Assembly: GCF_009731355.2 (NCBI RefSeq)
Contig: NZ_AP022810.1
Coordinates: 1,578,001 to 1,642,000 of the forward strand
Length of the DNA: 64,000 nucleotides
Direction of reading: 5' to 3'
Source of the DNA: Desulfuromonas sp. AOP6
GTDB lineage: Bacteria > Desulfobacterota > Desulfuromonadia > Desulfuromonadales > SZUA-540
Position 1 is the stretch's first letter. Each line of letters opens with the position of its first letter. The position numbers and the translations under genes were made by a program. The notes beneath the pieces were generated by a model. That model searched no databases and was not told the DNA's origin. It saw only the letters and a program-made list of their open reading frames with translations. Of this stretch, positions 1 through 64,000 are shown piece by piece.

Positions 1-1
1 G

Positions 2-400
2 CCGGGTTTGGCCGGGCTCAAGGCGGGAGTCGAATTTATCATTCAGACCGGGATAGAGGCCATCCGAGCCCACGAAAGGACCTTGCTCGAACGGCTCCTC
101 GATGGTCTTCGCCAGGTGAAAAGCGTTGAACTGTACGGACCACGGGACTTTCGCTATCATGGTGGCGCCGTTTCCTTCAATCTGGCAGGGCGTGACCCGT
201 CGGAAGTCGGCTTTCTGCTCGATCATGCACACCATATCTGCTGTCGGGTCGGTCTGCATTGCGCTCCTGCCGCACACAGAACCATCGGTACCTTCCCGCG
301 AGGAACCGTGCGTGTGAGCCCCGGTTTCTTCAACACCGTTGGAGAAATTGATCGTTTCATTACCGCTGTGGATGTCATTCTATCACGCCCCGAGGCCTGA
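2..400 (+). CDS. Cysteine desulfurase-family aminotransferase class V, C-terminal part
   Basis: The reading frame is open from base 2, so the gene starts before the window; about 132 C-terminal residues are visible. It belongs to the fold-type I PLP enzymes of the NifS/SufS group, which take sulfur from cysteine for Fe-S cluster or thio-cofactor synthesis. The visible part holds the small C-terminal domain with the loop GLHCAPAAH, whose cysteine is at the place of the persulfide-forming residue, followed by a GTVRVSPGFFNT segment typical of the short 'cysteine desulfurase family' branch. A TTG at base 8 is an internal leucine, not a start. The PLP lysine lies outside the window, so the exact subfamily and partner are not visible. 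It ends 35 bases before the PhoH-family gene. Confidence 0.85.
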   Translation, partial: PGLAGLKAGVEFIIQTGIEAIRAHERTLLERLLDGLRQVKSVELYGPRDFRYHGGAVSFNLAGRDPSEVGFLLDHAHHICCRVGLHCAPAAHRTIGTFPRGTVRVSPGFFNTVGEIDRFITAVDVILSRPEA

Positions 401-435
401 TTCGACCAGGCAACCCTGACAACGGAAAGGATCTC

Positions 436-1752
436 ATGAAAAAGACATTTATCCTCGACACCAACGTGCTTCTCCATGATCCTCAGGCAATTTTCAAGTT
501 TGAAGATAACGATGTCATCGTTCCCATCACGGTTATTGAAGAGGTTGATAATTTCAAGAAGGATCTCAGTGAGACGGGTCGCAATGCCCGTCAGATTTCC
601 CGGATTCTTGATGGTTTTCGTCAAAAAGCTCCCCTGGTCGACGGTGTTCCCCTCGAAGGGGGCGGCATTCTCAAGGTTGTGCTCTACACCGATGGCTCGA
701 TGAAGCTTCTGCCACCCGAACTGCGTGCAGACCGAGGTGATAACCGCATCCTGGCCGTCGCCATGGACATGAAAAAGCAGTGTTCCTGTCCCGTTGTATT
801 TGTCACCAAAGACACCAACCTGCGCATCAAGGCCGATGCCATCGGGCTGCGAGCCGAGGATTACGAATCGGACAAGGTTTCCATAGAGGAACTTTACTCG
901 GGTACGGCGCAGGTCGTGGTCAACAAAGACGAGGTCGACCGCTTCTATGGACAGGGATATTTAGACTTTTCGGGACCCTATTACCCGAACCAGGGTATTA
1001 CCCTGGCCGAGGCCTCCAATCCCTCCCATACTGCCATAGGTCGTTATCATGCCAAGATGGAACGGCTCAATCCCCTCATTCGCCCACCCAAGGAGGGGGT
1101 ATGGGGAATATTACCCCGCAATCGTGAACAGCAGTTTGCCCTGGATCTGCTGCTCGATGACGACATTCAGCTGGTGACCCTGGTCGGCAAGGCCGGCACG
1201 GGTAAAACTCTGCTGGCCATTGCCGCCGGCCTGTTCAAGTCCGCCGATGAAGGATCTTTCAGCCGCCTGCTGGTGTCGCGTCCCGTCTTTCCTATGGGTA
1301 AGGATCTCGGTTTTCTGCCTGGCGATGTTGAGGAAAAACTGGCCCCCTGGATGCAGCCTATTTTCGACAATGTTGAACTGCTGCTGGGGGCGGTGGAAGA
1401 GCGCGGCAAGCGCAAAAGGGGCTACAAGGAACTCGTCGACATGGGTCTGATGGAGATAGAGCCGCTGACCTATATCCGCGGTCGTTCCATTCCCAAGCAG
1501 TACATGATTGTCGACGAGGCTCAGAACCTGACCCCACACGAAATAAAAACCATTATCACCAGGGCCGGGGAGGGGACCAAGATTGTCCTGACCGGCGACC
1601 CGTACCAGATCGACAACCCCTATGTCGATTCATCCAGCAATGGACTGACCTATACGGTAGAGAAGTTCAAGGGTCAGGAGATTGCCGGGCATATTACCTT
1701 GACCAAGGGGGAGCGCTCCCAGTTGGCCGAATTGGCTGCCAACCTGCTGTAA
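436..1752 (+). CDS. PhoH-family ATPase with N-terminal PIN domain
   Basis: A 438-residue protein of the PhoH2 (PIN-PhoH) type, thought to couple RNA cleavage to ATP-driven unwinding, as in the VapC-linked PhoH2 proteins. The N-terminal PIN domain starts with LDTNVLLHD and has acidic residues in EEVD, DNRILA and TKDTN. The ATPase half from about residue 230 has the Walker A motif GKAGTGKT, a Walker B-like DEAQN and a sensor-like LTGDPYQID. The start at 436 has AAAGG five bases upstream. Family length is usually 430-470 residues, so it looks intact. It is followed 36 bases later by tsaD. No antitoxin-like partner is seen. The family call is firm; the cellular role is poorly known. Confidence 0.95.
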   Translation: MKKTFILDTNVLLHDPQAIFKFEDNDVIVPITVIEEVDNFKKDLSETGRNARQISRILDGFRQKAPLVDGVPLEGGGILKVVLYTDGSMKLLPPELRADRGDNRILAVAMDMKKQCSCPVVFVTKDTNLRIKADAIGLRAEDYESDKVSIEELYSGTAQVVVNKDEVDRFYGQGYLDFSGPYYPNQGITLAEASNPSHTAIGRYHAKMERLNPLIRPPKEGVWGILPRNREQQFALDLLLDDDIQLVTLVGKAGTGKTLLAIAAGLFKSADEGSFSRLLVSRPVFPMGKDLGFLPGDVEEKLAPWMQPIFDNVELLLGAVEERGKRKRGYKELVDMGLMEIEPLTYIRGRSIPKQYMIVDEAQNLTPHEIKTIITRAGEGTKIVLTGDPYQIDNPYVDSSSNGLTYTVEKFKGQEIAGHITLTKGERSQLAELAANLL

Positions 1753-1788
1753 TTTGTTCTTAGACTCTTTCCCAAGACTTTATTGCGT

Positions 1789-2814
1789 ATGCTTGTATTA
1801 GCCATTGAATCTTCCTGTGATGAAACTTCCGCCGCCGTGGTGCGACATGGCCGGGAAGTCTTGTCCAATGTCATTGCCTCTCAGGTCGATATCCACGCCC
1901 GCTATGGCGGGGTCGTCCCTGAGTTGGCCTCGCGCAAGCACGTGGAGGCTATCTCCGTTGTTATCGACGAGGCTTTGGAAAAAGCCCAGGTTGCCTTGGA
2001 GGATATTGAGGGGATAGCTGTTACCCGTGGTCCCGGACTTGTTGGCGCCCTTCTTGTCGGTCTTTCCGTGGCCAAAGCCTTGGCTTTTGGACGCGGTATT
2101 CCCATGGTTGGAGTTCACCACATCGAGGGCCACATTCTTTCACCCCTGTTAGAGCAGGATGTCGATTTTCCTTTTCTCGCGCTGGCAGTCTCCGGGGGGC
2201 ATACCCATCTCTACAGGGTTGACGGCATCGGGAGCTACACCATTCTGGGCAGAACTCTCGATGACGCCGCCGGAGAGGCTTTCGACAAAGTCGCCAAACT
2301 GCTGGGCCTGGGGTACCCCGGTGGTCAGATCGTCGACCGTCTGGCTGCCGAAGGTAATCCCGAGGCCATCGTTTTTCCTCGACCTCTCCTGCACCAGAAA
2401 AATCTCGATTTCAGTTTCAGCGGCATCAAGACTGCTGTGCTGAATTACGTGCGCAATCTGAAAGAGGAGGTGGATGAAGTGACCTTGCGGAATATAGCCG
2501 CCGGTTTTCAGGCCGCCGTCGTCGAAGTTCTCACCCGCAAGACGCTGCGGGCCGCCACAGAGAACGGGCTTTCACGCATTGTCGTGGCAGGGGGAGTCGC
2601 CTGCAACCGCGGGCTTCGTGAATCTTTTAAAAAAGAGGGGGTGGAAAAAGGGTTCGACGTCTTTTTCCCTTCGCCCGGGCTCTGTGGTGACAATGCCGCC
2701 ATGTTGGCTGTCGCCGGCGACGCCTACCTGGAATCAGGTTGCAGGGGGTCGCTTGATCTCAATGCCGTCGCCAGTTGGCCCCTTGACCAGGCCGGCCAGC
2801 TCTCTGGAGACTGA
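1789..2814 (+). CDS. tsaD: tRNA N6-adenosine threonylcarbamoyltransferase TsaD
   Basis: TsaD transfers the threonylcarbamoyl group to adenosine 37 of ANN-decoding tRNAs, working with TsaB and TsaE in the cytoplasm. The 341-residue protein is full length. It begins LAIESSCDET, contains the metal-binding HIEGH near residue 110, the SGGHT nucleotide loop and a C-terminal GDNAAM, all diagnostic of the Kae1/TsaD family. I chose ATG 1789 over an in-frame TTG at 1783 because family members begin right at M(L)xLxIESSCD; there is no strong ribosome binding site for either. It is followed after 8 bases by a DUF2062 gene, so cotranscription is likely. Confidence 0.97.
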   Translation: MLVLAIESSCDETSAAVVRHGREVLSNVIASQVDIHARYGGVVPELASRKHVEAISVVIDEALEKAQVALEDIEGIAVTRGPGLVGALLVGLSVAKALAFGRGIPMVGVHHIEGHILSPLLEQDVDFPFLALAVSGGHTHLYRVDGIGSYTILGRTLDDAAGEAFDKVAKLLGLGYPGGQIVDRLAAEGNPEAIVFPRPLLHQKNLDFSFSGIKTAVLNYVRNLKEEVDEVTLRNIAAGFQAAVVEVLTRKTLRAATENGLSRIVVAGGVACNRGLRESFKKEGVEKGFDVFFPSPGLCGDNAAMLAVAGDAYLESGCRGSLDLNAVASWPLDQAGQLSGD

Positions 2815-2822
2815 GAAAATTT

Positions 2823-3305
2823 ATGTGGCGGCGTTTTTCTTTGGTCCGGCAACTTAAGTTGAATTTGCTTCTACTTGTTCGCCTGCGCAAGTCGCCGGAC
2901 GAGATCGCCAAAGGTCTGGCCCTTGGTGTTCTGGTGGGTATGACGCCGACTTTCGGGTTTCAGATGGTTATTGCCGTCTTTCTGGCTTTCCTGCTGCGTG
3001 AAAATCGTATTGCCGCCCTAGTTGGCGTCTGGGTTACCAATCCCTTGACGGCGCCGATAATTTACGCCCTTGAATACGAATCTGGTCGCCTTCTGTTGGG
3101 CCTGGATCGAGCCAGTCTCCCGACTGAATTCAGTTTTACCGCCTTTAAAGATCTCGGTTTTGATGTCCTGTTGCCGTTGTCTGTCGGCGGTCTCATATAC
3201 GGATTTCTTTGTGCGGCCTTGGCTTATGCCTTGACCTTGCGCCTTATCCCCATCGTCAAAACGATGCGGATAAGGCGTTGGCCCAGACCGCGTCGCCCTT
3301 TCTGA
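2823..3305 (+). CDS. DUF2062 membrane protein
   Basis: A 160-residue protein of the DUF2062 family, of unknown function. The N-terminal SPDEIAKGLALGVLVGMTP segment with its conserved glycines is the family hallmark, followed by the conserved WVTNPLT(A)PIIY motif. Three hydrophobic segments (about residues 30-48, 55-75 and 122-145) indicate an inner membrane protein, and the C-terminus is very basic. It sits 8 bases after tsaD and 10 bases before rsmA, so it is most likely part of one transcript. DUF2062 proteins are often found next to glycosyltransferases or tRNA and rRNA modification genes; no function can be read from this sequence. Confidence 0.85.
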   Translation: MWRRFSLVRQLKLNLLLLVRLRKSPDEIAKGLALGVLVGMTPTFGFQMVIAVFLAFLLRENRIAALVGVWVTNPLTAPIIYALEYESGRLLLGLDRASLPTEFSFTAFKDLGFDVLLPLSVGGLIYGFLCAALAYALTLRLIPIVKTMRIRRWPRPRRPF

Positions 3306-3315
3306 ATGAGTTGAC

Positions 3316-4122
3316 ATGGAACAACCCTATCATCGCCCTCAAAAACGTTTCGGGCAGAACTTTCTGCACGATGACCATGTAATCGATCGGATTCTCGCCG
3401 CCGCCGATCTGTCTTCTGCTGACCGCGTGCTGGAAATCGGGCCTGGCTTGGGTGTGCTCACCGACAGGATGTTGCCCAAAGCAGGGCATGTGGTGGTCAT
3501 GGAGGTCGATCGCAACCTTGTAGAACGGCTCAAAAAAAGAATTGATTCGAACTTGACTGTCTTCGAGGGAGACGCTCTGCATTTGGACTGGAAAAGTATC
3601 CTCTGTGAGCCTCCCTACAAGCTGGTGGCCAATCTTCCCTACAATATATCCAGCCAGATACTCTTCAAACTTCTCGATCATCGCGACCTATTTTCCCGGT
3701 TGGTATTGATGTTTCAGAAAGAGGTCGGTGATCGTCTGGCCGCTGCCCCAGGCACCCGGGACTATGGCATTCTTTCCGTTCTCTGCCAGGTCTGGTTCGA
3801 TGTCCGCAAAGTGGTGAATGTGCCGCCAGGCGCCTTCAAACCGCCCCCCAAAGTGCATTCTATCGTCCTTGAATTTCACGCGCGGCGCGAGCCGAGGGTC
3901 GCTATTGACGATCCAGATTTTTTCCGCAAGGTCGTCAAGGCGTCCTTTGCCCAACGTCGCAAAACCCTGCGCAATACGCTCACGGGTTCCGGTTTCTCCG
4001 CCGACAATGTTGATGTGGCGCTGAGTCGTTGCGGCATTGACCCCGGGCGTCGTGGAGAAACCTTGTCCCTGGCTGAGTTCAGCCAGTTGGCCAGGGAACT
4101 CAAAGCATCTTTCAACTCTTAA
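3316..4122 (+). CDS. rsmA: 16S rRNA dimethyladenosine transferase RsmA (KsgA)
   Basis: This S-adenosylmethionine-dependent enzyme dimethylates the two adjacent adenosines in helix 45 of 16S rRNA late in 30S assembly. The 268-residue protein has the N-terminal KRFGQNFL signature, the SAM-binding VLEIGPGLGVLT motif near residue 42, the catalytic NLPYNIS motif near residue 107, and a C-terminal helical domain with FAQRRKTLRN. Length matches the family (about 260-290). The start at ATG 3316 is 10 bases downstream of the DUF2062 stop. Loss of KsgA in other bacteria gives kasugamycin resistance; nothing here suggests a defect. Confidence 0.97.
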   Translation: MEQPYHRPQKRFGQNFLHDDHVIDRILAAADLSSADRVLEIGPGLGVLTDRMLPKAGHVVVMEVDRNLVERLKKRIDSNLTVFEGDALHLDWKSILCEPPYKLVANLPYNISSQILFKLLDHRDLFSRLVLMFQKEVGDRLAAAPGTRDYGILSVLCQVWFDVRKVVNVPPGAFKPPPKVHSIVLEFHARREPRVAIDDPDFFRKVVKASFAQRRKTLRNTLTGSGFSADNVDVALSRCGIDPGRRGETLSLAEFSQLARELKASFNS

Positions 4123-4157
4123 CAGCCCCCATTTAACCGGCGGCAGGAGGATATGAC

Positions 4158-5036
4158 GTGTCAGATTGTTTTTGCAAAGTTAATGGACGGCCCATCAGCG
4201 CCTTTGAATATCAGAACGCTATTCAGGGTTACGCCATGGACCGTTATCGTAAAACCATGGACCAGCTCTCTGCCGATGAACTGCACGCCATGGAAGAACT
4301 CGCTGAGGAAAAACTGCTCGCCCGTGAATTAATCTTCCAGGAAGCCCTTTCCCAGGGAGCGGTTGCCGACGAAAAAGCTGTCTCCGAGGAGATGGCCAAG
4401 ATTATCAAGAATTTCCCGACGGAAGACGAATTCTATGGCACTTTGCAGAAGGCGGGTGTCGAACCGGCGGTCTATCGGCGCATGATTCAGCAGGACCTGA
4501 CGGTCAATCGCATGATCGCCCAAAAACTGACCAACCTGCCGGAACCTGACGCAGATAAGGTCAAGGAAATCTATCAGCGGTTTCCTGAAAAAATGCAGTC
4601 ACCAGAAAAGGTTCGGGCAAGTCATATTCTCATCAAAGTCAAGGGTGACGACAGGGAAGGGGCGCTTGCGCAGGCGCGCGAACTGCTGACTAAAGCCACG
4701 GAAGAAGATTTCGCCACACTGGCTCGGGAACATTCGGCCTGTCCCAGTGCGGGGCGGGGTGGCGATCTCGGCTACTTTTCCCGGGGAGATATGGTCAAGC
4801 CATTTGAAGACGCGGCGTTTTCTCTGGAGAAGGGCATTGTTCAGGATGTCGTGGAAACTCAGTTCGGCTTCCATCTCATCCAGGTGCTATCCCGCCAGCA
4901 AGCGCAGACCTTGACATTGGAGGAGGCGACGCCAAAAATCCACCAATTTCTGCAGGAAGAGTCCGGTGCCGATGTCCTGCAGGGGTGGGTCGGCGAGCTT
5001 AAAGCCAGAGCGACCATTGAATTTCTCCGTCAATAG
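4158..5036 (+). CDS. Parvulin-type peptidyl-prolyl isomerase without signal peptide
   Basis: A 292-residue PpiC/SurA-type prolyl isomerase. The parvulin domain lies at about residues 145-240, with RASHILIKV, the glycine-rich GRGGDLGYFSRGDMV and a C-terminal FGFHLIQV. The N-terminal 140 residues are the helical SurA/NifM-like chaperone region. Unlike SurA or PrsA it lacks any signal peptide or lipobox: the N-terminus (MSDCFCKVNGRPIS) is polar, which suggests a cytoplasmic NifM-like chaperone. The GTG start at 4158 is supported by CAGGAGG seven bases upstream; an ATG at 4153 is in another frame. A strong terminator follows at 5056. Client proteins cannot be inferred from the sequence. Confidence 0.88.
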   Translation: MSDCFCKVNGRPISAFEYQNAIQGYAMDRYRKTMDQLSADELHAMEELAEEKLLARELIFQEALSQGAVADEKAVSEEMAKIIKNFPTEDEFYGTLQKAGVEPAVYRRMIQQDLTVNRMIAQKLTNLPEPDADKVKEIYQRFPEKMQSPEKVRASHILIKVKGDDREGALAQARELLTKATEEDFATLAREHSACPSAGRGGDLGYFSRGDMVKPFEDAAFSLEKGIVQDVVETQFGFHLIQVLSRQQAQTLTLEEATPKIHQFLQEESGADVLQGWVGELKARATIEFLRQ

Positions 5037-5055
5037 TGTGGCTTGAATCTTCACC

Positions 5056-5090
5056 AAAGGCGCCGCTGTCAAAGCTGGCGCCTTTTTTTT
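5056..5090 (+). terminator. Intrinsic terminator after the prolyl isomerase gene
   Basis: AAAGGCGCC and GGCGCCTTT form a perfect stem around a 12-base loop, followed by a run of T. It begins 19 bases after the stop codon of the prolyl isomerase gene and separates the housekeeping run from the glutamate dehydrogenase gene. Confidence 0.9.
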
Positions 5091-5235
5091 GGACTTTGAG
5101 ACCTCCCTTGTCAAAACAGCCGTCATGCATTAGTCTTAGGCAGAGACTTACCGATCGATATCCTCCTTTTTTTACTAGGCTAAAGTCGTCCTTTGAACCG
5201 AGCGGGACCTTTTGCCGGAACCCCTGGAGATTTCC

Positions 5236-8200
5236 ATGGACATCAAGGTCGTATCCGGAACCCAAGGTGTACCGCCTCAGGAAATGGATCAACGCATCGA
5301 GGCTGTTCTGAATGGTTATCGAGCCAAAGTGGATGACACCAAGTACCAGTGCCTGGCCGCTTTGGCGCAGTCGCTGCGTGAAACGACGCCGTTGTCCTAT
5401 ATGGCCTCCGCGTCTGAGAACCAGATCGCCTCGTGGCTGGAAATCTTTCTTGGACTGATTGAATCGCCACGCCAACAGTTGGTCGTAGCGGTCGAGCCTT
5501 TAGACGTGGAAGGTCACGCTTTGCTGGTGACCAATTCTCCAGATGCCCCCTTTCTGCTTGATTCGGTGCAGTCTTTCCTGCTCAGCCACCATATCGATTT
5601 TCATCTGATTGCCCATCCCATTTTGACCATCCATCGTCAGCATGACCATTTGGTTGGCATCGATTCCATCGAGGCCTCCGGGCCGAAGGAATCCTTCATT
5701 ATTGTTGAAGTCGAGGGTGTATCCAAAGAGAGCTATCTGCGCATTGAACAGGGGGTGCGCAAGGCTCTTTCTGCTACCCTGGCCGTCCACAAAGACCGCA
5801 TGGCCATGAACTCCCGCTTGAGCGCAATGGGGGCCTTGGCTCAACAGGGAGGCTTTGCCGATTTTTGGAACTGGTTGCAGGAAGACAACTTTTTGCCTTT
5901 TGGCTGCCATCGTCTGATCCGGTCCAAGGATCGCCGGGGGGGGGCGATTGTGCAATTGCAGGCAGAGGATTCGCTCGGTATCGCCTTTGGCCCCGAGGAG
6001 GTGGACCTTTCAGCCCCGAGGCCCTTGGAGGACTGTCATGAACCGACCCGCGCCCGGTTGCAGCGGGATCGTGATGTGGTGGTGGACACTCTCGAACGGG
6101 TGAGCCTGGTCTATCGGGCGGATCCCCTCGTCTATATCGGTGTTCGTGAAGAGATGGCTGACGGCAGGCAGTTGGAGCACATCTTTCTGGGGCTGTTCTC
6201 TCCCCGCAGCGCCGATGAACTTGCTTTTAATGTGCCGTCCCTGCGGAAACGCTTTGAAGAGGTTTTAGGTCGTCTTCATATTTTGCCGGGAAGCCACGAT
6301 TACCGTAAAACCAATGAAATTTTCAATACGTTCCCCAAGGTGGAACTTTTTTTCATGAGCGACGAAGAATTGACGCAGACAGTCCGTTCTTTCGCTCTGC
6401 TCTATCGGCACGATACCATTAAGATCGTGGCGACGCGCAGCCTGGCGGTTCGTGGTATAACCTTGCTGGTCATTATGCCGCGAGACTATTATTCATCCGA
6501 GCGTGTGAGCCGTATCGAGCACTACATTTCACTCTATTTTCAGACAAAACGTGTTGTCTCCAAGGTTATTCACATCAGCCCCGACTTCATAAGCCTTCAT
6601 GTGCATATTCATATCGATCAAACAAAAATCGTTCTTGATATGGACCGCCTTGAGCGGGGGTTGAGCCGGAAAATTCGTCCCTGGGATCTTAAAATCCGCA
6701 GTCAGTTGGAGCATCGCCTCGGCGAGGTAGAAGGAGCGGAGATGGCGAGGCGCTATCAAAATGTATTCCCGCTGGAATACAAGGCCTTGTTGCATCCCCG
6801 TTTTGCCGTGCGGGACATTCGCGGGATTGAAAAGGTTTTGCTGGACGGCGAAGAAGTCCTTGATCTGTGGGGACCTTTCGATGGCAAACGCTACCGGTTG
6901 CAGTTCTACAGTCTCAAGAACAGTTTCCTCAATGAACTCATCCCCTTTATGGAAAACCTGAATCTATGCGTTGAGGACGAAATCGATTTTACTGTCACCC
7001 TAGACCGCAAAAAAGTCTTCATCAAGAGCTTTACTATCCGGACAACGCCCTCGAATGCCTTGGAACTTTCCGAGATCAGACCGCTTCTGCTCGACGCCCT
7101 GCAGGCTTTGCGTCGCGGCAAAGTCGAAAACGATTATCTGCACGGCATTCTTGTGCTCACAGGGCTCTCCTGGCAGCAGATTGACGTTTTTCGGGGCTAT
7201 CGGAACTATTACTTCCAGATTGGCTGTCCCTATACCAAGAAAAGGGTCGCCCTGGCGCTGATTCACAATGCGGAAGTCACTCATCTGCTGTATCGCTATT
7301 TTGAAGCGCGCTTTCTGGATAAACCGGAATGGACGGATCCCCTCAAGCGCGAAGAGGAGGCTCTGTCTCCTATCCGGATGCAATTGATCACGGCTTTGCA
7401 GGACGTATCGGATGTCAATGAAGACAACATCCTGCGCGCCCTCTTCAACCTCATCGATTCGACCGTGCGTACCAATTTTTACCGGCGCTGCGACAGCAAG
7501 GATTATTTTTTCGCATTCAAGATCAGCGCCATGGGTATTATCGACATGCCGGCGCCGCGCCCCCTCTTTGAAGTCTACGTGCATAGCGCTACCATGGAAG
7601 GGATCCATCTGCGGGGTGGTCGGGTAGCCCGCGGCGGCATTCGCTGGTCAGACCGCCCCGACGATTTCCGCACCGAAGTTCTCGGCCTGATGAAGACCCA
7701 GATGACCAAAAACGCCCTGATCGTTCCAGTCGGTTCCAAGGGCGGGTTTGTCGTTAAGGCACCCTACAGCAACCGGGATGAAGGTGCCGTGCTCTCTAAA
7801 GCCGCCTATCAGACTCTCATGCGCGGCTTGCTCGACCTGACCGACAACAGAGTAGGGGATAAGGTGGTTCGCGCCGAAGGGATCGTGGCGTACGATGAGG
7901 AAGATCCTTATCTCGTTGTTGCCGCTGACAAAGGGACCGCCCATCTGCCTGATACGGCCAACGCTGTCAGCCGAGAATACAGGTTCTGGCTCGATGACGC
8001 CTTTGCCAGCGGCGGCTCCCACGGATATGACCACAAAAAGTTGGGCATTACCGCGCGTGGGGCCTGGGAGTGCGTCAAATCACATTTCCGGGAGTTGGGG
8101 CAGGATATCCAGAATGAACCCTTTACCGTCGTCGGTATTGGCGACATGAGTGGCGACGTTTTTGGTAACGGCATGCTCCTGTCTCAGCACATACGGCTGG

Positions 8201-9996
8201 TCGCTGCCTTTGACCACCGTCATATCTTCCTGGACCCTGATCCCGATCCTGCCGCCACTTTTGCCGAGCGCCGGCGCCTCTTCAACCTGCCTCGTTCGTC
8301 CTGGGATGATTTCAACCGCCATCTTCTCTCTGAAGGAGGGGGGATATTCCCCCGTTCCGCTAAGGAAATTCCCTTGAGTCCGCAAGTTCGCAAGTTTTTC
8401 GGTGTTCGCCAGGAAAGCATCGATCCGAACGGCCTCATTAAACTCCTGTTGATGGCCGAAGTGGACCTGCTCTGGAACGGTGGTATTGGAACCTACGTCA
8501 AGGAAAGTGGAGAAAAGCACGAAGATGTTGGTGACCGCAACACCGATGCGGTTCGGGTCGATGGCAATCAACTACGGGCCCGGGTCGTCGGCGAAGGGGG
8601 TAATCTCGGTTTTACCCAGCGGGCCCGCATCGAGTTCGCCCAGAATGGTGGACGGATCAATACCGATGCAGTGGACAATTCGGCCGGGGTGGATACCTCT
8701 GACCATGAGGTAAACCTTAAGATTTTCATGCAATACCTTAAAGACAAAGGAAAAATTAGTTCACAAGGCGAGCGTGATCGCATTCTGGCCGAGGTGACGG
8801 ACGAAGTCTGCTCCCAGGTTTTGACCAACAACTATGAACAGCACCTTTGTCTTTCTCTTGATCTGCGCCGCAGTGAGGGCGAAGTGGAACCCTATGTCCA
8901 ATTGATCGATACGCTAGCCCGGAGCGGGCTGTTGGACCGCCGCGGTGAATTCCTCCCATCGGCTAAAGATATTCAGGCGCGCCAAGGGCAAAAACTGACC
9001 AGACCTGAACTGGCTATCCTCATGGCTTACAGTAAAATGCAGCTCTACCAAGGCATTCTCGAGAGCGATCTTCCCCAGAGTCCGGAGGCCGGGGATTTTC
9101 TGCTGTGCTATTTCCCGGGGCTCATCCGACAATCTTTTTTGGTCGACTTACCCGAGCATCCTCTCGCCTGTGAAATTACGGCCACGGTCATTACCAACAA
9201 CATTATCAACCAGGCAGGCAGTGCTTTTCTCAATGCTCTGGTGCAGCAGACCGGTAAATCTTTGCTTGAGGCGACCGCCGCCTATCTGACCTTTGACCGC
9301 ATGCTCGAAGGCAAGCGCCTGCGAGCGGCTCTTTATGCCCTGGATAACAAACTGCCAGCCGAGCGTCAGCAGGCTTTTCTCATCCGTCTTGAAACCGCTC
9401 TGCAGTCCCTGTGTCACTGGGCTCTCCTGCATGATGTATGGGGCGCACTCGCTGAAAAGGGAGCCGAAACCCTGAAAGAACACCTGAGTCTATTCTATAA
9501 AACCATCGGCAGTGTTCTTCCTGCCGAGATCTGGGCTGGATGTAAGGATGAGGCGGCTGCTTTGACTGAAGCCGGACTCGATGCCGATGTGGCCCAGCAT
9601 CTGTCCCTGCTGGACCATGCCGCCGATTTTCTGCCGCTGATGACGCTGGCGGAAAAGACCAGAGTGGACTTTTACGCCGTAGCCCAGGCTTTCAGGGAGA
9701 TTCGCCAGCTTCTTGGCTACAAAGAGCTTCTCAAAGATGTTGAGCGGGTGCCTCTGCGCGACCGCTGGGATCGCATGGCACGGCGTTCTCTTCAGGAAAG
9801 TTTCGAGTCGGTCGTCTATGATATGGTCCGTGTGGTCCTGGAAGAGCATCAGGGCAATCTCGATGCCCTCTGCTCCATCCGCAAACAGAAACTGCGCCGC
9901 TATCAGGGGCTTCGCGACAGCCTGCGTGGGCAGGTGGCCGTCAACTTTCATCCCTATACGGTCCTGTTAAACGCTGCTGAAGGACTGTGTGCCTGA
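5236..9996 (+). CDS. Large NAD-specific glutamate dehydrogenase (about 180 kDa class)
   Basis: A 1586-residue member of the giant NAD-GDH family, which oxidatively deaminates glutamate to 2-oxoglutarate with NAD+. The first about 600 residues are the regulatory region with ACT-like segments; the catalytic core follows from about residue 700, with the conserved GGIRWSDRPDDFRTE near 800 and the lysine of PVGSKGGFVVKAP near 830. The Rossmann segment and a long helical C-terminal domain complete the family architecture. Length agrees with other members (about 1580-1620). The start is taken as ATG 5236, with GGAG at 5226-5229; an in-frame TTG at 5212 is less convincing. Candidate allosteric control by amino acids is family knowledge, not visible here. 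The flavin reductase gene follows after 26 bases. Confidence 0.95.
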   Translation: MDIKVVSGTQGVPPQEMDQRIEAVLNGYRAKVDDTKYQCLAALAQSLRETTPLSYMASASENQIASWLEIFLGLIESPRQQLVVAVEPLDVEGHALLVTNSPDAPFLLDSVQSFLLSHHIDFHLIAHPILTIHRQHDHLVGIDSIEASGPKESFIIVEVEGVSKESYLRIEQGVRKALSATLAVHKDRMAMNSRLSAMGALAQQGGFADFWNWLQEDNFLPFGCHRLIRSKDRRGGAIVQLQAEDSLGIAFGPEEVDLSAPRPLEDCHEPTRARLQRDRDVVVDTLERVSLVYRADPLVYIGVREEMADGRQLEHIFLGLFSPRSADELAFNVPSLRKRFEEVLGRLHILPGSHDYRKTNEIFNTFPKVELFFMSDEELTQTVRSFALLYRHDTIKIVATRSLAVRGITLLVIMPRDYYSSERVSRIEHYISLYFQTKRVVSKVIHISPDFISLHVHIHIDQTKIVLDMDRLERGLSRKIRPWDLKIRSQLEHRLGEVEGAEMARRYQNVFPLEYKALLHPRFAVRDIRGIEKVLLDGEEVLDLWGPFDGKRYRLQFYSLKNSFLNELIPFMENLNLCVEDEIDFTVTLDRKKVFIKSFTIRTTPSNALELSEIRPLLLDALQALRRGKVENDYLHGILVLTGLSWQQIDVFRGYRNYYFQIGCPYTKKRVALALIHNAEVTHLLYRYFEARFLDKPEWTDPLKREEEALSPIRMQLITALQDVSDVNEDNILRALFNLIDSTVRTNFYRRCDSKDYFFAFKISAMGIIDMPAPRPLFEVYVHSATMEGIHLRGGRVARGGIRWSDRPDDFRTEVLGLMKTQMTKNALIVPVGSKGGFVVKAPYSNRDEGAVLSKAAYQTLMRGLLDLTDNRVGDKVVRAEGIVAYDEEDPYLVVAADKGTAHLPDTANAVSREYRFWLDDAFASGGSHGYDHKKLGITARGAWECVKSHFRELGQDIQNEPFTVVGIGDMSGDVFGNGMLLSQHIRLVAAFDHRHIFLDPDPDPAATFAERRRLFNLPRSSWDDFNRHLLSEGGGIFPRSAKEIPLSPQVRKFFGVRQESIDPNGLIKLLLMAEVDLLWNGGIGTYVKESGEKHEDVGDRNTDAVRVDGNQLRARVVGEGGNLGFTQRARIEFAQNGGRINTDAVDNSAGVDTSDHEVNLKIFMQYLKDKGKISSQGERDRILAEVTDEVCSQVLTNNYEQHLCLSLDLRRSEGEVEPYVQLIDTLARSGLLDRRGEFLPSAKDIQARQGQKLTRPELAILMAYSKMQLYQGILESDLPQSPEAGDFLLCYFPGLIRQSFLVDLPEHPLACEITATVITNNIINQAGSAFLNALVQQTGKSLLEATAAYLTFDRMLEGKRLRAALYALDNKLPAERQQAFLIRLETALQSLCHWALLHDVWGALAEKGAETLKEHLSLFYKTIGSVLPAEIWAGCKDEAAALTEAGLDADVAQHLSLLDHAADFLPLMTLAEKTRVDFYAVAQAFREIRQLLGYKELLKDVERVPLRDRWDRMARRSLQESFESVVYDMVRVVLEEHQGNLDALCSIRKQKLRRYQGLRDSLRGQVAVNFHPYTVLLNAAEGLCA

Positions 9997-10022
9997 GTTG
10001 TGAACCAAGTGAAAGGATGATC

Positions 10023-10598
10023 ATGCTGAAAAGAAAACTTGGTCCCTGTGTGACCTTTTTCCCGCAACCGACAACCCTTGTTTCTTCAGTGGATAAACAG
10101 GGCTCATCCAACCTGATGACTGCCTCCTGGGTAGGGATTGTCAGCAAGACGCCACCAACCATAGGCGTGTCGCTGAACCGTTCACGAAAAACTTATAATA
10201 ATATCATGGAAACTCAATCTTTTGTGGTCAATATGGTTCCTGCTTCTCTCGCTGTTGAGGCTGATTATTGTGGTCTTAAATCCGGTCGCGATGAGGACAA
10301 GGAGGCTGTCGCAGGACTGACCCTGGAGCCAGCCACCCTGGTCGAGGCGCCCTTGCTGGTCGAATCACCCCTGAACGTGGAATGTCGCCTGACTTCAGAA
10401 GTTCCTCTTGGTGAATACAGCTTACTGCTGGGGGAAATTGTCGAAATACACGCCCGTGAGGACGCCTTTCTGGATGAGGGGATGGATGCCTTGGCGTTTG
10501 ATCCCCTGGTCTATTTGGGGGGCATCCGTGAGTACTGGAGTCTGGGGGAGAAAAAGGCCCAGGCGTACCGTGATGGTAAGAAATTTTTCAAATCCTGA
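10023..10598 (+). CDS. Flavin reductase-like (flavoredoxin) domain protein
   Basis: A 191-residue protein of the FMN-binding split-barrel, flavin reductase-like family. The opening VTFFPQP, NLMTASWVGIVSKTPPTIGVS and RKTYNNI segments match flavoredoxin-type proteins that bind FMN and pass electrons in anaerobes; its physiological partner is unknown. I chose ATG 10023 because AAAGG ends six bases before it; the ATG at 10017 directly abuts that motif. It lies 26 bases after the glutamate dehydrogenase gene and may be cotranscribed. An 8-bp inverted repeat (10598-10605 with 10636-10643) follows the stop codon, with a T-rich loop. Confidence 0.85.
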   Translation: MLKRKLGPCVTFFPQPTTLVSSVDKQGSSNLMTASWVGIVSKTPPTIGVSLNRSRKTYNNIMETQSFVVNMVPASLAVEADYCGLKSGRDEDKEAVAGLTLEPATLVEAPLLVESPLNVECRLTSEVPLGEYSLLLGEIVEIHAREDAFLDEGMDALAFDPLVYLGGIREYWSLGEKKAQAYRDGKKFFKS

Positions 10599-10668
10599 AA
10601 CAGGGCCGGTTTTTCTAATCTTTTTTTTGCGAGAACCCTGTTTGAAGGCAGTCGGGTCAAGATAGCTG

Positions 10669-10697
10669 TAGACACTCAGCTTTTCACTGTGTTATAG
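10669..10697 (+). promoter_or_regulatory. Candidate sigma-70 promoter for the panB leader
   Basis: TAGACA (10669-10674) and TTATAG (10692-10697) are separated by 17 bases, which predicts a transcript start near 10704, about 230 bases before the panB start codon and upstream of all hairpins in the leader. It is read by eye only. Confidence 0.45.
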
Positions 10698-10785
10698 GGA
10701 GAAACGCTTTTTTACGATTTCTGAAAGGCCCGGAACCCGTACCGGAGCCTGGGCGATCCCGACGTAAGAAAAAGCCGCACACATA

Positions 10786-10896
10786 GATACCGCCTGGATC
10801 TTTAGACCGGGACGGAAGGTAAGCATCGAAGAAAACGGGCGTCTGACTGCCCTTGCTGACCCATGCCTTTCGGATCCCGTCCGGAAGGCTTTTTTT
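10786..10896 (+). ncRNA. Leader RNA upstream of panB with switch-like folding (candidate pan motif)
   Basis: The untranslated leader can fold two ways. One hairpin pairs 10790-10797 with 10807-10815 and leaves A10812 bulged. Its 3' arm (GGACGG, 10810-10815) can instead pair with CCGTCC at 10877-10882, inside the loop and arm of the downstream terminator, which would break it. A further small hairpin (GGGC/GCCC) lies between. This is the geometry of transcription attenuation. A conserved RNA named the pan motif, built from a stem-loop with bulged adenosines, is known upstream of pantothenate genes, including in delta-proteobacteria; the location and the bulged A fit, but I cannot run a covariance model. 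Confidence 0.55.
10865..10896 (+). terminator. Intrinsic terminator inside the panB leader (attenuator)
   Basis: A 9-bp stem (GCCTTTCGG with CCGGAAGGC, one G-T pair) and a 7-base loop are followed by seven T. It lies 41 bases before the panB GTG start and after the candidate promoter, so it would stop transcription before the operon unless the upstream leader pairs with its loop. Confidence 0.8.
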
Positions 10897-10936
10897 ATGG
10901 CCCGATCGCTCGAACTGTCGAAAGGAACCAACTACC

Positions 10937-11740
10937 GTGAATAAACCGAAGTCCATTCTCGACATTCAGAAAATGAAAGAGTCCGGCGAGAAAATCACCG
11001 TTTTGACAGCCTACGATTATCCCTTCGCCCGCCTGATGGACCAGGCCGGTATCGATATGATTCTGGTGGGGGACTCCGTCGGTTCCGTGGTCGCCGGCTA
11101 CGATAACACCCTGCCAGTCACCATGGATGAGATGATCTATCATACGCGCGCCGTGGTGCGCGGCAGTTCCAGCGCCGTCATAATTGCTGACATGCCTTTT
11201 CTGTCCTACCAAGTTGATGTGCGAGAAGCCCGCCTCAATGCCGGTCGTCTGGTGAAAGAAGGCGGCGCCCAGGCCGTTAAACTGGAAGGCGGTGCGAACG
11301 TCGCCGCGACCATTGCCGCCATCGTCGCCATGGATGTGCCCGTGGTCGGTCATATCGGCCTGACGCCCCAGTCCATTCATCGCATGGGCGGCTACCGGGT
11401 GCAGGGGCGCCTGGATGAGCAGGCGCGCCAGCTGCTGGCCGACGCCAAAGCGGTGGCAGCGGCCGGCGCCTTTGCCCTGGTGCTGGAGGGCATACCGGCC
11501 GAGCTGGCCCGGCAGATAACAGCGGCGGTTTCCATCCCGACCATCGGTATCGGCGCTGGTGTTCACTGTGACGGACAGGTGCTGGTCATCCACGATATTC
11601 TGGGGCTTTGCGAGAAATACTCGCCCAAGTTCGTCAAACGCTTTGCCGATGTCTCTGAAACCATCAGCCAGGGCATCGGCGACTATATCCGTGAAGTCAA
11701 GGACGGGACTTTTCCCGGTCCAGAGCACAGCTTCAAGTGA
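10937..11740 (+). CDS. panB: 3-methyl-2-oxobutanoate hydroxymethyltransferase PanB
   Basis: PanB makes ketopantoate from 2-oxoisovalerate and 5,10-methylenetetrahydrofolate, the first committed step to pantothenate and coenzyme A. The 267-residue protein is full length, with the metal- and substrate-binding LVGDSVGSVVAGYDNTL near residue 45, VKLEGG near 115 and GHIGLTPQ near 140. The start is the GTG at 10937 with AAAGGA ten bases upstream; the open frame extends to 10853 but runs back through the terminator. The leader upstream carries an attenuator, so expression is probably feedback controlled. panC follows after 8 bases. Confidence 0.96.
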   Translation: MNKPKSILDIQKMKESGEKITVLTAYDYPFARLMDQAGIDMILVGDSVGSVVAGYDNTLPVTMDEMIYHTRAVVRGSSSAVIIADMPFLSYQVDVREARLNAGRLVKEGGAQAVKLEGGANVAATIAAIVAMDVPVVGHIGLTPQSIHRMGGYRVQGRLDEQARQLLADAKAVAAAGAFALVLEGIPAELARQITAAVSIPTIGIGAGVHCDGQVLVIHDILGLCEKYSPKFVKRFADVSETISQGIGDYIREVKDGTFPGPEHSFK

Positions 11741-11748
11741 GGGCAGGC

Positions 11749-12636
11749 ATGACCAGCGCCGTGAATAAGACCCCAGAGATTATCCGCTCTGTCAGTGAGA
11801 TGCAGCAGCGCTGCCTGGCTCTGCGTGAAGCGGGCAAGCGCATCGCCTTCGTTCCCACCATGGGCTGGTTGCACGAGGGACACCTTTCGCTGTTGCGGGA
11901 AGGTCGCCGACGAGGGGATGTGCTGGTCCTGTCCATTTTCGTCAATCCGACCCAGTTCGGCGCCGGTGAAGATTTCGACAACTATCCTCGCGACCTCGAG
12001 CGGGACGCAGCTTTGGCGGCGACAGCGGGAACCGACTTGATCTTCGCGCCCAATGCCAGTGACATGTATCCCCGCAGCTATGCCACCTATGTCGATGTCG
12101 AAAGTTTGACGGATGCGTTATGCGGCGCCAGCCGCCCTGGCCATTTTCGCGGTGTCACGACGGTGGTAACCAAACTATTCACCATCGTGCAGCCCCATGT
12201 GGCTCTCTTCGGTCAGAAAGATTTTCAGCAGCTGGCCGTTATCTGCCGCATGACCATCGATCTCAATCTGCCCGTCGATGTCATCGGTATGCCCATCGTG
12301 CGCGAGGCGGACGGGCTGGCCATGAGCTCACGCAACGTCTATCTGAGCGAGCAGCAGCGCCGACAGGCCCTGGTGCTCTCCCGCGCTCTGGCGATGGCCA
12401 GACAGATGGCAGCCCAGGGGCAGGCCGCGGCCGACGAGGTCATTGCCGAACTGAGGCAGCTTATTGCCGCCATGCCCGAAGCCCGCATCGATTACATCCA
12501 GATCTGCCACCAACAGACCCTGCAACAGCAGGCCAAGATCGACCATGATTCCGTCCTGCTGCTGGCTGTCTTTATCGGCCAGACCCGCCTGATCGACAAC
12601 GGCTTTTTGCTGGATTCGGCCCCATCCCGAGGCTGA
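11749..12636 (+). CDS. panC: Pantothenate synthetase PanC
   Basis: PanC joins pantoate and beta-alanine in an ATP-dependent reaction through a pantoyl-adenylate. The 295-residue protein has the class I synthetase motifs: PTMGWLHEGHLSL (HxGH at residues of the ATP site), SIFVNPTQF, GQKDFQQ, and the KMSKS-like region AMSSRNVYLS. Start ATG 11749 has GAGG upstream; an in-frame GTG at 11737 overlaps the panB stop and is less likely. It lies between panB and the PLP-dependent decarboxylase gene, which would supply its beta-alanine. Confidence 0.96.
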   Translation: MTSAVNKTPEIIRSVSEMQQRCLALREAGKRIAFVPTMGWLHEGHLSLLREGRRRGDVLVLSIFVNPTQFGAGEDFDNYPRDLERDAALAATAGTDLIFAPNASDMYPRSYATYVDVESLTDALCGASRPGHFRGVTTVVTKLFTIVQPHVALFGQKDFQQLAVICRMTIDLNLPVDVIGMPIVREADGLAMSSRNVYLSEQQRRQALVLSRALAMARQMAAQGQAAADEVIAELRQLIAAMPEARIDYIQICHQQTLQQQAKIDHDSVLLLAVFIGQTRLIDNGFLLDSAPSRG

Positions 12637-12653
12637 TATCCGAAGAGGATGCG

Positions 12654-14315
12654 ATGACACCGCGAGAGCTAGCCAAGGCCAACCTGGAAAATCTGTATCG
12701 TATTTTCACTGTCCCTGAAAGCCCGGATTCCAGGCTCGGCGAGGTGGATAAAGCGATTACCGACAACGTCACGGGCTTTTTACAGGAGCACATCGTCGCC
12801 CTTGAACGCAGTCTGGAAGAGATCGAGGAAGACTTCTCCGACTCTCACATTCCCGAAGATCCTACCTACGTTTCCGACTACACCGAATTTGTCAAAGAGA
12901 AGCTGGTGGCCCAGTCGGTCCATACGGCTTCTCCCAGTTTCATCGGTCACATGACCTCGGCGCTGCCCTATTTCATGCTCCCGTTGTCGCGAATCATGAC
13001 GGCACTCAACCAGAATCTTGTCAAGGTGGAAACTTCCAAGGCCTTTACGCCCATGGAACGGCAGGTGCTGGCCATGCTGCATCGTCTCATTTACGCAGAA
13101 AGCGACAATTTCTACACGCGCTGGGTCCACGACAGCGACCATGCCCTGGGAGCCTTCTGTTCCGGGGGGACGATTGCCAACGTGACCGCCCTGTGGACCG
13201 CCCGCAACCGTCTGTGCGGCCCTTCCGGCGATTTTCGTGGCATTGCCCAGGAAGGTTTTTTTCGGGCCATGCAGCACCTTGGCTGCCACGGACTGGCGGT
13301 TCTGGTTTCACGGCGTGGGCATTACAGTCTCGGCAAGGCTGCCGACGTGTTGGGAATCGGTCGCGAGAACCTGGTTCTGGTGGAAACGGATGACAACAAC
13401 CGCATGGATATGGCTCATTTGCGCCAGCAGGTAGAACAGTTGCGAAGCAGGAACATCCGCCCTATGGCGATGGTCGGTATCGCCGGCACCACCGAGACCG
13501 GTAACGTCGATCCCCTGGAAGCCATGGCGGACTATGCCGAAGAAATCGATTGCCATTTCCACGTAGACGCCGCCTGGGGCGGGCCGACCCTTTTTTCCAA
13601 GAATCACCGCCATCTTCTGCGAGGCATTGAGCGGGCTGATTCTGTCACCATTGATGCTCACAAGCAACTCTACGTGCCCATGGGTGCCGGCATGGTGCTG
13701 TTCAAAGATCCGGCCGCTCTGACTGCTATTGAACACCATGCCGCCTATATTCTACGCCACGGCTCCAAAGATCTGGGCAGCCACACCCTGGAAGGCTCCC
13801 GGCCCGGCAAGTCGATGCTGGTCCATGCCGGCTTGTCCATCATTGGGCGCAAGGGCTATGAACTTCTCATCGACCTGGGCCTCGCCCGGGCTCGCACCTT
13901 TGCCGACAAGATCCGCCGTCACCCCGACTTCGAGCTCATGTCTGAACCGGAGTTGAACATCCTGACCTATCGTTATAATCCGGCTGATGTGCAGATCGTT
14001 CTGGCCAAGGCAGCGCCGGAGAGCCTGGGTCGGGTCAACGAACTGCTAGACCAGATCACCCGCCTGATTCAGAAAGAGCAGCGTGAAGTGGGCAATACTT
14101 TCGTTTCACGAACCAGCCTTCGCTTTGCCCGCTATGGCCATGATCCTCTCACCGTCTTCCGGGTGGTGCTGGCCAATCCCCTGACCACCGACGATATCCT
14201 CGATGAGGTCCTGCAGGAACAGTGCGACCTCGTGCAGCATGAGGAGACTCAGGAGCTGCTGCGGCAGATCCGTGATATCCTGCGGTTGCCGCACTCGGCT
14301 CAGAAAGCCGGTTGA
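12654..14315 (+). CDS. panP: PLP-dependent decarboxylase, probable aspartate 1-decarboxylase (PanP-like)
   Basis: A 553-residue group II PLP decarboxylase related to glutamate decarboxylases. The PLP lysine is K337 in DAHKQ, preceded by the HVDAAWGG strand and the GGTIANVTAL phosphate-binding segment. Proteins of this length and type beside panB/panC have been described as PanP, a non-orthologous replacement of the pyruvoyl enzyme PanD that makes beta-alanine. Here it follows panC by 17 bases with GAAGAGG before ATG 12654, and no panD is present, which supports that role. The N-terminal about 100 residues are helical and extra compared with short decarboxylases. Substrate (aspartate versus glutamate) is inferred from context. 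Confidence 0.85.
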   Translation: MTPRELAKANLENLYRIFTVPESPDSRLGEVDKAITDNVTGFLQEHIVALERSLEEIEEDFSDSHIPEDPTYVSDYTEFVKEKLVAQSVHTASPSFIGHMTSALPYFMLPLSRIMTALNQNLVKVETSKAFTPMERQVLAMLHRLIYAESDNFYTRWVHDSDHALGAFCSGGTIANVTALWTARNRLCGPSGDFRGIAQEGFFRAMQHLGCHGLAVLVSRRGHYSLGKAADVLGIGRENLVLVETDDNNRMDMAHLRQQVEQLRSRNIRPMAMVGIAGTTETGNVDPLEAMADYAEEIDCHFHVDAAWGGPTLFSKNHRHLLRGIERADSVTIDAHKQLYVPMGAGMVLFKDPAALTAIEHHAAYILRHGSKDLGSHTLEGSRPGKSMLVHAGLSIIGRKGYELLIDLGLARARTFADKIRRHPDFELMSEPELNILTYRYNPADVQIVLAKAAPESLGRVNELLDQITRLIQKEQREVGNTFVSRTSLRFARYGHDPLTVFRVVLANPLTTDDILDEVLQEQCDLVQHEETQELLRQIRDILRLPHSAQKAG

Positions 14316-14324
14316 TCGCTCGTC

Positions 14325-15593
14325 ATGGTTACTCTCTATACCGCTCGCTTCGTTCTGCCTATCAGTGCGCCACCCCTGGAGGATGGCGCCATCGCCGTGC
14401 GGGATGGACGCCTGCTTGCCGTCGGTTCCCGTCCGGAGCTGCTGGCAGCCTATCCCCAAGCTCGAAAAGTCGATTTTCCCGACGGTATCCTGCTGCCGCC
14501 GCTGGTCAACGCCCACACCCACCTCGAACTCACCCATTTTCCCGACTGGGCCCTGAAAAAGGGCGAGACGTCTGCTCCCGAGTCCTTTGTGGACTGGATT
14601 ATGCAGGTCGTTCGGGTCAAACGCGGCCTTGATTCGCAGCTTTATCAGCCTTCCCTGGAAGACGGCATCGGACGGTGCATGGCAGCCGGCACGGGCGCCG
14701 TTGGCGATATCCTCTCCTGGTTTCCCGCCCGCGTCGCCTACCGGCAGGTGCCCCTGTTTGGCACCCTCTTTTTGGAAACCCTCGGCCGTCATCCAGAGCA
14801 CGGCCGACGGTTGCTGAATGCCGTCGGTGAAATTCTGCGCGAGGGCAGGGCGGGGCACCTGACTTTCGGGCTCTCGCCGCACTCCCCCTATACCCTGTCC
14901 GACCGGTACATGGAAGAGGTGGTGGATTTTGCCCGCCGTCAGCAGACTCCCCTGTCCATCCATTTGGGGGAATCGGCTGAAGAGCGAACTTTTCTCGAGT
15001 CCTCCGGTGGTGATCTCGCGCAAATCTTCTATCCTTCAGTGGGCTGGCAGCAGGAGGTTCCTCCACCAGCCCACCGCACCCCGACAGCCTATCTGTATGA
15101 GCGGGGCGGCTTGCTCCCTTCCACCCTGCTGGCTCATGGGGTTCAAGTCGACGAAGAGGATATCCGCCTGCTGAGTCAAAAGAAGGTGACTCTGGCTTTG
15201 TGCCCTCGCTCTAACGCCCGCCTGGGCGTGGGCAGGGCCCCCGTCGCCCTTTATCGCCAGGCAGGTGTGCCTCTCGTGTTGGGTACGGACAGTCTGGCCA
15301 GTTGCGACACTTTGTCCATCTGGGACGAAATGGCATTCGCCCTCGACTGGTTCGAGGGGGCGCTCACATCCGTCGAGTTGCTGCGCATGGCCACCAGCGG
15401 GGGGGCGCTCGCCCTTGGCCTTGCTGGTGAAATGGGATGTCTGCAGGCGGGATACGGGGCACACTTTCAGATTCTCCGGCCGCAGACGCTGCCTTCTGCT
15501 TCTGGTCTGTTCGATTTCCTCTGCCAGCCTGGCCGCAGTGAAGAGGTCAGCAGCCTCTTTCTTTCCGGCAGGGATGTCTTGCAAAAAGCCTGA
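14325..15593 (+). CDS. Amidohydrolase-superfamily deaminase (possibly aminodeoxyfutalosine deaminase)
   Basis: A 422-residue metal-dependent hydrolase of the TrzN/AtzA/guanine deaminase type. Metal ligands are in NAHTHLEL (HxH near residue 64), HLGES, the LAHGVQ histidine, and GTDSLAS. Related enzymes in bacteria using the futalosine route deaminate aminodeoxyfutalosine on the way to menaquinone, which is plausible for this type of organism, but S-adenosylhomocysteine deaminase or another substrate is equally compatible. Start ATG 14325 lies 9 bases after the panP stop with no strong binding site, so translation may be coupled to panP. Confidence 0.75.
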   Translation: MVTLYTARFVLPISAPPLEDGAIAVRDGRLLAVGSRPELLAAYPQARKVDFPDGILLPPLVNAHTHLELTHFPDWALKKGETSAPESFVDWIMQVVRVKRGLDSQLYQPSLEDGIGRCMAAGTGAVGDILSWFPARVAYRQVPLFGTLFLETLGRHPEHGRRLLNAVGEILREGRAGHLTFGLSPHSPYTLSDRYMEEVVDFARRQQTPLSIHLGESAEERTFLESSGGDLAQIFYPSVGWQQEVPPPAHRTPTAYLYERGGLLPSTLLAHGVQVDEEDIRLLSQKKVTLALCPRSNARLGVGRAPVALYRQAGVPLVLGTDSLASCDTLSIWDEMAFALDWFEGALTSVELLRMATSGGALALGLAGEMGCLQAGYGAHFQILRPQTLPSASGLFDFLCQPGRSEEVSSLFLSGRDVLQKA

Positions 15594-15686
15594 TCACCCC
15601 GTATAATTCGACCTTCGCAAAATCGGATAGAGGCGGTGCGGAAGTTGACTCCGCAGCCGGAATCAGACGATATCCCGAGGTGTCTC

Positions 15687-16148
15687 ATGATGGAAGAGGT
15701 AGGAACTGTTGTCGAGATCAAGGGCAAGGCCGTGGCTCTTGTCCTGTGCCAAAAAGGCTCTTTTTGCAAACACTGCGCATCCAACGGGTTGTGCCAGGTC
15801 GGTAATGACAACAAATCCATGCTGGTCGAAGCGCACAATCACCTCGGCGCCAAGGTGGGTGACCGGGTACGGCTCGTCACCAGTACCAAGACTTTTCTGC
15901 AGTCGTCCTTCATGTTGTATATCGTTCCCCTGATAGCCTTGGTCATCGGGGCTGTCGCCGGCTTGGCCGTCGGTGAATGGCTGGAAAACGGTCCCGATCC
16001 CAATCTGCTCTCCGCGATCATCGGGGTCGCTTTTCTAGTCGGGTCGTTCCTGATTATCCGAGTGGGAACCCGCGCCCTGGCCCGCGAATCCTTCATGCCA
16101 CAAATTACTCAGATTGTTGACGACGAAGACCTGCCTGCGGGCGGATAG
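15687..16148 (+). CDS. RseC/MucC-like (SoxR-reducing family) membrane protein
   Basis: A 153-residue protein of the RseC/MucC family. The N-terminal half holds four cysteines in a C-x5-C-x2-C-x5-C arrangement ([16 protein letters not shown]), suitable for an Fe-S centre, followed by two transmembrane segments at about residues 73-95 and 108-130. RseC-like proteins are linked to redox control of SoxR and to sigma-E regulation; no rnf or rpoE genes are near, so its role is open. I chose ATG 15687 with GAGG eight bases upstream over an earlier in-frame start at 15636. smpB starts 5 bases later. Confidence 0.85.
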
Positions 16149-16153
16149 GATTT

Positions 16154-16615
16154 ATGGGAATCAAGATTATCGCCAATAACAAGAAGGCCTACCACGACTA
16201 CTTCATCGATGAAGTCTACGAGGCCGGCATGGTCCTTACAGGCACCGAAGTCAAGTCACTGCGCCTGGGTAAGGTCAATATCAAGGAATCCTTCTGTCGC
16301 ATCAAGGACGGTGAGATTTTCATCAACAATATGAACATCAGTCCTTACGAGCAGGGCAACCGCGAAAATGTCGATCCCACGCGGGTACGAAAACTGCTGC
16401 TGCATCGCGAAGAGATCAATAAAATTATCCGCAAGGTCGATGAAAAAGGACTGTCGCTGGTGCCGACCAAGATTTATCTCAAAGACAGTCGTGTCAAGCT
16501 GGAGATCGGGATCGGGCGGGGTAAGAAGCTGCATGACAAACGCGAATCTCTGAAGCAGAAAGAGGCCGACCGTGAGATGGCCAAGGCCTTTAAGAACGGG
16601 CGGCGTGAGGACTAG
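16154..16615 (+). CDS. smpB: SsrA-binding protein SmpB
   Basis: SmpB binds the tRNA-like part of tmRNA and delivers it to stalled ribosomes in trans-translation. The 153-residue protein is full length with [14 protein letters not shown] at the N-terminus, GTEVKSLR near residue 30 and the basic C-terminal tail ([19 protein letters not shown]) that enters the mRNA channel. It lies 5 bases after the rseC-like gene and 113 bases before ssrA, so both parts of the rescue system sit together. Confidence 0.97.
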
Positions 16616-16632
16616 GCGAAGTAAAACTTTCC

Positions 16633-16660
16633 TTGTATTTTTCAGGCACTTGTGTTATAA
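16633..16660 (+). promoter_or_regulatory. Candidate sigma-70 promoter for ssrA
   Basis: TTGTAT (16633-16638) and TTATAA (16655-16660) are separated by 16 bases, about 70 bases before the mature tmRNA 5' end. The short precursor leader contains a GAGGTGT/GCACCTC hairpin. Confidence 0.45.
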
Positions 16661-16728
16661 AAGTTAAACAAGTTTATGAGGTGTTGAATCAGCACCTCAC
16701 CCCATTCGCTTACTCCGTAAATTTCAAA

Positions 16729-17084
16729 GGGGGTGTCAAGGTTTCGACGGGGATCGGAAGCGAAGGTGGCATGCCGGGGACGCCAGTGGGCCTCGTTAAA
16801 AAACTGGCAACAATACAAACGCCGACTCTGACGTTTCGTACGCACTGGCAGCTTAATTGCTGCCTCGTCTCTTTCCTTATCGCCCGCGTAGGGTCTGAGA
16901 CGTCAATTTAGTGGGCTAGTCTCTGCAAGTGACTGCGGTGCAGAGGCGAAATAAAGCAGACTCGCCCGGTTCAAATCCTGTCTGTGGGAGCGGCTCCGGG
17001 TTAAACTCAAAACACCGACTAAGCATGTAGAAGCCTTACGTGAAAGGTTTTCGGACGCGGGTTCGATTCCCGCCACCTCCACCA
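16729..17084 (+). ncRNA. ssrA: Transfer-messenger RNA (tmRNA)
   Basis: The 5' GGGGGTG (16729-16735) pairs with CACCTCC (17074-17080), followed by ACCA, so the 3' CCA is encoded. The T arm GGGTTCGATTCCC and the 5' segment CAAGGTTTCGACGG are typical. The tag reading frame ends DSDVSYALAA followed by TAA at 16854-16856; the resume codon is uncertain (a GCC or GGC codon upstream). Molecule length of 356 bases is normal. A perfect inverted repeat ending at 17122 follows as terminator. Adjacent smpB confirms the identity. Confidence 0.96.
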
Positions 17085-17089
17085 AATTC

Positions 17090-17122
17090 AAAAGGACGAT
17101 CCCAATCGGGGTCGTCCTTTTG
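17090..17122 (+). terminator. Intrinsic terminator after ssrA
   Basis: A 14-bp stem (AAAAGGACGATCCC with GGGGTCGTCCTTTT, one wobble pair) closes a four-base loop. It stands between ssrA and the converging NlpC/P60 gene and may serve both. Confidence 0.85.
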
Positions 17123-17150
17123 TGCATTTTGGGACTTTTAACAAATTTCC

Positions 17151-18488
17151 TCAGTCAAGCAGCAAATTCATGTTCATCACCCTGTCTCGAAGACTGCCGA
17201 TCTTTAAAAGGAGGCCATTTTCTTCCACACCAGGCTGCAGGGTGGTGATCGCTGTTTTGCCGACGAGCCAGCGACCTTCCCGACCGGTTAAGGTTTCGGT
17301 GCGTACGCCCCAGAATGTATGCAGGAGGGCAGGGTGCCCATCGTATTCACCCAGGTAGAGCATGATGTGGCCTGGCAGCTGGACCAATGTCAGGAAGGGG
17401 ATTCCTTCGGAAAGGATAATTCTCTCGCGCTCTTTGGGGGCATGCTCCACTAGTGGTATGACTCTGCCTACCTGGGCCTGATCGGCTGAGTTGCGCGGCA
17501 GCCAGAAACCGAAGGGGGCAAAGAGGTCGCGGATGGTACCCGAACAGTCGCGGCCTTCATGGAGGTCACCCCAGCCATAGGGCTGTCCCATGAAACGTTC
17601 AGCCAAGCTGGCCAGCTTGAGCGGGGTCAGCACCAGCGGGAAGGACTCGGCCTGATCCTGGGGAATCCTGACTTCAATCCAGTGGGCCTTCCGGTTTGGG
17701 TCGGCCACGGGTACAAGCACGGTGTCGCCCGCTGGGGTACTGTCGCTCACCGGCAGAACCGTTCCTATGCTGGCGCTGAACAGGTAGTCTCCATCGGCAC
17801 CTTTCAAAACGACGTCATCCTGGGTGATCACGACATGTCTGGCCGAAGCGGTCATGTGGCCTGGGGGGACATCGACCCAGGCTAACTGGTTGAGGGAAAT
17901 CCAGCCATAAAGCAGGGTAGTTTCCACGAAGGCCCAGCCGCCATCAAGGCTCTGATGGGTGACCCGCAAAGGAGTACCGCCGGGCAGAACGCCATGCTGC
18001 AACAGGTCGAAGGGAAAACCCTGTCCGGCACCGCTCGGATCGTTGAACAGGGGGGATTGGGTCGGCAGGGCCCGCACATTCACTCGTCCCAGGGTGACGG
18101 CGCGGCGATCAAGGCTGGGGTATCGTCCGGCGTTGGCCTGACGTGTGAGGGTGTTCCTTTGTTCTGTGTCGAGGGGTTGGAGATTGGCGGCGTAAACCGC
18201 GCCTTCGTTCATCCAGTCGATGGCCCAGAAGGGGTGGCTGGCGCCGATACGATCTTTTTCGGGCTGCCAAGGGTGATAATGCTGCTCCAGAAATTTCGCC
18301 GCCATCTCCAGTTGAGTCTCCTCGGAGAGTAGAGGCCGTTGTTTATTGATATCCTGCAGGTAGGCGAGAGGGCTTTGGGGCAGAAGGGTCAGGTCCCGGA
18401 TGGTGCGCTGGGAAAGGTTGGGCTGGCATCCTGCCAACAACAGAATCAGCAGAAGGATTGGGATTGAAAATCCTGGTAGCCGTATCAT
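17151..18488 (-). CDS. SH3-domain NlpC/P60 lipoprotein (cell wall peptidase)
   Basis: A 445-residue predicted lipoprotein: the N-terminal hydrophobic segment ends in the lipobox LAGC at about residue 21. The middle has two SH3-like segments (RRAVTLGRVNVRALPTQ; GGWAFVETTLLYGWI), followed by a C-terminal NlpC/P60 domain with the catalytic cysteine in GRDCSGTIRD and a histidine in PGHIMLYLG. The family cuts gamma-D-glutamyl-diamino acid bonds in peptidoglycan stem peptides; the N_NLPC_P60 plus two SH3 arrangement matches enzymes that trim or recycle murein peptides. I chose ATG 18488, which has AAGGA upstream, over the open-frame start at 18548. It is convergent with ssrA and divergent from the oxidoreductase gene. 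Confidence 0.88.
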   Translation of the reverse strand: MIRLPGFSIPILLLILLLAGCQPNLSQRTIRDLTLLPQSPLAYLQDINKQRPLLSEETQLEMAAKFLEQHYHPWQPEKDRIGASHPFWAIDWMNEGAVYAANLQPLDTEQRNTLTRQANAGRYPSLDRRAVTLGRVNVRALPTQSPLFNDPSGAGQGFPFDLLQHGVLPGGTPLRVTHQSLDGGWAFVETTLLYGWISLNQLAWVDVPPGHMTASARHVVITQDDVVLKGADGDYLFSASIGTVLPVSDSTPAGDTVLVPVADPNRKAHWIEVRIPQDQAESFPLVLTPLKLASLAERFMGQPYGWGDLHEGRDCSGTIRDLFAPFGFWLPRNSADQAQVGRVIPLVEHAPKERERIILSEGIPFLTLVQLPGHIMLYLGEYDGHPALLHTFWGVRTETLTGREGRWLVGKTAITTLQPGVEENGLLLKIGSLRDRVMNMNLLLD

Positions 18489-18675
18489 CTGGACAAATCC
18501 TTGTAGCTGAAAAAAGTGGATGGCAAACAGAACCGCCTGCCTCATCATGATAAATCCTTCGTTCTTCTTTGGCTACTGTCCTCTTGTCGAAATCATGTCT
18601 GGTCATTTTATCAGGAGGGGATAGAATATCGTCTAAGGAAGTTAAGCACATTGCATTTTTACCTCGAGGTGTTCG

Positions 18676-20553
18676 ATGACTCAGTTCCAGCGTGTTCTTC
18701 TGGTCGATGCGGCCAGTGGTTTCTATCGCATGAAAAAGTATGGTTTCGACCGTTATTTCGGCCCTGTCGATCTCGGTATCCACATGACCGAGGAGTATCG
18801 CAGCCTCAATTTTGGCGTCGGTCTCTTTGCCGGTTCCATCTTTCCTGGTTCCAACCGACTGATGGTGACGGGCTATTCTCCCTGCTGGCAAGGGTATTAC
18901 ATCAGTTCCATGGGGGGAGCAGGATTGGTTTTCGATAATCTGGGTATCAACATGCTCAGCCTCGTCGGTAAAGCGCCGGTTCCCTCGGTGCTTTTTCTTA
19001 ACCGCAATCATGGCGAAGAGATCGAGGTCGAGGTGGTTCCGGTGGAAGCGTCGTCGATCTGGCAATCAGGACGCCAGGGCGTTTACGCCATGACCGACCG
19101 GGTCTATGATATGTTCGCTCATCGCTACGAGAACGACCCCCGCATTCTGGTCACCGGACCGGCGTCCGTCTCAACGGACATGGGCGGCATCATGTCCGTT
19201 CCCATCAATAAGGGAAAGATCAGCCACGTCGACACCTGGGCCGGGCGTGGTGGTTTCGGCAGCGCTATGGTGCAGAAGCACGGCATCGTGGCCATCATCT
19301 ATGGCGGCACCCTGGTCAACGAGGATTTTCGCGACCGCAAGGTGGTCGACGAATGGTTTCGTAACAAATACAACCTGCATCTGATGCAGAAGGATCTGGA
19401 GGTCACCACCAAATATCGTTACGACGAAAAACTGCAGACAGGTGGAACCTTTGGGGTCAACTATGCCGGCATGGGGGGACGGATTCTGGCTTTCAACTAC
19501 CGCACCATCTTCTGGAGCGAAGAAGAACGCCTGGCCCTGCACGAAAACATGGTTTTGAATCACTATCTGAAGCAGTTCAATGAAGAGACCATCCGCAAAA
19601 AACAGCAGGCTACCTGCGGCGAGCCCTGTGTCGCTGTGTGCAAGAAGCTGAACGGCCAATATAAGAAGGATTACGAACCCTACCAGACCTTGGGCCCACT
19701 CTGCGGGATTTTCGACCAGCGGTCGGCAGAAAAACTCAACCGTCACTGCGACGCCATGGGCTTCGACGCCATCTCCAGTGGCGGGGTGCTGGCCTGGCTG
19801 ATGGATTTGCTCGATCAGGGGATATTAACACCGGCGGAACTCGGCGTGACTGAGCAACCCCGTTGGTCGCTGGCGCAGTTTGACGTGGTGGCCGATTCAA
19901 TGCACAACGCGCAGTTGGGCTGCGATCTTATTGACGCCATTTTGGAGCGGCGAGGAATTCTCGATTTTCGCGAAGGGGTGCGCAAGTGGAGCCGACTGCA
20001 TTCGCACCAGAAGGGGATCAAGCTGCACGACAGCCTCGTATATGTTGCCTTCAACCGCCGTGGCTGGATGGTGCCGAACCAGTACTGGGTGGCCGGGGTA
20101 CTTGCGCCCATGGCCATTATGGGCAAATACTACATGATCTATAGTTACGACTTCGTCCCGCCACGGACCCTGGGGCGCATGTGCGCCGAACGCATGAAAA
20201 AGGAACTTATCCTCGACAATCTCGGCACCTGCCGTTTTCACCGGGGCTGGGCCGAAGAGATGCTGCCCGAAGTCATGGGGTCGCTCTATCAAAGCAAAGA
20301 CGCCTACCAGCGCGCCATCTCCGTGCTAGCCAGTCGCCTCAACAGTCGCAACAGCCCTATTTTCTGGGAGTCGGAGCGCAATATCGATTACCTGCATACC
20401 TTTTTGAAACGCAAAAAAACCGTGGACGTCGAGGTGGACCCGCGCCTTGATGATTGGCTGCAGAGGTTTGAAATGGACAAGGTTGAGGCGGCCCGGGAAT
20501 TCTGGTACGAAACGCTCATGGGTATCGACGAGAGCCTGCGGGAGTTTTTCTAA
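18676..20553 (+). CDS. Aldehyde:ferredoxin oxidoreductase-family tungstoenzyme, GAPOR-like
   Basis: A 625-residue member of the tungsten aldehyde:ferredoxin oxidoreductase superfamily. The N-terminal domain has FAGSIFPGSNRL and the MGGAGLVFDNLG pterin-binding segment. The [4Fe-4S] ligands appear as C-x3-C-x3-C in CGEPCVAVC near residue 315 and a later cysteine in LDNLGTC near 517. The DYGI/DLGI-type opening and FAGS.FPGS pattern resemble archaeal glyceraldehyde-3-phosphate:ferredoxin oxidoreductase more than ordinary AOR, judged from memory. It would oxidise an aldehyde to an acid and reduce ferredoxin in the cytoplasm. ATG 18676 has CGAGG upstream. It stands alone, without cofactor genes next to it. 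The superfamily call is firm; the substrate is not. Confidence 0.8.
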   Translation: MTQFQRVLLVDAASGFYRMKKYGFDRYFGPVDLGIHMTEEYRSLNFGVGLFAGSIFPGSNRLMVTGYSPCWQGYYISSMGGAGLVFDNLGINMLSLVGKAPVPSVLFLNRNHGEEIEVEVVPVEASSIWQSGRQGVYAMTDRVYDMFAHRYENDPRILVTGPASVSTDMGGIMSVPINKGKISHVDTWAGRGGFGSAMVQKHGIVAIIYGGTLVNEDFRDRKVVDEWFRNKYNLHLMQKDLEVTTKYRYDEKLQTGGTFGVNYAGMGGRILAFNYRTIFWSEEERLALHENMVLNHYLKQFNEETIRKKQQATCGEPCVAVCKKLNGQYKKDYEPYQTLGPLCGIFDQRSAEKLNRHCDAMGFDAISSGGVLAWLMDLLDQGILTPAELGVTEQPRWSLAQFDVVADSMHNAQLGCDLIDAILERRGILDFREGVRKWSRLHSHQKGIKLHDSLVYVAFNRRGWMVPNQYWVAGVLAPMAIMGKYYMIYSYDFVPPRTLGRMCAERMKKELILDNLGTCRFHRGWAEEMLPEVMGSLYQSKDAYQRAISVLASRLNSRNSPIFWESERNIDYLHTFLKRKKTVDVEVDPRLDDWLQRFEMDKVEAAREFWYETLMGIDESLREFF

Positions 20554-20646
20554 ACCCAAGGGTAAGGTTGCCGGCAGGGCAGGGGTTGCCAGGGAAAAAG
20601 ACTCTATGCTATCGTCCCCGAAGTTTTCCGGGGAGGTTCGTTTTTC

Positions 20647-20838
20647 ATGCTCTTTTTGCTGCTGCTGATTCCCATCGCTATTCTCTGCGCCATTCTTGCC
20701 TGGCTAAGCTGGCGCGCCCGTCATCGCAAGGTGGCGCTGGTAATGGTGGGAATCAGCCTGTTTTCTTCCACCATCTGTATCGTCACGATTATTGGCAGCG
20801 TCTTTTTTTACCAGGCTCTCGAAAAATCTCTCGGATAG
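20647..20838 (+). CDS. Small two-helix membrane protein, unknown
   Basis: A 63-residue protein with two hydrophobic helices (about residues 2-20 and 31-55) joined by a basic RARHRK turn. GGGGAGG lies 12 bases before ATG 20647, a slightly long spacing. It follows the tungstoenzyme gene by 93 bases and precedes another membrane protein gene by 40 bases. I do not recognise a family. Confidence 0.55.
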   Translation: MLFLLLLIPIAILCAILAWLSWRARHRKVALVMVGISLFSSTICIVTIIGSVFFYQALEKSLG

Positions 20839-20878
20839 CTTTACTGTAGGTTGTGGCCGGACGTCAGGGGCAGGGATT

Positions 20879-21820
20879 ATGCGCAAAAAACTTATTTACA
20901 GCGGCGTGATAGTTGTCTTGCTTTTTTTTTCAGTTCTCCCTGGCCCGCGCGGGGTGCTGTACGATAACGCCTTGTTCAGGTCGATAGACAGCGCCGCCCT
21001 GACCTATGTAAACGAGGCACTTTTGCGGGCTGGTGGAAGTTACGTCATTGCCCGCACTCTCAACGCGGTCATTTCCGTGGTGCAGGAAAGTGAGCTGATG
21101 GTCCAGCCGGCCGGCGTCGGCGTCACCCTGGCTCTCGGCCAGGCTCTTGATCCTGTCAACGATCTGGTTGAGCGTTTTTCCTGGGTAATGTTGGCGTGCC
21201 TGGCTTCTCTTGGCATCCAGAAGGTTCTCATTGAAATTAGTCCCTGGCTGAGCATCCAGGTTCTTCTGGTCGGCTCTCTGACCTTTTTCCTGGCGGCGCT
21301 GTGGTCATCGGGGCGCTTTTCCGCCAATTTTGCACGACTGGCCAAATCCCTGCTGCTGGTGGTTGTCCTGGTTCGCTTTTGTGTGCCGGCCATGGCCTGG
21401 ATCAACAACGCGGCCTATGATGCGGTACTGGAACAGCGGTATGCCGAAACCATCAACGAAGTGAAGTACGACCTTGAAACGCTTCAAAAAGTGGTTCCTG
21501 ACGCGGCCGGCGTAACAGCGTCATCACCTGAAAATTCTGCCGGCTGGCTGGAAAAAACCCGTCAGGCATTGAACCAGGCCGCCGAGCAGAGTCTGAGCGT
21601 CCTTGATTTTCGCCAACGGCTTGACGCCGTCAAACGGGTTAGCACCGGCATCTTCGATAAGTTGATTCAGCTGGTGGTCATCTTCGTGCTCAATACCATT
21701 TTGCTGCCCCTTTTTTTCCTCTGGGGATTTTTGCGACTGGGGCGGATGATATTCACTCCAGATTTTGGTAAGGTCGTAGAGCATAGGGTGCGCGAGGGTA
21801 TTTCAGGAAAAAATCGCTGA
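20879..21820 (+). CDS. Conserved inner-membrane protein, unknown
   Basis: A 313-residue protein with an N-terminal signal-anchor (residues 5-20), hydrophobic segments at about 95-115, 125-142, 152-172 and 265-290, and a periplasmic or cytoplasmic helical region between 175 and 255 rich in charged and glutamine residues. I chose ATG 20879, with CAGGG just upstream; the longer frame starting at 20792 overlaps the small membrane protein gene. It ends 49 bases before the YecA-like gene. I do not recognise a family and no catalytic motif is visible. Confidence 0.65.
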   Translation: MRKKLIYSGVIVVLLFFSVLPGPRGVLYDNALFRSIDSAALTYVNEALLRAGGSYVIARTLNAVISVVQESELMVQPAGVGVTLALGQALDPVNDLVERFSWVMLACLASLGIQKVLIEISPWLSIQVLLVGSLTFFLAALWSSGRFSANFARLAKSLLLVVVLVRFCVPAMAWINNAAYDAVLEQRYAETINEVKYDLETLQKVVPDAAGVTASSPENSAGWLEKTRQALNQAAEQSLSVLDFRQRLDAVKRVSTGIFDKLIQLVVIFVLNTILLPLFFLWGFLRLGRMIFTPDFGKVVEHRVREGISGKNR

Positions 21821-21869
21821 TACTCACCAATATATTTTATGGTGGAAAAGGTTACAGGTTATTTAAGAC

Positions 21870-22595
21870 ATGTTGACTGAAAACGAAAAAAGGGCTCTGA
21901 AGACGCTTCTGGACCATGCTGTGGATCCGAAAGAGGCCATGTGCCTCGACCAACTGGAGGGCTACCTCTTTGGCCTGGCGATTACACCGGACAGTACGGA
22001 ACCGGGGGAATGGTTTGCCGATATTTTTGGTGAATCCCTGGCGGCATTCCCTGATTCCGCTGAGTCGGACCGACTTTTTGCCACCTTGACGGAAACGATC
22101 CTTCGGCTCCAGTCCCTTCGCAAAGTATCGAAACTCGATTTTCCCTTTGACCTGGCGCTACAGAAAGCAAATAATTTTTTAGCCGTTAAAAAGTGGGCTT
22201 CCGGCCTGGATAAGGCTCTGGCCCGGCGCGCTTATCTGTGGATGCCGGAAGAAGTCCTGGAAAAAACCGAAATGGATGAAGACCGCGAAGCGATCATGAA
22301 TTGCCTTCTGATCGTTTTGGGGGTGGCTCATCCCGAAAAACTTCCCGAAATGTTCGAAGGTGTTGGCGAAAACGAAAAAGAGATCATGGGAGTCTGGAAC
22401 CAGCTGCTGGATCAGCTGGCTCTGGCGGTAGAATCTCTGCAGGACTTTGCCGATTTTCTGCAGATGCAGAAAGCTGGCGGAGCTATTGGGGAACAGCGCT
22501 CATTTTTGGTCACTTCAGGCGGGCGTACGGGTCGAAACGACCCCTGCCCCTGTCGCAGTGGCAAAAAATATAAAAAATGTTGTGGCCTGAATTAA
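21870..22595 (+). CDS. YecA/UPF0149-like protein with C-terminal SEC-C zinc motif
   Basis: A 241-residue cytoplasmic protein. The N-terminal 190 residues match the helical YecA/YgfB-like fold ([12 protein letters not shown] and the long helical region), and the last about 22 residues are a SEC-C motif ([19 protein letters not shown]) that binds zinc through CxCx(8)CC. In E. coli YecA and SecM/SecA biology the motif serves to contact SecB or ribosomes; here function is unknown. A bidirectional terminator follows at 22637, shared with the convergent DUF3014 gene. Confidence 0.85.
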
Positions 22596-22636
22596 TAAAT
22601 GAGGTGATTCGTCCGGTGGCTCAAACTGGCGGAACT

Positions 22637-22666
22637 AAAAAGGCGATCATTTTTGATCGCCTTTTT
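22637..22666. terminator. Bidirectional intrinsic terminator
   Basis: AAAAGGCGATCA pairs with TGATCGCCTTTT around a short T loop, with A and T runs on both sides. It lies between the converging YecA-like and DUF3014 genes. Confidence 0.9.
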
Positions 22667-22676
22667 AGCTGGAGGA

Positions 22677-23483
22677 TCAGGTTCGCGGTAAACTGACCAG
22701 GTGCCCTCGTATCTCGCTCAACTTGCTCTTTATCTTCAAGGCGTTTTGTGGTCCGATGCGAAGGAGTATTTTGCGTCCCGCCGAGAGGGCTTCGAGATCT
22801 GGGTCAGTATAACGGTAGCGCACAACATGGCGTGTTACCCTGATGGGCTCCGCTACGGTCGGTGCTTTCACCAGATGGTCGATCACTTCGATGAGGCGGT
22901 CGTTGAAGGTGCCATCAGGGTAGCCCATATCCCGGTAGGCCTGTTGGAATAGAGGATAGAAACGCACATAGAGGTCGACGGCTTTCTCGCTGTTCAATCC
23001 TTCCACAAAACGCACAAAAGGGGCGTATCGCTGGTAATTATCCGGGCTGATGATGGTTTGCTCTGCTCCTTCGGTCACCTGGAAAGAGCCACCCACCGGA
23101 CGTACAGGCAGACGGTTCGCCGCCAGTTGCGCCTTCGGGAGAGTGTCGACCAGAAGAACCAGTCGACGGATAAAGTGGTCGAGAATGAAAAGGTTCTCCG
23201 GGTTTGATTCAGGGCTTAATCCGCGGATTTCCGCTGCCATGGCTGAATCACTTTCGTCCAGCGTCGGCAGGGGAGGGGTTGAACTCTCTTTCCTGGCCGG
23301 AAGTTCAGGAACCGGATGAATAATGGCAGGCGTCTTGTCCGCTGGTGGTGCGGTGGGGGTAACGACTGGCTGCCGGGCCGGTTCGGTTGGGGAGGGTGGA
23401 AATAGATCCTTCCAGAGGGACAGTAGAAAGATGACGCCCAGCATCAGGGCGAGGGATGTGGCCAGCATGGTCGTTTTTTTCAT
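22677..23483 (-). CDS. DUF3014 domain protein, membrane anchored
   Basis: A 268-residue protein with an N-terminal membrane anchor (residues 8-23), a proline-rich linker of about 50 residues (SPTEPARQPVVTPTAPPA and following), and a globular domain from about residue 90. The domain has PVGGSFQVTEG, NYQRYAPFVRFVE and the YPLFQQAYRDMGYPDGTF segment of the DUF3014 family, probably facing the periplasm. ATG 23483 is chosen over the TTG at 23522 because it begins the anchor with MKKTT. Function is unknown. Confidence 0.82.
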   Translation of the reverse strand: MKKTTMLATSLALMLGVIFLLSLWKDLFPPSPTEPARQPVVTPTAPPADKTPAIIHPVPELPARKESSTPPLPTLDESDSAMAAEIRGLSPESNPENLFILDHFIRRLVLLVDTLPKAQLAANRLPVRPVGGSFQVTEGAEQTIISPDNYQRYAPFVRFVEGLNSEKAVDLYVRFYPLFQQAYRDMGYPDGTFNDRLIEVIDHLVKAPTVAEPIRVTRHVVRYRYTDPDLEALSAGRKILLRIGPQNALKIKSKLSEIRGHLVSLPRT

Positions 23484-23567
23484 AACATTTTCCCGTATTC
23501 GAGCCTGGGGTGAAATGACCAAATTTCAAAACGGCTTCAGGTTACCTCAACCAGAAAGCTCTTTCCA

Positions 23568-24236
23568 GTGAAGAATATGCGATTGTCTGAGCGCCTGGTC
23601 TATTATTCAAAGGCCGAAGAACTGGCCAATCGCCTGACGCACGGTTTGGGTGCCCTCGCAGGTGTGGTCGGTTTCGTCATCCTGATGAAAGCAGCCTTTC
23701 ACACTGCCGATCCTTGGCGCATTACCAGTAGTGCCATCTACGGAACCGGCCTGGTCACTTTTTACACTCTTTCAACCCTTTACCACACAGTGCGAACTCC
23801 CGGTGTCAGGTACGTTTTTCGTATCCTCGACCACGCCAGTATTTTTCTCATGATTGCCGGAACCTACACGCCTTTCACTCTGGTCAGCCTCAATGGTGCC
23901 TGGGGATGGTCGTTGTTTGGTACGGTCTGGGGCCTGGCCCTTGTTGGCATGACTTTCAAGGCCTTCATGCCGCATCGCCTGCGAATTGTTGCACCTCTCC
24001 TCTACATCGGCCTGGGTTGGCTGGTGATCATCGCGATCAAACCCCTCCTGGTAGCTGTACCACTACCGGGAGTTCTGTTACTGGTAGCGGGCGGAGTGGC
24101 CTACACCTTGGGCGTCCTCTTCTACGCGATTGAGCGTATTCCTTTCAACCATGCCATCTGGCATCTTTTTGTACTGGCTGGCAGCTTCTTGCATTATCTG
24201 GCCATCTATTTATACGTGGTTCCCATGAAAGTCTGA
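23568..24236 (+). CDS. Hemolysin III / PAQR-family membrane protein
   Basis: A 222-residue seven-helix membrane protein of the hemolysin III/YqfA branch of the PAQR (CREST) superfamily, possible metal-dependent membrane hydrolases. Conserved metal-site residues appear as N-x3-HG in NRLTHGLG, S-x3-H in STLYHTV, D-H in ILDHASIF and the C-terminal H-x3-H in NHAIWHLF. The start is GTG 23568 or ATG 23577; no clear binding site decides. The old name hemolysin should not be taken as a toxin call. It lies 84 bases from the divergent DUF3014 gene. Confidence 0.88.
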   Translation: MKNMRLSERLVYYSKAEELANRLTHGLGALAGVVGFVILMKAAFHTADPWRITSSAIYGTGLVTFYTLSTLYHTVRTPGVRYVFRILDHASIFLMIAGTYTPFTLVSLNGAWGWSLFGTVWGLALVGMTFKAFMPHRLRIVAPLLYIGLGWLVIIAIKPLLVAVPLPGVLLLVAGGVAYTLGVLFYAIERIPFNHAIWHLFVLAGSFLHYLAIYLYVVPMKV

Positions 24237-24310
24237 GTGATTGTTTCTTTGGCCTGGAATGACCTTGTCGGTCTGAGAATGGTGCTTACGAGGAACGTCT
24301 TGAGGTGGGT

Positions 24311-24342
24311 GCCGGACGGCCCTTTGGCCATGGCCGTCCGGC
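24311..24342. repeat. Perfect GC-rich inverted repeat between convergent genes
   Basis: GCCGGACGGCC and GGCCGTCCGGC form an 11-bp perfect stem with a 10-base loop. It lacks a T run on either side. Its place between the converging hemolysin III and shikimate-related genes suggests a two-way transcription or RNA end. Confidence 0.7.
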
Positions 24343-24363
24343 GAATGCGCTGGTAAGAGAGCC

Positions 24364-24570
24364 CTATTCCTCGGGTATTTTGAAGACCTCGAGAACCCCT
24401 GGCAGTGCCTTGATTCTTTGGGCGTCGAACTCCCTGGTCTCGCCGATAACCCCGATGATAATCCGGTTGGCGCCGGTGGACTGATGAAAATCGAAATCGT
24501 GGTCGACCAGAAACTGTTTGATCTGGCTCAGTTCATCTTCCGAGGCACCTTTTTTCATGACGACGAGCAT
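24364..24570 (-). CDS. Free-standing DAHP synthase-type ferredoxin-like regulatory domain
   Basis: A 68-residue protein that matches only the N-terminal ferredoxin-like domain of type I-beta 3-deoxy-7-phosphoheptulonate synthase: it opens MLVVMKKGASEDEL, continues with IIIGVIGETR and ends LPGVLEVFKI, paralleling the Thermotoga enzyme's first 70 residues. In the full enzymes this domain binds tyrosine or phenylalanine and mediates feedback. Here no catalytic barrel follows. Its neighbour, 3 bases upstream on the same strand, is chorismate mutase, which strongly suggests a role in aromatic amino acid control, perhaps as a partner subunit. The assignment rests on motif similarity by eye. Confidence 0.75.
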   Translation of the reverse strand: MLVVMKKGASEDELSQIKQFLVDHDFDFHQSTGANRIIIGVIGETREFDAQRIKALPGVLEVFKIPEE

Positions 24571-24573
24571 GGG

Positions 24574-24846
24574 CTAGAGTCCTTTCGTGCGAATGCGTTC
24601 GAGGCGACGTGATTCGTCGATGACACGTTCAAAGAGACGGACAATAGCCTCATCCTCCAGTGGTCCCGGATTCATGGTTTTCATCCGCTGGAAGATACGC
24701 TTCTCCCGTTCGGGGTCATAGACGGGCAACTGCCGTTCTTTTTTTATCTCCCCTATTTTCAGGGCCAGATCGGCGCGCAGGTTGAAGATTTTCAGCAATT
24801 CGTCGTCCAGTCGGTTGATTTCTTCCCTGATGGTATCGATATCCAA
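24574..24846 (-). CDS. Chorismate mutase, AroQ type
   Basis: A 90-residue, all-helical AroQ-class chorismate mutase that converts chorismate to prephenate for phenylalanine and tyrosine. The family pattern is clear: IREEINRLDDELLKIFNLRADLALKIGEIK with the catalytic R and K, then VYDPEREKRIF and a C-terminal ESRRLE. The start is the TTG at 24846, with GGAGAG just upstream; longer frames from 24975 have no homology and overlap nadB. It sits between nadB and the free-standing regulatory domain, all on the minus strand. Confidence 0.88.
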   Translation of the reverse strand: MDIDTIREEINRLDDELLKIFNLRADLALKIGEIKKERQLPVYDPEREKRIFQRMKTMNPGPLEDEAIVRLFERVIDESRRLERIRTKGL

Positions 24847-24866
24847 GGGTCTCTCCAGGCCGGGGG

Positions 24867-26465
24867 CTAAAATTCTTTGCGGATAAGGGTGTCGTGCTTC
24901 CAGTGAATATCGTCGGTTTCGGGGTAGTCGATGGTGTAATGCAGGCCCCGACTTTCTTTGCGTTCGAGGGCGCACAGCACGATGAGTTCGGCGATGGTGG
25001 CGATGTTGCGCAATTCAATGAGATCCGAGGTGACATAGAAGTCCCAGTAGTAATCGGCGATTTCCTCCTGAATCAGTTTGATGCGGCGCAATGCCCGCGT
25101 CAGGCGCTTGGTAGAGCGGACGATGCCGACGTAGTTCCACATGCCGCGCCTGATTTCATCCCAGTTGTGTGCCACGACTACCTCTTCGTCGCTGTTGGTG
25201 GCGCTGCCTGAGTCCCAGGCGTCAATTGAGGGGAAGTCTGCCTGTTTGTCGGCCAGCCTCTCCAATGAACGGCCCGCGGCCCGGTCGGCATAGACGACGC
25301 CTTCAAGGAGACTGTTGCTGGCCAGACGGTTGGCGCCATGCAGGCCGGAACAGGAAACTTCGCCGATGGCGAAGAGATTTCGGACGTCTGTCTCGCCGAA
25401 GGTGTCGATCTTGACGCCGCCACACAGGTAATGAGCAGCCGGCACGACGGGTATGGGTTCTTTCGTCATATCAATGCCATAGGAGAGGCAGGTCTCGTAA
25501 ATATTGGGGAAACGATCTTTGATGTAATCGGCGCCCCGGTGGGTAATGTCCAAAAACACACAATCGTCGCCGTAGGTCTTCATTTCATTGTCAATGGCTC
25601 TGGCCACGATATCCCGCGGCGCCAGGTCTTTCATTTCATGATAAGAGGCCATGAAAGCGGTGCCGTCCCGGCGTTTGAGGATCGCACCTTCGCCGCGTAC
25701 TGCTTCGGAAATGAGGAAGGACTTGGCGTGTGGATGGTAGAGGGTAGTGGGATGGAACTGGATGAACTCCATATTGGCAATGGTGGCACCGGCCCGATAG
25801 GCCATGGCGACACCATCGCCGGTAGCGACATCAGGATTGCAGGTATAGAGATAGACCTTGCCACTGCCGCCGGTAGCTAGAACTGTTATGCGGGCGCCAA
25901 AGGTGATTACTTCATTGCTGTCGATATCAAGAACGTAGGCGCCCAGGCAATGGTCTGGCTTCAGGCGGCGGTGAATGGCCTTACTTTGAGTGATCAGGTC
26001 GATGGCGATATGGTTCTCATGGATCCTGATGTTGGGATGAGCGCGAACGGCTTCGACCAGGGCACGCTCAATTTCGTAGCCGGTCATGTCCTTGGAATGG
26101 AAAATGCGCCGGGCACTGTGGCCGCCTTCCCGCGTGAGGGCATAGGTGTCATCGGCATTTTTGGTGAACCGGACCCCCCAATCGATGAGGTCCTGAATGG
26201 CCTGAGGACCGCTTTCGACGACAATGCGAACAACCTCTTCGTTGGAAAGAAAGGCGCCAGCGACCATGGTATCGCGGATATGAGCGCCGAAGGAATCCTG
26301 TGTCGAAAAAACCGAGGCGATTCCCCCCTGGGCCAGGTTGGTGGCGGTTTCAGAAATGTTGCGTTTGGTGATGATCGAAACCGTTCCCCTGTCAGCCACC
26401 TTCAATGCATAAGAAAGGCCTGCAATGCCGCTGCCGATGACCAGGAAATCCGACGTGATTTTCAT
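24867..26465 (-). CDS. nadB: L-aspartate oxidase NadB
   Basis: NadB oxidises L-aspartate to iminoaspartate with FAD, the first step of de novo NAD synthesis. The 532-residue protein has the FAD dinucleotide motif VIGSGIAGLSYAL at the N-terminus, NLAQGGIA, the FHSKDMTGYEIERALV segment, the active-site HPTTLY histidine, and the GEVSCSGLHGANRLASNSLLE signature (split here between residues 350 and 370). ATG 26465 is preferred to 26471 because GAGG lies eight bases before it. nadA and nadC are not in the window. It is transcribed toward the chorismate mutase gene, 20 bases away, and diverges from the transglycosylase gene. Confidence 0.96.
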   Translation of the reverse strand: MKITSDFLVIGSGIAGLSYALKVADRGTVSIITKRNISETATNLAQGGIASVFSTQDSFGAHIRDTMVAGAFLSNEEVVRIVVESGPQAIQDLIDWGVRFTKNADDTYALTREGGHSARRIFHSKDMTGYEIERALVEAVRAHPNIRIHENHIAIDLITQSKAIHRRLKPDHCLGAYVLDIDSNEVITFGARITVLATGGSGKVYLYTCNPDVATGDGVAMAYRAGATIANMEFIQFHPTTLYHPHAKSFLISEAVRGEGAILKRRDGTAFMASYHEMKDLAPRDIVARAIDNEMKTYGDDCVFLDITHRGADYIKDRFPNIYETCLSYGIDMTKEPIPVVPAAHYLCGGVKIDTFGETDVRNLFAIGEVSCSGLHGANRLASNSLLEGVVYADRAAGRSLERLADKQADFPSIDAWDSGSATNSDEEVVVAHNWDEIRRGMWNYVGIVRSTKRLTRALRRIKLIQEEIADYYWDFYVTSDLIELRNIATIAELIVLCALERKESRGLHYTIDYPETDDIHWKHDTLIRKEF

Positions 26466-26698
26466 CTTCATACCTCACAAGAGGGTTGAGGTCCTGCAGG
26501 ACAGCCTGCAGGAGATTCTGGAAAAGAAGCGAAGAAAAGCCGCGTTGGGGCGGATTTTGCAAAAGCATGTCATTATCGGCCCCCCAAATACCCTTGTCAA
26601 GATTTTTGAACCCGGGCTTTTGATTGGTAACTTGGTTGAAATATTAGAACTTTTAACCTATAGTTCCAGGCAGGGAACAATCCGGACAGGTCAAATTC

Positions 26699-27280
26699 AT
26701 GGATCAACTTTATAAATACCTCGTCATTCAGCTGTCATTTGTTCTGGCTCTGACCTTTTTCGGCACCCCCTGCCAGGCCGATATCTACCGATATGTCGAT
26801 GCTGATGGCAAGGTCCACTTCACCAATACGCCCACCTCAAGCCATTTCAGCTTTTATATGAAAGAAGGCTCGGACACCCGTTCACTCAAAGACGTCATAA
26901 AATACTGCGCGGATCTCTACCGCCTCGAAGCAGCGCTGGTTCAAGCCGTCATCAAAGCCGAAAGTGACTTCAATGCCAAGGCGGTTTCCACCAAAGGAGC
27001 CCTCGGCCTGATGCAGCTCTTACCCGAAACAGCCCGAGATATGGGGGTCAGGAACCCCTTTGATCCGGAAGACAATATCAGAGGAGGCAGCCGTTATCTG
27101 CGTCTCATGCTCGACCAGTTCAACAACCGGCTCGACTTGGCCTTGGCCGCCTACAATGCCGGACCCGGGGCTGTACGACGGCATGGCGGCATCCCACCCT
27201 ATGAAGAAACACGCAACTATGTCGAGCGGGTAAAAAAATATCTGTATGAGTATCAGATTGACAGGGAATCCCTCTTATGA
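26699..27280 (+). CDS. Soluble lytic transglycosylase-like protein with DUF4124 domain
   Basis: A 193-residue secreted protein. A signal peptide (residues 1-27, ending CQA|DI) is followed by a short DUF4124 segment (IYRYVDADGKVHFTN) and an SLT lysozyme-like domain with catalytic glutamate in IKAESDFNAKAVS, GLMQLLPETA and AYNAGPGAV. It would cleave the glycan strand of peptidoglycan with formation of 1,6-anhydromuramic ends. The start ATG 26699 has only a weak binding site. Its stop overlaps the pgsA start by 4 bases. Confidence 0.92.
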   Translation: MDQLYKYLVIQLSFVLALTFFGTPCQADIYRYVDADGKVHFTNTPTSSHFSFYMKEGSDTRSLKDVIKYCADLYRLEAALVQAVIKAESDFNAKAVSTKGALGLMQLLPETARDMGVRNPFDPEDNIRGGSRYLRLMLDQFNNRLDLALAAYNAGPGAVRRHGGIPPYEETRNYVERVKKYLYEYQIDRESLL

Positions 27281-27864
27281 GTCATGCCGGCGGCTTGCTA
27301 AACCCTCCCAATGTCCTCACCCTGGGTCGAATGGCGGCCGTGCCGCTGCTGGTCATCCTTCTTCTTTTTGATGGCCCGACTGCCAGTTTGTGGGCTGCCA
27401 TCGTCTTTGCGCTGGCTTCGCTTACAGACTGGCTTGACGGCTACCTGGCCCGTAAGTGGGATATCGTCACTGTCCTCGGTAAATTTCTTGATCCCTTGGC
27501 AGATAAACTCCTTGTGATGGCGGCCCTGATCATGATGATTCCCATGGGGCGAGTTCCCGCCTGGGCCGTCTTTGTTATTCTGGCCCGAGAAATCAGCATT
27601 ACCGGGCTGCGTTCCATTGCCTCGGCAGAGGGGATTGTCATTGCGGCAAGCCCGCTGGGAAAGTACAAGACCATATTCCAGGTGGTGGCTATCATCGGCT
27701 TGCTGCTGCACTATGACTATTTCTGGTTTTTCGGGGTGGAATGGAACCTTCTGCAGGTCAATATGCATAATGTCGGCACCTTCTTTTTTGCTGTCGCTCT
27801 GGTCCTAACCATCTGGTCTGGGCTCGACTATCTCCTTAAATTCTTTAAAGTTATTGCGAAATAA
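27277..27864 (+). CDS. pgsA: CDP-diacylglycerol-glycerol-3-phosphate 3-phosphatidyltransferase PgsA
   Basis: PgsA makes phosphatidylglycerol phosphate from CDP-diacylglycerol and glycerol 3-phosphate at the inner membrane. The 195-residue protein has the CDP-alcohol phosphatidyltransferase motif, read as D-x2-DG-x2-AR-x8-G-x3-D-x3-D in DWLDGYLAR...GKFLDPLAD, and about five transmembrane helices. The start ATG overlaps the transglycosylase stop (ATGA), indicating coupled translation. A promoter for tRNA-Gly follows 40 bases after the stop. Confidence 0.94.
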   Translation: MSHAGGLLNPPNVLTLGRMAAVPLLVILLLFDGPTASLWAAIVFALASLTDWLDGYLARKWDIVTVLGKFLDPLADKLLVMAALIMMIPMGRVPAWAVFVILAREISITGLRSIASAEGIVIAASPLGKYKTIFQVVAIIGLLLHYDYFWFFGVEWNLLQVNMHNVGTFFFAVALVLTIWSGLDYLLKFFKVIAK

Positions 27865-27903
27865 AAGAAAGTGGGGACGGGTAAATTTTTTTAGAATTTT
27901 CTG

Positions 27904-27932
27904 TTGACTTGAAGAAATCGTTTTGCTATTAA
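27904..27932 (+). promoter_or_regulatory. Sigma-70 promoter of tRNA-Gly
   Basis: TTGACT (27904-27909) and TATTAA (27927-27932) are spaced by 17 bases, giving a start a few bases before the tRNA at 27965. Confidence 0.7.
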
Positions 27933-27964
27933 TAGGCCCGCTCGCAACGACGGGCAAAAAATGA

Positions 27965-28039
<75 letters not shown>

Positions 28040-28050
28040 TAAAAATAAAC

Positions 28051-28084
28051 AAGGCCTGATCATCACGATCGGGCCTTTTTTTTT
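28051..28084 (+). terminator. Intrinsic terminator after tRNA-Gly
   Basis: AAGGCCTGATC pairs with GATCGGGCCTT (one wobble) around a 5-base loop and is followed by a run of nine T. Confidence 0.9.
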
Positions 28085-28691
28085 GCAAAAATTTGAGAGG
28101 TGCCGGGTTTTTTTTAACAAAATATCGTATTTTGTCTCCAAGTTAGTCTCTTGCCACAGGCCAGCATGTCCATTTTTCCCAAATACCTGATACTGTTAAT
28201 TGCCGAAAAATCTCAGGAATTTAAGGGTATACGGCTGCGGGTCATTCATGACTCCGAGTTTTAGTATTTGATCCTCCCTTGAATCATCAAGATCAAATCC
28301 GGGACCATCGATTCCAGTATTTGAAATGGAATGGAGAATTCCGCGCCTTTCGCTTCACCAAAGACAGCACTATACAGCCTCTACGGAGGTGCAGGGAAGC
28401 CTTCCGTTGTGCATCCGTATTTTTGATTATAAAGGCAAACTGAACAGTCTGGCAGCCAAAAGGTGCTTAGTAAAAGTTTGCTGCCTTTGTGATCAGCAGA
28501 TAGGTGATTCTGTTCCTGATCTCTCTCTGTTTCCGTTGGATAACGTATAACCAGATGGTCTGCCTATAAATGAGCGTTTTTGAATATGTATTGGTTCTTT
28601 TTTACATTGACTTGAAAGGGTTGGAGACCCGTTTAGAATAAATAGAATAATAGCCTGAAAAGCAGCATCCACATTCATTTAAGGAGGAGAT
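28085..28691. other. Gene-poor region of about 600 bases with hairpins
   Basis: No convincing coding region is present; the only longer frame (28326-28550) has no ribosome binding site and no recognisable sequence. The stretch is AT-richer than its neighbours. Two imperfect hairpins are visible: 28383-28407 (ACGGAGG with CCTTCCGT) and 28431-28488 (AAAGGC plus AAACT pairing with AGTTT and GCCTTT across a 3-base bulge). They may mark a non-coding RNA or the remnant of a gene. Confidence 0.4.
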
Positions 28692-29195
28692 ATGAAGGCC
28701 TTGATTTTAAGTGCAGACAATTTTGAAGACTCTGAACTGCTGGTTCCTTATTACCGCCTGAAAGAAGTAGATGTCGAAGTGACGGTGGCTTCCCCGAAGC
28801 GGGGGGCGATCACCGGCAAGCATGGGTACGAGGTGACCGTGGACAAAACCATCGATGAAGTCAATCCTGATGACTATGCAATCCTGATCCTGCCCGGGGG
28901 GAAGGCGCCGGTGGAAGTGAGAAAAGATCCGAAAGCGCTGGAGATAGCCCGGAGCTTTTTTGCTGGCAGTAAACCGGTTACCGCCATCTGTCACGGGCCA
29001 CAGATCTTGATCAGCGCCGATCTCCTGAGGGGGCGACGTGCTACCTGCTACAAGTCGGTGGCCGATGAGTTGAAAGAGGCCGGCGCGCGCTATGAGGACA
29101 GAGAGGTCGTTGTTGATGGCAATCTGGTAACGTCCCGGCAACCCTCAGATCTTCCAGCTTTCATGCGCGAAACCATGAAGCAGCTTGGACTTTAA
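28692..29195 (+). CDS. DJ-1/PfpI family protein
   Basis: A 167-residue protein of the DJ-1/PfpI superfamily (YhbO/PfpI branch), proposed as stress-related glyoxalase-type or protein/nucleotide repair enzymes. The nucleophile is C100 in AICHGPQ, with the conserved glutamate early on (NFEDSEL) and the ILPGGKAP strand. The start at 28692 follows an excellent AAGGAGGAG. CTTGAAA and CCCGTTTA near 28611-28635 distantly resemble a heat-shock promoter but with short spacing. It is monocistronic. Confidence 0.93.
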   Translation: MKALILSADNFEDSELLVPYYRLKEVDVEVTVASPKRGAITGKHGYEVTVDKTIDEVNPDDYAILILPGGKAPVEVRKDPKALEIARSFFAGSKPVTAICHGPQILISADLLRGRRATCYKSVADELKEAGARYEDREVVVDGNLVTSRQPSDLPAFMRETMKQLGL

Positions 29196-29240
29196 CGTAA
29201 CTATACGGGGCGATAATCAGGTTCAGAGAGGGGATTAAAC

Positions 29241-29348
29241 CCCTTCCGATAAAGAAGTCAAAACCGTTGCTATCTCCGACCCCATCGTGGTTTTTTCCTG
29301 ATTAATCACCGGTCCTTATTGAAGGCAGAAGAATTTTTATCGGAAGGG
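29241..29348. repeat. 13-bp perfect inverted repeat in the leader of the FAD oxidase gene
   Basis: CCCTTCCGATAAA (29241-29253) is matched by TTTATCGGAAGGG (29336-29348), with 82 bases between. The second copy ends 28 bases before the ATG at 29377. Between them lies a weaker AAAACC/GGTTTT hairpin with T run. The copies could pair in RNA or serve as a two-site operator. Confidence 0.6.
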
Positions 29349-29376
29349 CTTCCGCCTAAATTCATATAGGATTTCC

Positions 29377-31269
29377 ATGATTTCAAACGAGGCCGCTCTT
29401 ACCGCCGCTCAGTGCCGTCACTATTCCATGTGCAAGATCGACTATCTTGGAACAGGAATTTGTCCGGCGGGGGCTGAAAACCATTTCGTCTCGTATTATC
29501 CGCAGGGACGTATGGACCTTGTCAAGGCCGTCGCGGCCGGACAACTTCCGGTGACGCAACGTCTCGTGGATATTGCCGATACATGCACCCTTTGCGGAGT
29601 CTGTGATTTGCAGTGTCATTTTATCTCTGAACTTCGTCCCATGCCGGTTATGAAAGAACTTAAAAAACATGTCGAAGACCATCTTGCGGCGGGTAAACCT
29701 GTGCAGCTGGAATTCGAGGATAAGTCGCTCAAAAGCAATGATCCCCTTCTTGTTGAACTTCAGGAAATAACCGGCCCAAGATGGGCATCCAATGACCCGG
29801 CCATCACCACCGCTTATTACTCGGACCCTTGTCCGGTGACCATTCCCAAGCTTCCCCGTGCCGTGGTCCTTCCAAAATCAGTTGAAGAAGTCGAGGGCAT
29901 TGTTCGTGTCGCTAACAAGTACGGCATCCCATTCATGGTTCGCGGCAACGGCTCCAGTGTCATGGGGTTTGTCATGACCGATGGCATCTTGATTGACACC
30001 CAGCGGCTGAAAAGCATGGACTTCGACACAGACAACTGGTGTGTCACCGTGGGGGCCGGCGTTTCCGCCTTCGATCTTCAGAAAGAAGCCTTTGCCAGGG
30101 GATTCCGGGTCAACGTGGCTGAACCGGCGGCTTTGGTTTGCGCCAATCTCATGTGCTCCGGGATCATGTCCCTTTTCAGCACCAGCTACGGGACACTCGA
30201 TGATGGCTATGTGGATGCCGAATTCGTCAATCCGCAAGGTGATCGCTTCAGACTCAAAGACAAAAAAGAACCGGATCTGTATCGTTTTGCCCGGGAAGAC
30301 CGCCCCTTGGCCGGTATTTGCACTTCCGTCCAGATGAAGTTGTATCCGACGACAGCGGACGAGGAGGGATTCCTGGTTCCGGTGGAGAGCCTTCAGGAAG
30401 GCTTGATCCTGGTTCGGGAATTGTCCATCCGGAGAATCGGCTTCGGGCTTGGGGTGCTGGGAGCCGATTATATCGCTGCTTTCATGTCACCAGTCGCCAC
30501 GCTGGCCCGCACTGTGAAGGATTTCACCGAAAGTATGCTTCGGGCCCCTTTCATGGTGATGGTTCTGGGGGACGCCAAGGATCGTGCCGCAGTGCAAAGC
30601 ATGAACCGGACTATCCTATCCAATGACCTGTTCCGCACCCTGATGCTGGGGCTGTCGAACCTTTCGCCGGCATCGGGAAAAAGTCATGATACCCTCGCCG
30701 ATATTCTGCAACCCTTGGGCGACGGGGATGGACTGCCGCTCAGTCATCTTTTGGCACGCAGTGATCTGCAACCCTTGGTTGAGGCCGCGTTGGAGCCCTC
30801 ACCCGAGACTCATGCCAGCGTCGTTCCCGAAGACCTTCGGATCGCCTATACGCGACTCTATGAACGGCCGGAGATGACCGATCTCGTCTGGCTCAACATG
30901 TTCCGAATTCTCAGCTCCCGGATGGGACGGGAGAAACACCTGCTCCCGTTGATTCTTTATGTCCCTCTCGACAAACCCGGAGTGATTGGCGTCCTTGTGA
31001 GTGGATTCAAACGGATCGCTGATTCCTTCAATTTGAAGAATGACTTTGGTTTTGTCTCACCCCTTGATCTAGGCAAGCGTGCTTTTCTGGAATATGACTT
31101 CTACCTTGATCAAAACGATCCGGACGAAATCCAGCGCTCCCGGATGGCACTGGGTGAAGCCGCAGCATTGATTGAAAAAACATCCGCCACGGTGACCGGT
31201 GTTCAGTGGATCCGGTACACCTTGAACCAAGGATGCTGCCGAAAGGAAAATCTCCTATATTCACTATGA
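29377..31269 (+). CDS. FAD-linked oxidoreductase with N-terminal Fe-S cluster region
   Basis: A 630-residue protein. The N-terminal 100 residues carry cysteines suitable for two [4Fe-4S] clusters: C-x5-C...CPAG near residue 13-29 and CTLCGVCDLQC near 70. The following FAD_binding_4 (VAO-type) domain shows VVLPKSVEEVEGIVRVANK and RGNGSSVMGF, as in D-lactate and glycolate dehydrogenase subunits. The C-terminal FAD-oxidase region extends to residue 600. Having the Fe-S part at the N-terminus rather than the C-terminus is unusual for lactate/glycolate oxidases. Electrons likely go to a quinone or another Fe-S protein; the 2-hydroxyacid or alkylglycerone-type substrate is unknown. The stop overlaps the next gene (ATGA). 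Confidence 0.82.
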   Translation: MISNEAALTAAQCRHYSMCKIDYLGTGICPAGAENHFVSYYPQGRMDLVKAVAAGQLPVTQRLVDIADTCTLCGVCDLQCHFISELRPMPVMKELKKHVEDHLAAGKPVQLEFEDKSLKSNDPLLVELQEITGPRWASNDPAITTAYYSDPCPVTIPKLPRAVVLPKSVEEVEGIVRVANKYGIPFMVRGNGSSVMGFVMTDGILIDTQRLKSMDFDTDNWCVTVGAGVSAFDLQKEAFARGFRVNVAEPAALVCANLMCSGIMSLFSTSYGTLDDGYVDAEFVNPQGDRFRLKDKKEPDLYRFAREDRPLAGICTSVQMKLYPTTADEEGFLVPVESLQEGLILVRELSIRRIGFGLGVLGADYIAAFMSPVATLARTVKDFTESMLRAPFMVMVLGDAKDRAAVQSMNRTILSNDLFRTLMLGLSNLSPASGKSHDTLADILQPLGDGDGLPLSHLLARSDLQPLVEAALEPSPETHASVVPEDLRIAYTRLYERPEMTDLVWLNMFRILSSRMGREKHLLPLILYVPLDKPGVIGVLVSGFKRIADSFNLKNDFGFVSPLDLGKRAFLEYDFYLDQNDPDEIQRSRMALGEAAALIEKTSATVTGVQWIRYTLNQGCCRKENLLYSL

Positions 31270-32474
31270 CGCGATGCCGCTCAAAACCGGAAAAACGTCT
31301 GCTTGTAACCGGAGCCACGGGTTTCATCGGCAGCCATCTTGCCGGCGCACTGGCGGAAGCAGGGCACTCGGTCTTTCTGTTGATCCGCGCTTTAAACGCG
31401 GAAGGCACCACAGCGTATGATCGCTGGAATCGGATTGCGGACTGGCTCGGGCTTTCCCCGGCCGCGCGTGCGCGCATTAAGGTTTTCGTCGGTAATCTGG
31501 ATGATCCCGACCTGAACCTGTCTTTGGATGATGCCCGCTTCCTGAAGGCCAACATAGAGGAAATTGTTCATGCTGCAGGCAGTACGTCTTTCTCTGAAAA
31601 AAAACGCAACGAAATATTTCAAACCAATCTCATCGGACTCAAAAATATCCTTTCATTCGTGGACCGAGGTATCTGCCGCCACATTCATGCCATCAGTACG
31701 GCCTATGTAGGGGAGGGGACCCAGACCCCCTGCAGGGAGTGCATCTCTCCTGCTCACGATTTTTTCAATCCCTACGAAGAGTCCAAGCACCAGGCGGAAA
31801 TTCTGCTTCGGGAATTCTGCAACCGCAAGGGCTTGCGTCTTTCTATCTATCGTCCTTCAGTCGTTTACGGGAACTCCCTCACAGGCAGGACCTTTAGGTT
31901 CAACGCCCTTTATCACCCTGTTCGTTCCATCGCCTACCTCCGTGACCTATTCAAGAAGGATCTCCTGGAAAACGCGGGCACACAGGCGAGGAAGATGGGT
32001 ATCTCACTGGATTCCACCACCCAAACGCTTCACATGCCTATTCATTTCCAGAAACGGCAGGGAACGGGTGTGAACCTAATCCCGATTGATTATTGTACCG
32101 ATGCCATTCTTGAACTTATGAATGTTACCGAAAAAGAAGGAATTTTTCACATCGTCAATACGCAGAACACCCCACTTACTGACCTGGTTTCATTTGCTGG
32201 AAGATTCCTCAAGGTATCGGGGATGGGTGTTGATGGTGTCTCAGCGCAACAGGCACAGCAAGACCCAACGTCAGGTGCTTTAGATCATCTTTTCCTGCGT
32301 TACATGGAAGCCTATCAGCCTTATATCGAAGATACGCGGATATTTGATGACAGCCGGGCTGCGCGTACTCTGTCGCCAGCAGGAATCCGCTGTCCGAAAT
32401 TTTCCTATGCAATTTTTGAGCAGTGCATGACGTACGCGGTGGAAAGCAACTGGGGGCGAACGCTGGGGCTGTGA
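31266..32474 (+). CDS. Extended SDR, thioester reductase/fatty acyl reductase-like
   Basis: A 402-residue NAD(P)-dependent extended short-chain dehydrogenase of the NAD_binding_4 type found in fatty acyl-CoA reductases and carboxylate reductase R-domains. The cofactor motif is VTGATGFIGSHLA near residue 15; the catalytic pair is in NPYEESK (Y-x3-K), with STAYVG before it. ATG 31266 overlaps the preceding TGA, so translation is coupled to the FAD oxidoreductase; this start is preferred over the longer frame from 31206. The pair may act on one lipid-like or acyl substrate; that is inference. The following 180 bases hold only a short open frame. Confidence 0.78.
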   Translation: MTRCRSKPEKRLLVTGATGFIGSHLAGALAEAGHSVFLLIRALNAEGTTAYDRWNRIADWLGLSPAARARIKVFVGNLDDPDLNLSLDDARFLKANIEEIVHAAGSTSFSEKKRNEIFQTNLIGLKNILSFVDRGICRHIHAISTAYVGEGTQTPCRECISPAHDFFNPYEESKHQAEILLREFCNRKGLRLSIYRPSVVYGNSLTGRTFRFNALYHPVRSIAYLRDLFKKDLLENAGTQARKMGISLDSTTQTLHMPIHFQKRQGTGVNLIPIDYCTDAILELMNVTEKEGIFHIVNTQNTPLTDLVSFAGRFLKVSGMGVDGVSAQQAQQDPTSGALDHLFLRYMEAYQPYIEDTRIFDDSRAARTLSPAGIRCPKFSYAIFEQCMTYAVESNWGRTLGL

Positions 32475-32566
32475 ATATTCACTGTCCCTCTGTTTACTTA
32501 TCCGAAAGATGTCAATCCAGCTAAGGGAAGGGAAGGGAAGGTCAAATTCTTGTTCTACGGAGTTAA

Positions 32567-32650
32567 ATGCAAATGAAAACTAAGAGTGTTGCAAAGGCTT
32601 TATTACTCGAAGATGTTGGTGAAACTTTTTGCACCCAGGTGATGGAATAG
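32567..32650 (+). CDS. Candidate 27-residue small ORF before the TVP38 gene
   Basis: ATG 32567 is preceded by GGAG with 4-base spacing and the frame ends with TAG at 32648-32650, three bases before the TVP38 start. The peptide (MQMKTKSVAKALLLEDVGET and seven more) is charged at the N-terminus. It might be a small coupled protein, a leader peptide or the beginning of a decayed gene. An alternative start is ATG 32573. Upstream at 32523-32540 is a GGGAA triplicate repeat. Confidence 0.35.
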   Translation: MQMKTKSVAKALLLEDVGETFCTQVME

Positions 32651-32653
32651 ACC

Positions 32654-33394
32654 ATGCTTAAGCGTTTCAGCATCCGCATGAAGTCACCACTATGGAGCGT
32701 TGCAGCCAGTATTCTGTTCGTCGCTGCGCTACTCGCCGTACTGATTTACTTCGACGCCCATGAACAGGTGTTGCGCCTGCTGGAATGGTTCGACACACTG
32801 GGCGCCTGGGCGCCGCTCCTGGTCATCCTGATCATGGCGGTAGTGGTACTGCTGGTCTTTCCAGGAGTGCTGTTCACCACCGGTGCTGGTTTCGTGTTCG
32901 GCGTCGTCGAAGGTTCCCTTGTTGTCGTGCTGGGAACGACCCTCGGGGCGACTCTGGCATTCCTGATCGCTCGCCATCTGTTTGGTCAGCGCGCCAAGGC
33001 ATTTGTCATGTCCCGCGCCAAGCTGCAGGTGGTGAGTGAGGAACTGACGCCCCACGGCTGGAAGATCGTATTGCTGACGCGACTGATCCCATTCTTTCCC
33101 AGCAAAATCTCCAACTATTTTTTCGGTCTGACATCTTTCTCCTTGCGAGGTTTCGTCGTCGGATCGCTGCTGGGTTTCATCCCTTACTCAGTTCACAATG
33201 TCTACCTCGGCTCGATCGCTGCCGACATTACCACTCTTGGTGCGCGCAATCTGGACCGGACTCCGCTGCAATGGGCCCTTTATGGCGTCGGTTTCATTGC
33301 CGCTGTAGTCGCGGTCATCTTTTTGAACCGGCTCGCACGTCGCGCGCTGTCCCGCTATACAGATACCGGCGCCATTAAGGAAAAACCACCGTGA
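32654..33394 (+). CDS. TVP38/TMEM64 (DedA-like) membrane protein
   Basis: A 246-residue inner membrane protein of the SNARE-associated (VTT) domain family. The domain core runs from about residue 70 to 190, with FPGVLFTTGAGFVFG, LGATLAFLIARHLFG and the RLIPFFPSKISNYFFGL motif; transmembrane segments occur at both ends. Relatives include DedA and mammalian VMP1/TMEM41B, which are lipid scramblases or transporters. The stop overlaps the next gene (GTGA), marking a four-gene operon for lipid or glycan handling. RBS is weak and translation may be coupled to the small ORF before it. Confidence 0.88.
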   Translation: MLKRFSIRMKSPLWSVAASILFVAALLAVLIYFDAHEQVLRLLEWFDTLGAWAPLLVILIMAVVVLLVFPGVLFTTGAGFVFGVVEGSLVVVLGTTLGATLAFLIARHLFGQRAKAFVMSRAKLQVVSEELTPHGWKIVLLTRLIPFFPSKISNYFFGLTSFSLRGFVVGSLLGFIPYSVHNVYLGSIAADITTLGARNLDRTPLQWALYGVGFIAAVVAVIFLNRLARRALSRYTDTGAIKEKPP

Positions 33395-35637
33395 TTTGGA
33401 TGAAATGGCTACCCTGGCGGTTCGTCATCCGGCGAATCGCACGACAGAAGGGATTCCTTGATCCCATCGCCCTGCTGGCGCGGTTGCACAGTTTTGCCCA
33501 GCCGTCTGAAGTGGGAGAACCGATCGAACTGCTGCGAGCCGGCGTGGTGTTTCACGCCCGCGGCCTGATCAACAGCCGGGTTATTCAGCATAACCTGGAC
33601 TGGGTATGGCCCTACTGGATTGAACGTCAGTTCGACCCGAGGGACATCTCCTTTATCCCACGCGCCTTCTCGATCACCCATATCAATCTCACCCACCGCA
33701 ACTGGACGGCAATCGGTTATCCTGACTGCGAAGAGCTGCCGATTGTCGATCCCCGTGGTCTGCTCACCCCTTTTCTCGATGGCGGGTCATTGCAAAGTTG
33801 GCTGCAGACCGAGGATGGCCGCTGCCTGCTGCCTTCCCGCGCCGCCGAATTCAATCAGCGACAGGAGATGGACGACGGGGTTCGTATCACCTCCGAGACT
33901 GCCATGCAGGGGTTGTCCCTGACCAGCAGCGCCTGGGTGCAACTCGAGTCGGGAGTTCCGGTCTGCAAACTGCATTTAAAGGCCAGGGCCGACGCCAACG
34001 CCTGGCTGGTGCTGGCGCTGCGCCCTTACAACCCGGAAGGCATCAGTTTCATTCATCAGGTTCAGCTATCCAGTGAACGCACGGCTTGGACAGTCGACCA
34101 GTCATACCGGGTCGATTTCAGCTGTGCCGCCCGACGTCACCATGTCTCTGATTATCGCAACGGCGACGTGTACATTCATCTCCATGACCGCGATGACCAG
34201 ACCGAGGGTAGTTGTGACGTGGGCATGGTCACCGCGGCGGCCCTTTTTCCGATCAAAGCCGGCAAGCCGGCTGAAATGACCGCCACCATTTCGCTCGCGG
34301 CCACAGGGTCCAAACGGCTCCCCTCTGATGCCTGGAGCACCGTGCATCGCGATCATTGCAAACTCACCTGTCCGGAGCCGCTCTATCAGTTTCTCTACGA
34401 CGCCGCCATCACCTCATTGATTCTGCACTCGCCGGATGACGTCTATCCTGGCCCATTCACCTACAAGCGGTTCTGGTTCCGCGATGCCGCTTTCATTATC
34501 CATGCACTCCTGTGCGTCGGCCTGACTGAACGCGCCGAACGCGCCCTGGCGCGCTTCCCGGAGCGGCAGACGGCGCTCGGTTATTTCCGCTCACAGGAAG
34601 GCGAATGGGATTCCAACGGTCAGGTGTTATGGATTCTACAGCGCTTCCTCGCGTTGACGGGTCGACCGTTTCCCTCCGACTGGCAGGCACCTGCGCAGCG
34701 TGGTGCCCGCTGGATCATCCGCAAGCGACTCGCCGATGATCTGGGCACCCCCCATGCCGGCCTGTTGCCGGCCGGTTTCAGCGCCGAGCATCTGGGCCCC
34801 AACGATTATTACTATTGGGATGACTTCTGGGGAATCGCCGGTCTGCGGGCGGCGGCGGCCATGTTCCAGGAACAGGATCCCGTTCAAAGCAAAGAATTTG
34901 CCCAGGCCGCTGATAACTTCACGGGGGCCGTGGACCAAAGTCTGGAGGCCTGCGCGAAGCGGCTTGGCCGTCCGGGCATGCCCGCGTCACCCTACCGACG
35001 GCTGGATGCCGGCGCGATCGGATCACTGGCGCTAGGTTATCCGGTACAACTCTGCTCTTCGGACGATCCACGGCTCCTTGATACGGTCGAGTTTCTGCTC
35101 AGGAACTGTTTTGTGAAGGGGGCGTTTTATCAGGATATGATCCATTCAGGTCTTAACGCCTACCTGACCCTGCATATTGCGCAGGTATTGTTACGCGCTG
35201 GCGACCCACGTCACCTCGACGTGATGGATGCCGTCGCCGCCCTCGCTTCACCGACAGGCCAGTGGCCGGAAGCGATCCATCCGCATACCGGCGGCGGCTG
35301 TATGGGAGACGGTCATCATGTCTGGGCCGCTGCCGAGTGGGCGCTGATGATCCGCAACTGTTTCGTGCGCGAGGAGGGCGACCGGCTCATCCTGTGCGCC
35401 GGTATTCCAGCACGTTGGCTTAAACAGAACGCGCCGATCCGGTTCGGACCGGCACCGACAAGTTTTGGGGCGGTATCCCTTAGCATCACCCCGCAGACTG
35501 GCCGCCCGCCGCGCGTCGCTTGGCAAGGTGATTGGCATCGTCAGGCACCACCTATCGAGATCCGCCTGTCTGGTTTTGAACCGGTCAGCACTACCGAAGG
35601 AACGGGCTCAATTGACCTCATCGGAAAGGAATCTTGA
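33391..35637 (+). CDS. Unknown protein with six-hairpin glycosidase-like domain
   Basis: A 748-residue soluble protein, not recognised at family level. Residues about 330-690 look like an (alpha/alpha)6 glycosidase barrel: YKRFWFRDAAFIIHALL resembles the Y/F-x2-W-RD segment of glucoamylase and debranching-type enzymes; WDSNGQVLWILQRFLALTG, YYYWDDFWGIAGL and GGGCMGDGHHVWAAAEW follow with acidic candidates for catalysis. The first 330 residues are beta-rich and may bind carbohydrate. No signal peptide is seen. GTG 33391 has AAGGA eight bases upstream and overlaps the TVP38 stop. It precedes a glycosyltransferase gene by 3 bases, so a glycan substrate is plausible. Confidence 0.75.
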   Translation: MIWMKWLPWRFVIRRIARQKGFLDPIALLARLHSFAQPSEVGEPIELLRAGVVFHARGLINSRVIQHNLDWVWPYWIERQFDPRDISFIPRAFSITHINLTHRNWTAIGYPDCEELPIVDPRGLLTPFLDGGSLQSWLQTEDGRCLLPSRAAEFNQRQEMDDGVRITSETAMQGLSLTSSAWVQLESGVPVCKLHLKARADANAWLVLALRPYNPEGISFIHQVQLSSERTAWTVDQSYRVDFSCAARRHHVSDYRNGDVYIHLHDRDDQTEGSCDVGMVTAAALFPIKAGKPAEMTATISLAATGSKRLPSDAWSTVHRDHCKLTCPEPLYQFLYDAAITSLILHSPDDVYPGPFTYKRFWFRDAAFIIHALLCVGLTERAERALARFPERQTALGYFRSQEGEWDSNGQVLWILQRFLALTGRPFPSDWQAPAQRGARWIIRKRLADDLGTPHAGLLPAGFSAEHLGPNDYYYWDDFWGIAGLRAAAAMFQEQDPVQSKEFAQAADNFTGAVDQSLEACAKRLGRPGMPASPYRRLDAGAIGSLALGYPVQLCSSDDPRLLDTVEFLLRNCFVKGAFYQDMIHSGLNAYLTLHIAQVLLRAGDPRHLDVMDAVAALASPTGQWPEAIHPHTGGGCMGDGHHVWAAAEWALMIRNCFVREEGDRLILCAGIPARWLKQNAPIRFGPAPTSFGAVSLSITPQTGRPPRVAWQGDWHRQAPPIEIRLSGFEPVSTTEGTGSIDLIGKES

Positions 35638-35640
35638 CGG

Positions 35641-36927
35641 ATGAACATCCTCATACTGACGAACACCTTCACCCCGCACGTCGGCGGCGTGGCGCGATCG
35701 GTGGAAGCGTTCACTGCGGAATACCGCAAGCGTGGACATCGGGTACTGATCGTCGCCCCGGAGTTTCCCGGCATGCCCCAGGACGAAATCGATGTCGTAC
35801 GAATCCCCGCCATCCAGAATTTCAACGCCAGTGATTTTTCAGTCGCACTGCCTGTCCATCCGCAGCTCAGCGAGAGGATTGATGCTTTTGACCCTGACGT
35901 TGTACATTCTCAACACCCCTTCCTGCTCGGTAACACAGCGCTTCGCCTGGCCCGCCACCGGGAACTGCCGCTGGTTTTCACCCATCACACCCTGTATGAG
36001 CAATATACGCATTATGTCCCTGGTGACTCTCCGGCCCTGAAACGTTTTACGATTGAACTTGCCACCCGCTATGCAAACCTCTGCGACCAGGTCTTCGCCC
36101 CCAGCGAAAGCATCCGCGACCTGTTGCTGGACCGTGGCGTCAATAAACCGATTGCCGTGGTGCCCACCGGGGTCTGCCTGGAAAAGTTTGCCCGGGGAGA
36201 TGGCGAGTCCATGCGTAGAGAGCTGGGAATTCCGGTGGATGCTTTCGTTGTCGGTCATCTAGGACGCCTGGCGCCTGAGAAGAACCTGGAATTTCTGACC
36301 CGGGCGGTTGTTGATTTCATCAACCGCAACAGACGGGCTTATTTTCTGGTGGTCGGGACTGGTCCGTCCGAAGACGCCATACGGGAGGCCTTTTTCAGCT
36401 CCGGCATGGAAGCGCATTTGCACATTGCCGGCGTTCTGCAGCAGCAACAGCTGACCGACGCCCTGCACGCCATGGATCTGTTCGCCTTCGCCTCGAGGAG
36501 CGAAACCCAGGGCATGGTACTCACGGAAGCCATGGCGGCCGGTCTGCCGGTCGTTGCCCTCGATGCGCCCGGTGCCCGCGAAGTGGTCAGAGACAGTCAG
36601 AATGGACGTCTACTATCGGAGGAAACAGTCACGGTATTCAGCGCCGCTCTTCAGTGGGTGCTCGAACAACCTCCGGAGAAACTGCAGGCCCTCAAGCAAG
36701 CTGCCCTTGCCACAGCCGAGGCCTTTTCCATGCCCAACTCTGCCGATAAAGCCCTGGCCTGTTATGAATCCCTTAAATCCAGGTCAATCACTGACGCAGA
36801 CCGAGACGAATTGGGCTGGGAGGAGATCATGAAATTCATTAAAACAGAGTGGGATGTCCTGAAAAGTGTGGCCGTAGCGAGCGAAGCAGCCATGGGAACC
36901 AAGCTGTTTTCCGAAAAGGATGAATGA
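35641..36927 (+). CDS. GT4-family glycosyltransferase
   Basis: A 428-residue GT-B fold enzyme of family GT4. The N-terminal part opens MNILILTNTFTPHVGGV with the glycine-rich acceptor loop; the donor site has the RLAPEKNLEFLTRA lysine and the E-x7-E motif in SETQGMVLTEAMAAGLP. The sequence style recalls diacylglycerol alpha-glucosyltransferases. A C-terminal extension of about 45 residues (after residue 380) is charged and ends with KLFSEKDE. Start ATG 35641 lies 3 bases after the glycosidase-like gene stop; its own stop overlaps the next start. It probably transfers hexose to a membrane lipid or polysaccharide. Confidence 0.9.
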   Translation: MNILILTNTFTPHVGGVARSVEAFTAEYRKRGHRVLIVAPEFPGMPQDEIDVVRIPAIQNFNASDFSVALPVHPQLSERIDAFDPDVVHSQHPFLLGNTALRLARHRELPLVFTHHTLYEQYTHYVPGDSPALKRFTIELATRYANLCDQVFAPSESIRDLLLDRGVNKPIAVVPTGVCLEKFARGDGESMRRELGIPVDAFVVGHLGRLAPEKNLEFLTRAVVDFINRNRRAYFLVVGTGPSEDAIREAFFSSGMEAHLHIAGVLQQQQLTDALHAMDLFAFASRSETQGMVLTEAMAAGLPVVALDAPGAREVVRDSQNGRLLSEETVTVFSAALQWVLEQPPEKLQALKQAALATAEAFSMPNSADKALACYESLKSRSITDADRDELGWEEIMKFIKTEWDVLKSVAVASEAAMGTKLFSEKDE

Positions 36928-39341
36928 TGGTCGGTCGAGTTGAGAATTTGCTCCGGCGCCTGCGCCGGAACCTCAGCCGCAGTGTCTGGCTGGCGCGGCT
37001 GTTGCGGTTGCCGGTTTCGGAGGGGGCACCAACGCGACCGGGGCTGATCATGATTCAGATCGATGGATTTTCTCAACCACAGTTAGAACGCGCCCTGGAT
37101 CGCGGCGAGCTGCCTTTTTTACGGCGACTGATCCAGCGTGAACACTACCAGGTTCATGCCCACTATTCCGGCTTGCCGTCGACGACACCCGCGGTTCAGG
37201 CTGAACTTTTTTATGGCGTCAAAGGTGCGGTCCCCGCATTCTCTTTCAGGGACCATAAAACGCGCCAAATCGTGCGGATGTACGAGCCGGACGCCGCGGC
37301 AGGTGTGGAGGCGCTGCATACAAGCGATGGGATTGAGGCGCTGCTCAAGGGAGGCAGCGCCTACGCGGACATTTATACCGGCGGCGCCGCCGAAACCCAT
37401 TTCTGTCCGTCCTCGATGGGTTGGGGACCGACTTTGCGCGCCGCCAATCCGCTGGTGATCTTGACCTTTCTGCTCGTCAATATCACCAGCTTTCTACGCG
37501 TCGGGGTCCTGTTTCTGCTCGAGTGGGGCCTGTCGTTTATTGATTTTGTGCGCGGTCTGGTCAGCGGCCATGATTTCATGAAAGAGTTAAAATTCATTCC
37601 GACACGAGTTGGCATTTCCATCCTGCTGCGTGAACTCTGCGTAATCGGCGGCAAAATCGACATCAGCCGTGGCTTACCCATCATTCATATCAACTTTCTC
37701 GGTTACGACGAACAATCGCATCGCCGTGGGCCGCGTTCGCTCTTTGCCCACTGGACATTGAAGGGAATCGACGACGCCGTTGCTCGCCTGTGGCGCGCCG
37801 CGAACCATTCCGCCTGGCGACATTACGATGTCTGGGTCTACTCCGATCACGGGCAGGCGCGAGTCCGCCCCTACCACCAAGTTCAAGGGTATCCCCTGGG
37901 AGAGGCCGTGAGGGCAGCTTTTGGGGTATTGAACGCAAGCACCCCGGAAATTGACTCGGAAGGCGCGAGCAGTGTGCAGACACAGCGGGTTCGTTTTCTT
38001 GGCGGCAACAAGATACAGCGGCTGTTCTCGGTCCTTGGTATCCACGGTGATGAGTCTGACGAGCAGGAACCGGCCGTCACGGCTCTCGGACCCGTAGCCC
38101 ACGTTTACACACCGCGAAAACTGACTGGTGATGAAAGCGCTTTGGTCGCACGCGAACTGGCGCGCACGCATAAGGTTCCGCTTGTGCTCACGATGGAGGC
38201 TCCGGGCAGGTGGTGTGCCCGCGCCGAAGAAGCCGAATACCGCTTTCCGCAAGATTGTGAGGCGTTGTTCGGAGCGAAGCATCCATTCATCGATTCGCTT
38301 GGCGAAGACCTGTTGCGACTATGCGAGCACCCGGATGCCGGCGACTTTGTCCTGCTTGGGTGGCGCGAAGGTATCACACCGATCACCTTCGCCGAAGAGA
38401 ACGGTGGCCACGCCGGCGCAACGCCCGAAGAGACCAATGGGTTTGCATTGCTGCCGATCGACGCTCCCTTGGCTGAACGTCAACATGCCTATCTGCGTCC
38501 CACCGATCTTCGCAAGGCGGCGTTCCAGCATCTGCAAAAGCCGGAGCGCAAACCTGTCGCAGCACCTGAACTTGGAGTTGCCACGACAACGGACACTCTT
38601 CGTGTCATGACCTACAATGTGCATAGTTGCATAGGCATGGATGGTAAAATCGATGCCGAACGCATCGCCCGGGTGATCGCCCGCGCCAGACCGGACGTGG
38701 TGGCCCTGCAGGAATTGGACGTCGGACGCTCACGCACTGCTGGCATGGACCAGGCCCATCTGATCGCCCACTATCTGGAGATGGAGTTTCATTTCCATCC
38801 CGCCCTGCACATTGAAGAAGAACGCTATGGCGATGCCATCTTGACGCATCTGCCGCAACGCCTGGTAAAGGCTGGCCCGCTACCGGGCCTTGCCGACAAA
38901 CCGCATCTGGAACCGCGTGGGGCACTCTGGGTCGCAATCGAGCTGAACGGCATGGAAATTCAGGTCATCAATACTCATCTGGGACTGCATCCGCGTGAAC
39001 GCATGGAGCAAGTGATGGCTTTGCTCGGCGGTGACTGGCTGGCACACGAACAGTGCCGGGAACCCGTTATTCTGTGCGGCGACTTCAACGCACTGCCTTC
39101 ATCGGCTGTGTGCCGCCGACTCGCCGGGCGCCTCAAGGACGTACAGATTGAGGCGCCCAGCCACCGCCCCAGAGGCACCTATTCCGGCCGTTTCCCGGCG
39201 GTGCGCATCGACCACATCTTTACAAGCCCAGGGCTTGAAGTAACCGGCATCGAGGTCCCTAGTTCGGAGTTGGCGCGCAGCGCCTCCGATCATCTGCCCC
39301 TGATTGCCGAAATGCGCTATTCAGGTAGTACAATGTTCTGA
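36924..39341 (+). CDS. Two-domain phosphodiesterase: alkaline phosphatase-type plus EEP-type
   Basis: An 805-residue fusion. Residues about 35-340 form an alkaline phosphatase/nucleotide pyrophosphatase-type domain: MIQIDGFS with metal aspartate, LPSTTPAVQAE with threonine nucleophile, NFLGYDEQSHRRG and YSDHGQ. Hydrophobic segments near 175-200 suggest membrane contact. Residues about 555-800 form an endonuclease/exonuclease/phosphatase domain with MTYNVH, VVALQELD, INTHLGLHP, LCGDFNALPSS and the terminal SDHLPL. EEP enzymes include sphingomyelinase-like phosphodiesterases. Start is ATG 36924 or 36927 (AAGGA at 36916). As last gene of the TVP38-glycosidase-GT4 operon, phospholipid or glycerophosphodiester cleavage is a plausible role. 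Confidence 0.85.
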   Translation: MMVGRVENLLRRLRRNLSRSVWLARLLRLPVSEGAPTRPGLIMIQIDGFSQPQLERALDRGELPFLRRLIQREHYQVHAHYSGLPSTTPAVQAELFYGVKGAVPAFSFRDHKTRQIVRMYEPDAAAGVEALHTSDGIEALLKGGSAYADIYTGGAAETHFCPSSMGWGPTLRAANPLVILTFLLVNITSFLRVGVLFLLEWGLSFIDFVRGLVSGHDFMKELKFIPTRVGISILLRELCVIGGKIDISRGLPIIHINFLGYDEQSHRRGPRSLFAHWTLKGIDDAVARLWRAANHSAWRHYDVWVYSDHGQARVRPYHQVQGYPLGEAVRAAFGVLNASTPEIDSEGASSVQTQRVRFLGGNKIQRLFSVLGIHGDESDEQEPAVTALGPVAHVYTPRKLTGDESALVARELARTHKVPLVLTMEAPGRWCARAEEAEYRFPQDCEALFGAKHPFIDSLGEDLLRLCEHPDAGDFVLLGWREGITPITFAEENGGHAGATPEETNGFALLPIDAPLAERQHAYLRPTDLRKAAFQHLQKPERKPVAAPELGVATTTDTLRVMTYNVHSCIGMDGKIDAERIARVIARARPDVVALQELDVGRSRTAGMDQAHLIAHYLEMEFHFHPALHIEEERYGDAILTHLPQRLVKAGPLPGLADKPHLEPRGALWVAIELNGMEIQVINTHLGLHPRERMEQVMALLGGDWLAHEQCREPVILCGDFNALPSSAVCRRLAGRLKDVQIEAPSHRPRGTYSGRFPAVRIDHIFTSPGLEVTGIEVPSSELARSASDHLPLIAEMRYSGSTMF

Positions 39342-39530
39342 ACCTTCAATCAGAAGCAACAGTACCCATCACTCGATGTCGATCTGCGCTTATTGCCACC
39401 CAGCAAAAAAATCAGGATTGGGCAGCAAAGACAGATTAAGATTTTTCTCCATATCATGTTATTATTTTTAATCTTTCAGATCCGGTAATTGATGTATAGC
39501 TTTTGGGCTTTGCAGCAAGGAGTTTTTTAT

Positions 39531-41321
39531 ATGAATTATCCCATGTGGTATCTGCCTGAAATCGGCGGAGGGACAATGATCGCTTTGATCGCGATCATTC
39601 ATGTCTTTGTTTCTCATTTTGCTGTTGGCGGCGGTCTTTACCTGGTTCTTGCCGAACGCAAGGGAATCAGGGAACACGATCGGGGTATTCTCGACTTCAC
39701 GAAAAAACACACCAAGTTTTTTCTGCTGGTGACCATGGTTTTCGGCGGGCTGACCGGTGTGGCGATCTGGTTTATCATCTCTCTGGTTCATCCTTCCGCG
39801 ACGTCTTTTCTGATTCACACCTTTGTCTTTGCCTGGGCCACGGAATGGGTCTTTTTCCTGGTGGAAATCGTGGCCCTGTTTATCTACTTTTACACCTTTG
39901 GTCGAATGGATCACCGCAACCACCAGATTATCGGCTGGATTTATTTTGTTGCCGCCTGGATAAGCCTCTTCATCATCAATGGCATTATTGGTTTCATGCT
40001 AACGCCTGGAGGATGGCTTCAGGACGGTGACTTCTGGTCAGGCTTCTTTAATCCGACTTTCTGGCCAGCCCTGTTTTTCCGCACCTTTGTCGCCTTGATG
40101 ATGGCCGGCTCCTATGCTTTCGTAACCACGGCGTTTATCAAGGATGCCACCCTGAAACGCACCATGACGGTTTTTTCTGGTAAATGGGTTCTCGGCGCTC
40201 TGCTGGCAGCACTTCCCAGCGGTATCTGGTATGTTTCCGTACTGCCGCAACCTGCCATGGAACTGGTTAAGGGGGCTTCGCCAACGATTTCCCGAGCCCT
40301 GTCCTATGGAACCTACGCCATCGTCGGCATCCTGATCGTCAGTCTTCTGCTGACCCTGACCAAACCTGCCCGCCATAATGGCATCTATGCCACCGTCGTC
40401 ATGGTTTGCGCCTTTTTGTTCATGGGCTCTTTCGAATGGACGCGGGAGGGGGCCAGACGTCCCTATGTTCTCAACGAAATCATGTATTCCAACAGTATTT
40501 ACAAGAAAGATGTAGAACGTCTGAACACCGAAGGTTTCCTGCAAAACGCCAAATGGGTTCGCATTCAGGAATTTCACGAGGAAAGCTTGCTTGAAATCGG
40601 CCAGGATCTCTTCAAAAACCAATGTTATGCCTGTCACACCATCGGCGGTTTTAATAACGACATTCTTCCGCGCACAGCGAACATGAGCTTCCCCGTTCTG
40701 GTCAATTATCTGGAAACCATTCACGATCGACGCTATTTCATGCCCCCCTTTGCCGGAACGTCTGACGAGCTGAGGGCTTTGGCGACTTATATCTATAGCG
40801 GTCTGCAGGGCAAATCGATGGCATCGGCAGTTCTGGTGACGGGAGGTGTCGCTGAGATGAGTCCCGGTGAGCAACTATTTGCTGACAATTGCGTATTCTG
40901 CCATGAGGCGGAGCTGATCAAAACCAAGACGATCGGCTGGTCGCGGGATAAAATCCGCCTGGGCATGGATAACCTGAGTGGCCTCAATCCGGCGATGCCT
41001 GACTTCAATGGCTCGGAGTTGGAGAAAGAGCATTTGAGTGATTTCATCCTGGCGCTGCATTCGCCTGAATCGAAAGTTATGGGAACGCCACACCATCTGG
41101 GTGAATCCGTCTTCGAGACGCACTGTTCCATGTGCCACAGCCTGACAGCAGACTACAATCCTCTGCTACCAAAAATTGAAGGTTGGGATCGAATGCGCCT
41201 GCGCCAGGCCCTCGACCAACTCGATGCCCTGAATCCGGCCATGCCGCCGCTGCAGGCGAGTGACGAGGAAAAGGACGCCTTGGCCGACTATCTTATGGAA
41301 GAATCCCGGGAGGTTATGTGA
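39531..41321 (+). CDS. Cytochrome bd-like oxidase large subunit with three c-type haem sites
   Basis: A 596-residue membrane protein. The N-terminal half has about nine helices with CydA-like features: histidines in HVFVSHFAVGG, FGGLTGVAIWF, and two glutamates seven residues apart in a helix (TEWVFFLVE), at the place of the proton-channel glutamates. The quinol-binding Q-loop is not apparent. The C-terminal part is periplasmic with three CxxCH motifs at C365 (CYACH), C454 (CVFCH) and C532 (CSMCH), and PxMPP/PAMP methionines. This fits the c-haem-bearing (OR-C) branch of the bd superfamily, which would take electrons from cytochrome c rather than quinol. ATG 39531 with AAGGAG eight bases upstream is preferred to TTG 39489. 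Confidence 0.83.
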   Translation: MNYPMWYLPEIGGGTMIALIAIIHVFVSHFAVGGGLYLVLAERKGIREHDRGILDFTKKHTKFFLLVTMVFGGLTGVAIWFIISLVHPSATSFLIHTFVFAWATEWVFFLVEIVALFIYFYTFGRMDHRNHQIIGWIYFVAAWISLFIINGIIGFMLTPGGWLQDGDFWSGFFNPTFWPALFFRTFVALMMAGSYAFVTTAFIKDATLKRTMTVFSGKWVLGALLAALPSGIWYVSVLPQPAMELVKGASPTISRALSYGTYAIVGILIVSLLLTLTKPARHNGIYATVVMVCAFLFMGSFEWTREGARRPYVLNEIMYSNSIYKKDVERLNTEGFLQNAKWVRIQEFHEESLLEIGQDLFKNQCYACHTIGGFNNDILPRTANMSFPVLVNYLETIHDRRYFMPPFAGTSDELRALATYIYSGLQGKSMASAVLVTGGVAEMSPGEQLFADNCVFCHEAELIKTKTIGWSRDKIRLGMDNLSGLNPAMPDFNGSELEKEHLSDFILALHSPESKVMGTPHHLGESVFETHCSMCHSLTADYNPLLPKIEGWDRMRLRQALDQLDALNPAMPPLQASDEEKDALADYLMEESREVM

Positions 41322-42373
41322 TGAGCCCACTTATTCCAACACCCGATACACTCCCGGTGGCCTGGGGCTGGTTTCAGTTTTTATTGCTTCTGACCTTGCC
41401 TTTTCACCTGTTGGCCATGAATGCGATGGTCGGTTCCGCCGCGCTCGCGCTCTATGCCCGGTTCCGGGCGGATGAGCCGTCACATCGGCTTGCCCATGAG
41501 TTGGCCAAAATCCTGCCCTTTCTGGTTGCTTTTACGGTAAATTTCGGTGTCGCGCCCCTGTTATTCAACCAGGTTCTGTACGGACATTTTCTTTATGTCA
41601 GTTCCATTCTGATGGCGGTCTTCTGGCTGGCCGTTATTCCTCTCCTTATCCTGGCCTACTATGCCCTGTACCTGTATGATTTTCGCTTTAACTCCCTGGG
41701 TAAGGCAGGGACGGTTTTTCTGGCGATGTCTCTTCTCATCTTTTTTGTCATTGCCTTCATCTATACCAACAACATGACCCTGATGCTGTTACCAACCCAG
41801 TGGGTGGCCTATTTTCAGAACGCCGCCGGGACCCTGCTCAATCTGTCCGATCCCACCCTGATACCGCGCTATCTGCATTTCATGATCGGCGCCCTTGCTG
41901 TTGGAGGCCTCTTTGTTGCCCTATTCGGTAAGTTGAAAGAAAATCGCGACAGGGAAATGGCGGATGCGGTCGTGCGGTTGGGCATGAATGCCTTTACCTG
42001 GCTGACCATGGTGCAGATTCTTTTGGGACTGTGGTTCCTGATGGCTCTGCCCAAAAAGGTGATGCTGATTTTTATGGGAGGCGACACCGTGGCGACTCTC
42101 ATCTTTCTATTGGGCCTGATCCTTGCAATCCTTGTTCTGGTGACGGGGCTCAAGAAAAAAGTCTATCTCACCACCGGCCTTGCTGTTGTTCTGGTGTTTC
42201 TGATGTCTTTTATGCGCGCCTACGTGCGTATGGGTTTCCACGAGCCGTATTTTTCAGTTCGGTCATTAGTCGTCGTGCCGCAGTACTCACCCATGTGGGT
42301 GTTTTTTCTGAGCCTGGTTGCCGGGCTGCTGTGCATCGCCTGGATGGTGAAAAAAGTGGTTGAGATCCGATAA
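41321..42373 (+). CDS. Second subunit of the bd-like oxidase
   Basis: A 350-residue protein with about eight or nine transmembrane helices and little else; it starts at ATG 41321, overlapping the preceding stop, with GGGAGG seven bases upstream. It has repeated histidine, asparagine and methionine positions (FHLLAMNAMVG, HFMIGALAVGG) like the helices of the large subunit, suggesting CydA/CydB-type pseudo-duplication. It carries no CxxCH. Co-translation with the haem-bearing subunit makes it the natural CydB-like or CydA-prime partner. Whether it holds haem b is unknown. Confidence 0.75.
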   Translation: MSPLIPTPDTLPVAWGWFQFLLLLTLPFHLLAMNAMVGSAALALYARFRADEPSHRLAHELAKILPFLVAFTVNFGVAPLLFNQVLYGHFLYVSSILMAVFWLAVIPLLILAYYALYLYDFRFNSLGKAGTVFLAMSLLIFFVIAFIYTNNMTLMLLPTQWVAYFQNAAGTLLNLSDPTLIPRYLHFMIGALAVGGLFVALFGKLKENRDREMADAVVRLGMNAFTWLTMVQILLGLWFLMALPKKVMLIFMGGDTVATLIFLLGLILAILVLVTGLKKKVYLTTGLAVVLVFLMSFMRAYVRMGFHEPYFSVRSLVVVPQYSPMWVFFLSLVAGLLCIAWMVKKVVEIR

Positions 42374-42387
42374 AACTGAGGGTTCCG

Positions 42388-43197
42388 ATGTTTTGTGACC
42401 TGTCCTTCAAACCGTCCTGCCAGTGGTTCTGGTTGATTGTTCTAGTCTGTTCGCTGGTGGGGCCTCCTGTGGAGGCGCGAAGCGAGGCGTTTCGGGTCAT
42501 TCAGCTTCAGCATCGATTCGCCGGAGATATTCTGCCCTTGATCACTCCCTTGCTCAGGGAGGGAGAAAATGTGACAGGGAACGATTCCGTGCTGATTCTG
42601 CATGCGTCACCAGATCGTCTGTCGGATCTTACCGATCTTGTCACGACTTTGGACACCCCAAGGAAAACCCTGAAGATCAGCGTCAGACAGGAAAGGGCAG
42701 GGGGAGACGGAGCGACCAGGACAGGCCTTGTCCTCTCCGGACCTGAACAAATTTACGCGGGCGGCACGCGTACTCTGGGCAACAGACAGCAGGCAACGGA
42801 ATCTTTCTTGCGTGTCCTCGAGGGTGAAGCGGCGCTTCTTGTCATTGGACGGGAGGTTCCTTTTACCACGGAAATAGCTGTAGTCGCCGGTAAGCACCGG
42901 GCATTTTCACGGACTGTTGAATATAAATCGGTAACGACCGGCTTCTGGGTTCGCCCCAAGATTCTTGGTCAAAAAATATTTCTTGAAGTGGTCCCACACA
43001 TGATGGCGTTGGGACCACAGGGCGAAGAGACCCTTGAATTTCAGGAGCTCAGCACGACAGTTGCGTTGTCCCCCGGTCAATGGGTCGATCTGGGGCAGCA
43101 GCTTCAGCAGGCAGACGAGGTCAGTTCGTCCATTGTGCGTCTGCACACGCACAATTCCCAGGGAGAAGGGCGTATCTGGATTCGTGTTGACCATTAA
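42388..43197 (+). CDS. Secreted secretin N-domain-like protein, unknown
   Basis: A 269-residue protein with a signal peptide (hydrophobic residues 13-27, VEA|RSE). Residues 33-95 (VIQLQHRFAGDILPLI, VLILHASPDRLSDLTDLV, TLDTP) resemble the N0/N1 subdomain of secretins such as PilQ and GspD. The rest (residues 100-269) contains YAGGTRTLGNRQQATESFL and VRPKILGQKIFLEVVPH, similar to the start of a secretin domain, but no channel-forming region follows. It lies 14 bases after the oxidase operon with a weak AGGG before ATG 42388. It may be a periplasmic assembly factor; function is unknown. Confidence 0.7.
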   Translation: MFCDLSFKPSCQWFWLIVLVCSLVGPPVEARSEAFRVIQLQHRFAGDILPLITPLLREGENVTGNDSVLILHASPDRLSDLTDLVTTLDTPRKTLKISVRQERAGGDGATRTGLVLSGPEQIYAGGTRTLGNRQQATESFLRVLEGEAALLVIGREVPFTTEIAVVAGKHRAFSRTVEYKSVTTGFWVRPKILGQKIFLEVVPHMMALGPQGEETLEFQELSTTVALSPGQWVDLGQQLQQADEVSSSIVRLHTHNSQGEGRIWIRVDH

Positions 43198-43212
43198 TCA
43201 GGGAGGTTGTAC

Positions 43213-43512
43213 ATGGCCGTCGTGGAAGTAAGTATTACGCCATTGGGAACCGCTACTCCCAGCGTGTCTGCCTTTGTTGCCGGATGCCTGGAGGTTATTC
43301 GAAGCTCAGGTCTCACCTACCAGTTGACCCCGATGGGGACCGTCATCGAGGGAGACCTGGATGACATTCTGGCTGTCGTCCGGCAGATGCATGAAAGTCC
43401 TTTTGAGTCCGGCGCCGTCAGGGTCTCCACTCTCATCAAGATTGATGATCGTCGCGATCTGCCTCGCCACACCATGGCCGGAAAAATACGATCCGTGGAG
43501 GAAAAACTCTAA
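43213..43512 (+). CDS. MTH1187-family thiamine-binding protein
   Basis: A 99-residue ferredoxin-like-fold protein of the UPF0045/MTH1187/YkoF family. It has VSITPLGT near the start, YQLTPMGTVIEGDLDDILAVV with the conserved MGT-x-IEG core, and the terminal RKIDDRRD-like stretch. Members bind thiamine or related metabolites and form tetramers. Start ATG 43213 has GGAGG seven bases upstream; an earlier TTG at 43207 overlaps that site. A HAD phosphatase gene follows directly at 43513. Confidence 0.88.
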   Translation: MAVVEVSITPLGTATPSVSAFVAGCLEVIRSSGLTYQLTPMGTVIEGDLDDILAVVRQMHESPFESGAVRVSTLIKIDDRRDLPRHTMAGKIRSVEEKL

Positions 43513-44199
43513 ATGCTTAAAGCCGTAATTTTTGATTTCGACGGGGTCATCGTGGATACGGAACCTCTGCACCACAGGGCCTTTATGGAGGTACTAAGTC
43601 CATTCGGCATCTCCTGCACCTGGCAGGAATATCGCGAACATTATATGGGCTTCGATGACCGGGATGGTTTCCGTGCTTTTTTTAAAGGGGTAGGGAAAAC
43701 CCTGGCAGAGGCGGACCTGCACCATCTCATCGACCAAAAAGCAGCCGCCTTTCAGCGTATTGCCTCTAAGGGCGTAACCCCTTATCCCGGCGTCCTCGAA
43801 CTTGTCGAGACGCTGGCTACCACATTGCCTGTTGCCTTGTGCAGCGGCGCTTTGCGTAGTGACATCGATCCTATCCTTGATGGACTTGGAATTGCCCACC
43901 ATTTTTCCGCCATGGTGACGGCTGACGACGTTCGTCACAGCAAGCCGGATCCGGAAAGCTATCTTCTTGCCGTGGCACGTCTCAGGAAAAGGGCGTCCCT
44001 CGGAGATTCCTCCCCTGGTGTCATCCTTGCCATCGAAGATACACCTGCTGGAATCGACTCGGCCAGAGGGGCAGGTCTCTCCGTTCTGGCCGTGTCCAAT
44101 AGCTATCCGAAATCCTTTTTGGAATCTCTGGGCGTATCGGTCGTTTCATCCCTTAAGAACGTCACATTTCGTGACCTGAACCAATTTGCTGGTTATTGA
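43513..44199 (+). CDS. HAD-superfamily phosphatase, beta-phosphoglucomutase-like
   Basis: A 228-residue HAD hydrolase of the beta-phosphoglucomutase/CbbY subgroup. Motif I is FDFDGVIVDTEP with nucleophile aspartate, motif II is LCSGAL, motif III is HSKPDPESYL and motif IV is AIEDTPAGIDSA. The four-helix cap lies at residues 15-85. It starts directly after the stop of the thiamine-binding gene. Phosphate monoesters of sugars or cofactors are likely substrates, not resolvable from sequence. Confidence 0.93.
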   Translation: MLKAVIFDFDGVIVDTEPLHHRAFMEVLSPFGISCTWQEYREHYMGFDDRDGFRAFFKGVGKTLAEADLHHLIDQKAAAFQRIASKGVTPYPGVLELVETLATTLPVALCSGALRSDIDPILDGLGIAHHFSAMVTADDVRHSKPDPESYLLAVARLRKRASLGDSSPGVILAIEDTPAGIDSARGAGLSVLAVSNSYPKSFLESLGVSVVSSLKNVTFRDLNQFAGY

Positions 44200-44242
44200 T
44201 AAACCCAAGAGGGGATTCCCCATCCTGACAAATGGAGATTTT

Positions 44243-44464
44243 ATGCCTTCATTTTACCACTTACTCGAAAGAGCCCAACAGGTGGGACAGCTATCTCAGA
44301 GTGATTGGGAAAAAATCTATTCCAGCGCCATTGAGGGTAATGTTCAGGAAATAAGAGACATGAACTCTCTGTTTACCCTGGTCTCTCTGGTGATCGCCGG
44401 TGAGGTCGCGGTGGAAGGTGTGACCCAGACCGAAGTGATCAGAAGACTGTCTGTACTGGCCTGA
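44243..44464 (+). CDS. Small hypothetical protein
   Basis: A 73-residue predicted cytoplasmic helical protein. ATG 44243 is preceded by TGGAG with 5-base spacing, which I prefer to the longer frame from 44186 that overlaps the HAD gene. Composition is ordinary (LLERAQQVGQLSQSDWEKI, then VSLVIAGEVAVEGV). I do not recognise a family. A tRNA-Cys promoter follows. Confidence 0.55.
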   Translation: MPSFYHLLERAQQVGQLSQSDWEKIYSSAIEGNVQEIRDMNSLFTLVSLVIAGEVAVEGVTQTEVIRRLSVLA

Positions 44465-44493
44465 AAACAAAGGTCTTCACCCCAGTTTTTTCC

Positions 44494-44522
44494 TTGACAC
44501 CGGCAAGGTGATTTGCTATCAA
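44494..44522 (+). promoter_or_regulatory. Sigma-70 promoter of tRNA-Cys
   Basis: A consensus TTGACA (44494-44499) and TATCAA (44517-44522) are spaced by exactly 17 bases, about 40 bases before the tRNA. Confidence 0.75.
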
Positions 44523-44561
44523 TACCGGGCCTTGAAGGTTGTTTACTTTTTGGTAATTATC

Positions 44562-44635
44562 GGCCCCGTCGCCAAGCGGTAAGGCAGAGGTCTGCAAAAC
44601 CTCCATCACCAGTTCAAATCTGGTCGGGGCCTCCA
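44562..44635 (+). tRNA. tRNA-Cys (GCA)
   Basis: GGCCCCG pairs with CGGGGCC; the anticodon loop reads TCTGCAAA with anticodon GCA; T loop AGTTCAAATCT. CCA is encoded (44633-44635). The neighbouring terminator and promoter frame it as a single transcription unit. Confidence 0.96.
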
Positions 44636-44645
44636 ATTGAAAGCC

Positions 44646-44672
44646 AAGCCAGCCTTTCCGGCTGGCTTTTTT
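44646..44672 (+). terminator. Intrinsic terminator after tRNA-Cys
   Basis: AAGCCAGCC and GGCTGGCTT form a perfect 9-bp stem with a short loop and a following T run. It ends 15 bases before the TauE-like start codon. Confidence 0.9.
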
Positions 44673-44686
44673 CATTGGAATCGCCA

Positions 44687-45511
44687 ATGTCTCTTTTCTC
44701 CCTCCATATCTTGGTCACCTTTATTGTTCTTGGCTCATGTGCCGGCTTTTTGGCCGGCCTGCTGGGGATTGGCGGTGGCGTGATTTTGGTTCCCCTTTTT
44801 CTGTGGGCCTTTCCCTTAGCTGGTTTTCATCCTGACATTGTCCCTCATCTGGCCTTCGGTACTAGCCTGGCCATTATTATTCCTACGGCAGTAAGCAGTA
44901 CCCTGATGCACCGCCGGCACGGTAACGTCAACTGGCATCAGGTTGTTTGGCTTGTTGCTGGCGGCATCCTGGGGGCTTTTCTTGGCGGCACCGTTGCCGC
45001 TTTCCTTTCTGGGGCCTGGCTCAAGGGTCTTTTCGGTGGGATGCTCATGACGGTGGCCTTGCGCATGTTTTTTGCCAAACCTTATCTTCCCCCCGAACGT
45101 GACACGGTCATTCCTCGGTCTCACCTTGTGGGGGTCGGTCTTGTTGGCGGTGGTTTCAGTGCCTTTTTCGGGATTGGCGGCGGCGTCATAGCTGTCCCGA
45201 TGATGGTAATACTGCTTCAGATGCCCGCTCACCTGGCTGTCGGATGTTCCAGCGCTCTTATAGTCGTTTCATCCCTGTTCGGGGCACTTACCTATGTGGT
45301 TCATGGTTGGGGTCATCCGCTCCTGCCAGATTTTTCTCTGGGATTCGTCAATTCTCTGGTAGCTGTCATCATAGCACCCCTATCCATTCTCTTTGCCAAC
45401 CTGGGGGTTCGGGTTGCCCGCAAGGTTGCCCATGGTAAACTCTTAAGGGCTTTTGCCTTTCTCCTGATTTTTGTTGGGATTCGCATGGTTTTTAAGCTGG
45501 TGTTCCCGTAG
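44687..45511 (+). CDS. TauE/SafE-family membrane transporter
   Basis: A 274-residue inner membrane protein of the TSUP family (putative sulfite or organosulfur exporters). The two repeats each carry the glycine signature: GFLAGLLGIGGGVILVPLF near residue 18 and GGGFSAFFGIGGGVIAVPMM near 150. Eight helices are predicted. ATG 44687 is chosen; the open frame extends back through the tRNA and its terminator to 44513 but that part is not coding. Substrate is unknown. amrB-like gene follows 26 bases later. Confidence 0.9.
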   Translation: MSLFSLHILVTFIVLGSCAGFLAGLLGIGGGVILVPLFLWAFPLAGFHPDIVPHLAFGTSLAIIIPTAVSSTLMHRRHGNVNWHQVVWLVAGGILGAFLGGTVAAFLSGAWLKGLFGGMLMTVALRMFFAKPYLPPERDTVIPRSHLVGVGLVGGGFSAFFGIGGGVIAVPMMVILLQMPAHLAVGCSSALIVVSSLFGALTYVVHGWGHPLLPDFSLGFVNSLVAVIIAPLSILFANLGVRVARKVAHGKLLRAFAFLLIFVGIRMVFKLVFP

Positions 45512-45537
45512 TCTTCTTCTTCGCATGGAGGCACACC

Positions 45538-46359
45538 ATGGTTCGTCGTCCCGCCGTTGCCGGACAGTTTTATCCGGGTAGCTCCCATGAGCTGAAGACA
45601 CTTCTTGAACGCCTGGTCCCCGAACAAAGCCAAAAGGTCGACGCCTTGGGGATTGTTTCTCCCCATGCCGGCTACTTATATTCGGGTGCCATCGCCGGGA
45701 AAACCTTTGCCGAGGTCAGCATCCCCTCCAACGTCATTATTCTGGGGCCGAACCATCACGGATATGGTCATGAAGCCGCTATCTATTCGAGTGGCGCCTG
45801 GGAGACCCCCCTGGGGAAGACGCCGGTAGACTCCACCCTGGTCGCTGAAATTTTGGAGTCTTGTGATGGTTTTTCCGCGGATGAACTGGCCCATCGTTTT
45901 GAACATTCTCTGGAAGTCCAACTCCCTTTTATCCAATATCTGGCTCCCGCTGCGTCTATTGTGCCCATCTGTATTGGTCACGTTACCCTGAACACGCTTC
46001 TTTCCCTGGGGGAGGCCCTGGGGGAAGTTATCAGCCGTCATGGTCAGGATATTCTGATGGTGGCAAGTTCGGATATGACGCACTACGAAACCGGCAAATC
46101 TGCCCGCGTCAAGGATTCGATGGCCATTGAAAAAATACTGGAAATCGACCCCGTCGGCCTCTATCGTACGGTCACCGATAACCGGATCAGCATGTGCGGA
46201 GTCATGCCTGTCACCCTCATGCTGGCTGCGGCTAAAAAGGCTGGAGCGCAAAAGGCTCGCCTCGTTCAGTATGGCAATTCGGGGGATGTCACCGGAGACC
46301 AGTCGGAGGTTGTTGGTTACGCCGGTTTAATCATCGAGCGCGGTGACACAACCGGATAA
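45538..46359 (+). CDS. amrB: MEMO1-family protein (AmmeMemoRadiSam system protein B)
   Basis: A 273-residue MEMO-family protein. [13 protein letters not shown] at the N-terminus, [25 protein letters not shown] and SSDMTHYE are hallmarks; the histidine and cysteine-like metal site of eukaryotic MEMO1 corresponds to H residues in PHAGY and HHG. In many bacteria it is encoded with AmrA and a radical SAM protein, thought to perform an unassigned modification; neither is next to it here. GGAGG precedes ATG 45538 by 6 bases. Molecular function is unknown (dioxygenase and copper binding have been proposed for relatives). Confidence 0.92.
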
Positions 46360-46391
46360 AAAACTTGTCAATGCGCCGGGGATTAAAGTAT

Positions 46392-46426
46392 AAAAACCGG
46401 GCCGTCTTCGCGGCGGCCCGGTTTTT
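46392..46426 (+). terminator. Intrinsic terminator between amrB and gltX
   Basis: AAAAACCGGGCC and GGCCCGGTTTTT form a perfect 12-bp stem, T run included, 33 bases after the amrB stop. Confidence 0.93.
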
Positions 46427-46451
46427 ATTGTCTTGCCCGAAGGAGTTTTTC

Positions 46452-47849
46452 ATGTCTGATCTGCGTGTTCGTTTTGCTCCAAGCCCGACGGGGTACCTGC
46501 ACATAGGTGGTGCCCGTACGGCGCTTTTCAACTACCTGCTGGCCCAAAAAGAAAAAGGAACCTTCGTCCTGCGCATTGAGGATACGGACGTAGCCCGCTC
46601 AACACAGGAATCGGTCGATGCCATTCTTGCAGCCATGGACTGGCTTGGCTTGTCCTATGATGAGGGGCCTTTCTATCAGTCAGACCGTTTCGATCTGTAC
46701 AAGTCGAAGGTACAGCAACTGCTCGACGATGGCAAAGCCTACTGCTGTACCTGTACTGCGGAAGAACTCGAAGCCAAAAGGGAAGCGGCGCTGAAAAGCG
46801 GGGGGAAACCCAAGTACGACGGCACTTGCCGAGAGCGTCAGGATGTGCCGGCGGACAAACCCTATGTGGTACGCTTCCGATCTCCCCTAGAAGGCGTTAC
46901 TGAATTCAACGATCGCATCAAAGGGAAAATCAGTTTTCAGAATGACGAACTCGATGATGTTATCATCCAGCGCAGCGACGGGACCCCGACCTACAATTTC
47001 GTCGTGGTTGTCGATGATGCGACCATGAACATTACCCTGGTACTGCGTGGCGACGATCATATCAATAATACGCCCCGCCAGATTCTCATGTACCAGGCCC
47101 TTGGTTATCCTGTGCCCGAGTTTGGTCATGTGCCGATGATTCTTGGTGCCGACAAGAGCCGCCTGTCCAAGCGCCATGGCGCTACCTCCGTCATGGCCTA
47201 CAGAGAGATGGGCTACCTGCCCGAGGCCATGGTTAATTATCTGGTACGCCTTGGCTGGTCTTTCGGTGATGAAGAGATTTTTTCCATGGACGAACTCATT
47301 GCCAAATTCAGCCTGGAGAATGTCGGCCGTTCTGCCGGCGTTTTTAACCCGGAAAAGCTTCTGTGGCTCAACGCCCATTATATCAAGACAGGCGATCCTG
47401 TACGTCTCGGGCACTTGGTAAAGGAGTTTCTACAGAAGGACGGCATCGATACCAGCGCTGGCCCCGATCTGGCAGCGGTGGTTAAAACCCTGCAGGACAG
47501 GTCCAAAACCCTGATCGAGATGGCTCAGGGTGCTGCCTTCTACTTTAAGTCGGAAGTGGAATTCGACCAGACGGCCGTGGAAAAATTTCTTACCGCCGAT
47601 AAGCGACCGGCACTGGAGGCCGTCATTTGCCATCTTGCCCAAATTAATGACTGGAACGAGAGTGCTATTGAAACGGCCTTTAACGCCGTGATGGAGGAAA
47701 CCGGTCTTAAACTCGGTAAGATTGGCCCTTCCGTTCGTGTTGCCCTGGTCGGTGGCACCACCAGCCCTGGCATCTTCGATGTACTCGCCGTGCTAGGCAA
47801 AGAAACAAGCCTGAAACGATTGCAGACGGCCTTGGATCGCCTGGTATAG
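46452..47849 (+). CDS. gltX: Glutamyl-tRNA synthetase GltX
   Basis: Class I aminoacyl-tRNA synthetase that charges tRNA-Glu (and possibly tRNA-Gln if the organism uses the transamidation route, not decidable here). The 465-residue protein has [20 protein letters not shown] with the HIGH-type motif, a zinc-binding-like cysteine set (YCCTCTAEE and GTCRE), and the KMSKS equivalent LSKRHG near residue 240. ATG 46452 has GAAGGAG; the open frame begins at 46365 inside the terminator. A terminator follows at 47877. Confidence 0.97.
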
Positions 47850-47876
47850 TATCCTGAGCATCATCCGACAGCACCA

Positions 47877-47916
47877 AAAAAACGCCCGTCAGGCTCAAGC
47901 TTGGCGGGCGTTTTTT
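47877..47916. terminator. Terminator between gltX and the convergent reductase gene
   Basis: AAAAAACGCCCG pairs with CGGGCGTTTTTT around a 16-base loop with A and T runs on both sides, so it can serve both converging genes. Confidence 0.93.
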
Positions 47917-47932
47917 ATTGTTTAGTCAATGT

Positions 47933-48793
47933 TCAGGTGATGGCTTTGAATACGGCGGCGAAATCCTCTTCCGAGAAGCCGAGATTGCGGGCTCTTTTGA
48001 ATGTTTCATTGGCGGCCGCGGCGCTGGCTAACGGTTGCCCGAGTTGATCACCCAGAGCAATGGCCAGGCGCATATCTTTTTGCATGTGCTTGAGAGGGAA
48101 GCTGGTGCGGAATTCCTGCTGCAGGATCATGGTGCCCTTGCTTCCAAACATCGGATTGGCAAGTGCCCCGGCCATTAGGATCTCAAGAATCTGCTGCCCA
48201 TCCAAGCCACTCTTCTGCCCAAGGGACAGCCCCTCGCAGAAAGCAGTCATCATTCCGCCCATGATCATATTGACGACCAGTTTCATGTGCGCACCTTGAC
48301 CGGCTTTGCCGAGAAAAGGGAATAGTTTGCCCATTTTTTCAAAGGCTGGAACAGCCTGGTCATAGAGAGAGCGGTCACCGGCCGCAAGGATAATCAGAGT
48401 ACCGTCTTCAGCCGGTTTTTTAGTACCTGAAACGGGAGCTTCCAGAAATAGCCCGCCGGCATCTTCGACCGCAGTGGCAATGGCGGCAGAGGTGTCACTG
48501 TCTACCGTAGACATGTCGATGTATCCGCGTCCGTCTCCGATGCCGGCCTGAACGCCTTCGGGGCCGTAAAAGACCTCTCTGGCCGCTGTCGGGTCGGCCA
48601 GAATGGCAAAGGTGATCTCGCATTCGGTGGCCACTTCGCGCGGGCTCTTCGCTTGCGATGCCCCCAGCTCGACTAGCGGCGTGCACTTGGCTGGGGTGCG
48701 GTTCCAGACGGTGACCCCAAAGCCAGCCTTCACTAGATTGGCTGCCATGGCGCTCCCCATGATGCCGAGGCCGATAAAGCCGTACTTAGCCAT
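47933..48793 (-). CDS. Glyoxylate/succinic semialdehyde reductase (beta-hydroxyacid dehydrogenase family)
   Basis: A 286-residue NADP(H)-dependent reductase. The Rossmann motif GLGIMGSAMAANL with NRT (favouring NADP) begins the protein; DMSTVDSDT, the substrate-binding GLFLEAPVSGTKKPAEDGTL and the catalytic lysine of GAHMKLVVN follow. Closely similar enzymes of Geobacter have been characterised as gamma-hydroxybutyrate/succinic semialdehyde reductases. ATG 48793 is chosen because GAAGGAGG is seven bases upstream; a longer frame to 48913 is not needed. It diverges from the GNAT-deacetylase fusion. Confidence 0.9.
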   Translation of the reverse strand: MAKYGFIGLGIMGSAMAANLVKAGFGVTVWNRTPAKCTPLVELGASQAKSPREVATECEITFAILADPTAAREVFYGPEGVQAGIGDGRGYIDMSTVDSDTSAAIATAVEDAGGLFLEAPVSGTKKPAEDGTLIILAAGDRSLYDQAVPAFEKMGKLFPFLGKAGQGAHMKLVVNMIMGGMMTAFCEGLSLGQKSGLDGQQILEILMAGALANPMFGSKGTMILQQEFRTSFPLKHMQKDMRLAIALGDQLGQPLASAAAANETFKRARNLGFSEEDFAAVFKAIT

Positions 48794-48931
48794 AAAACCT
48801 CCTTCTGAATTGCCTTTATTTTCGGTTATTTTCCCAATCGACTTTTCCCTGACGTTATGCCAATGTATTTGCAATCCTTTAACATAATGATGGATAGCCA
48901 TTGAACCTTTCAAGGTAAAAAGGAGGTTCCC

Positions 48932-50686
48932 TTGTTCAGAATCCGCCGCATTTTCGATGATATTCTACCGGCCAATACTGAAGCACTGCGGCAAGTAAGC
49001 CAGATCCTGCGTGACCAGTTCCCGGCATTGCGGGCCTCCGAGGTCGAAAAGCTTCCCGACCTTCTGAAAAATCCCCTCAAACATCGCTTCAAATCCATTC
49101 TATACGTGGCGGAAAACTTCAAAGGCCTTGTCAAGGGCTTCGCTCTCCTCTCGTTTGAACCGGAACTGCGTTTCTGCTATCTGGATTATATTTCCACGGC
49201 AAAGAATATTACGGGTGGGGGCATCGGTGGCGCTCTTTACGAACGATTGCGGGAAGAGTCATTGCTTCTCGATGCCATAGGCATTTTCTTTGAATGTTTA
49301 CCGGATGACCCAGCTCTCTGCAAGGATCCCGTTATTCTCAAACAAAACAAAGCGCGGCTGAAATTTTATGAAAAGTACGGGGCTTTTCCCATTGTGGGTA
49401 CCGCCTACGAAACCCCTGTGCAGGAGGGGGATGACAATCCGCCTTATCTGGTATTTGACCCTCTCGACCAGCCCGCAAATCTGTCCAGGGAACGTGCTCG
49501 TAAAATCGTCAGGACTATCCTGCAAAACCGTTATGGAGACCTGTGCTCTCCCGACTATATTCTCAAGGTTGTCAACTCTATTCAGGATGACCCGGTTCGT
49601 CTGCGTTCACCCAGATACCTTAAATCCGATGTGGCTGGAAATCCTCGCCGCTCCTTTGGGTCACATCATCGCAAGGTGGCACTGGTCGTCAATGATCGGC
49701 ATGAAATTCATCATGTCCGCGAAAAAGGGTATGTAGAAGCACCGGTGCGTATCCGGAGCATCCTGAAAGAACTGGAACGTCTATCGATCTTCACCACGGT
49801 GCCACCAAAGGAATATCCCGAAAAACATATTCTGGCTGTCCATGATGCCGGTTACTTCCACTATCTTCGACGGGTCTGTGCCGCTCTGGAGGCAGGTAAA
49901 TCGGTCTATCCCTATGTGTTTCCCATCCGCAATGCGACCCGTCCCCCCAAGGACCTTGCTGTCAGGGCCGGATATTACTGCCTCGACACGTTCACACCGC
50001 TGAATCAGAATGCCTATCTTGCCGCGAGGCGCGCTGTAGACTGCGCCCTTACTGCAGCCGATTACCTGTTGGCCGGAAATCGCCTTGCCTACGCTCTGGT
50101 TCGCCCTCCGGGGCATCATGCCGAACACCGCTCTTTCGGTGGATTTTGCTATTTCAACAACGGGGCTGTTGCCGCCCAATACCTTGCCCGCTACGGTCGG
50201 GTCGCCATTCTCGACGTGGACTACCATCATGGCAATGGCCAGCAGACCATTTTTTATCAGCGCCGGGATGTGCTGACCCTGTCGATACACGGTCATCCCA
50301 GCTTTGCCTATCCCTATTTCAGTGGCTTTGAGGATGAAACGGGAGAGGGTGAAGGGGAGGGGTTCAACATCAATATTCCGTTGCCTGAATCCGTTGATGG
50401 CGAAAAATATCTCAAAACCCTGACAAGAGCGCTGAAGAGAATAGCCTTCTATGCACCCGATTTTCTTATTGTCTGTCTCGGGTTGGATACCGCCAAAGGA
50501 GACCCTACCGGCACCTGGACTCTCCATGCCAATGATTTTTCTAAAGCCGGGCAGCTGATTGGCCAGCTGCGAATTCCGACGGTTGTTGTCCAGGAAGGGG
50601 GCTATCGCAACCGGGTTCTTGGCGTTAATTGCCGCCACTTTTTTTCCGGTCTGTGGCAGGGCTTTTATCCTGTCTCCAAAGACTGA
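48932..50686 (+). CDS. GNAT-acetylpolyamine amidohydrolase (HDAC family) fusion
   Basis: A 584-residue fusion of an acetyltransferase-like and a deacetylase domain. Residues about 1-190 are GNAT-like: motif A is CYLDYISTAKNITGGGIGGAL and motif B is KQNKARLKFYEKYGAFPI. Residues about 245-580 are a class IIb-like histone deacetylase / acetylpolyamine amidohydrolase domain with RPPGHHAEH (H395 and H396), DVDYHHGNG (zinc ligands D430, H432), D519 in GLDTAKGD and the terminal EGGY. All zinc ligands are present. TTG 48932 has AGGAGG five bases before it. It opens the cluster with two ATP-grasp enzymes, a GNAT and lysine 2,3-aminomutase. The substrate is probably an acetylated amine or amino acid; a regulatory acetylation switch is an alternative. 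Confidence 0.88.
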   Translation: MFRIRRIFDDILPANTEALRQVSQILRDQFPALRASEVEKLPDLLKNPLKHRFKSILYVAENFKGLVKGFALLSFEPELRFCYLDYISTAKNITGGGIGGALYERLREESLLLDAIGIFFECLPDDPALCKDPVILKQNKARLKFYEKYGAFPIVGTAYETPVQEGDDNPPYLVFDPLDQPANLSRERARKIVRTILQNRYGDLCSPDYILKVVNSIQDDPVRLRSPRYLKSDVAGNPRRSFGSHHRKVALVVNDRHEIHHVREKGYVEAPVRIRSILKELERLSIFTTVPPKEYPEKHILAVHDAGYFHYLRRVCAALEAGKSVYPYVFPIRNATRPPKDLAVRAGYYCLDTFTPLNQNAYLAARRAVDCALTAADYLLAGNRLAYALVRPPGHHAEHRSFGGFCYFNNGAVAAQYLARYGRVAILDVDYHHGNGQQTIFYQRRDVLTLSIHGHPSFAYPYFSGFEDETGEGEGEGFNINIPLPESVDGEKYLKTLTRALKRIAFYAPDFLIVCLGLDTAKGDPTGTWTLHANDFSKAGQLIGQLRIPTVVVQEGGYRNRVLGVNCRHFFSGLWQGFYPVSKD

Positions 50687-50789
50687 AACAAGTTATTTCA
50701 GATTCGGCTATTTTGATGATGTTTCACGATGAAATAAAGTCATGTAACAACCTGGTTTTATTATTTTTAAAGGGGTTGAAAAATTTTGT

Positions 50790-50818
50790 TTGACAGAAAA
50801 AAAACGGAGGCGTATATG
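50790..50818 (+). promoter_or_regulatory. Candidate sigma-70 promoter of the ATP-grasp operon
   Basis: TTGACA (50790-50795) matches consensus and TATATG (50813-50818) follows at 17 bases spacing. The predicted transcript would start near 50825, that is, downstream of the leader-ORF start codon at 50816. The two readings exclude each other, so at most one is right. Confidence 0.5.
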
Positions 50819-50869
50819 CAATCAAGAGTGATCTGTTTCAGGCGGGCCGGCGCAAGACGAACAAGCTAA
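50816..50869 (+). CDS. Possible 17-residue leader peptide, arginine-rich
   Basis: ATG 50816 has a near-ideal GGAGG five bases before it. The frame encodes MQSRVICFRRAGARRTS and ends TAA at 50867; five of 17 residues are arginine. The codons 50831-50839 form one arm of a 9-bp pairing with 50918-50926, so a ribosome stalled here could alter the leader fold. It conflicts with a promoter whose -10 lies over the start codon. Treat as a candidate only. Confidence 0.35.
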   Translation: MQSRVICFRRAGARRTS

Positions 50870-50978
50870 AAAAGAAACCCCTTTTTATAGCCCCAGCCCC
50901 AAGCTTTCCCGTCCCACGAAACAGATGTTCCCCTGATGGGGAAGCTTAACCATTGCTGGCTTTTAAAAGGGGTTACAT
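50825..50978 (+). promoter_or_regulatory. Structured leader that buries the ribosome binding site of the ATP-grasp operon
   Basis: Three stacked helices enclose the leader: AACCCCTTTT (50876-50885) pairs perfectly with AAAAGGGGTT (50965-50974), which includes the AAGGGG ribosome binding site of ATG 50979; AGCC-CC-AGC (50889-50897) pairs with GCTGGCT (50955-50961); AAGCTTTCCC (50901-50910) pairs with GGGGAAGCTT (50938-50947). In addition ATCTGTTTC (50831-50839) pairs with GAAACAGAT (50918-50926) in the apical loop, giving a pseudoknot or alternative fold. Such a layout is typical of translational riboswitches or ribosome-mediated control. I recognise no known riboswitch class. Confidence 0.6.
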
Positions 50979-52049
50979 ATGCACATCGTCCTCGCGTTCA
51001 ATCTGCGGGAGGAGTCCGTCGTAGCTGACGACCAACCTCCTTCTGAACCTCCCTCTTTACCCTCTGAAGACATCTATGCCGAATGGGATGACATCCATAC
51101 CATTCGTGCCGTCGAATCCGCCTTGGCCAGCAAACATCAGGTTTCGCTGGTCGAGGCCGACCTTGACGCTTTTTCACACTTTCGTCGGCTGAAACCAGAC
51201 CTGGTTTTCAATATGGCTGAGGGTCTGTTTGGTGCCAGTCGCGAGGCCCAGGTTCCTGCCATGCTCGATATGCTGGGCATCCCCTACACGGGCAGTGACC
51301 CTGTAACCCTTGGCATCTGTCTGGATAAGCGTCGCACGAAGGAAATCCTATCCTGCCATCGGATTGCTACCCCACGTTTCGCGGTGGTCTCTTCTCTGGC
51401 CGAAATCCCCGCACGACTGCGTTATCCCCTTATCGTCAAGCCGACGTTGGAAGGCTCCAGCAAGGGCGTTACCGACAAGGCTCTGGTGCACGATCGCAAA
51501 GCCCTTGTTCGTCAGGTTGAGTGGGTTCTTAATACCTATTGTCAGCCTGCGCTGGTCGAGGAGTTTCTTCCAGGTCGTGAATTCACGGTCGCCATGCTTG
51601 GAAATGGCGATGACATCCAGGTTCTGCCTATTGTGGAGATCAACCTCCATACTCTGCCTGCCGGGGTCAATCCCATCTATTCTTTCGAAGCCAAATGGAT
51701 CTGGGACCAGGAGGAAAATCCTTTGGAAATCTTCACCTGCCCGGCCAAGCTTGATCCTTTTTTGGAGCGATCCATAGAAGAGCTATGTAAGAAAACGTTT
51801 CGCGCTCTGGGTTGTCGTGATTGGTGTCGTGTGGACGTGCGCCTGGACGCCCGTGGCATGCCACACATCATCGAGCTCAACCCTCTGCCCGGCATACTGC
51901 CCCGTCCGGAACAGAACAGCTGCTTTCCCAAGGCAGCTCGCGCTGCCGGCTTGAGTTATGAGCAGATGATTCTTCGCGTGGTAGATGCCGCCTGCCAGCG
52001 CCTCCAGCGTACCGAAAAGGGGGATCATGAAAATCGCTGTCTGCTTTAA
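50979..52049 (+). CDS. ATP-grasp ligase, D-Ala-D-Ala ligase-like (first copy)
   Basis: A 356-residue ATP-grasp enzyme related to D-alanine-D-alanine ligase, forming an amide bond via acyl phosphate. It has the central YPLIVKPTLEGSSKGV (ATP lysine and glycine loop), ALVEEFLPGREFTVAM, and the C-terminal CRVDVRLDARGMPHIIELNP carrying the metal-binding E and N. The N-terminal domain opens MHIVLAFNLREES and has FNMAEGLFGASREAQVP. Against canonical Ddl the N-terminal serine/tyrosine region differs, so D-Ala is not assured. ATG 50979 has AAGGGG six bases upstream, inside a sequestering helix. It overlaps the second copy by 23 bases. Confidence 0.88.
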   Translation: MHIVLAFNLREESVVADDQPPSEPPSLPSEDIYAEWDDIHTIRAVESALASKHQVSLVEADLDAFSHFRRLKPDLVFNMAEGLFGASREAQVPAMLDMLGIPYTGSDPVTLGICLDKRRTKEILSCHRIATPRFAVVSSLAEIPARLRYPLIVKPTLEGSSKGVTDKALVHDRKALVRQVEWVLNTYCQPALVEEFLPGREFTVAMLGNGDDIQVLPIVEINLHTLPAGVNPIYSFEAKWIWDQEENPLEIFTCPAKLDPFLERSIEELCKKTFRALGCRDWCRVDVRLDARGMPHIIELNPLPGILPRPEQNSCFPKAARAAGLSYEQMILRVVDAACQRLQRTEKGDHENRCLL

Positions 52050-53052
52050 CCGTGTGCCCCCGAAGCTGTTCAAAGGTGAGGACGGTGATCGAATTTCTGA
52101 GGAAGGGGCCGAACTGGAAGCTGGCGCCGTTCGCATGGCCTTGGAACGCTTGGGGTACACGGCGAAAGTCGTTCCTCTTGGCGAGAGCATTCCCGCCTTC
52201 ATCGAGGAGTTGCGCGCCGTGACGCCGGAACTGGTTTTCAACCTTTGTGAGGGATACTGGGGGAACAGTCGGCAGGAAATGCATGTCGCCGCCCTGCTCG
52301 ACCTGCTCGGCTTCACCTTTACCGGCGCCGGGCCGCTGTGTCTGGGACTCGTCCAAGATAAGGTAAGAACCAAAGATCTGCTCATGCGGCATGGTCTTCC
52401 AACGCCCAAGTATGTTCTGGTTCGCCCGGGAGAAGCTCATCCAAGGGTGAGGGATATGCATTTTCCTCTTATTGTCAAGCCACGGTTCGAAGACGCTTCT
52501 TTGGGTATCACCCATGAAAGCATCGTGGAGGATGAAAGACGGCTGAAGCGTCGGATTGACTATGTTCACCAGACCTACCGTCAGGGTGCGCTGGTGGAAG
52601 AGTTTATCGAGGGTCGGGAGATCAATGCCGCGATCATAGGCAACGGCCCCTATCAGGTCCTACCTCTCTCTGAAATTCAGTTTAAGAAGGGGCTGAAACA
52701 TTCCATCGTCAGCTATGACGGTAAATGGCAGGAAAATTCAGAAGAGTTTGCGTTGACCGAACCGGTCTGCCCGGCGACGGTCAAGGCTCGCGAAGAGATT
52801 CTGATTAAGGATGTCGCCTTGCGGGCTTTCAAAATTCTGGAATGCCGTGATTACGCCAGAGTGGATATCCGTCTGCGTGAAGGGGTGCCCTATATTCTCG
52901 AAGTTAACGCCAACCCGGATATTTCGCCGACAGCAGGTCTGGCTCGGGCGGCAGGGGCTGCCACGATGACTTACCCTAAACTGATCGAACGCATTCTGCT
53001 TATGGCCCATAAACGCAAGGAGAGTCTTCATGCGCAAACTAAAACGCTCTGA
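52027..53052 (+). CDS. ATP-grasp ligase, D-Ala-D-Ala ligase-like (second copy)
   Basis: A 341-residue paralogue of the preceding gene. It shares MHFPLIVKPRFEDASLGI, GALVEEFIEGREINAAI and the metal motif VDIRLREGVPYILEVNANPD; the N-terminal part has FNLCEGYWGNSRQEMHV. It differs from the first copy in the acceptor-site region, so the two may act in series or on different amino acids rather than as isozymes. Start ATG 52027 (GGGGGA upstream) overlaps the first gene; the longer frame from 51985 is not used. Its stop overlaps the GNAT gene by 23 bases. Partnership with the aminomutase is inferred from the operon. Confidence 0.88.
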   Translation: MKIAVCFNRVPPKLFKGEDGDRISEEGAELEAGAVRMALERLGYTAKVVPLGESIPAFIEELRAVTPELVFNLCEGYWGNSRQEMHVAALLDLLGFTFTGAGPLCLGLVQDKVRTKDLLMRHGLPTPKYVLVRPGEAHPRVRDMHFPLIVKPRFEDASLGITHESIVEDERRLKRRIDYVHQTYRQGALVEEFIEGREINAAIIGNGPYQVLPLSEIQFKKGLKHSIVSYDGKWQENSEEFALTEPVCPATVKAREEILIKDVALRAFKILECRDYARVDIRLREGVPYILEVNANPDISPTAGLARAAGAATMTYPKLIERILLMAHKRKESLHAQTKTL

Positions 53053-53515
53053 TCTCCCCGCTCTCCAGGCGATTCTGGAGGAAACGAAGGCCTTCACCCC
53101 GGCTGAAGTCGAATGCGCCATGGAATTGCTTCACACGGTGCTCGACGACCCCTCCCAGCAGGATTACCTCGTCGTTGTCGCCGAAGAAGGTGGACAGCCG
53201 GCTGGATACATTCTGTATGGCCCCGTGCCGCTGACAGAGGGTACCTTCGACATTTACTGGATTGCCACGGATCCAGTTTATCAGGGCAAAGGGGTAGGGC
53301 AGCGCCTGATGCAGCAGGCAGAAGATGACATTCTGCAACGTCAAGGCCGCCTTATTTGTCTGGAAACCTCGTCGCAGGGGAGTTACGAACGAACCCGCCG
53401 GTTTTATGATCGCGCCGGATATATCCAGGCCGCCTGCATTCGTGATTTTTATCGTCCCGGGGATGACCGCCTCACCTACACCAAGAACCTCACAACTGTC
53501 GTGGAGGGACTGTAG
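53030..53515 (+). CDS. GNAT-family N-acetyltransferase
   Basis: A 161-residue acetyl-CoA-dependent acetyltransferase. Motif A is DPVYQGKGVGQRLMQQAE (Q/R-x-x-G-x-G), preceded by YWIATDP, with the RTRRFYDRAGY motif B; the tail has FYRPGDDRLTYTK. ATG 53030 has AAGGAG eight bases upstream and overlaps the second ATP-grasp gene. It lies directly before the aminomutase, as AblB-type beta-lysine acetyltransferase does beside AblA in N-epsilon-acetyl-beta-lysine osmolyte clusters, though the sequence is short and not clearly AblB. Acceptor unknown. Confidence 0.87.
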   Translation: MRKLKRSDLPALQAILEETKAFTPAEVECAMELLHTVLDDPSQQDYLVVVAEEGGQPAGYILYGPVPLTEGTFDIYWIATDPVYQGKGVGQRLMQQAEDDILQRQGRLICLETSSQGSYERTRRFYDRAGYIQAACIRDFYRPGDDRLTYTKNLTTVVEGL

Positions 53516-54601
53516 ATGGAAATCTGGCAAAAATTACTGCAGACAAGTTTGACGCGCCCTGCTGAGGTCACGCGCCGTTTCGGAGTAGATCCTGCCGATC
53601 TCGACAAGGTGGCTGATCGTTACCCTATGCGCATCCCTGCTTACTACCTGAGCCTTATCAAGGAGGTCGGCGATCCGATCTGGAGGCAGGCCGTGCCTGA
53701 TACGGCAGAACTGAGCGATTCCGTCTGCTTCAGCGACCCCCTTGACGAGGAGAATCAGAGCCCGGTACCGAACCTCGTTCACCGCTATCCTGACCGTGTG
53801 CTGTTCCTGGTATCCAGCGAGTGTGCCATGTACTGTCGTTTTTGCACACGCAAACGCAAGGTGGGTGGCGAAAACATGGTCATCAATCGCGAGACCATTG
53901 AGCAAGGGCTGGAGTATATCCGGCAGCACCCTCAAGTTCGCGATGTTATTCTCTCCGGGGGGGATCCTCTGCTGCTTTCCGACGAGCGACTGGAGTGGAT
54001 TCTCAAGGAATTGCGCGCGATTCCCAGCGTTGAAATCATTCGAATCGGCACCCGGGTGCCGGTGGTGTTGCCTCAGCGCATCACGATCGGTCTGGTGCGT
54101 ATGCTGCGGCGTTATCACCCGCTGTTCATCAATACCCATTTCAACCACCCGGATGAGATCACCGAAACATCCGGCAAAGCCTGCATGCGGTTGGCCGATG
54201 CCGGCATCCCCATGGGGAACCAGACGGTGCTGCTGCGCGGAGTCAATGATGATCCGGCGGTGATGAAGCGACTCATGCAGAAATTGCTGACCATCCGGGT
54301 CAAGCCTTACTATATCTACCAGGCGGATATGGTGCAGGGCACGGATCATTTCAGGACGACGGTGGAGGAGGGGATCGAGGTCATGCGCTCCCTGAGAGGC
54401 CACACCTCTGGCATGGGAGTGCCCGCCTATGTCATAGACGCTCCTGGCGGAGGGGGCAAAATCCCTATTTTGCCGGACTACCTGCAGAGCGTCGGTGATG
54501 AAGTGGTCTTGAAGAACTATCTCGGGCAGACCTTCACCTATGCAAACGCTGAGGTGAAAACCATTGAAAATCGCCAGAGTGCGGTCAACGATCGCTCTTG
54601 A
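53516..54601 (+). CDS. kamA: Lysine 2,3-aminomutase (KamA-family radical SAM/PLP enzyme)
   Basis: A 361-residue radical SAM enzyme that interconverts L-lysine and beta-lysine. The cluster cysteines are C103, C107 and C110 (CxxxCxxC). The substrate aspartates D271 (YQAD) and D308 (IDAPGG) and the PLP lysine K315 (GGGGK) have the same 37- and 7-residue spacing as D293, D330 and K337 of clostridial lysine 2,3-aminomutase. This argues against glutamate aminomutase and against the PLP-variant EpmB. The ATG follows the GNAT stop directly (TAG-ATG), so translation is coupled. It is shorter than clostridial KamA (416). The last gene of the operon; tRNA-Gln follows. Confidence 0.9.
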
Positions 54602-54646
54602 GGCAGGGGGAGGAGTCAAAAATTCGTTTCGAGAGTAAAAATACTG

Positions 54647-54674
54647 TTGACTCGGTTTTGATTCTTTGTTAAAA
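54647..54674 (+). promoter_or_regulatory. Candidate promoter of the tRNA-Gln/tRNA-Glu unit
   Basis: TTGACT (54647-54652) and TTAAAA (54669-54674) with 16-base spacing lie 15 bases before the tRNA-Gln gene. Confidence 0.55.
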
Positions 54675-54688
54675 AACGGCTCCTGTCT

Positions 54689-54763
54689 TGGGGCGTCGCC
54701 AAGCGGTAAGGCACTGGACTCTGACTCCAGCATCCCAAGGTTCGAATCCTTGCGCCCCAGCCA
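54689..54763 (+). tRNA. tRNA-Gln (CTG)
   Basis: TGGGGCG pairs with CGCCCCA; the anticodon loop CTCTGAC gives anticodon CTG; T loop GGTTCGAATCC. CCA is encoded. The tRNA-Glu gene begins 31 bases later. Confidence 0.95.
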
Positions 54764-54793
54764 TTGGCTTGAAGCGGAAGCTTTACATAGAAC

Positions 54794-54869
54794 GGTCCCT
54801 TCGTCTAGCGGTCTAGGACACCGGCCTTTCACGTCGGTAACACGGGTTCGATTCCCGTAGGGATCACCA
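54794..54869 (+). tRNA. tRNA-Glu (TTC)
   Basis: GGTCCCT pairs with AGGGATC (one G-T pair); the anticodon loop CTTTCAC gives anticodon TTC; T loop GGGTTCGATTCCC. CCA is encoded at 54867-54869. It shares a transcript with tRNA-Gln and is followed by a terminator. Confidence 0.96.
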
Positions 54870-54897
54870 GTCAGCGCACTCCTGAGGGGGTGCATCA

Positions 54898-54925
54898 GGG
54901 TGGAACGAAAGTTCCACCCTTTTTC
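54898..54925 (+). terminator. Intrinsic terminator after the tRNA pair
   Basis: GGGTGGAAC and GTTCCACCC form a 9-bp stem with a GAAA tetraloop, followed by five T. Confidence 0.93.
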
Positions 54926-55032
54926 TTTCATTGCCCATCTCTTTTTAAGCGCTTTCCCTGTTCCATCTGCTGGCTCAATCTCGTTGACCCTGCGGCTTCG
55001 ACCGTGTAAAAAGATGTGGGGAGAAATGCCAC

Positions 55033-56166
55033 ATGGGTGATCATTTTGCTTTTGTTTATTCCAGTCGTTTTGCCGACTACTCCTTCGGGGATGATCACCC
55101 CTTCAAGGTCCAGCGTTATCAGCTTACCTATGAACTCATTCGTCAGTTGGGTCTTTTAGCTTCCGATACTATCAAGATTATCGAAGCGCCGCTGGTTGAC
55201 GAAGAGGCGCTTTTGAGCTTTCATCGCGCCGATTATCTGAAGACTCTCAAAGAATTCAGCAGGGAGACAACCCCCCGAGCCAATTTCTTTTTTAACCTCG
55301 GTGATGTCGAAAATCCCGTTTTCCCTGGGCTTTACGATTGGGCCAGGCTGGGATGCGGTGGAACCGTCGAAGCGGCCCGTCAAGTCGTTCGCGATGGCTG
55401 CCGGGTTGCTTTCAACATGGCTGGCGGCTATCATCATGCTCACGCCGCACGAGCCTCAGGCTTCAGCTATCTCAACGACGCGGTCATCGCCATTAATGAT
55501 ATGGTTGGTCAGGGACTGCGCGTTGCCTACGTCGATATCGATGCGCACCATGGAGACGGTGTGCAGGAAGCTTTCTATCATACCGACCGGGTTTTAACCA
55601 TTTCCCTCCACGAAAGTGGCGAGGATTTTTTCCCTCACACGGGCTTCCCTTGGGAGATGGGAGAGGGTAAAGGGTTTGGCTACTCTGTCAATATCCCCTT
55701 CAGGGCGCACTCGGACGACCTGATCTTCGAGCAGGCCTTCCGTCGCATCGTCTTACCCCTTCTTGATTGCTATGCTCCGGATGTGCTGGTCACCCAGCTG
55801 GGAGTTGACAGCCTGCGGACCGATCCTCTTACCCGCCTTGAAATGACCACCGGCAGCATTGAACTTGCCGCTCGTTCTTTTTTAGGTACTGGAATTCCGT
55901 GGGTGGCCATCGGTGGAGGAGGGTATGATAAATTCAATGTGTGTCGTGGATGGGCGCTGGCCTGGGCCATTATGACTGGAAAAACCGTGGGAGATGATCT
56001 TCCTGCCGAATTCAGAAAAATCATTCGCGACATGGGCATGAAAGGGGAAAGATTGCGAGATATGCCTCATCTTGCCCTGCCTGACGATTTCAGCCGCGCC
56101 GAACAGACCCTGGGCAAGGTTTTGCGTACTCTGGAGAGCCGGCTTTTTCCTCTTTTCGGACTGTAG
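55033..56166 (+). CDS. Histone deacetylase-family protein, AcuC-like
   Basis: A 377-residue class I-type deacetylase. It shows GGYHHAHAARASGF with the catalytic histidine pair, VDIDAHHGDGVQEAFY (zinc D-x-H), HESGEDFFPHTG, the third zinc aspartate in QLGVDSLRTDP, and AIGGGGY. The sequence resembles AcuC, which deacetylates acetyl-CoA synthetase, more than the fused acetylpolyamine type upstream. Start ATG 55033 has GGGGAG upstream. It heads a run with an unknown protein, a TPR protein and a CoA-binding protein, which fits a role in acyl-CoA or protein-acetylation control. Confidence 0.9.
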   Translation: MGDHFAFVYSSRFADYSFGDDHPFKVQRYQLTYELIRQLGLLASDTIKIIEAPLVDEEALLSFHRADYLKTLKEFSRETTPRANFFFNLGDVENPVFPGLYDWARLGCGGTVEAARQVVRDGCRVAFNMAGGYHHAHAARASGFSYLNDAVIAINDMVGQGLRVAYVDIDAHHGDGVQEAFYHTDRVLTISLHESGEDFFPHTGFPWEMGEGKGFGYSVNIPFRAHSDDLIFEQAFRRIVLPLLDCYAPDVLVTQLGVDSLRTDPLTRLEMTTGSIELAARSFLGTGIPWVAIGGGGYDKFNVCRGWALAWAIMTGKTVGDDLPAEFRKIIRDMGMKGERLRDMPHLALPDDFSRAEQTLGKVLRTLESRLFPLFGL

Positions 56167-56176
56167 GAGGGGTGTG

Positions 56177-57007
56177 ATGGGACGTCTAGGCACCGCGCAT
56201 CTGCTCGACCCTGATGGTCTTCCCCTTTTTTCCCTCAGGGAAATCAATGAACTGCCTGCCGTTTGCAAGGAAGCTATCTATGGTGTCCTGGTTCCCGCTC
56301 CCCTTTTTACCAAATACGGCATTGACCCCCTGACCTTCCAGGGGCAGGATGGTCGCCGAAAAATCACTTTTATTTGTCCTCGCGGCTTGGCTTTGCTGCG
56401 TATTGAAGTTCGCCTAAACCCTGCTGATCGTGATTGTGTCTTTTTTGTAGAGATTGCCGATACGCCTTATCGTCAGATCGAACTGTCATTCTGCTTTATC
56501 AATGACCCTGAGGCTGCCCGGTATAACATCGACGTTGATGATACGGGTAGAGATAATTATTTTGGAACATTGCGGCGAAATATCCCCGAAGAAATCAAGG
56601 CGATGAGAGCTGGACTGTCTCCGAACCAGGTAAGAAGGGGACTATCTCTTTTTGCTGATTTTTTTCAGCAGTTTGAGCGATTTGTCGACTCCCTGGGTGT
56701 CGACACGATTGTGGCGGAACCCCTTTCCTACAATAATGCCGTTCGTTATGAAAGGTACGGCTTTGATTACCTTACCGGCAAAAAACTGATGTTGTGGATT
56801 GACCGTGAATTTCGGCCAGGGGGAGAGCTCTATCAACGGCTGGATGGTTCCACTCCATTTCGCCAGCCCGGCATGGAAAAAACCATTCGTGGGCGCAGTT
56901 GGGCTATCCACGATGGCATCCTCAACCGTCCCTGGGATGACGTTAAAATATACAAAACCGTTGGTATCGATGCCGGCATCGATACCTTTGTTGACCGGCT
57001 TTTTTAG
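56177..57007 (+). CDS. Unknown protein with GNAT-like C-terminal segment
   Basis: A 276-residue soluble protein that I do not recognise as a family. Residues about 180-225 read VDTIVAEPLSYNNAVRYERYGF and on, which resembles the last motif of GNAT acetyltransferases (NN-x-RYERYGF), but no motif A (Q-x-x-G-x-G) is seen before it. The N-terminal half is beta-rich (RRKITFICPRG, LRIEVRLNP). ATG 56177 has GGAGGGG eight bases upstream. It lies 10 bases after the AcuC-like gene, so it may be a partner of the deacetylase. A degenerate acetyltransferase is one possibility. Confidence 0.6.
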   Translation: MGRLGTAHLLDPDGLPLFSLREINELPAVCKEAIYGVLVPAPLFTKYGIDPLTFQGQDGRRKITFICPRGLALLRIEVRLNPADRDCVFFVEIADTPYRQIELSFCFINDPEAARYNIDVDDTGRDNYFGTLRRNIPEEIKAMRAGLSPNQVRRGLSLFADFFQQFERFVDSLGVDTIVAEPLSYNNAVRYERYGFDYLTGKKLMLWIDREFRPGGELYQRLDGSTPFRQPGMEKTIRGRSWAIHDGILNRPWDDVKIYKTVGIDAGIDTFVDRLF

Positions 57008-57035
57008 TTCATGTTTATTGTTAAGGATGACGACC

Positions 57036-58004
57036 ATGTCTACGAAATCAAATGTTGAAGAATCACTCGCTCCTCATGTATACGTCCTTTGGACTCCCCA
57101 GGAGGCCCCCGTTGTTCACGTAGGACCTGAACAGAAACCCGTTACACTGCCCCTTATCCCGTTGCCCCTGCATCGTCCGAAGGAGGATGGTGAAGTGCCT
57201 TCTGTTGTTGATATCGGCCAGGGGGTTTACGACTATCTTCGCCAATTTCCCGACTGTCCTCACAATGTGCACTATGCCGAAATTCTTCGGGATGCCTATC
57301 CACACTTTCTGGCTGATCTTGGTTCTCAAATCGCCATGCTTGACCACAAGGAAGTGGATGCGGACTACGTTAAGAGGAAAATCACCTACCTGAAAATTTT
57401 TGCCTTACTGGAACCTGACAAGGCTTCGCTGCTGCAGACCATTGGGACGGCTTTTTATGATCTGGCCCTTACTTTTAGTGAGCTGCGCAACAGCTACCGC
57501 CATCTGGTATCCGCTGCCTCCTTCCTGCAGAAGGCGGACAACCTGAAGTCAGGCGATCCTGCCACGCTCAATTATCTGGGGCAAATCGATTATCTGATGG
57601 GAGACTATCCCGGAGCTATCCGTCGCTGGTCTAAACTGATCGCATCCCTTGACGATGTTAAGACCCAAGCCCTTTTCAGGGAAAAGGTGGCCCGACTCGA
57701 ACAGGAGGGACTGCCCGCGGCTCCCATGATCAGCCATCTCGAAGCGATTGGCGCCGCCATGGCGGCTTATGGTCAGGGCTCTTTCCGCGAGGCCCTGGAG
57801 ATCATGGAGTATCTGGAGGAGCAAACCCCTGTTCCCCAGGAGTTCCCGTCCGCCCAATTTTATGTTCTACTCGCGCTCTGCCGCCGTCAGACAGGCGATG
57901 CCGGAGGCGCGGTCGTCGCTCTGCAAAAAGCCCTGCTGATTGACCCTGATTTCGCTCCGGCCAGGGAAGAGATGGAAGTCCTTACCGCCAAAGGAACAAT
58001 GTGA
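57036..58004 (+). CDS. TPR-repeat protein, unknown
   Basis: A 322-residue soluble protein. Residues about 125-320 contain tetratricopeptide-like helices, for example DPATLNYLGQIDYLMGDYPGAIRRW and the terminal GDAGGAVVALQKALLIDPDFAPA. The first 60 residues are a proline-rich, extended segment with PLIPLPLHRPK. No signal peptide is evident. ATG 57036 has AAGGA upstream; the longer frame from 56799 lies inside the preceding gene. It overlaps nothing and precedes a CoA-binding protein gene. It probably serves as a scaffold; partners are not visible. Confidence 0.72.
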   Translation: MSTKSNVEESLAPHVYVLWTPQEAPVVHVGPEQKPVTLPLIPLPLHRPKEDGEVPSVVDIGQGVYDYLRQFPDCPHNVHYAEILRDAYPHFLADLGSQIAMLDHKEVDADYVKRKITYLKIFALLEPDKASLLQTIGTAFYDLALTFSELRNSYRHLVSAASFLQKADNLKSGDPATLNYLGQIDYLMGDYPGAIRRWSKLIASLDDVKTQALFREKVARLEQEGLPAAPMISHLEAIGAAMAAYGQGSFREALEIMEYLEEQTPVPQEFPSAQFYVLLALCRRQTGDAGGAVVALQKALLIDPDFAPAREEMEVLTAKGTM

Positions 58005-58122
58005 TATGCTCTCCTTCTCGCCCGGAGATATCCTTTTTATCGCCGTTGTCTGTGCTGTGATCTGCGGAATACTTTTCCGCGGGCGCCATGATGGGATATT
58101 CGAATCGAAGGAGAAATCAGAT

Positions 58123-58530
58123 ATGCCCCAAAAAGATGCCGACATCAGGAAGATACTCACCACCCATAAAACCATTGCGATGGTTGGCGCCTCATCCAAT
58201 CCGGACAGACCCAGCAACCACGTTTTCGAATATCTGCTTGAGGCCGGGTATACCGTCTATCCTGTCAATCCCAAGGATGAAAAGCTGTTCGGGCAGAAAG
58301 TCTATCGGCGTCTTGAGGATATTCCACAACCCATCGATATCGTCGATGTCTTTCGCAACCCCGCTGACGCACCCGAGGTTGCCCGCGAAGCGGTTAAGGC
58401 TGGCGCCAAAGTACTGTGGCTGCAGGAGGGGGTCGTCAGTGATGAGGCGTCTCGACTTGCAGCCGAAGGCGGACTGCTTGTGGTCATGGATCGTTGCATG
58501 CTCAAAGAACATCAGCGCCTTAAAATCTGA
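58123..58530 (+). CDS. CoA-binding domain protein (YccU type)
   Basis: A 135-residue Rossmann-fold protein of the CoA-binding family. KTIAMVGASSNPDRPSNHV near the start has the GxSxxxxxxS nucleotide loop; YTVYPVNPK, DIVDVFRNP and VLWLQEGV follow. It resembles the CoA-binding domain of succinyl-CoA synthetase alone. ATG 58123 has GAAGGAG nine bases upstream. The frame is open further upstream to ATG 58006, adding 39 residues with a transmembrane-like stretch (ILFIAVVCAVICGILF); a membrane-anchored form is possible. Its function is unknown; the deacetylase nearby suggests acyl-CoA biology. Confidence 0.85.
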   Translation: MPQKDADIRKILTTHKTIAMVGASSNPDRPSNHVFEYLLEAGYTVYPVNPKDEKLFGQKVYRRLEDIPQPIDIVDVFRNPADAPEVAREAVKAGAKVLWLQEGVVSDEASRLAAEGGLLVVMDRCMLKEHQRLKI

Positions 58531-58554
58531 CCCCTTTACCGGTAATTCACAAAG

Positions 58555-60030
58555 ATGATTTCACTGATACGCACGGGCTGGTTCATCCTCATCCTGGCCT
58601 TACTTTTCTCGTTGAAACCTGCCACCACCCTGGCCATGGAAGGGGTTTTTACTCTGTGGCCCCTGGTGGATTACCGTGTTTCTGAAAAAGAGGGCTACTC
58701 CAGTCTCAATATTTTGGGTCCGATCATCAATGTCGACAGAATGGATCCAGAACGTGAACTGGCACTGCGTCCACTCTATTCCAGGCGGTGGCTTGACCCC
58801 GGCGACTATGTTTCCAGTGAATTTCTCTATCCCGTCGCTTCCAAAAAGAAAACATCTGATCAGTCCCTTTTTCAGGGGCTCCGTTTGCTGAACTGGGATT
58901 TTCCTGCCCACGAAGAAGAGGAGGAAGAGTTTCAGCTTTTTCCCTTTATCTTTTCGGGAACAGATGAAGAAAGAGGACGTTATTTCGCTTTTTTCCCTTT
59001 TGGCGGGAAAATCTACAATCTCTTCGGCCGTGACGAAATCCGCTTTACGCTTTTTCCGCTGTATTCGGTTACCGAGAAAAAAGACACAACAATCACCAAT
59101 ATACTCTGGCCCTTTTTTGCCAGTATTCGCGGTGAAAACGAGCAGGGATTCAAGGCATGGCCCCTTTACGGCAGCAGTCAAAAAAAAGGGGTCTATGACA
59201 AGAAGATGTTCCTGTGGCCCATTTTCTTCCGCTACGACCTTGACCTTAATACCGCCAATCCTTTGCAACGGAGAACGGTCTTTCCGTTTTATCTTTCGGA
59301 TGAATCTCCCAATTATTCATCTCGTATTTACCTCTGGCCTTTTTTTCGCCACATCGAAGATCGTCAAAAGGAGTATGAGCTGTGGGAATTCCCCTGGCCG
59401 ATCTTTCGGATTGCCCGCGGTTCCTATCGTGAAGCTACAACTTTTTTACCTTTTTACGCCAACGAACGCATAGGTCACGAAAAAAAACGCTGGTATCTCT
59501 GGCCCATTTACAAAATCGAGGAAAGGCAAGCGGAAGGCTATGAGCGCCGCCGTTCCAGGGTTCTTTTTTTCCTATACTCCAACATGGAAGAAAAGCTATA
59601 CATACAGGGAGCCCTTCCTAAGAAGAGAGTCGCCTTGTGGCCTTTATTTACCTATGAACGGATAGACGGAGTATCCCGTTTTCATACGCTGTCCCTGCTT
59701 GAACCCATCCTGCCTGAGCAAGATGGAATCCGCCGCAACTGGGCGCCCTTGTGGTGGATTTACCAGAGGCAGTGGGAGGGCTCAGATTCAGCTGAGAGCT
59801 TTTTATGGAACCTCTATTGGCGTCAGAAAAGGGGCGCTGATCTGGCTTGGGAACTTTTTCCTCTGTTCTCTTATAGCAACCAGGAAATTAAGGGGACCGA
59901 TTTCAGCTTTATTAAAGGGCTTGTGCGATACCGGAACGGTCCGCAAGGAAAGACATTGAACCTCTTTTACCTCCCCTGGGGGATTCACTGGGACGATCCT
60001 GAGATTGAAGTCGCTGAGGATAACGGTTGA
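58555..60030 (+). CDS. Secreted LWP-repeat protein of unknown function
   Basis: A 491-residue protein with a signal peptide (residues 1-28, ending TTLAMEG). The mature part has a repeat pattern in which LWP[LIF][FVY] or FPF/FPLY tri- and tetrapeptides recur about every 20-40 residues: LWPLV, LFPFI, LFPLY, ILWPFF, AWPLY, LWPIF, FPFYL, LWPFF, PWPIF, FLPFY, LWPIY, LWPLF, ELFPLF. Aromatic residues are unusually frequent. This could be a beta-propeller-like or membrane-associated beta structure. It overlaps the lipid-transport permease start, so it probably acts with the Mla-type system in the envelope. No known family comes to mind. Confidence 0.72.
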   Translation: MISLIRTGWFILILALLFSLKPATTLAMEGVFTLWPLVDYRVSEKEGYSSLNILGPIINVDRMDPERELALRPLYSRRWLDPGDYVSSEFLYPVASKKKTSDQSLFQGLRLLNWDFPAHEEEEEEFQLFPFIFSGTDEERGRYFAFFPFGGKIYNLFGRDEIRFTLFPLYSVTEKKDTTITNILWPFFASIRGENEQGFKAWPLYGSSQKKGVYDKKMFLWPIFFRYDLDLNTANPLQRRTVFPFYLSDESPNYSSRIYLWPFFRHIEDRQKEYELWEFPWPIFRIARGSYREATTFLPFYANERIGHEKKRWYLWPIYKIEERQAEGYERRRSRVLFFLYSNMEEKLYIQGALPKKRVALWPLFTYERIDGVSRFHTLSLLEPILPEQDGIRRNWAPLWWIYQRQWEGSDSAESFLWNLYWRQKRGADLAWELFPLFSYSNQEIKGTDFSFIKGLVRYRNGPQGKTLNLFYLPWGIHWDDPEIEVAEDNG

Positions 60031-60797
60031 TGATTGAAAAAATAGGTGGGCGCATTCTGAACTTCGCCGAAACGGCGGGGGAAATGTTGCTGCTTTTTCT
60101 AAAAACAGTTTTCTACTTTAAAGAAGCGCCCAGAAACCTGCCGGCTATTTTCCGGCAGCTTTATGACATCGGCATCGGCACTTTCCCTATTGCTGCCCTG
60201 ATGAGCCTGTTCGTTGGCATGGTGCTGGCCTTACAGACTGGAGCCGAACTGGCACTTTACGGCACCCAGGAAGCAATCGGGGCTATCGTGGGTCTTTCCC
60301 TGGTCAAGGAGTTGGGCCCCGTCATGACCAGCCTGCTGGTCGCCGGCCGCATCGGTTCCGCCATGGCTGCGGAGGTGGGGGCCATGAAAGTGTATGAAGA
60401 AATCGATGCGCTTAAAACGCTGCAGATCGATCCGATTCGTTACCTGGCCATGCCCAGGTTGCTCGGCTGCCTCTTTGCCGTGCCGGCCCTGGTCGTTTTT
60501 TCCATGATTATTGGTATTATTGGCGGCGGCATCGTCAGTGATATCAACCCTGAGATCAATGTTCCTTTCAATGTCTATTATGACAATTTGATCCGTTCTC
60601 TGAACTATAAGGAAATTCTGAAAGGGTTGGTCAAAGCGACCGTTTTTGGTGGAATCATAGCTCACGTCGGCTGCTACATCGGGTTTAAAACTACCGGCGG
60701 AGCCCGTGGTATTGGTCAATCGACCACAGAGTCTGTCGTCATGTCCTTTCTCCTGATCTTTATATCCAACTATTTTCTTACCCGACTTATGATGTAA
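60030..60797 (+). CDS. mlaE: MlaE-family ABC transporter permease
   Basis: A 255-residue permease of the MlaE/YrbE family, part of retrograde or anterograde phospholipid transport across the periplasm. It has the conserved LFVGMVLALQTGAELALYGTQ core, VGLSLVKELGPVMTSLLVAGRIGSAMAAE-type signature split around residue 95, and about five or six membrane segments. ATG 60030 overlaps the LWP protein's TGA stop. The ATPase gene follows after 13 bases. Confidence 0.95.
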   Translation: MIEKIGGRILNFAETAGEMLLLFLKTVFYFKEAPRNLPAIFRQLYDIGIGTFPIAALMSLFVGMVLALQTGAELALYGTQEAIGAIVGLSLVKELGPVMTSLLVAGRIGSAMAAEVGAMKVYEEIDALKTLQIDPIRYLAMPRLLGCLFAVPALVVFSMIIGIIGGGIVSDINPEINVPFNVYYDNLIRSLNYKEILKGLVKATVFGGIIAHVGCYIGFKTTGGARGIGQSTTESVVMSFLLIFISNYFLTRLMM

Positions 60798-60810
60798 GCG
60801 GATTCATGTG

Positions 60811-61674
60811 ATGACAGAGACACAAAATAAAAAACGGGACGGATTTCTTGCTCGGCTGTTTCCTGACCGTGAGAAAAAGACTGCGGATGGATGCGATTGC
60901 CGCAGCAGTTACGAAGATTCCCATGGTGTCGGGATCCGTATTGAAGGATTGAACAAGTCCTTTAACGATAATCACGTTCTCAAAGATATTAATCTGGAGA
61001 TTAAACCGGGGGAGACTTTTTCGATTATCGGTCCCTCTGGAACTGGTAAAAGCGTCCTTCTCAAACATATCGTTAAACTACTGAAACCTGACAGTGGGCG
61101 GATCCTTATCGACGGCCAGGATATTTTCGACAATAACAGCCGCCAGGACAAACCCCCTTACCGGTACAGCATGGTTTTTCAGACATCCGCGCTCTTCAAT
61201 TCTCTGACCGTCGGCGAGAATGTCGGCTTGTGGCTGCGTGAGAACAGGATTTGCGTCGAAGCGCGCATCCGGAGGATTATCCGCGAAAAGCTCCGACTTG
61301 TCGGCTTGGGCGGCAAGGAAAGCCTCATGCCTTCAGAACTTTCGGGGGGCATGAAAAAACGCGTGGCCATCGCCCGTTCTCTGGCCATGAACCCCGACCT
61401 TATTCTTTACGATGAGCCGACTGCTGAACTCGATCCGGTGACATCCGACGAGTTGGCCAGGGTGATCATGAATCTTAAAAAACAAGTCAATTTGACGACG
61501 ATCATCGTCAGTCATGACCTGAACTTTGCTCTTTATCTATCCGATCGCGTCGCGATGATGAATGACCAGGGTATTGTCGAAATTGGGACACCGACAGAAA
61601 TCAAAGCCAGCCAGAATCCCGATATCCGTAAATTCATTTATACGACGACTAAAGGCATTCAAGGAGAAAAGTAA
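60811..61674 (+). CDS. mlaF: MlaF-family ABC transporter ATPase
   Basis: A 287-residue ATP-binding protein. Walker A is GPSGTGKSVLLKH, the Q-loop is in VFQTSALF, the signature is LSGGMKKRVAIARSLA and Walker B LILYDEPTAELDP, with the H-loop in IIVSHDL. The first about 35 residues before the ABC domain are extra and contain a CDCRSS stretch. It drives the lipid transporter with the MlaE-like permease and the MlaD-like protein. ATG 60811 is one codon after a GTG; the MlaD gene follows in 1 base. Confidence 0.95.
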   Translation: MTETQNKKRDGFLARLFPDREKKTADGCDCRSSYEDSHGVGIRIEGLNKSFNDNHVLKDINLEIKPGETFSIIGPSGTGKSVLLKHIVKLLKPDSGRILIDGQDIFDNNSRQDKPPYRYSMVFQTSALFNSLTVGENVGLWLRENRICVEARIRRIIREKLRLVGLGGKESLMPSELSGGMKKRVAIARSLAMNPDLILYDEPTAELDPVTSDELARVIMNLKKQVNLTTIIVSHDLNFALYLSDRVAMMNDQGIVEIGTPTEIKASQNPDIRKFIYTTTKGIQGEK

Positions 61675-61675
61675 C

Positions 61676-62764
61676 ATGGGCCTTTCCATTGAAAAAAAAG
61701 TAGGGGGGTTTTTCCTGATCGCCCTTTTTACTCTTGGCGTCTTTATCGAACTGGTTGAGGACTGGAATCCATTTATTGAGCAGAGGGAGTATTTCACCTA
61801 TTTCTCCTCTGCTGTTGGCATCAAGTTGGGAGACCCCGTTCGTATCGCCGGCGTCGAAGTGGGCAAAGTTACCTCCATCGGTATTGAGGACAGCAAGGTT
61901 CGCATTGATTTTTACGTCCTCGATGGAAACATTGTCAAATCCGATTCTTACGCTGAGATCCGCCAGACCAATCTACTGGGCGGACAATTTCTTGGGGTTA
62001 CTTTCGGTTCCGCTGATGCCGAACCTCTACCATACGGCTCGGAAATTTCCAGTCTCGAAAAAACGAATATCGACCAGTTGATATCCAATTTCGATCGCAA
62101 CCAGGAGCGCGTTTTCGGCACCTTGGGGGACATTCTGGAGAAGAGTGAAGCTCCTATTGTGGAGTCCGCACAACGTATCGAAAGTATAGTCGCTAAAATC
62201 GATGCGGGAGAAGGAATGCTCGGGAAACTGGTTAACGATGCCGCCCTTTATGAAGATCTTCAGTTTACGGTGGCCAGTCTGAATCAGCTTCTTCGCCGCA
62301 TCGAGAGCGGTGAGGGTACTTTGGGGCGCCTTGTGTCCGATCCTGCCCTTTATGAAGAAACCACCGCGACCATGGCGAACCTTCGGGTACTGACCGACTC
62401 TCTGCGGGGGGGGGAGGGAACCCTTGGCAAGCTGTTCACGGATGATGCTCTTTACACTGAGGCCTCGGATACTCTGGCTGAACTGCGAGGTATCACCCGC
62501 AAAATAAACGATGGTCAAGGGACCCTGGGCAAGCTTGTCAATGAGGACAGCCTTTACATTGAAGGTGAAAAAACTTTCGCCAACCTCAGCAGCATTACCG
62601 CCAAAATCAACGAAGGGCAGGGAACCCTTGGTAAACTTGTGAATGAGGATGACCTCTATCGCGACACCCAGTCCGCCGTTAAAAAAGTGGAGAAGGCGGT
62701 AGACTCCATGGGGGATAGCGGCCCTATCTCTGTACTGGGAACAGCCGTCGGCACCTTGTTCTAA
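61676..62764 (+). CDS. mlaD: MlaD-like MCE-domain protein with five C-terminal repeats
   Basis: A 362-residue protein. An N-terminal anchor (residues 8-24) and the MCE domain (about residues 37-120, with GIKLGDPVRIAGVEVGKV and TNLLGGQFLGV) are typical of MlaD, the lipid-binding ring of the Mla system. The C-terminal half, residues about 175-344, is unlike E. coli MlaD (183 residues): it consists of five tandem 34-residue repeats with the core G(E/Q)GTLGKLV(N/S)(D/E)xxLY. They predict a long coiled or helical extension, suited to span the periplasm. ATG 61676 has GGAGAAAAG upstream. A terminator closes the operon at 62790. Confidence 0.92.
   Translation: MGLSIEKKVGGFFLIALFTLGVFIELVEDWNPFIEQREYFTYFSSAVGIKLGDPVRIAGVEVGKVTSIGIEDSKVRIDFYVLDGNIVKSDSYAEIRQTNLLGGQFLGVTFGSADAEPLPYGSEISSLEKTNIDQLISNFDRNQERVFGTLGDILEKSEAPIVESAQRIESIVAKIDAGEGMLGKLVNDAALYEDLQFTVASLNQLLRRIESGEGTLGRLVSDPALYEETTATMANLRVLTDSLRGGEGTLGKLFTDDALYTEASDTLAELRGITRKINDGQGTLGKLVNEDSLYIEGEKTFANLSSITAKINEGQGTLGKLVNEDDLYRDTQSAVKKVEKAVDSMGDSGPISVLGTAVGTLF
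62198..62707 (+). repeat. Five tandem 102-base (34-residue) repeats in mlaD
   Basis: Consecutive units beginning IDAGEG, IESGEG, LRGGEG, INDGQG and INEGQG each contain the motif GTLGKL (GML or GTLGR in the first two) followed by a charged LY segment; all five are exactly 34 residues. The DNA copies have diverged, so the expansion is old. Confidence 0.9.
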
Positions 62765-62789
62765 GCCTTTTCATCCATTACCTGCGTGA

Positions 62790-62825
62790 AAAAGCGCCGT
62801 TTCCCTGGCTGGAAACGGCGCTTTT
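62790..62825 (+). terminator. Intrinsic terminator of the Mla operon
   Basis: AAGCGCCGTTTCC and GGAAACGGCGCTT form a perfect 13-bp stem with a 6-base loop, followed by TTT. The 200 bases after it hold no gene I can see. Confidence 0.93.
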
Positions 62826-63030
62826 GCGTAATTTCTCCAGACGCTTAACAAAGTATTTCCCCTTCTACTTCTTTCTAACGACAATAAATCAATGGCAGAC
62901 TGTAGTTTTTTCGCCCTTCCCGCAGTTAGTTTATGAATCTATTGAAATATTTCATACTTTTTGCATGACAGAGGCTTGGCCAATGTTAAAGTTTCCGTGA
63001 GTTTTTTTGTTTCTTTCAAGGGGGAATGCC

Positions 63031-64000
63031 TTGATCAGAATTATCTTTTTGCTGATAGCCCTTGGTTTTTTGTACGCCTGTAGCGATCTACCTGCTCTGC
63101 GGGCCGACCATCCCATTTTGCCCGTTCGCGAATATGAGCAGCTGATCGTCGGACGTCTTGACGCGGATTATGTTGGCGATGCCAACTGTCTCGCCCAATG
63201 CCATAAGCATGACGAGATCCGCCGTGATTTTCAAATGTCTGTTCATGGGGAGCAGATTTCTGCCGAAACCGGTCTGCCTCTGGTCAACTGCGAGTCCTGC
63301 CACGGACCAGGCAGCCTGGCCATCTTGAACGCCAAACAAAATGAAAAATGCGATTTCAAAACACTTCTGCAGTTGGAGGAGCTTCCTTCTCAAGCCCAGT
63401 CTCTTATCTGCCTCAAATGTCATTCGGCGGCGTCAACCCCCAACCTCCATTTCTGGAATGGGAGCAGCCATGCCAGCAGTGATGTCAGTTGTTTTGACTG
63501 CCACAAGCTGCATCAGGGGCCACAGCAGAAGGTGCGTCGGCAGGAGATGGATGAGATGTGTTATTCCTGTCACATCAATACACGTATGGAGTTTGCCCAG
63601 TTTTCACGTCATCCCGTGCGCGAACAAAAAATGGCCTGTATTGACTGCCACGAGCCTCACGGTTCCTCACAAAAGCATGATCTCAAGGGACTCACCGTCA
63701 AAGAAATGTGCACTCGTTGCCATATGGACAAGCAGGGCCCTTTTGTCTATGAACATGCCGACCTGTCCGATAATTGTCTTACCTGCCACTCCCACCATGG
63801 TTCGGCCAACAACAGCCTGCTGAGAACGTCTGAACCCTTTCTCTGCCTTCAATGTCATGCCGGCCATCAGGACTATTCGCATCCTGCTTTGGCCAGTGAC
63901 ACGTTGAAAGGGGCCTTTTACTCACGCTGCACCAGCTGCCACTCGTCCATTCACGGAACGGATATTCCATCGTCCAAAGGCAGGGGTACGTTCATTGCCC
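63031..64000 (+). CDS. Multihaem c-type cytochrome lipoprotein, MtrA/DmsE-like, 3' end outside window
   Basis: The frame starts at TTG 63031, with AAGGGGG eight bases before it, and is open to the window end (323 codons). The first 17 residues (LIRIIFLLIALGFLYAC) are a lipoprotein signal with a cysteine at 17. Haem sites follow: one unusual CX3CH (CLAQCH) and nine CXXCH (CESCH, CLKCH, CFDCH, CYSCH, CIDCH, CTRCH, CLTCH, CLQCH, CTSCH). The CESCHGPGS and CIDCHEPHG contexts resemble MtrA/DmsE-type decahaem cytochromes of outer-membrane electron conduits. The protein continues after 64000, so more haems are possible. It begins after a 200-base gap past the Mla terminator. Confidence 0.88.
   Translation, partial: MIRIIFLLIALGFLYACSDLPALRADHPILPVREYEQLIVGRLDADYVGDANCLAQCHKHDEIRRDFQMSVHGEQISAETGLPLVNCESCHGPGSLAILNAKQNEKCDFKTLLQLEELPSQAQSLICLKCHSAASTPNLHFWNGSSHASSDVSCFDCHKLHQGPQQKVRRQEMDEMCYSCHINTRMEFAQFSRHPVREQKMACIDCHEPHGSSQKHDLKGLTVKEMCTRCHMDKQGPFVYEHADLSDNCLTCHSHHGSANNSLLRTSEPFLCLQCHAGHQDYSHPALASDTLKGAFYSRCTSCHSSIHGTDIPSSKGRGTFIA

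Follow-up and report, generated by a model that had tools for sequence, protein, structure and literature searches.

The window (i.e. the whole 64,000-nt stretch of DNA analysed here, to which all coordinates refer) contains at positions 32654-39341 four open reading frames of the plus strand (Table 1), exactly as given in the preliminary description. Their tight overlap, also claimed there, holds for the VTT/GHx and GT4/PDE2 junctions (4-bp overlaps, GTGA and ATGA, respectively), whereas GHx and GT4 are separated by a 3-bp gap, so that two of the junctions truly overlap and the third is a near-contact. The cassette is preceded by an SDR gene, which lies outside it, as no other family is linked across distant loci.

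Table 1. Features of the locus: feature, position in the window, strand, assignment
Upstream gap, 179 bp	32475..32653		no Pho-box-like match, no sigma-70-like site found
VTT/TVP38-TMEM64-type membrane protein, 246 aa	32654..33394	+	PF09335; presumed lipid scramblase or translocase
GHx, 748 aa, GTG start	33391..35637	+	GH15/GH65-type (alpha/alpha)6 glycosidase-like
GT4 glycosyltransferase, 428 aa	35641..36927	+	probable alpha-glucosyl-diacylglycerol synthase type
PDE2, 805 aa	36924..39341	+	NPP-fold phosphodiesterase fused to EEP phosphatase/phosphodiesterase domain

The same four-gene order, which the preliminary description had suggested looking for elsewhere, is present complete and on one strand at 33 of the 63 other-genome loci with enough flank. 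The loci span Gamma- and Betaproteobacteria as well as Thermodesulfobacteriota, and the order is conserved far beyond chance; VTT lies immediately 5' of GHx at 65 of the 73 loci that have sufficient flanking sequence. The four proteins co-diverge (pairwise-distance correlation r 0.87-0.95; permutation maxima 0.22-0.41), and clustering of all ORFs of 84 loci revealed no further linked genes, with only the four cassette genes recurring in many unrelated loci. The four genes form a real cassette, for which we found no published description in a search that was thin on subscription journals. Its interpretation as a defence system was rejected (zero PADLOC matches).

Fold and family assignments

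The VTT protein matches PF09335 (E-value 6e-23, score 82 vs. cut-off 33.9) and exhibits several hydrophobic segments according to hydropathy analysis, in agreement with the scramblase-type membrane protein proposed earlier; lipid scrambling or translocation itself is presumed from family membership. The best NCBIfam match is UptA, far under its cut-off (31.7 vs. 250).

In the collection searched, GHx is encoded at >400 bacterial loci, yet no library used here (Pfam, NCBIfam, PDB sequences) provides a match or a name for it; PF00723 (GH15) matches neither GHx nor, at the threshold used, anything in the source genome. The AlphaFold model (pLDDT 79, pTM 0.83) and the fold searches agree with the original guess of a six-hairpin glycosidase-like protein: GH15, GH65 and GH94 were reported as the best matches (Foldseek, VIA; 1lf6, Z 24.4 over 514 residues; 1ug9, Z 23.5 over 519 residues), including glucodextranase, dextran dextrinase, GH65 glucosidases and phosphorylases, and bacterial GH116 structures are also among the Foldseek matches. 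As in GH15, an N-terminal super-beta-sandwich is followed by an (alpha/alpha)6 barrel. A weak profile match to dextran dextrinase (E-value 0.2) places W-D477-D478 of GHx on the GH15 W-E-D, i.e. with Asp in place of the catalytic Glu acid, while a collinear hhalign alignment (probability only 20%) pairs FWFRDAAF with the GH15 WIRDAAF and aligns E627 to the base region of GH15. The putative catalytic residues D477/D478 and E627 and the putative sugar-binding motif W-x-R364-D365 are invariant in 35 homologues.

GHx thus models as a glycosidase-like protein of the GH15/GH65-type (alpha/alpha)6 fold, outside the families of the searched libraries, and as it is GH15-like in appearance, it is probably inverting and alpha-directed. 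It shares the two-domain architecture, the W-x-R-D motif and, judging from the weak alignments, acidic residues at the acid and base places with the GH15/GH65 proteins (glucodextranase, bacterial glucoamylase, dextran dextrinase, GH65 glucosidases), but differs from them in its low identity (about 10-14% over fold alignments), in the lack of a match to any Pfam GH family and in a conserved N-terminal extension (~130 residues) outside the fold matches. Hydropathy analysis revealed no TM segment. The sequence has no direct tie to lipids, and the fold relatives act mostly on soluble glucans. Distant relatives of GHx are also found on plasmids, where they are annotated as "discoidin domain-containing protein" and have uninformative neighbours.

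The GT4 protein matches Glyco_transf_4 (E-value 4e-37, 128 bits vs. cut-off 28.5) and Glycos_transf_1 (E-value 1e-30, 107 bits vs. cut-off 26.4) in Pfam, and its E288-x7-E296 and HHTLYEQYTHY regions are conserved. The best curated model is NF049988 (Acholeplasma-type alpha-monoglucosyl-diacylglycerol synthases), matched over the full length with 137.6 bits, compared to 111.7 bits for the second-best model and 58.7 bits for glycogen synthase models; it is matched by all 27 GT4 homologues, with the lowest best E-value among the models. This agrees with the diacylglycerol-glucosyltransferase-like enzyme of the preliminary description and points to a probable alpha-glucosyl-diacylglycerol synthase type, although 137.6 bits is far under the cut-off of 400 and the diacylglycerol acceptor is therefore only tentative.

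Both phosphodiesterase domains attributed to PDE2 were recovered in Pfam: Phosphodiest at the N-terminus (PF01663, E-value 2e-10) and Exo_endo_phos at the C-terminus (PF03372, E-value 1.5e-26, 94 bits vs. cut-off 24.5), with approximate limits of 38-540 (NPP, including a hydrophobic helical insert at about 168-250) and 556-799 (EEP). The N-terminal domain has the fold, the Thr nucleophile and the six metal ligands of the NPP family: ENPP5/6/7 and Xac NPP match it with Z 24-25 (about 330 residues aligned) and ENPP1/3 with Z about 23, and T88 and the metal-binding D47, D262, H266, D308, H309 and H496 are invariant in 33 sequences. The NPP fold covers the lipid phosphodiesterases ENPP6/ENPP7 and also nucleotide and UDP-sugar phosphodiesterases. 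By its sequence the C-terminal domain belongs to the EEP superfamily, with N565, E597, H685, D720, N722, D763, D789 and H790 invariant and a weak VanJ match in NCBIfam. No match to PF00149 (PlcP-type metallophosphoesterase) was found for PDE2 in Pfam. The second NPP-like gene of the genome (locus L113) was considered as a functional clue and set aside, its neighbours being uninformative.

Mobility, loss and the constant part of the cassette

The nearest relatives of all four window proteins come from one Thiobacillus locus (76-81%), therefore the cassette moves horizontally; the phyla are intermixed in the GHx tree. A sister species retains only a decayed relic, in which VTT is reduced to 105 bp and PDE2 to a frameshifted tail, while both GHx and GT4 are missing; we count this as joint loss of the cassette. 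Six same-order genomes possess GHx-GT4 without PDE2, and in several same-order genomes neither VTT nor PDE2 is found beside GHx-GT4, so that both are optional; in Marinobacter, VTT-GHx is present but PDE2 has no match. The phosphodiesterase is thus the dispensable part of the cassette, and its constant core consists of GHx together with a GT4 rather than of phosphodiesterase and glycosyltransferase. One cassette copy (G083) lacks GHx, with VTT, GT4 and PDE2 intact, and the same genome encodes a diverged GHx elsewhere, with no GT4 neighbour. As lipid context in other genomes, four same-order genomes carry a DUF374/LPLAT-like gene after GHx-GT4, and in G049 GHx-GT4 is followed by a different VTT-like gene; VTT-type proteins are thus joined to GHx-GT4 in two distinct arrangements.

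The Marinobacter family was surveyed in 121 genomes, 49 with GHx and 72 without it. A separate GT4 fusion protein is encoded by 44 of the 49 GHx-bearing genomes and GT4 is adjacent to GHx in the remaining five; most genomes of this family are close kin, therefore 49/49 does not represent 49 independent events. The best model for the fusion is again NF049988 (210 bits, below 400). An earlier sample of 41 genomes had revealed the fusion in 18/18 genomes with GHx vs. 1/23, but in the full survey it occurs also in 37 of the 72 GHx-less genomes, and its interpretation as a dedicated GT4-PDE2 substitute is rejected. As the fusion is a general gene in the family, what remains is a rule in one direction, i.e. 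GHx does not occur without a GT4. Since GHx is always accompanied by a GT4 in this survey and the fusion is often found without GHx, GHx probably works on the product of the GT4. The phosphoesterase-like domain of the fusion was rejected as a phospholipase C candidate, with a PF00149 match that is weak and below the cut-off; its D-x-H, G-D and G-N-H motifs appear degenerate (few sequences, inspected by eye).

Proposed function and alternatives

The cassette probably glucosylates membrane lipids, moves them across the membrane and processes them. The more specific reading, that a horizontally moving cassette serves both the synthesis and the processing of alpha-glucosyl glycerolipids on the cytoplasmic side of the inner membrane, is a serious but still tentative possibility. 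The computation shows the unit with its co-inheritance and mobility, the protein folds, the conserved residues and the GHx-GT4 co-occurrence; all substrates are inferred, as follows. In PDE2, the hydrophobic helical insert would keep the NPP-fold domain at the membrane, where this domain would cleave a phosphate-bearing lipid head group to yield diacylglycerol, and the EEP domain would hydrolyse the freed phosphoester or a second lipid substrate. GT4, judging from its family fit, would glycosylate diacylglycerol in alpha linkage, most likely with glucose. The soluble, GH15-like GHx may act on the alpha-glucosyl head group, either trimming it for product-level control or transferring glucosyl units, as suggested by its fold, stereochemistry and dependence on a GT4, and VTT would shift the product between the leaflets.

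The preliminary description proposed an analogue, with different folds, of the PlcP-Agt (PlcP-GTcp) system of marine bacteria, in which a phosphodiesterase gene likewise lies beside a diacylglycerol-type GT4 and phospholipid is proposed to be converted to glycolipid. PDE2 would then be a phospholipase C induced at low phosphate and GT4 would glucosylate the resulting diacylglycerol, in line with the union in PDE2 of two folds that each include lipid phosphodiesterases, its intact catalytic residues, the fit of GT4 to the alpha-MGlcDAG synthase model and the common adjacency of PlcP and a GT4 in marine bacteria (PMC4796936, PMC8231724). However, PDE2 comprises an NPP fold and an EEP domain, whereas PlcP is a metallophosphoesterase; GHx and VTT are added, and GHx-GT4 survives without PDE2, both in the six same-order genomes and in Marinobacter, where the fused phosphoesterase-like domain lacks several metal-ligand motifs. 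No GHx counterpart is known from PlcP-Agt operons, and a lipid swap leaves GHx unexplained. The E. coli-type Pho box is not meaningfully enriched 5' of VTT over 66 loci, which score barely above shuffled sequences (mean 4.89 mismatches vs. 5.12; 6 in the window), and phosphate regulation is therefore not supported. A lipid-glycosylation role, consistent with the GT4 model, the NPP fold and the VTT links, is retained from the original proposal, while phosphate shortage as its purpose is not, and the swap as a whole is unlikely.

It is more doubtful still that GT4 and GHx both build and trim a soluble product, either an alpha-glucan in the cytoplasm or a solute based on glucose, with PDE2 handling nucleotide-sugar or sugar-phosphate by-products and VTT being incidental. 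The enzymes of soluble glucans among the GHx fold matches, the nucleotide and UDP-sugar phosphodiesterases among NPP-fold enzymes and the absence of TM segments from GHx and GT4 agree with such a module, but the position of VTT immediately 5' of GHx, the other VTT-like gene in G049, the LPLAT-like genes joined in four genomes, the preference of GT4 for glycolipid over glycogen synthase models and the hydrophobic insert of PDE2 argue against it. A glycan on undecaprenyl or another polyprenyl, built and edited by GT4 and GHx with VTT acting UptA-like on undecaprenyl phosphate and EEP resembling VanJ-type phosphatases, is very improbable despite the weak UptA and VanJ matches, given that no polymerase, ligase, flippase, priming transferase or extra GT is linked to the cassette and that the best model for GT4 is a diacylglycerol enzyme.

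Two further systems count among the closest known ones. GpgSDF of Pseudomonas aeruginosa (GlcN-phosphatidylglycerol) likewise combines, within a small operon, a predicted flippase and a GT4 that modifies a membrane lipid (PMC12713373), but it has a deacetylase and a YbhN-type flippase where the cassette has GHx and VTT, and the GT4 of the cassette scores only 108.5 bits on the GpgSDF GT4 model, against a cut-off of 480. As an idea only, GHx may be compared to GBA2 (GH116, non-lysosomal glucosylceramidase), an (alpha/alpha)6-type glycosidase that acts on a membrane glucolipid (PMC5712312). GHx has no detectable sequence similarity to GBA2 and is probably inverting and alpha-directed. GH116 enzymes, on the other hand, are retaining beta-glucosidases. 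We speculate, as a rather unlikely case, that GHx represents a hitherto undescribed family of glycosidases or transglucosidases that edit alpha-glucosyl glycerolipids at the cytoplasmic face, a bacterial counterpart of GBA2 in role, carried by a mobile glycolipid cassette in several phyla.

Marinobacter, Rheinheimera, Arsukibacterium, Thiobacillus and sulfate and metal reducers may accordingly make alpha-glucosyl lipids by a route unlike PlcP-Agt, and the cassette suggests that glycolipid head-group processing is a genetically encoded step. The cassette is small, occurs in cultivable strains and is transferable in one piece. Should a glucosyl lipid prove to be the substrate of GHx, the GH15-like fold would gain a new role, and glycolipid turnover in bacteria would become directly testable.

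Organisation, distribution and mobility of the cassette

The four genes of the cassette encode a VTT/TVP38 membrane protein (VTT), a glycosidase-like protein (GHx), a glycosyltransferase (GT4) and a protein combining an NPP-fold domain with an EEP phosphodiesterase domain (PDE2). The host genome is a single contig of 3.27 Mb. The tight overlap of all four genes claimed in the preliminary description holds for the VTT/GHx and GT4/PDE2 junctions (4 bp each), whereas GHx and GT4 are separated by 3 bp. The gene 5' of VTT, SDR/thioester-reductase-like and ending at 32474 (179 bp from the cassette), shows no linkage to it at other loci. Downstream, a protein with a partial match to cytochrome bd subunit I (residues 31-228) joined to several c-type haem domains is followed by a membrane protein without a Pfam match; this pair (39489-42373) is possibly an unusual bd-like oxidase.

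Coordinates of the cassette and the two genes downstream in the window
Feature	Position	Strand	Remark
VTT	32654-33394	+	ORF as in the preliminary description
GHx	33391-35637	+	ORF as in the preliminary description
GT4	35641-36927	+	ORF as in the preliminary description
PDE2	36924-39341	+	ORF as in the preliminary description
Partial bd subunit I/c-type haem protein	39489-41321		610 aa
Membrane protein	41318-42373		351 aa

A scan of bacterial genomes revealed at least 421 GHx-encoding loci. Gene orders were counted at those 63 of the best 80 that had enough flank on both sides, a sample biased towards Marinobacter and towards relatives sharing 60% identity or more. The same four-gene order, which had been proposed as something to search for in other genomes, was found at 33 of these 63 loci, VTT-GHx alone at 23 (nearly all from Marinobacter and its kin), GHx-GT4-PDE2 without VTT at four, and a cassette missing PDE2 at three. 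Pairwise protein distances among the four genes are correlated at 0.87-0.95, against permutation maxima of 0.22-0.41, and no other gene family linked to the cassette was found across unrelated loci among the matches listed. The four genes are a real unit. One contig assigned to a Halobacteria archaeon MAG (L077) also has a complete bacterial cassette, an assignment that is likely a binning error.

The cassette moves and is lost together. Among the matches listed, the closest relative of all four window proteins is a Thiobacillus locus (L044, 76-81%), and the GHx tree intermixes Thermodesulfobacteriota and Pseudomonadota. The complete genome of the sister species (G001), whose SDR neighbour protein is 96% identical to that of the window, carries opposite window positions 32570-39341 a cassette relic (contig C3, L133), in which 105 bp of VTT are followed by the tail of PDE2, broken by frameshifts and stop codons, and nothing is left of GHx or GT4. 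The alignment of the two genomes shows ~95% identity upstream of the relic site and ~80% along a longer stretch beyond it. In G083, a genome from another family, GHx was lost from the cassette copy, and a diverged GHx occurs by itself on a different contig; the cassette (L140, contig C23, 5095-9712) retains VTT, GT4 and PDE2 at 86-89% identity to the window with a short GHx remnant, which suggests a recent transfer followed by GHx loss.

Predicted folds and candidate residues of GHx and PDE2

GHx (748 aa) has no match in Pfam or NCBIfam and no significant match among PDB sequences, even with a 35-sequence profile. In its predicted structure (pLDDT 79, pTM 0.83) a beta-sandwich (130-300) precedes an (alpha/alpha)6 barrel (314-658), and a beta domain forms the C-terminal part. 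Structurally it is closest to dextran dextrinase (Z 26.0, 518 residues) and a GH65 alpha-1,2-glucosidase (Z 25.0), with Z 24.4 for bacterial glucoamylase and Z 23.5 for glucodextranase; model and matches support the glycosidase-like fold suggested earlier. Dextran dextrinase is also the top PDB match of the GHx profile (E 0.2), with W-D477-D478 falling on the GH15 W-E-D motif. An hhalign comparison with ~23 same-class GH15 proteins gave a collinear alignment, placing F-W-F-R-D-A-A-F on W-I-R-D-A-A-F and E627 on the GH15 base region, with a probability of only 20% and the acid region out of register; D477/D478 and E627 are therefore proposed as candidate catalytic residues. In fungal GH15 enzymes the W-x-R-D motif binds glucose at the -1 subsite. 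The first ~130 residues of GHx are among the most conserved in the protein, yet poorly modelled, and a docking or membrane-contact role would fit them. GHx and the four-gene combination are new to the libraries searched, although GHx may have an entry in CAZy or AlphaFold DB; glycolipid synthase operons as such are already known.

PDE2 matches PF01663 in its N-terminal and PF03372 in its C-terminal part. The predicted N-terminal domain (pLDDT 84, pTM 0.87) has the NPP fold, with ENPP5, ENPP6, ENPP7 and the bacterial Xac NPP at Z ~24-25 over ~330 residues. The nucleotide-active ENPP1 and ENPP3 come nearly as close (Z ~23), so the fold is compatible with either a lipid or a nucleotide substrate. 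Thr88, the nucleophile, and the Asp/His metal ligands do not vary across 33 sequences, one of which is a paralogue with 27% identity to PDE2. This second NPP-like protein of the genome, which has a comparable insert, is encoded near 2.283 Mb (L113, 7393-9162) and has counterparts in other genomes of the order. A hydrophobic helical insert (residues ~168-250) interrupts the PDE2 fold and may anchor the N-terminal domain at the membrane. At three loci (L022, L046 and L050) the NPP part alone lies downstream and a separate EEP gene upstream of VTT.

Constant and optional members and the proposed function

VTT matches PF09335 far over the cut-off, and the GT4 protein has both GT4 domains. The top curated NCBIfam model for the latter is the alpha-monoglucosyldiacylglycerol synthase, matched over the full length with 137.6 bits (cut-off 400; second-best model 111.7 bits); it is matched by all 27 GT4 homologues tested, with the lowest best E-value of the models. 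GT4 enzymes are retaining, and the glucosyl-DAG formed by known members is alpha-linked. Since alpha-glucosides are also the substrates of GH15/GH65 enzymes, GT4 and GHx match in stereochemistry. Known GT4 members make glucosyl-DAG (PMC8231724).

Six genomes of the host's order retain GHx-GT4 without a full-length PDE2, and elsewhere in them only generic EEP or NPP-like matches were found. The gene next after GHx-GT4 is DUF374/LPLAT-like in four of the six (two were scanned against Pfam, one scoring over and one just below the cut-off, and the rest were assigned by clustering or by eye) and VTT-like in one (PF09335, sub-cut-off). At another locus (L107 in G051, 11896-12519) a macro-domain gene lies immediately 3' of GHx-GT4.

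Marinobacter genomes retain VTT-GHx, with no GT4 adjoining GHx and no PDE2 match. The best GT4 in these genomes belongs to a 779-aa fusion in which a phosphoesterase-like domain sits between two TM segments; the GT4 half of this fusion matches the alpha-MGlcDAG synthase model with 210 bits. The fusion (e.g. L119, 1450-3786, minus strand), in which the calcineurin-phosphoesterase-like domain is degenerate, has homologues in Marinobacter-family genomes; in some of the species 13-16 kb separate it from GHx. Among 121 genomes of this family, 49 with and 72 without GHx, the fusion occurs in 44 of the 49, the other five having GT4 directly adjoining GHx, and also in 37 of the 72. GHx was thus always accompanied by the fusion or an adjoining GT4 in this sample, while GT4 can occur without GHx, which suggests that GHx works after GT4, on its product; the genomes are close kin, hence this is the pattern of one lineage rather than 49 independent cases. 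Outside the family, G083 is an exception.

The preliminary description suggested that the cassette could be an analogue of PlcP-Agt, which swaps phospholipids for glycolipids during phosphate shortage. The family fits back lipid glycosylation; the phosphate part is not supported, the phosphodiesterase being dispensable and a Pho-box check upstream of VTT at 66 loci giving no signal, although with a simple E. coli consensus that is not decisive. In PlcP gene clusters a metallophosphoesterase gene is accompanied by putative Pho boxes (PMC4796936, PMC8231724), whereas the cassette has neither a Pho-box signal by that consensus nor a metallophosphoesterase.

We propose that an alpha-glucosyl glycerolipid would be made on the inner leaflet, as the family fit of GT4 suggests, and processed there by GHx, in keeping with its GH15-like predicted fold; VTT would move it, and PDE2, as an optional member, would supply diacylglycerol or remove phosphoesters. 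The family fit of GT4, the GH15-like fold of GHx and the presence of VTT as a partner all point the same way: the cassette probably serves the synthesis, processing and movement of an alpha-glucosyl glycerolipid.
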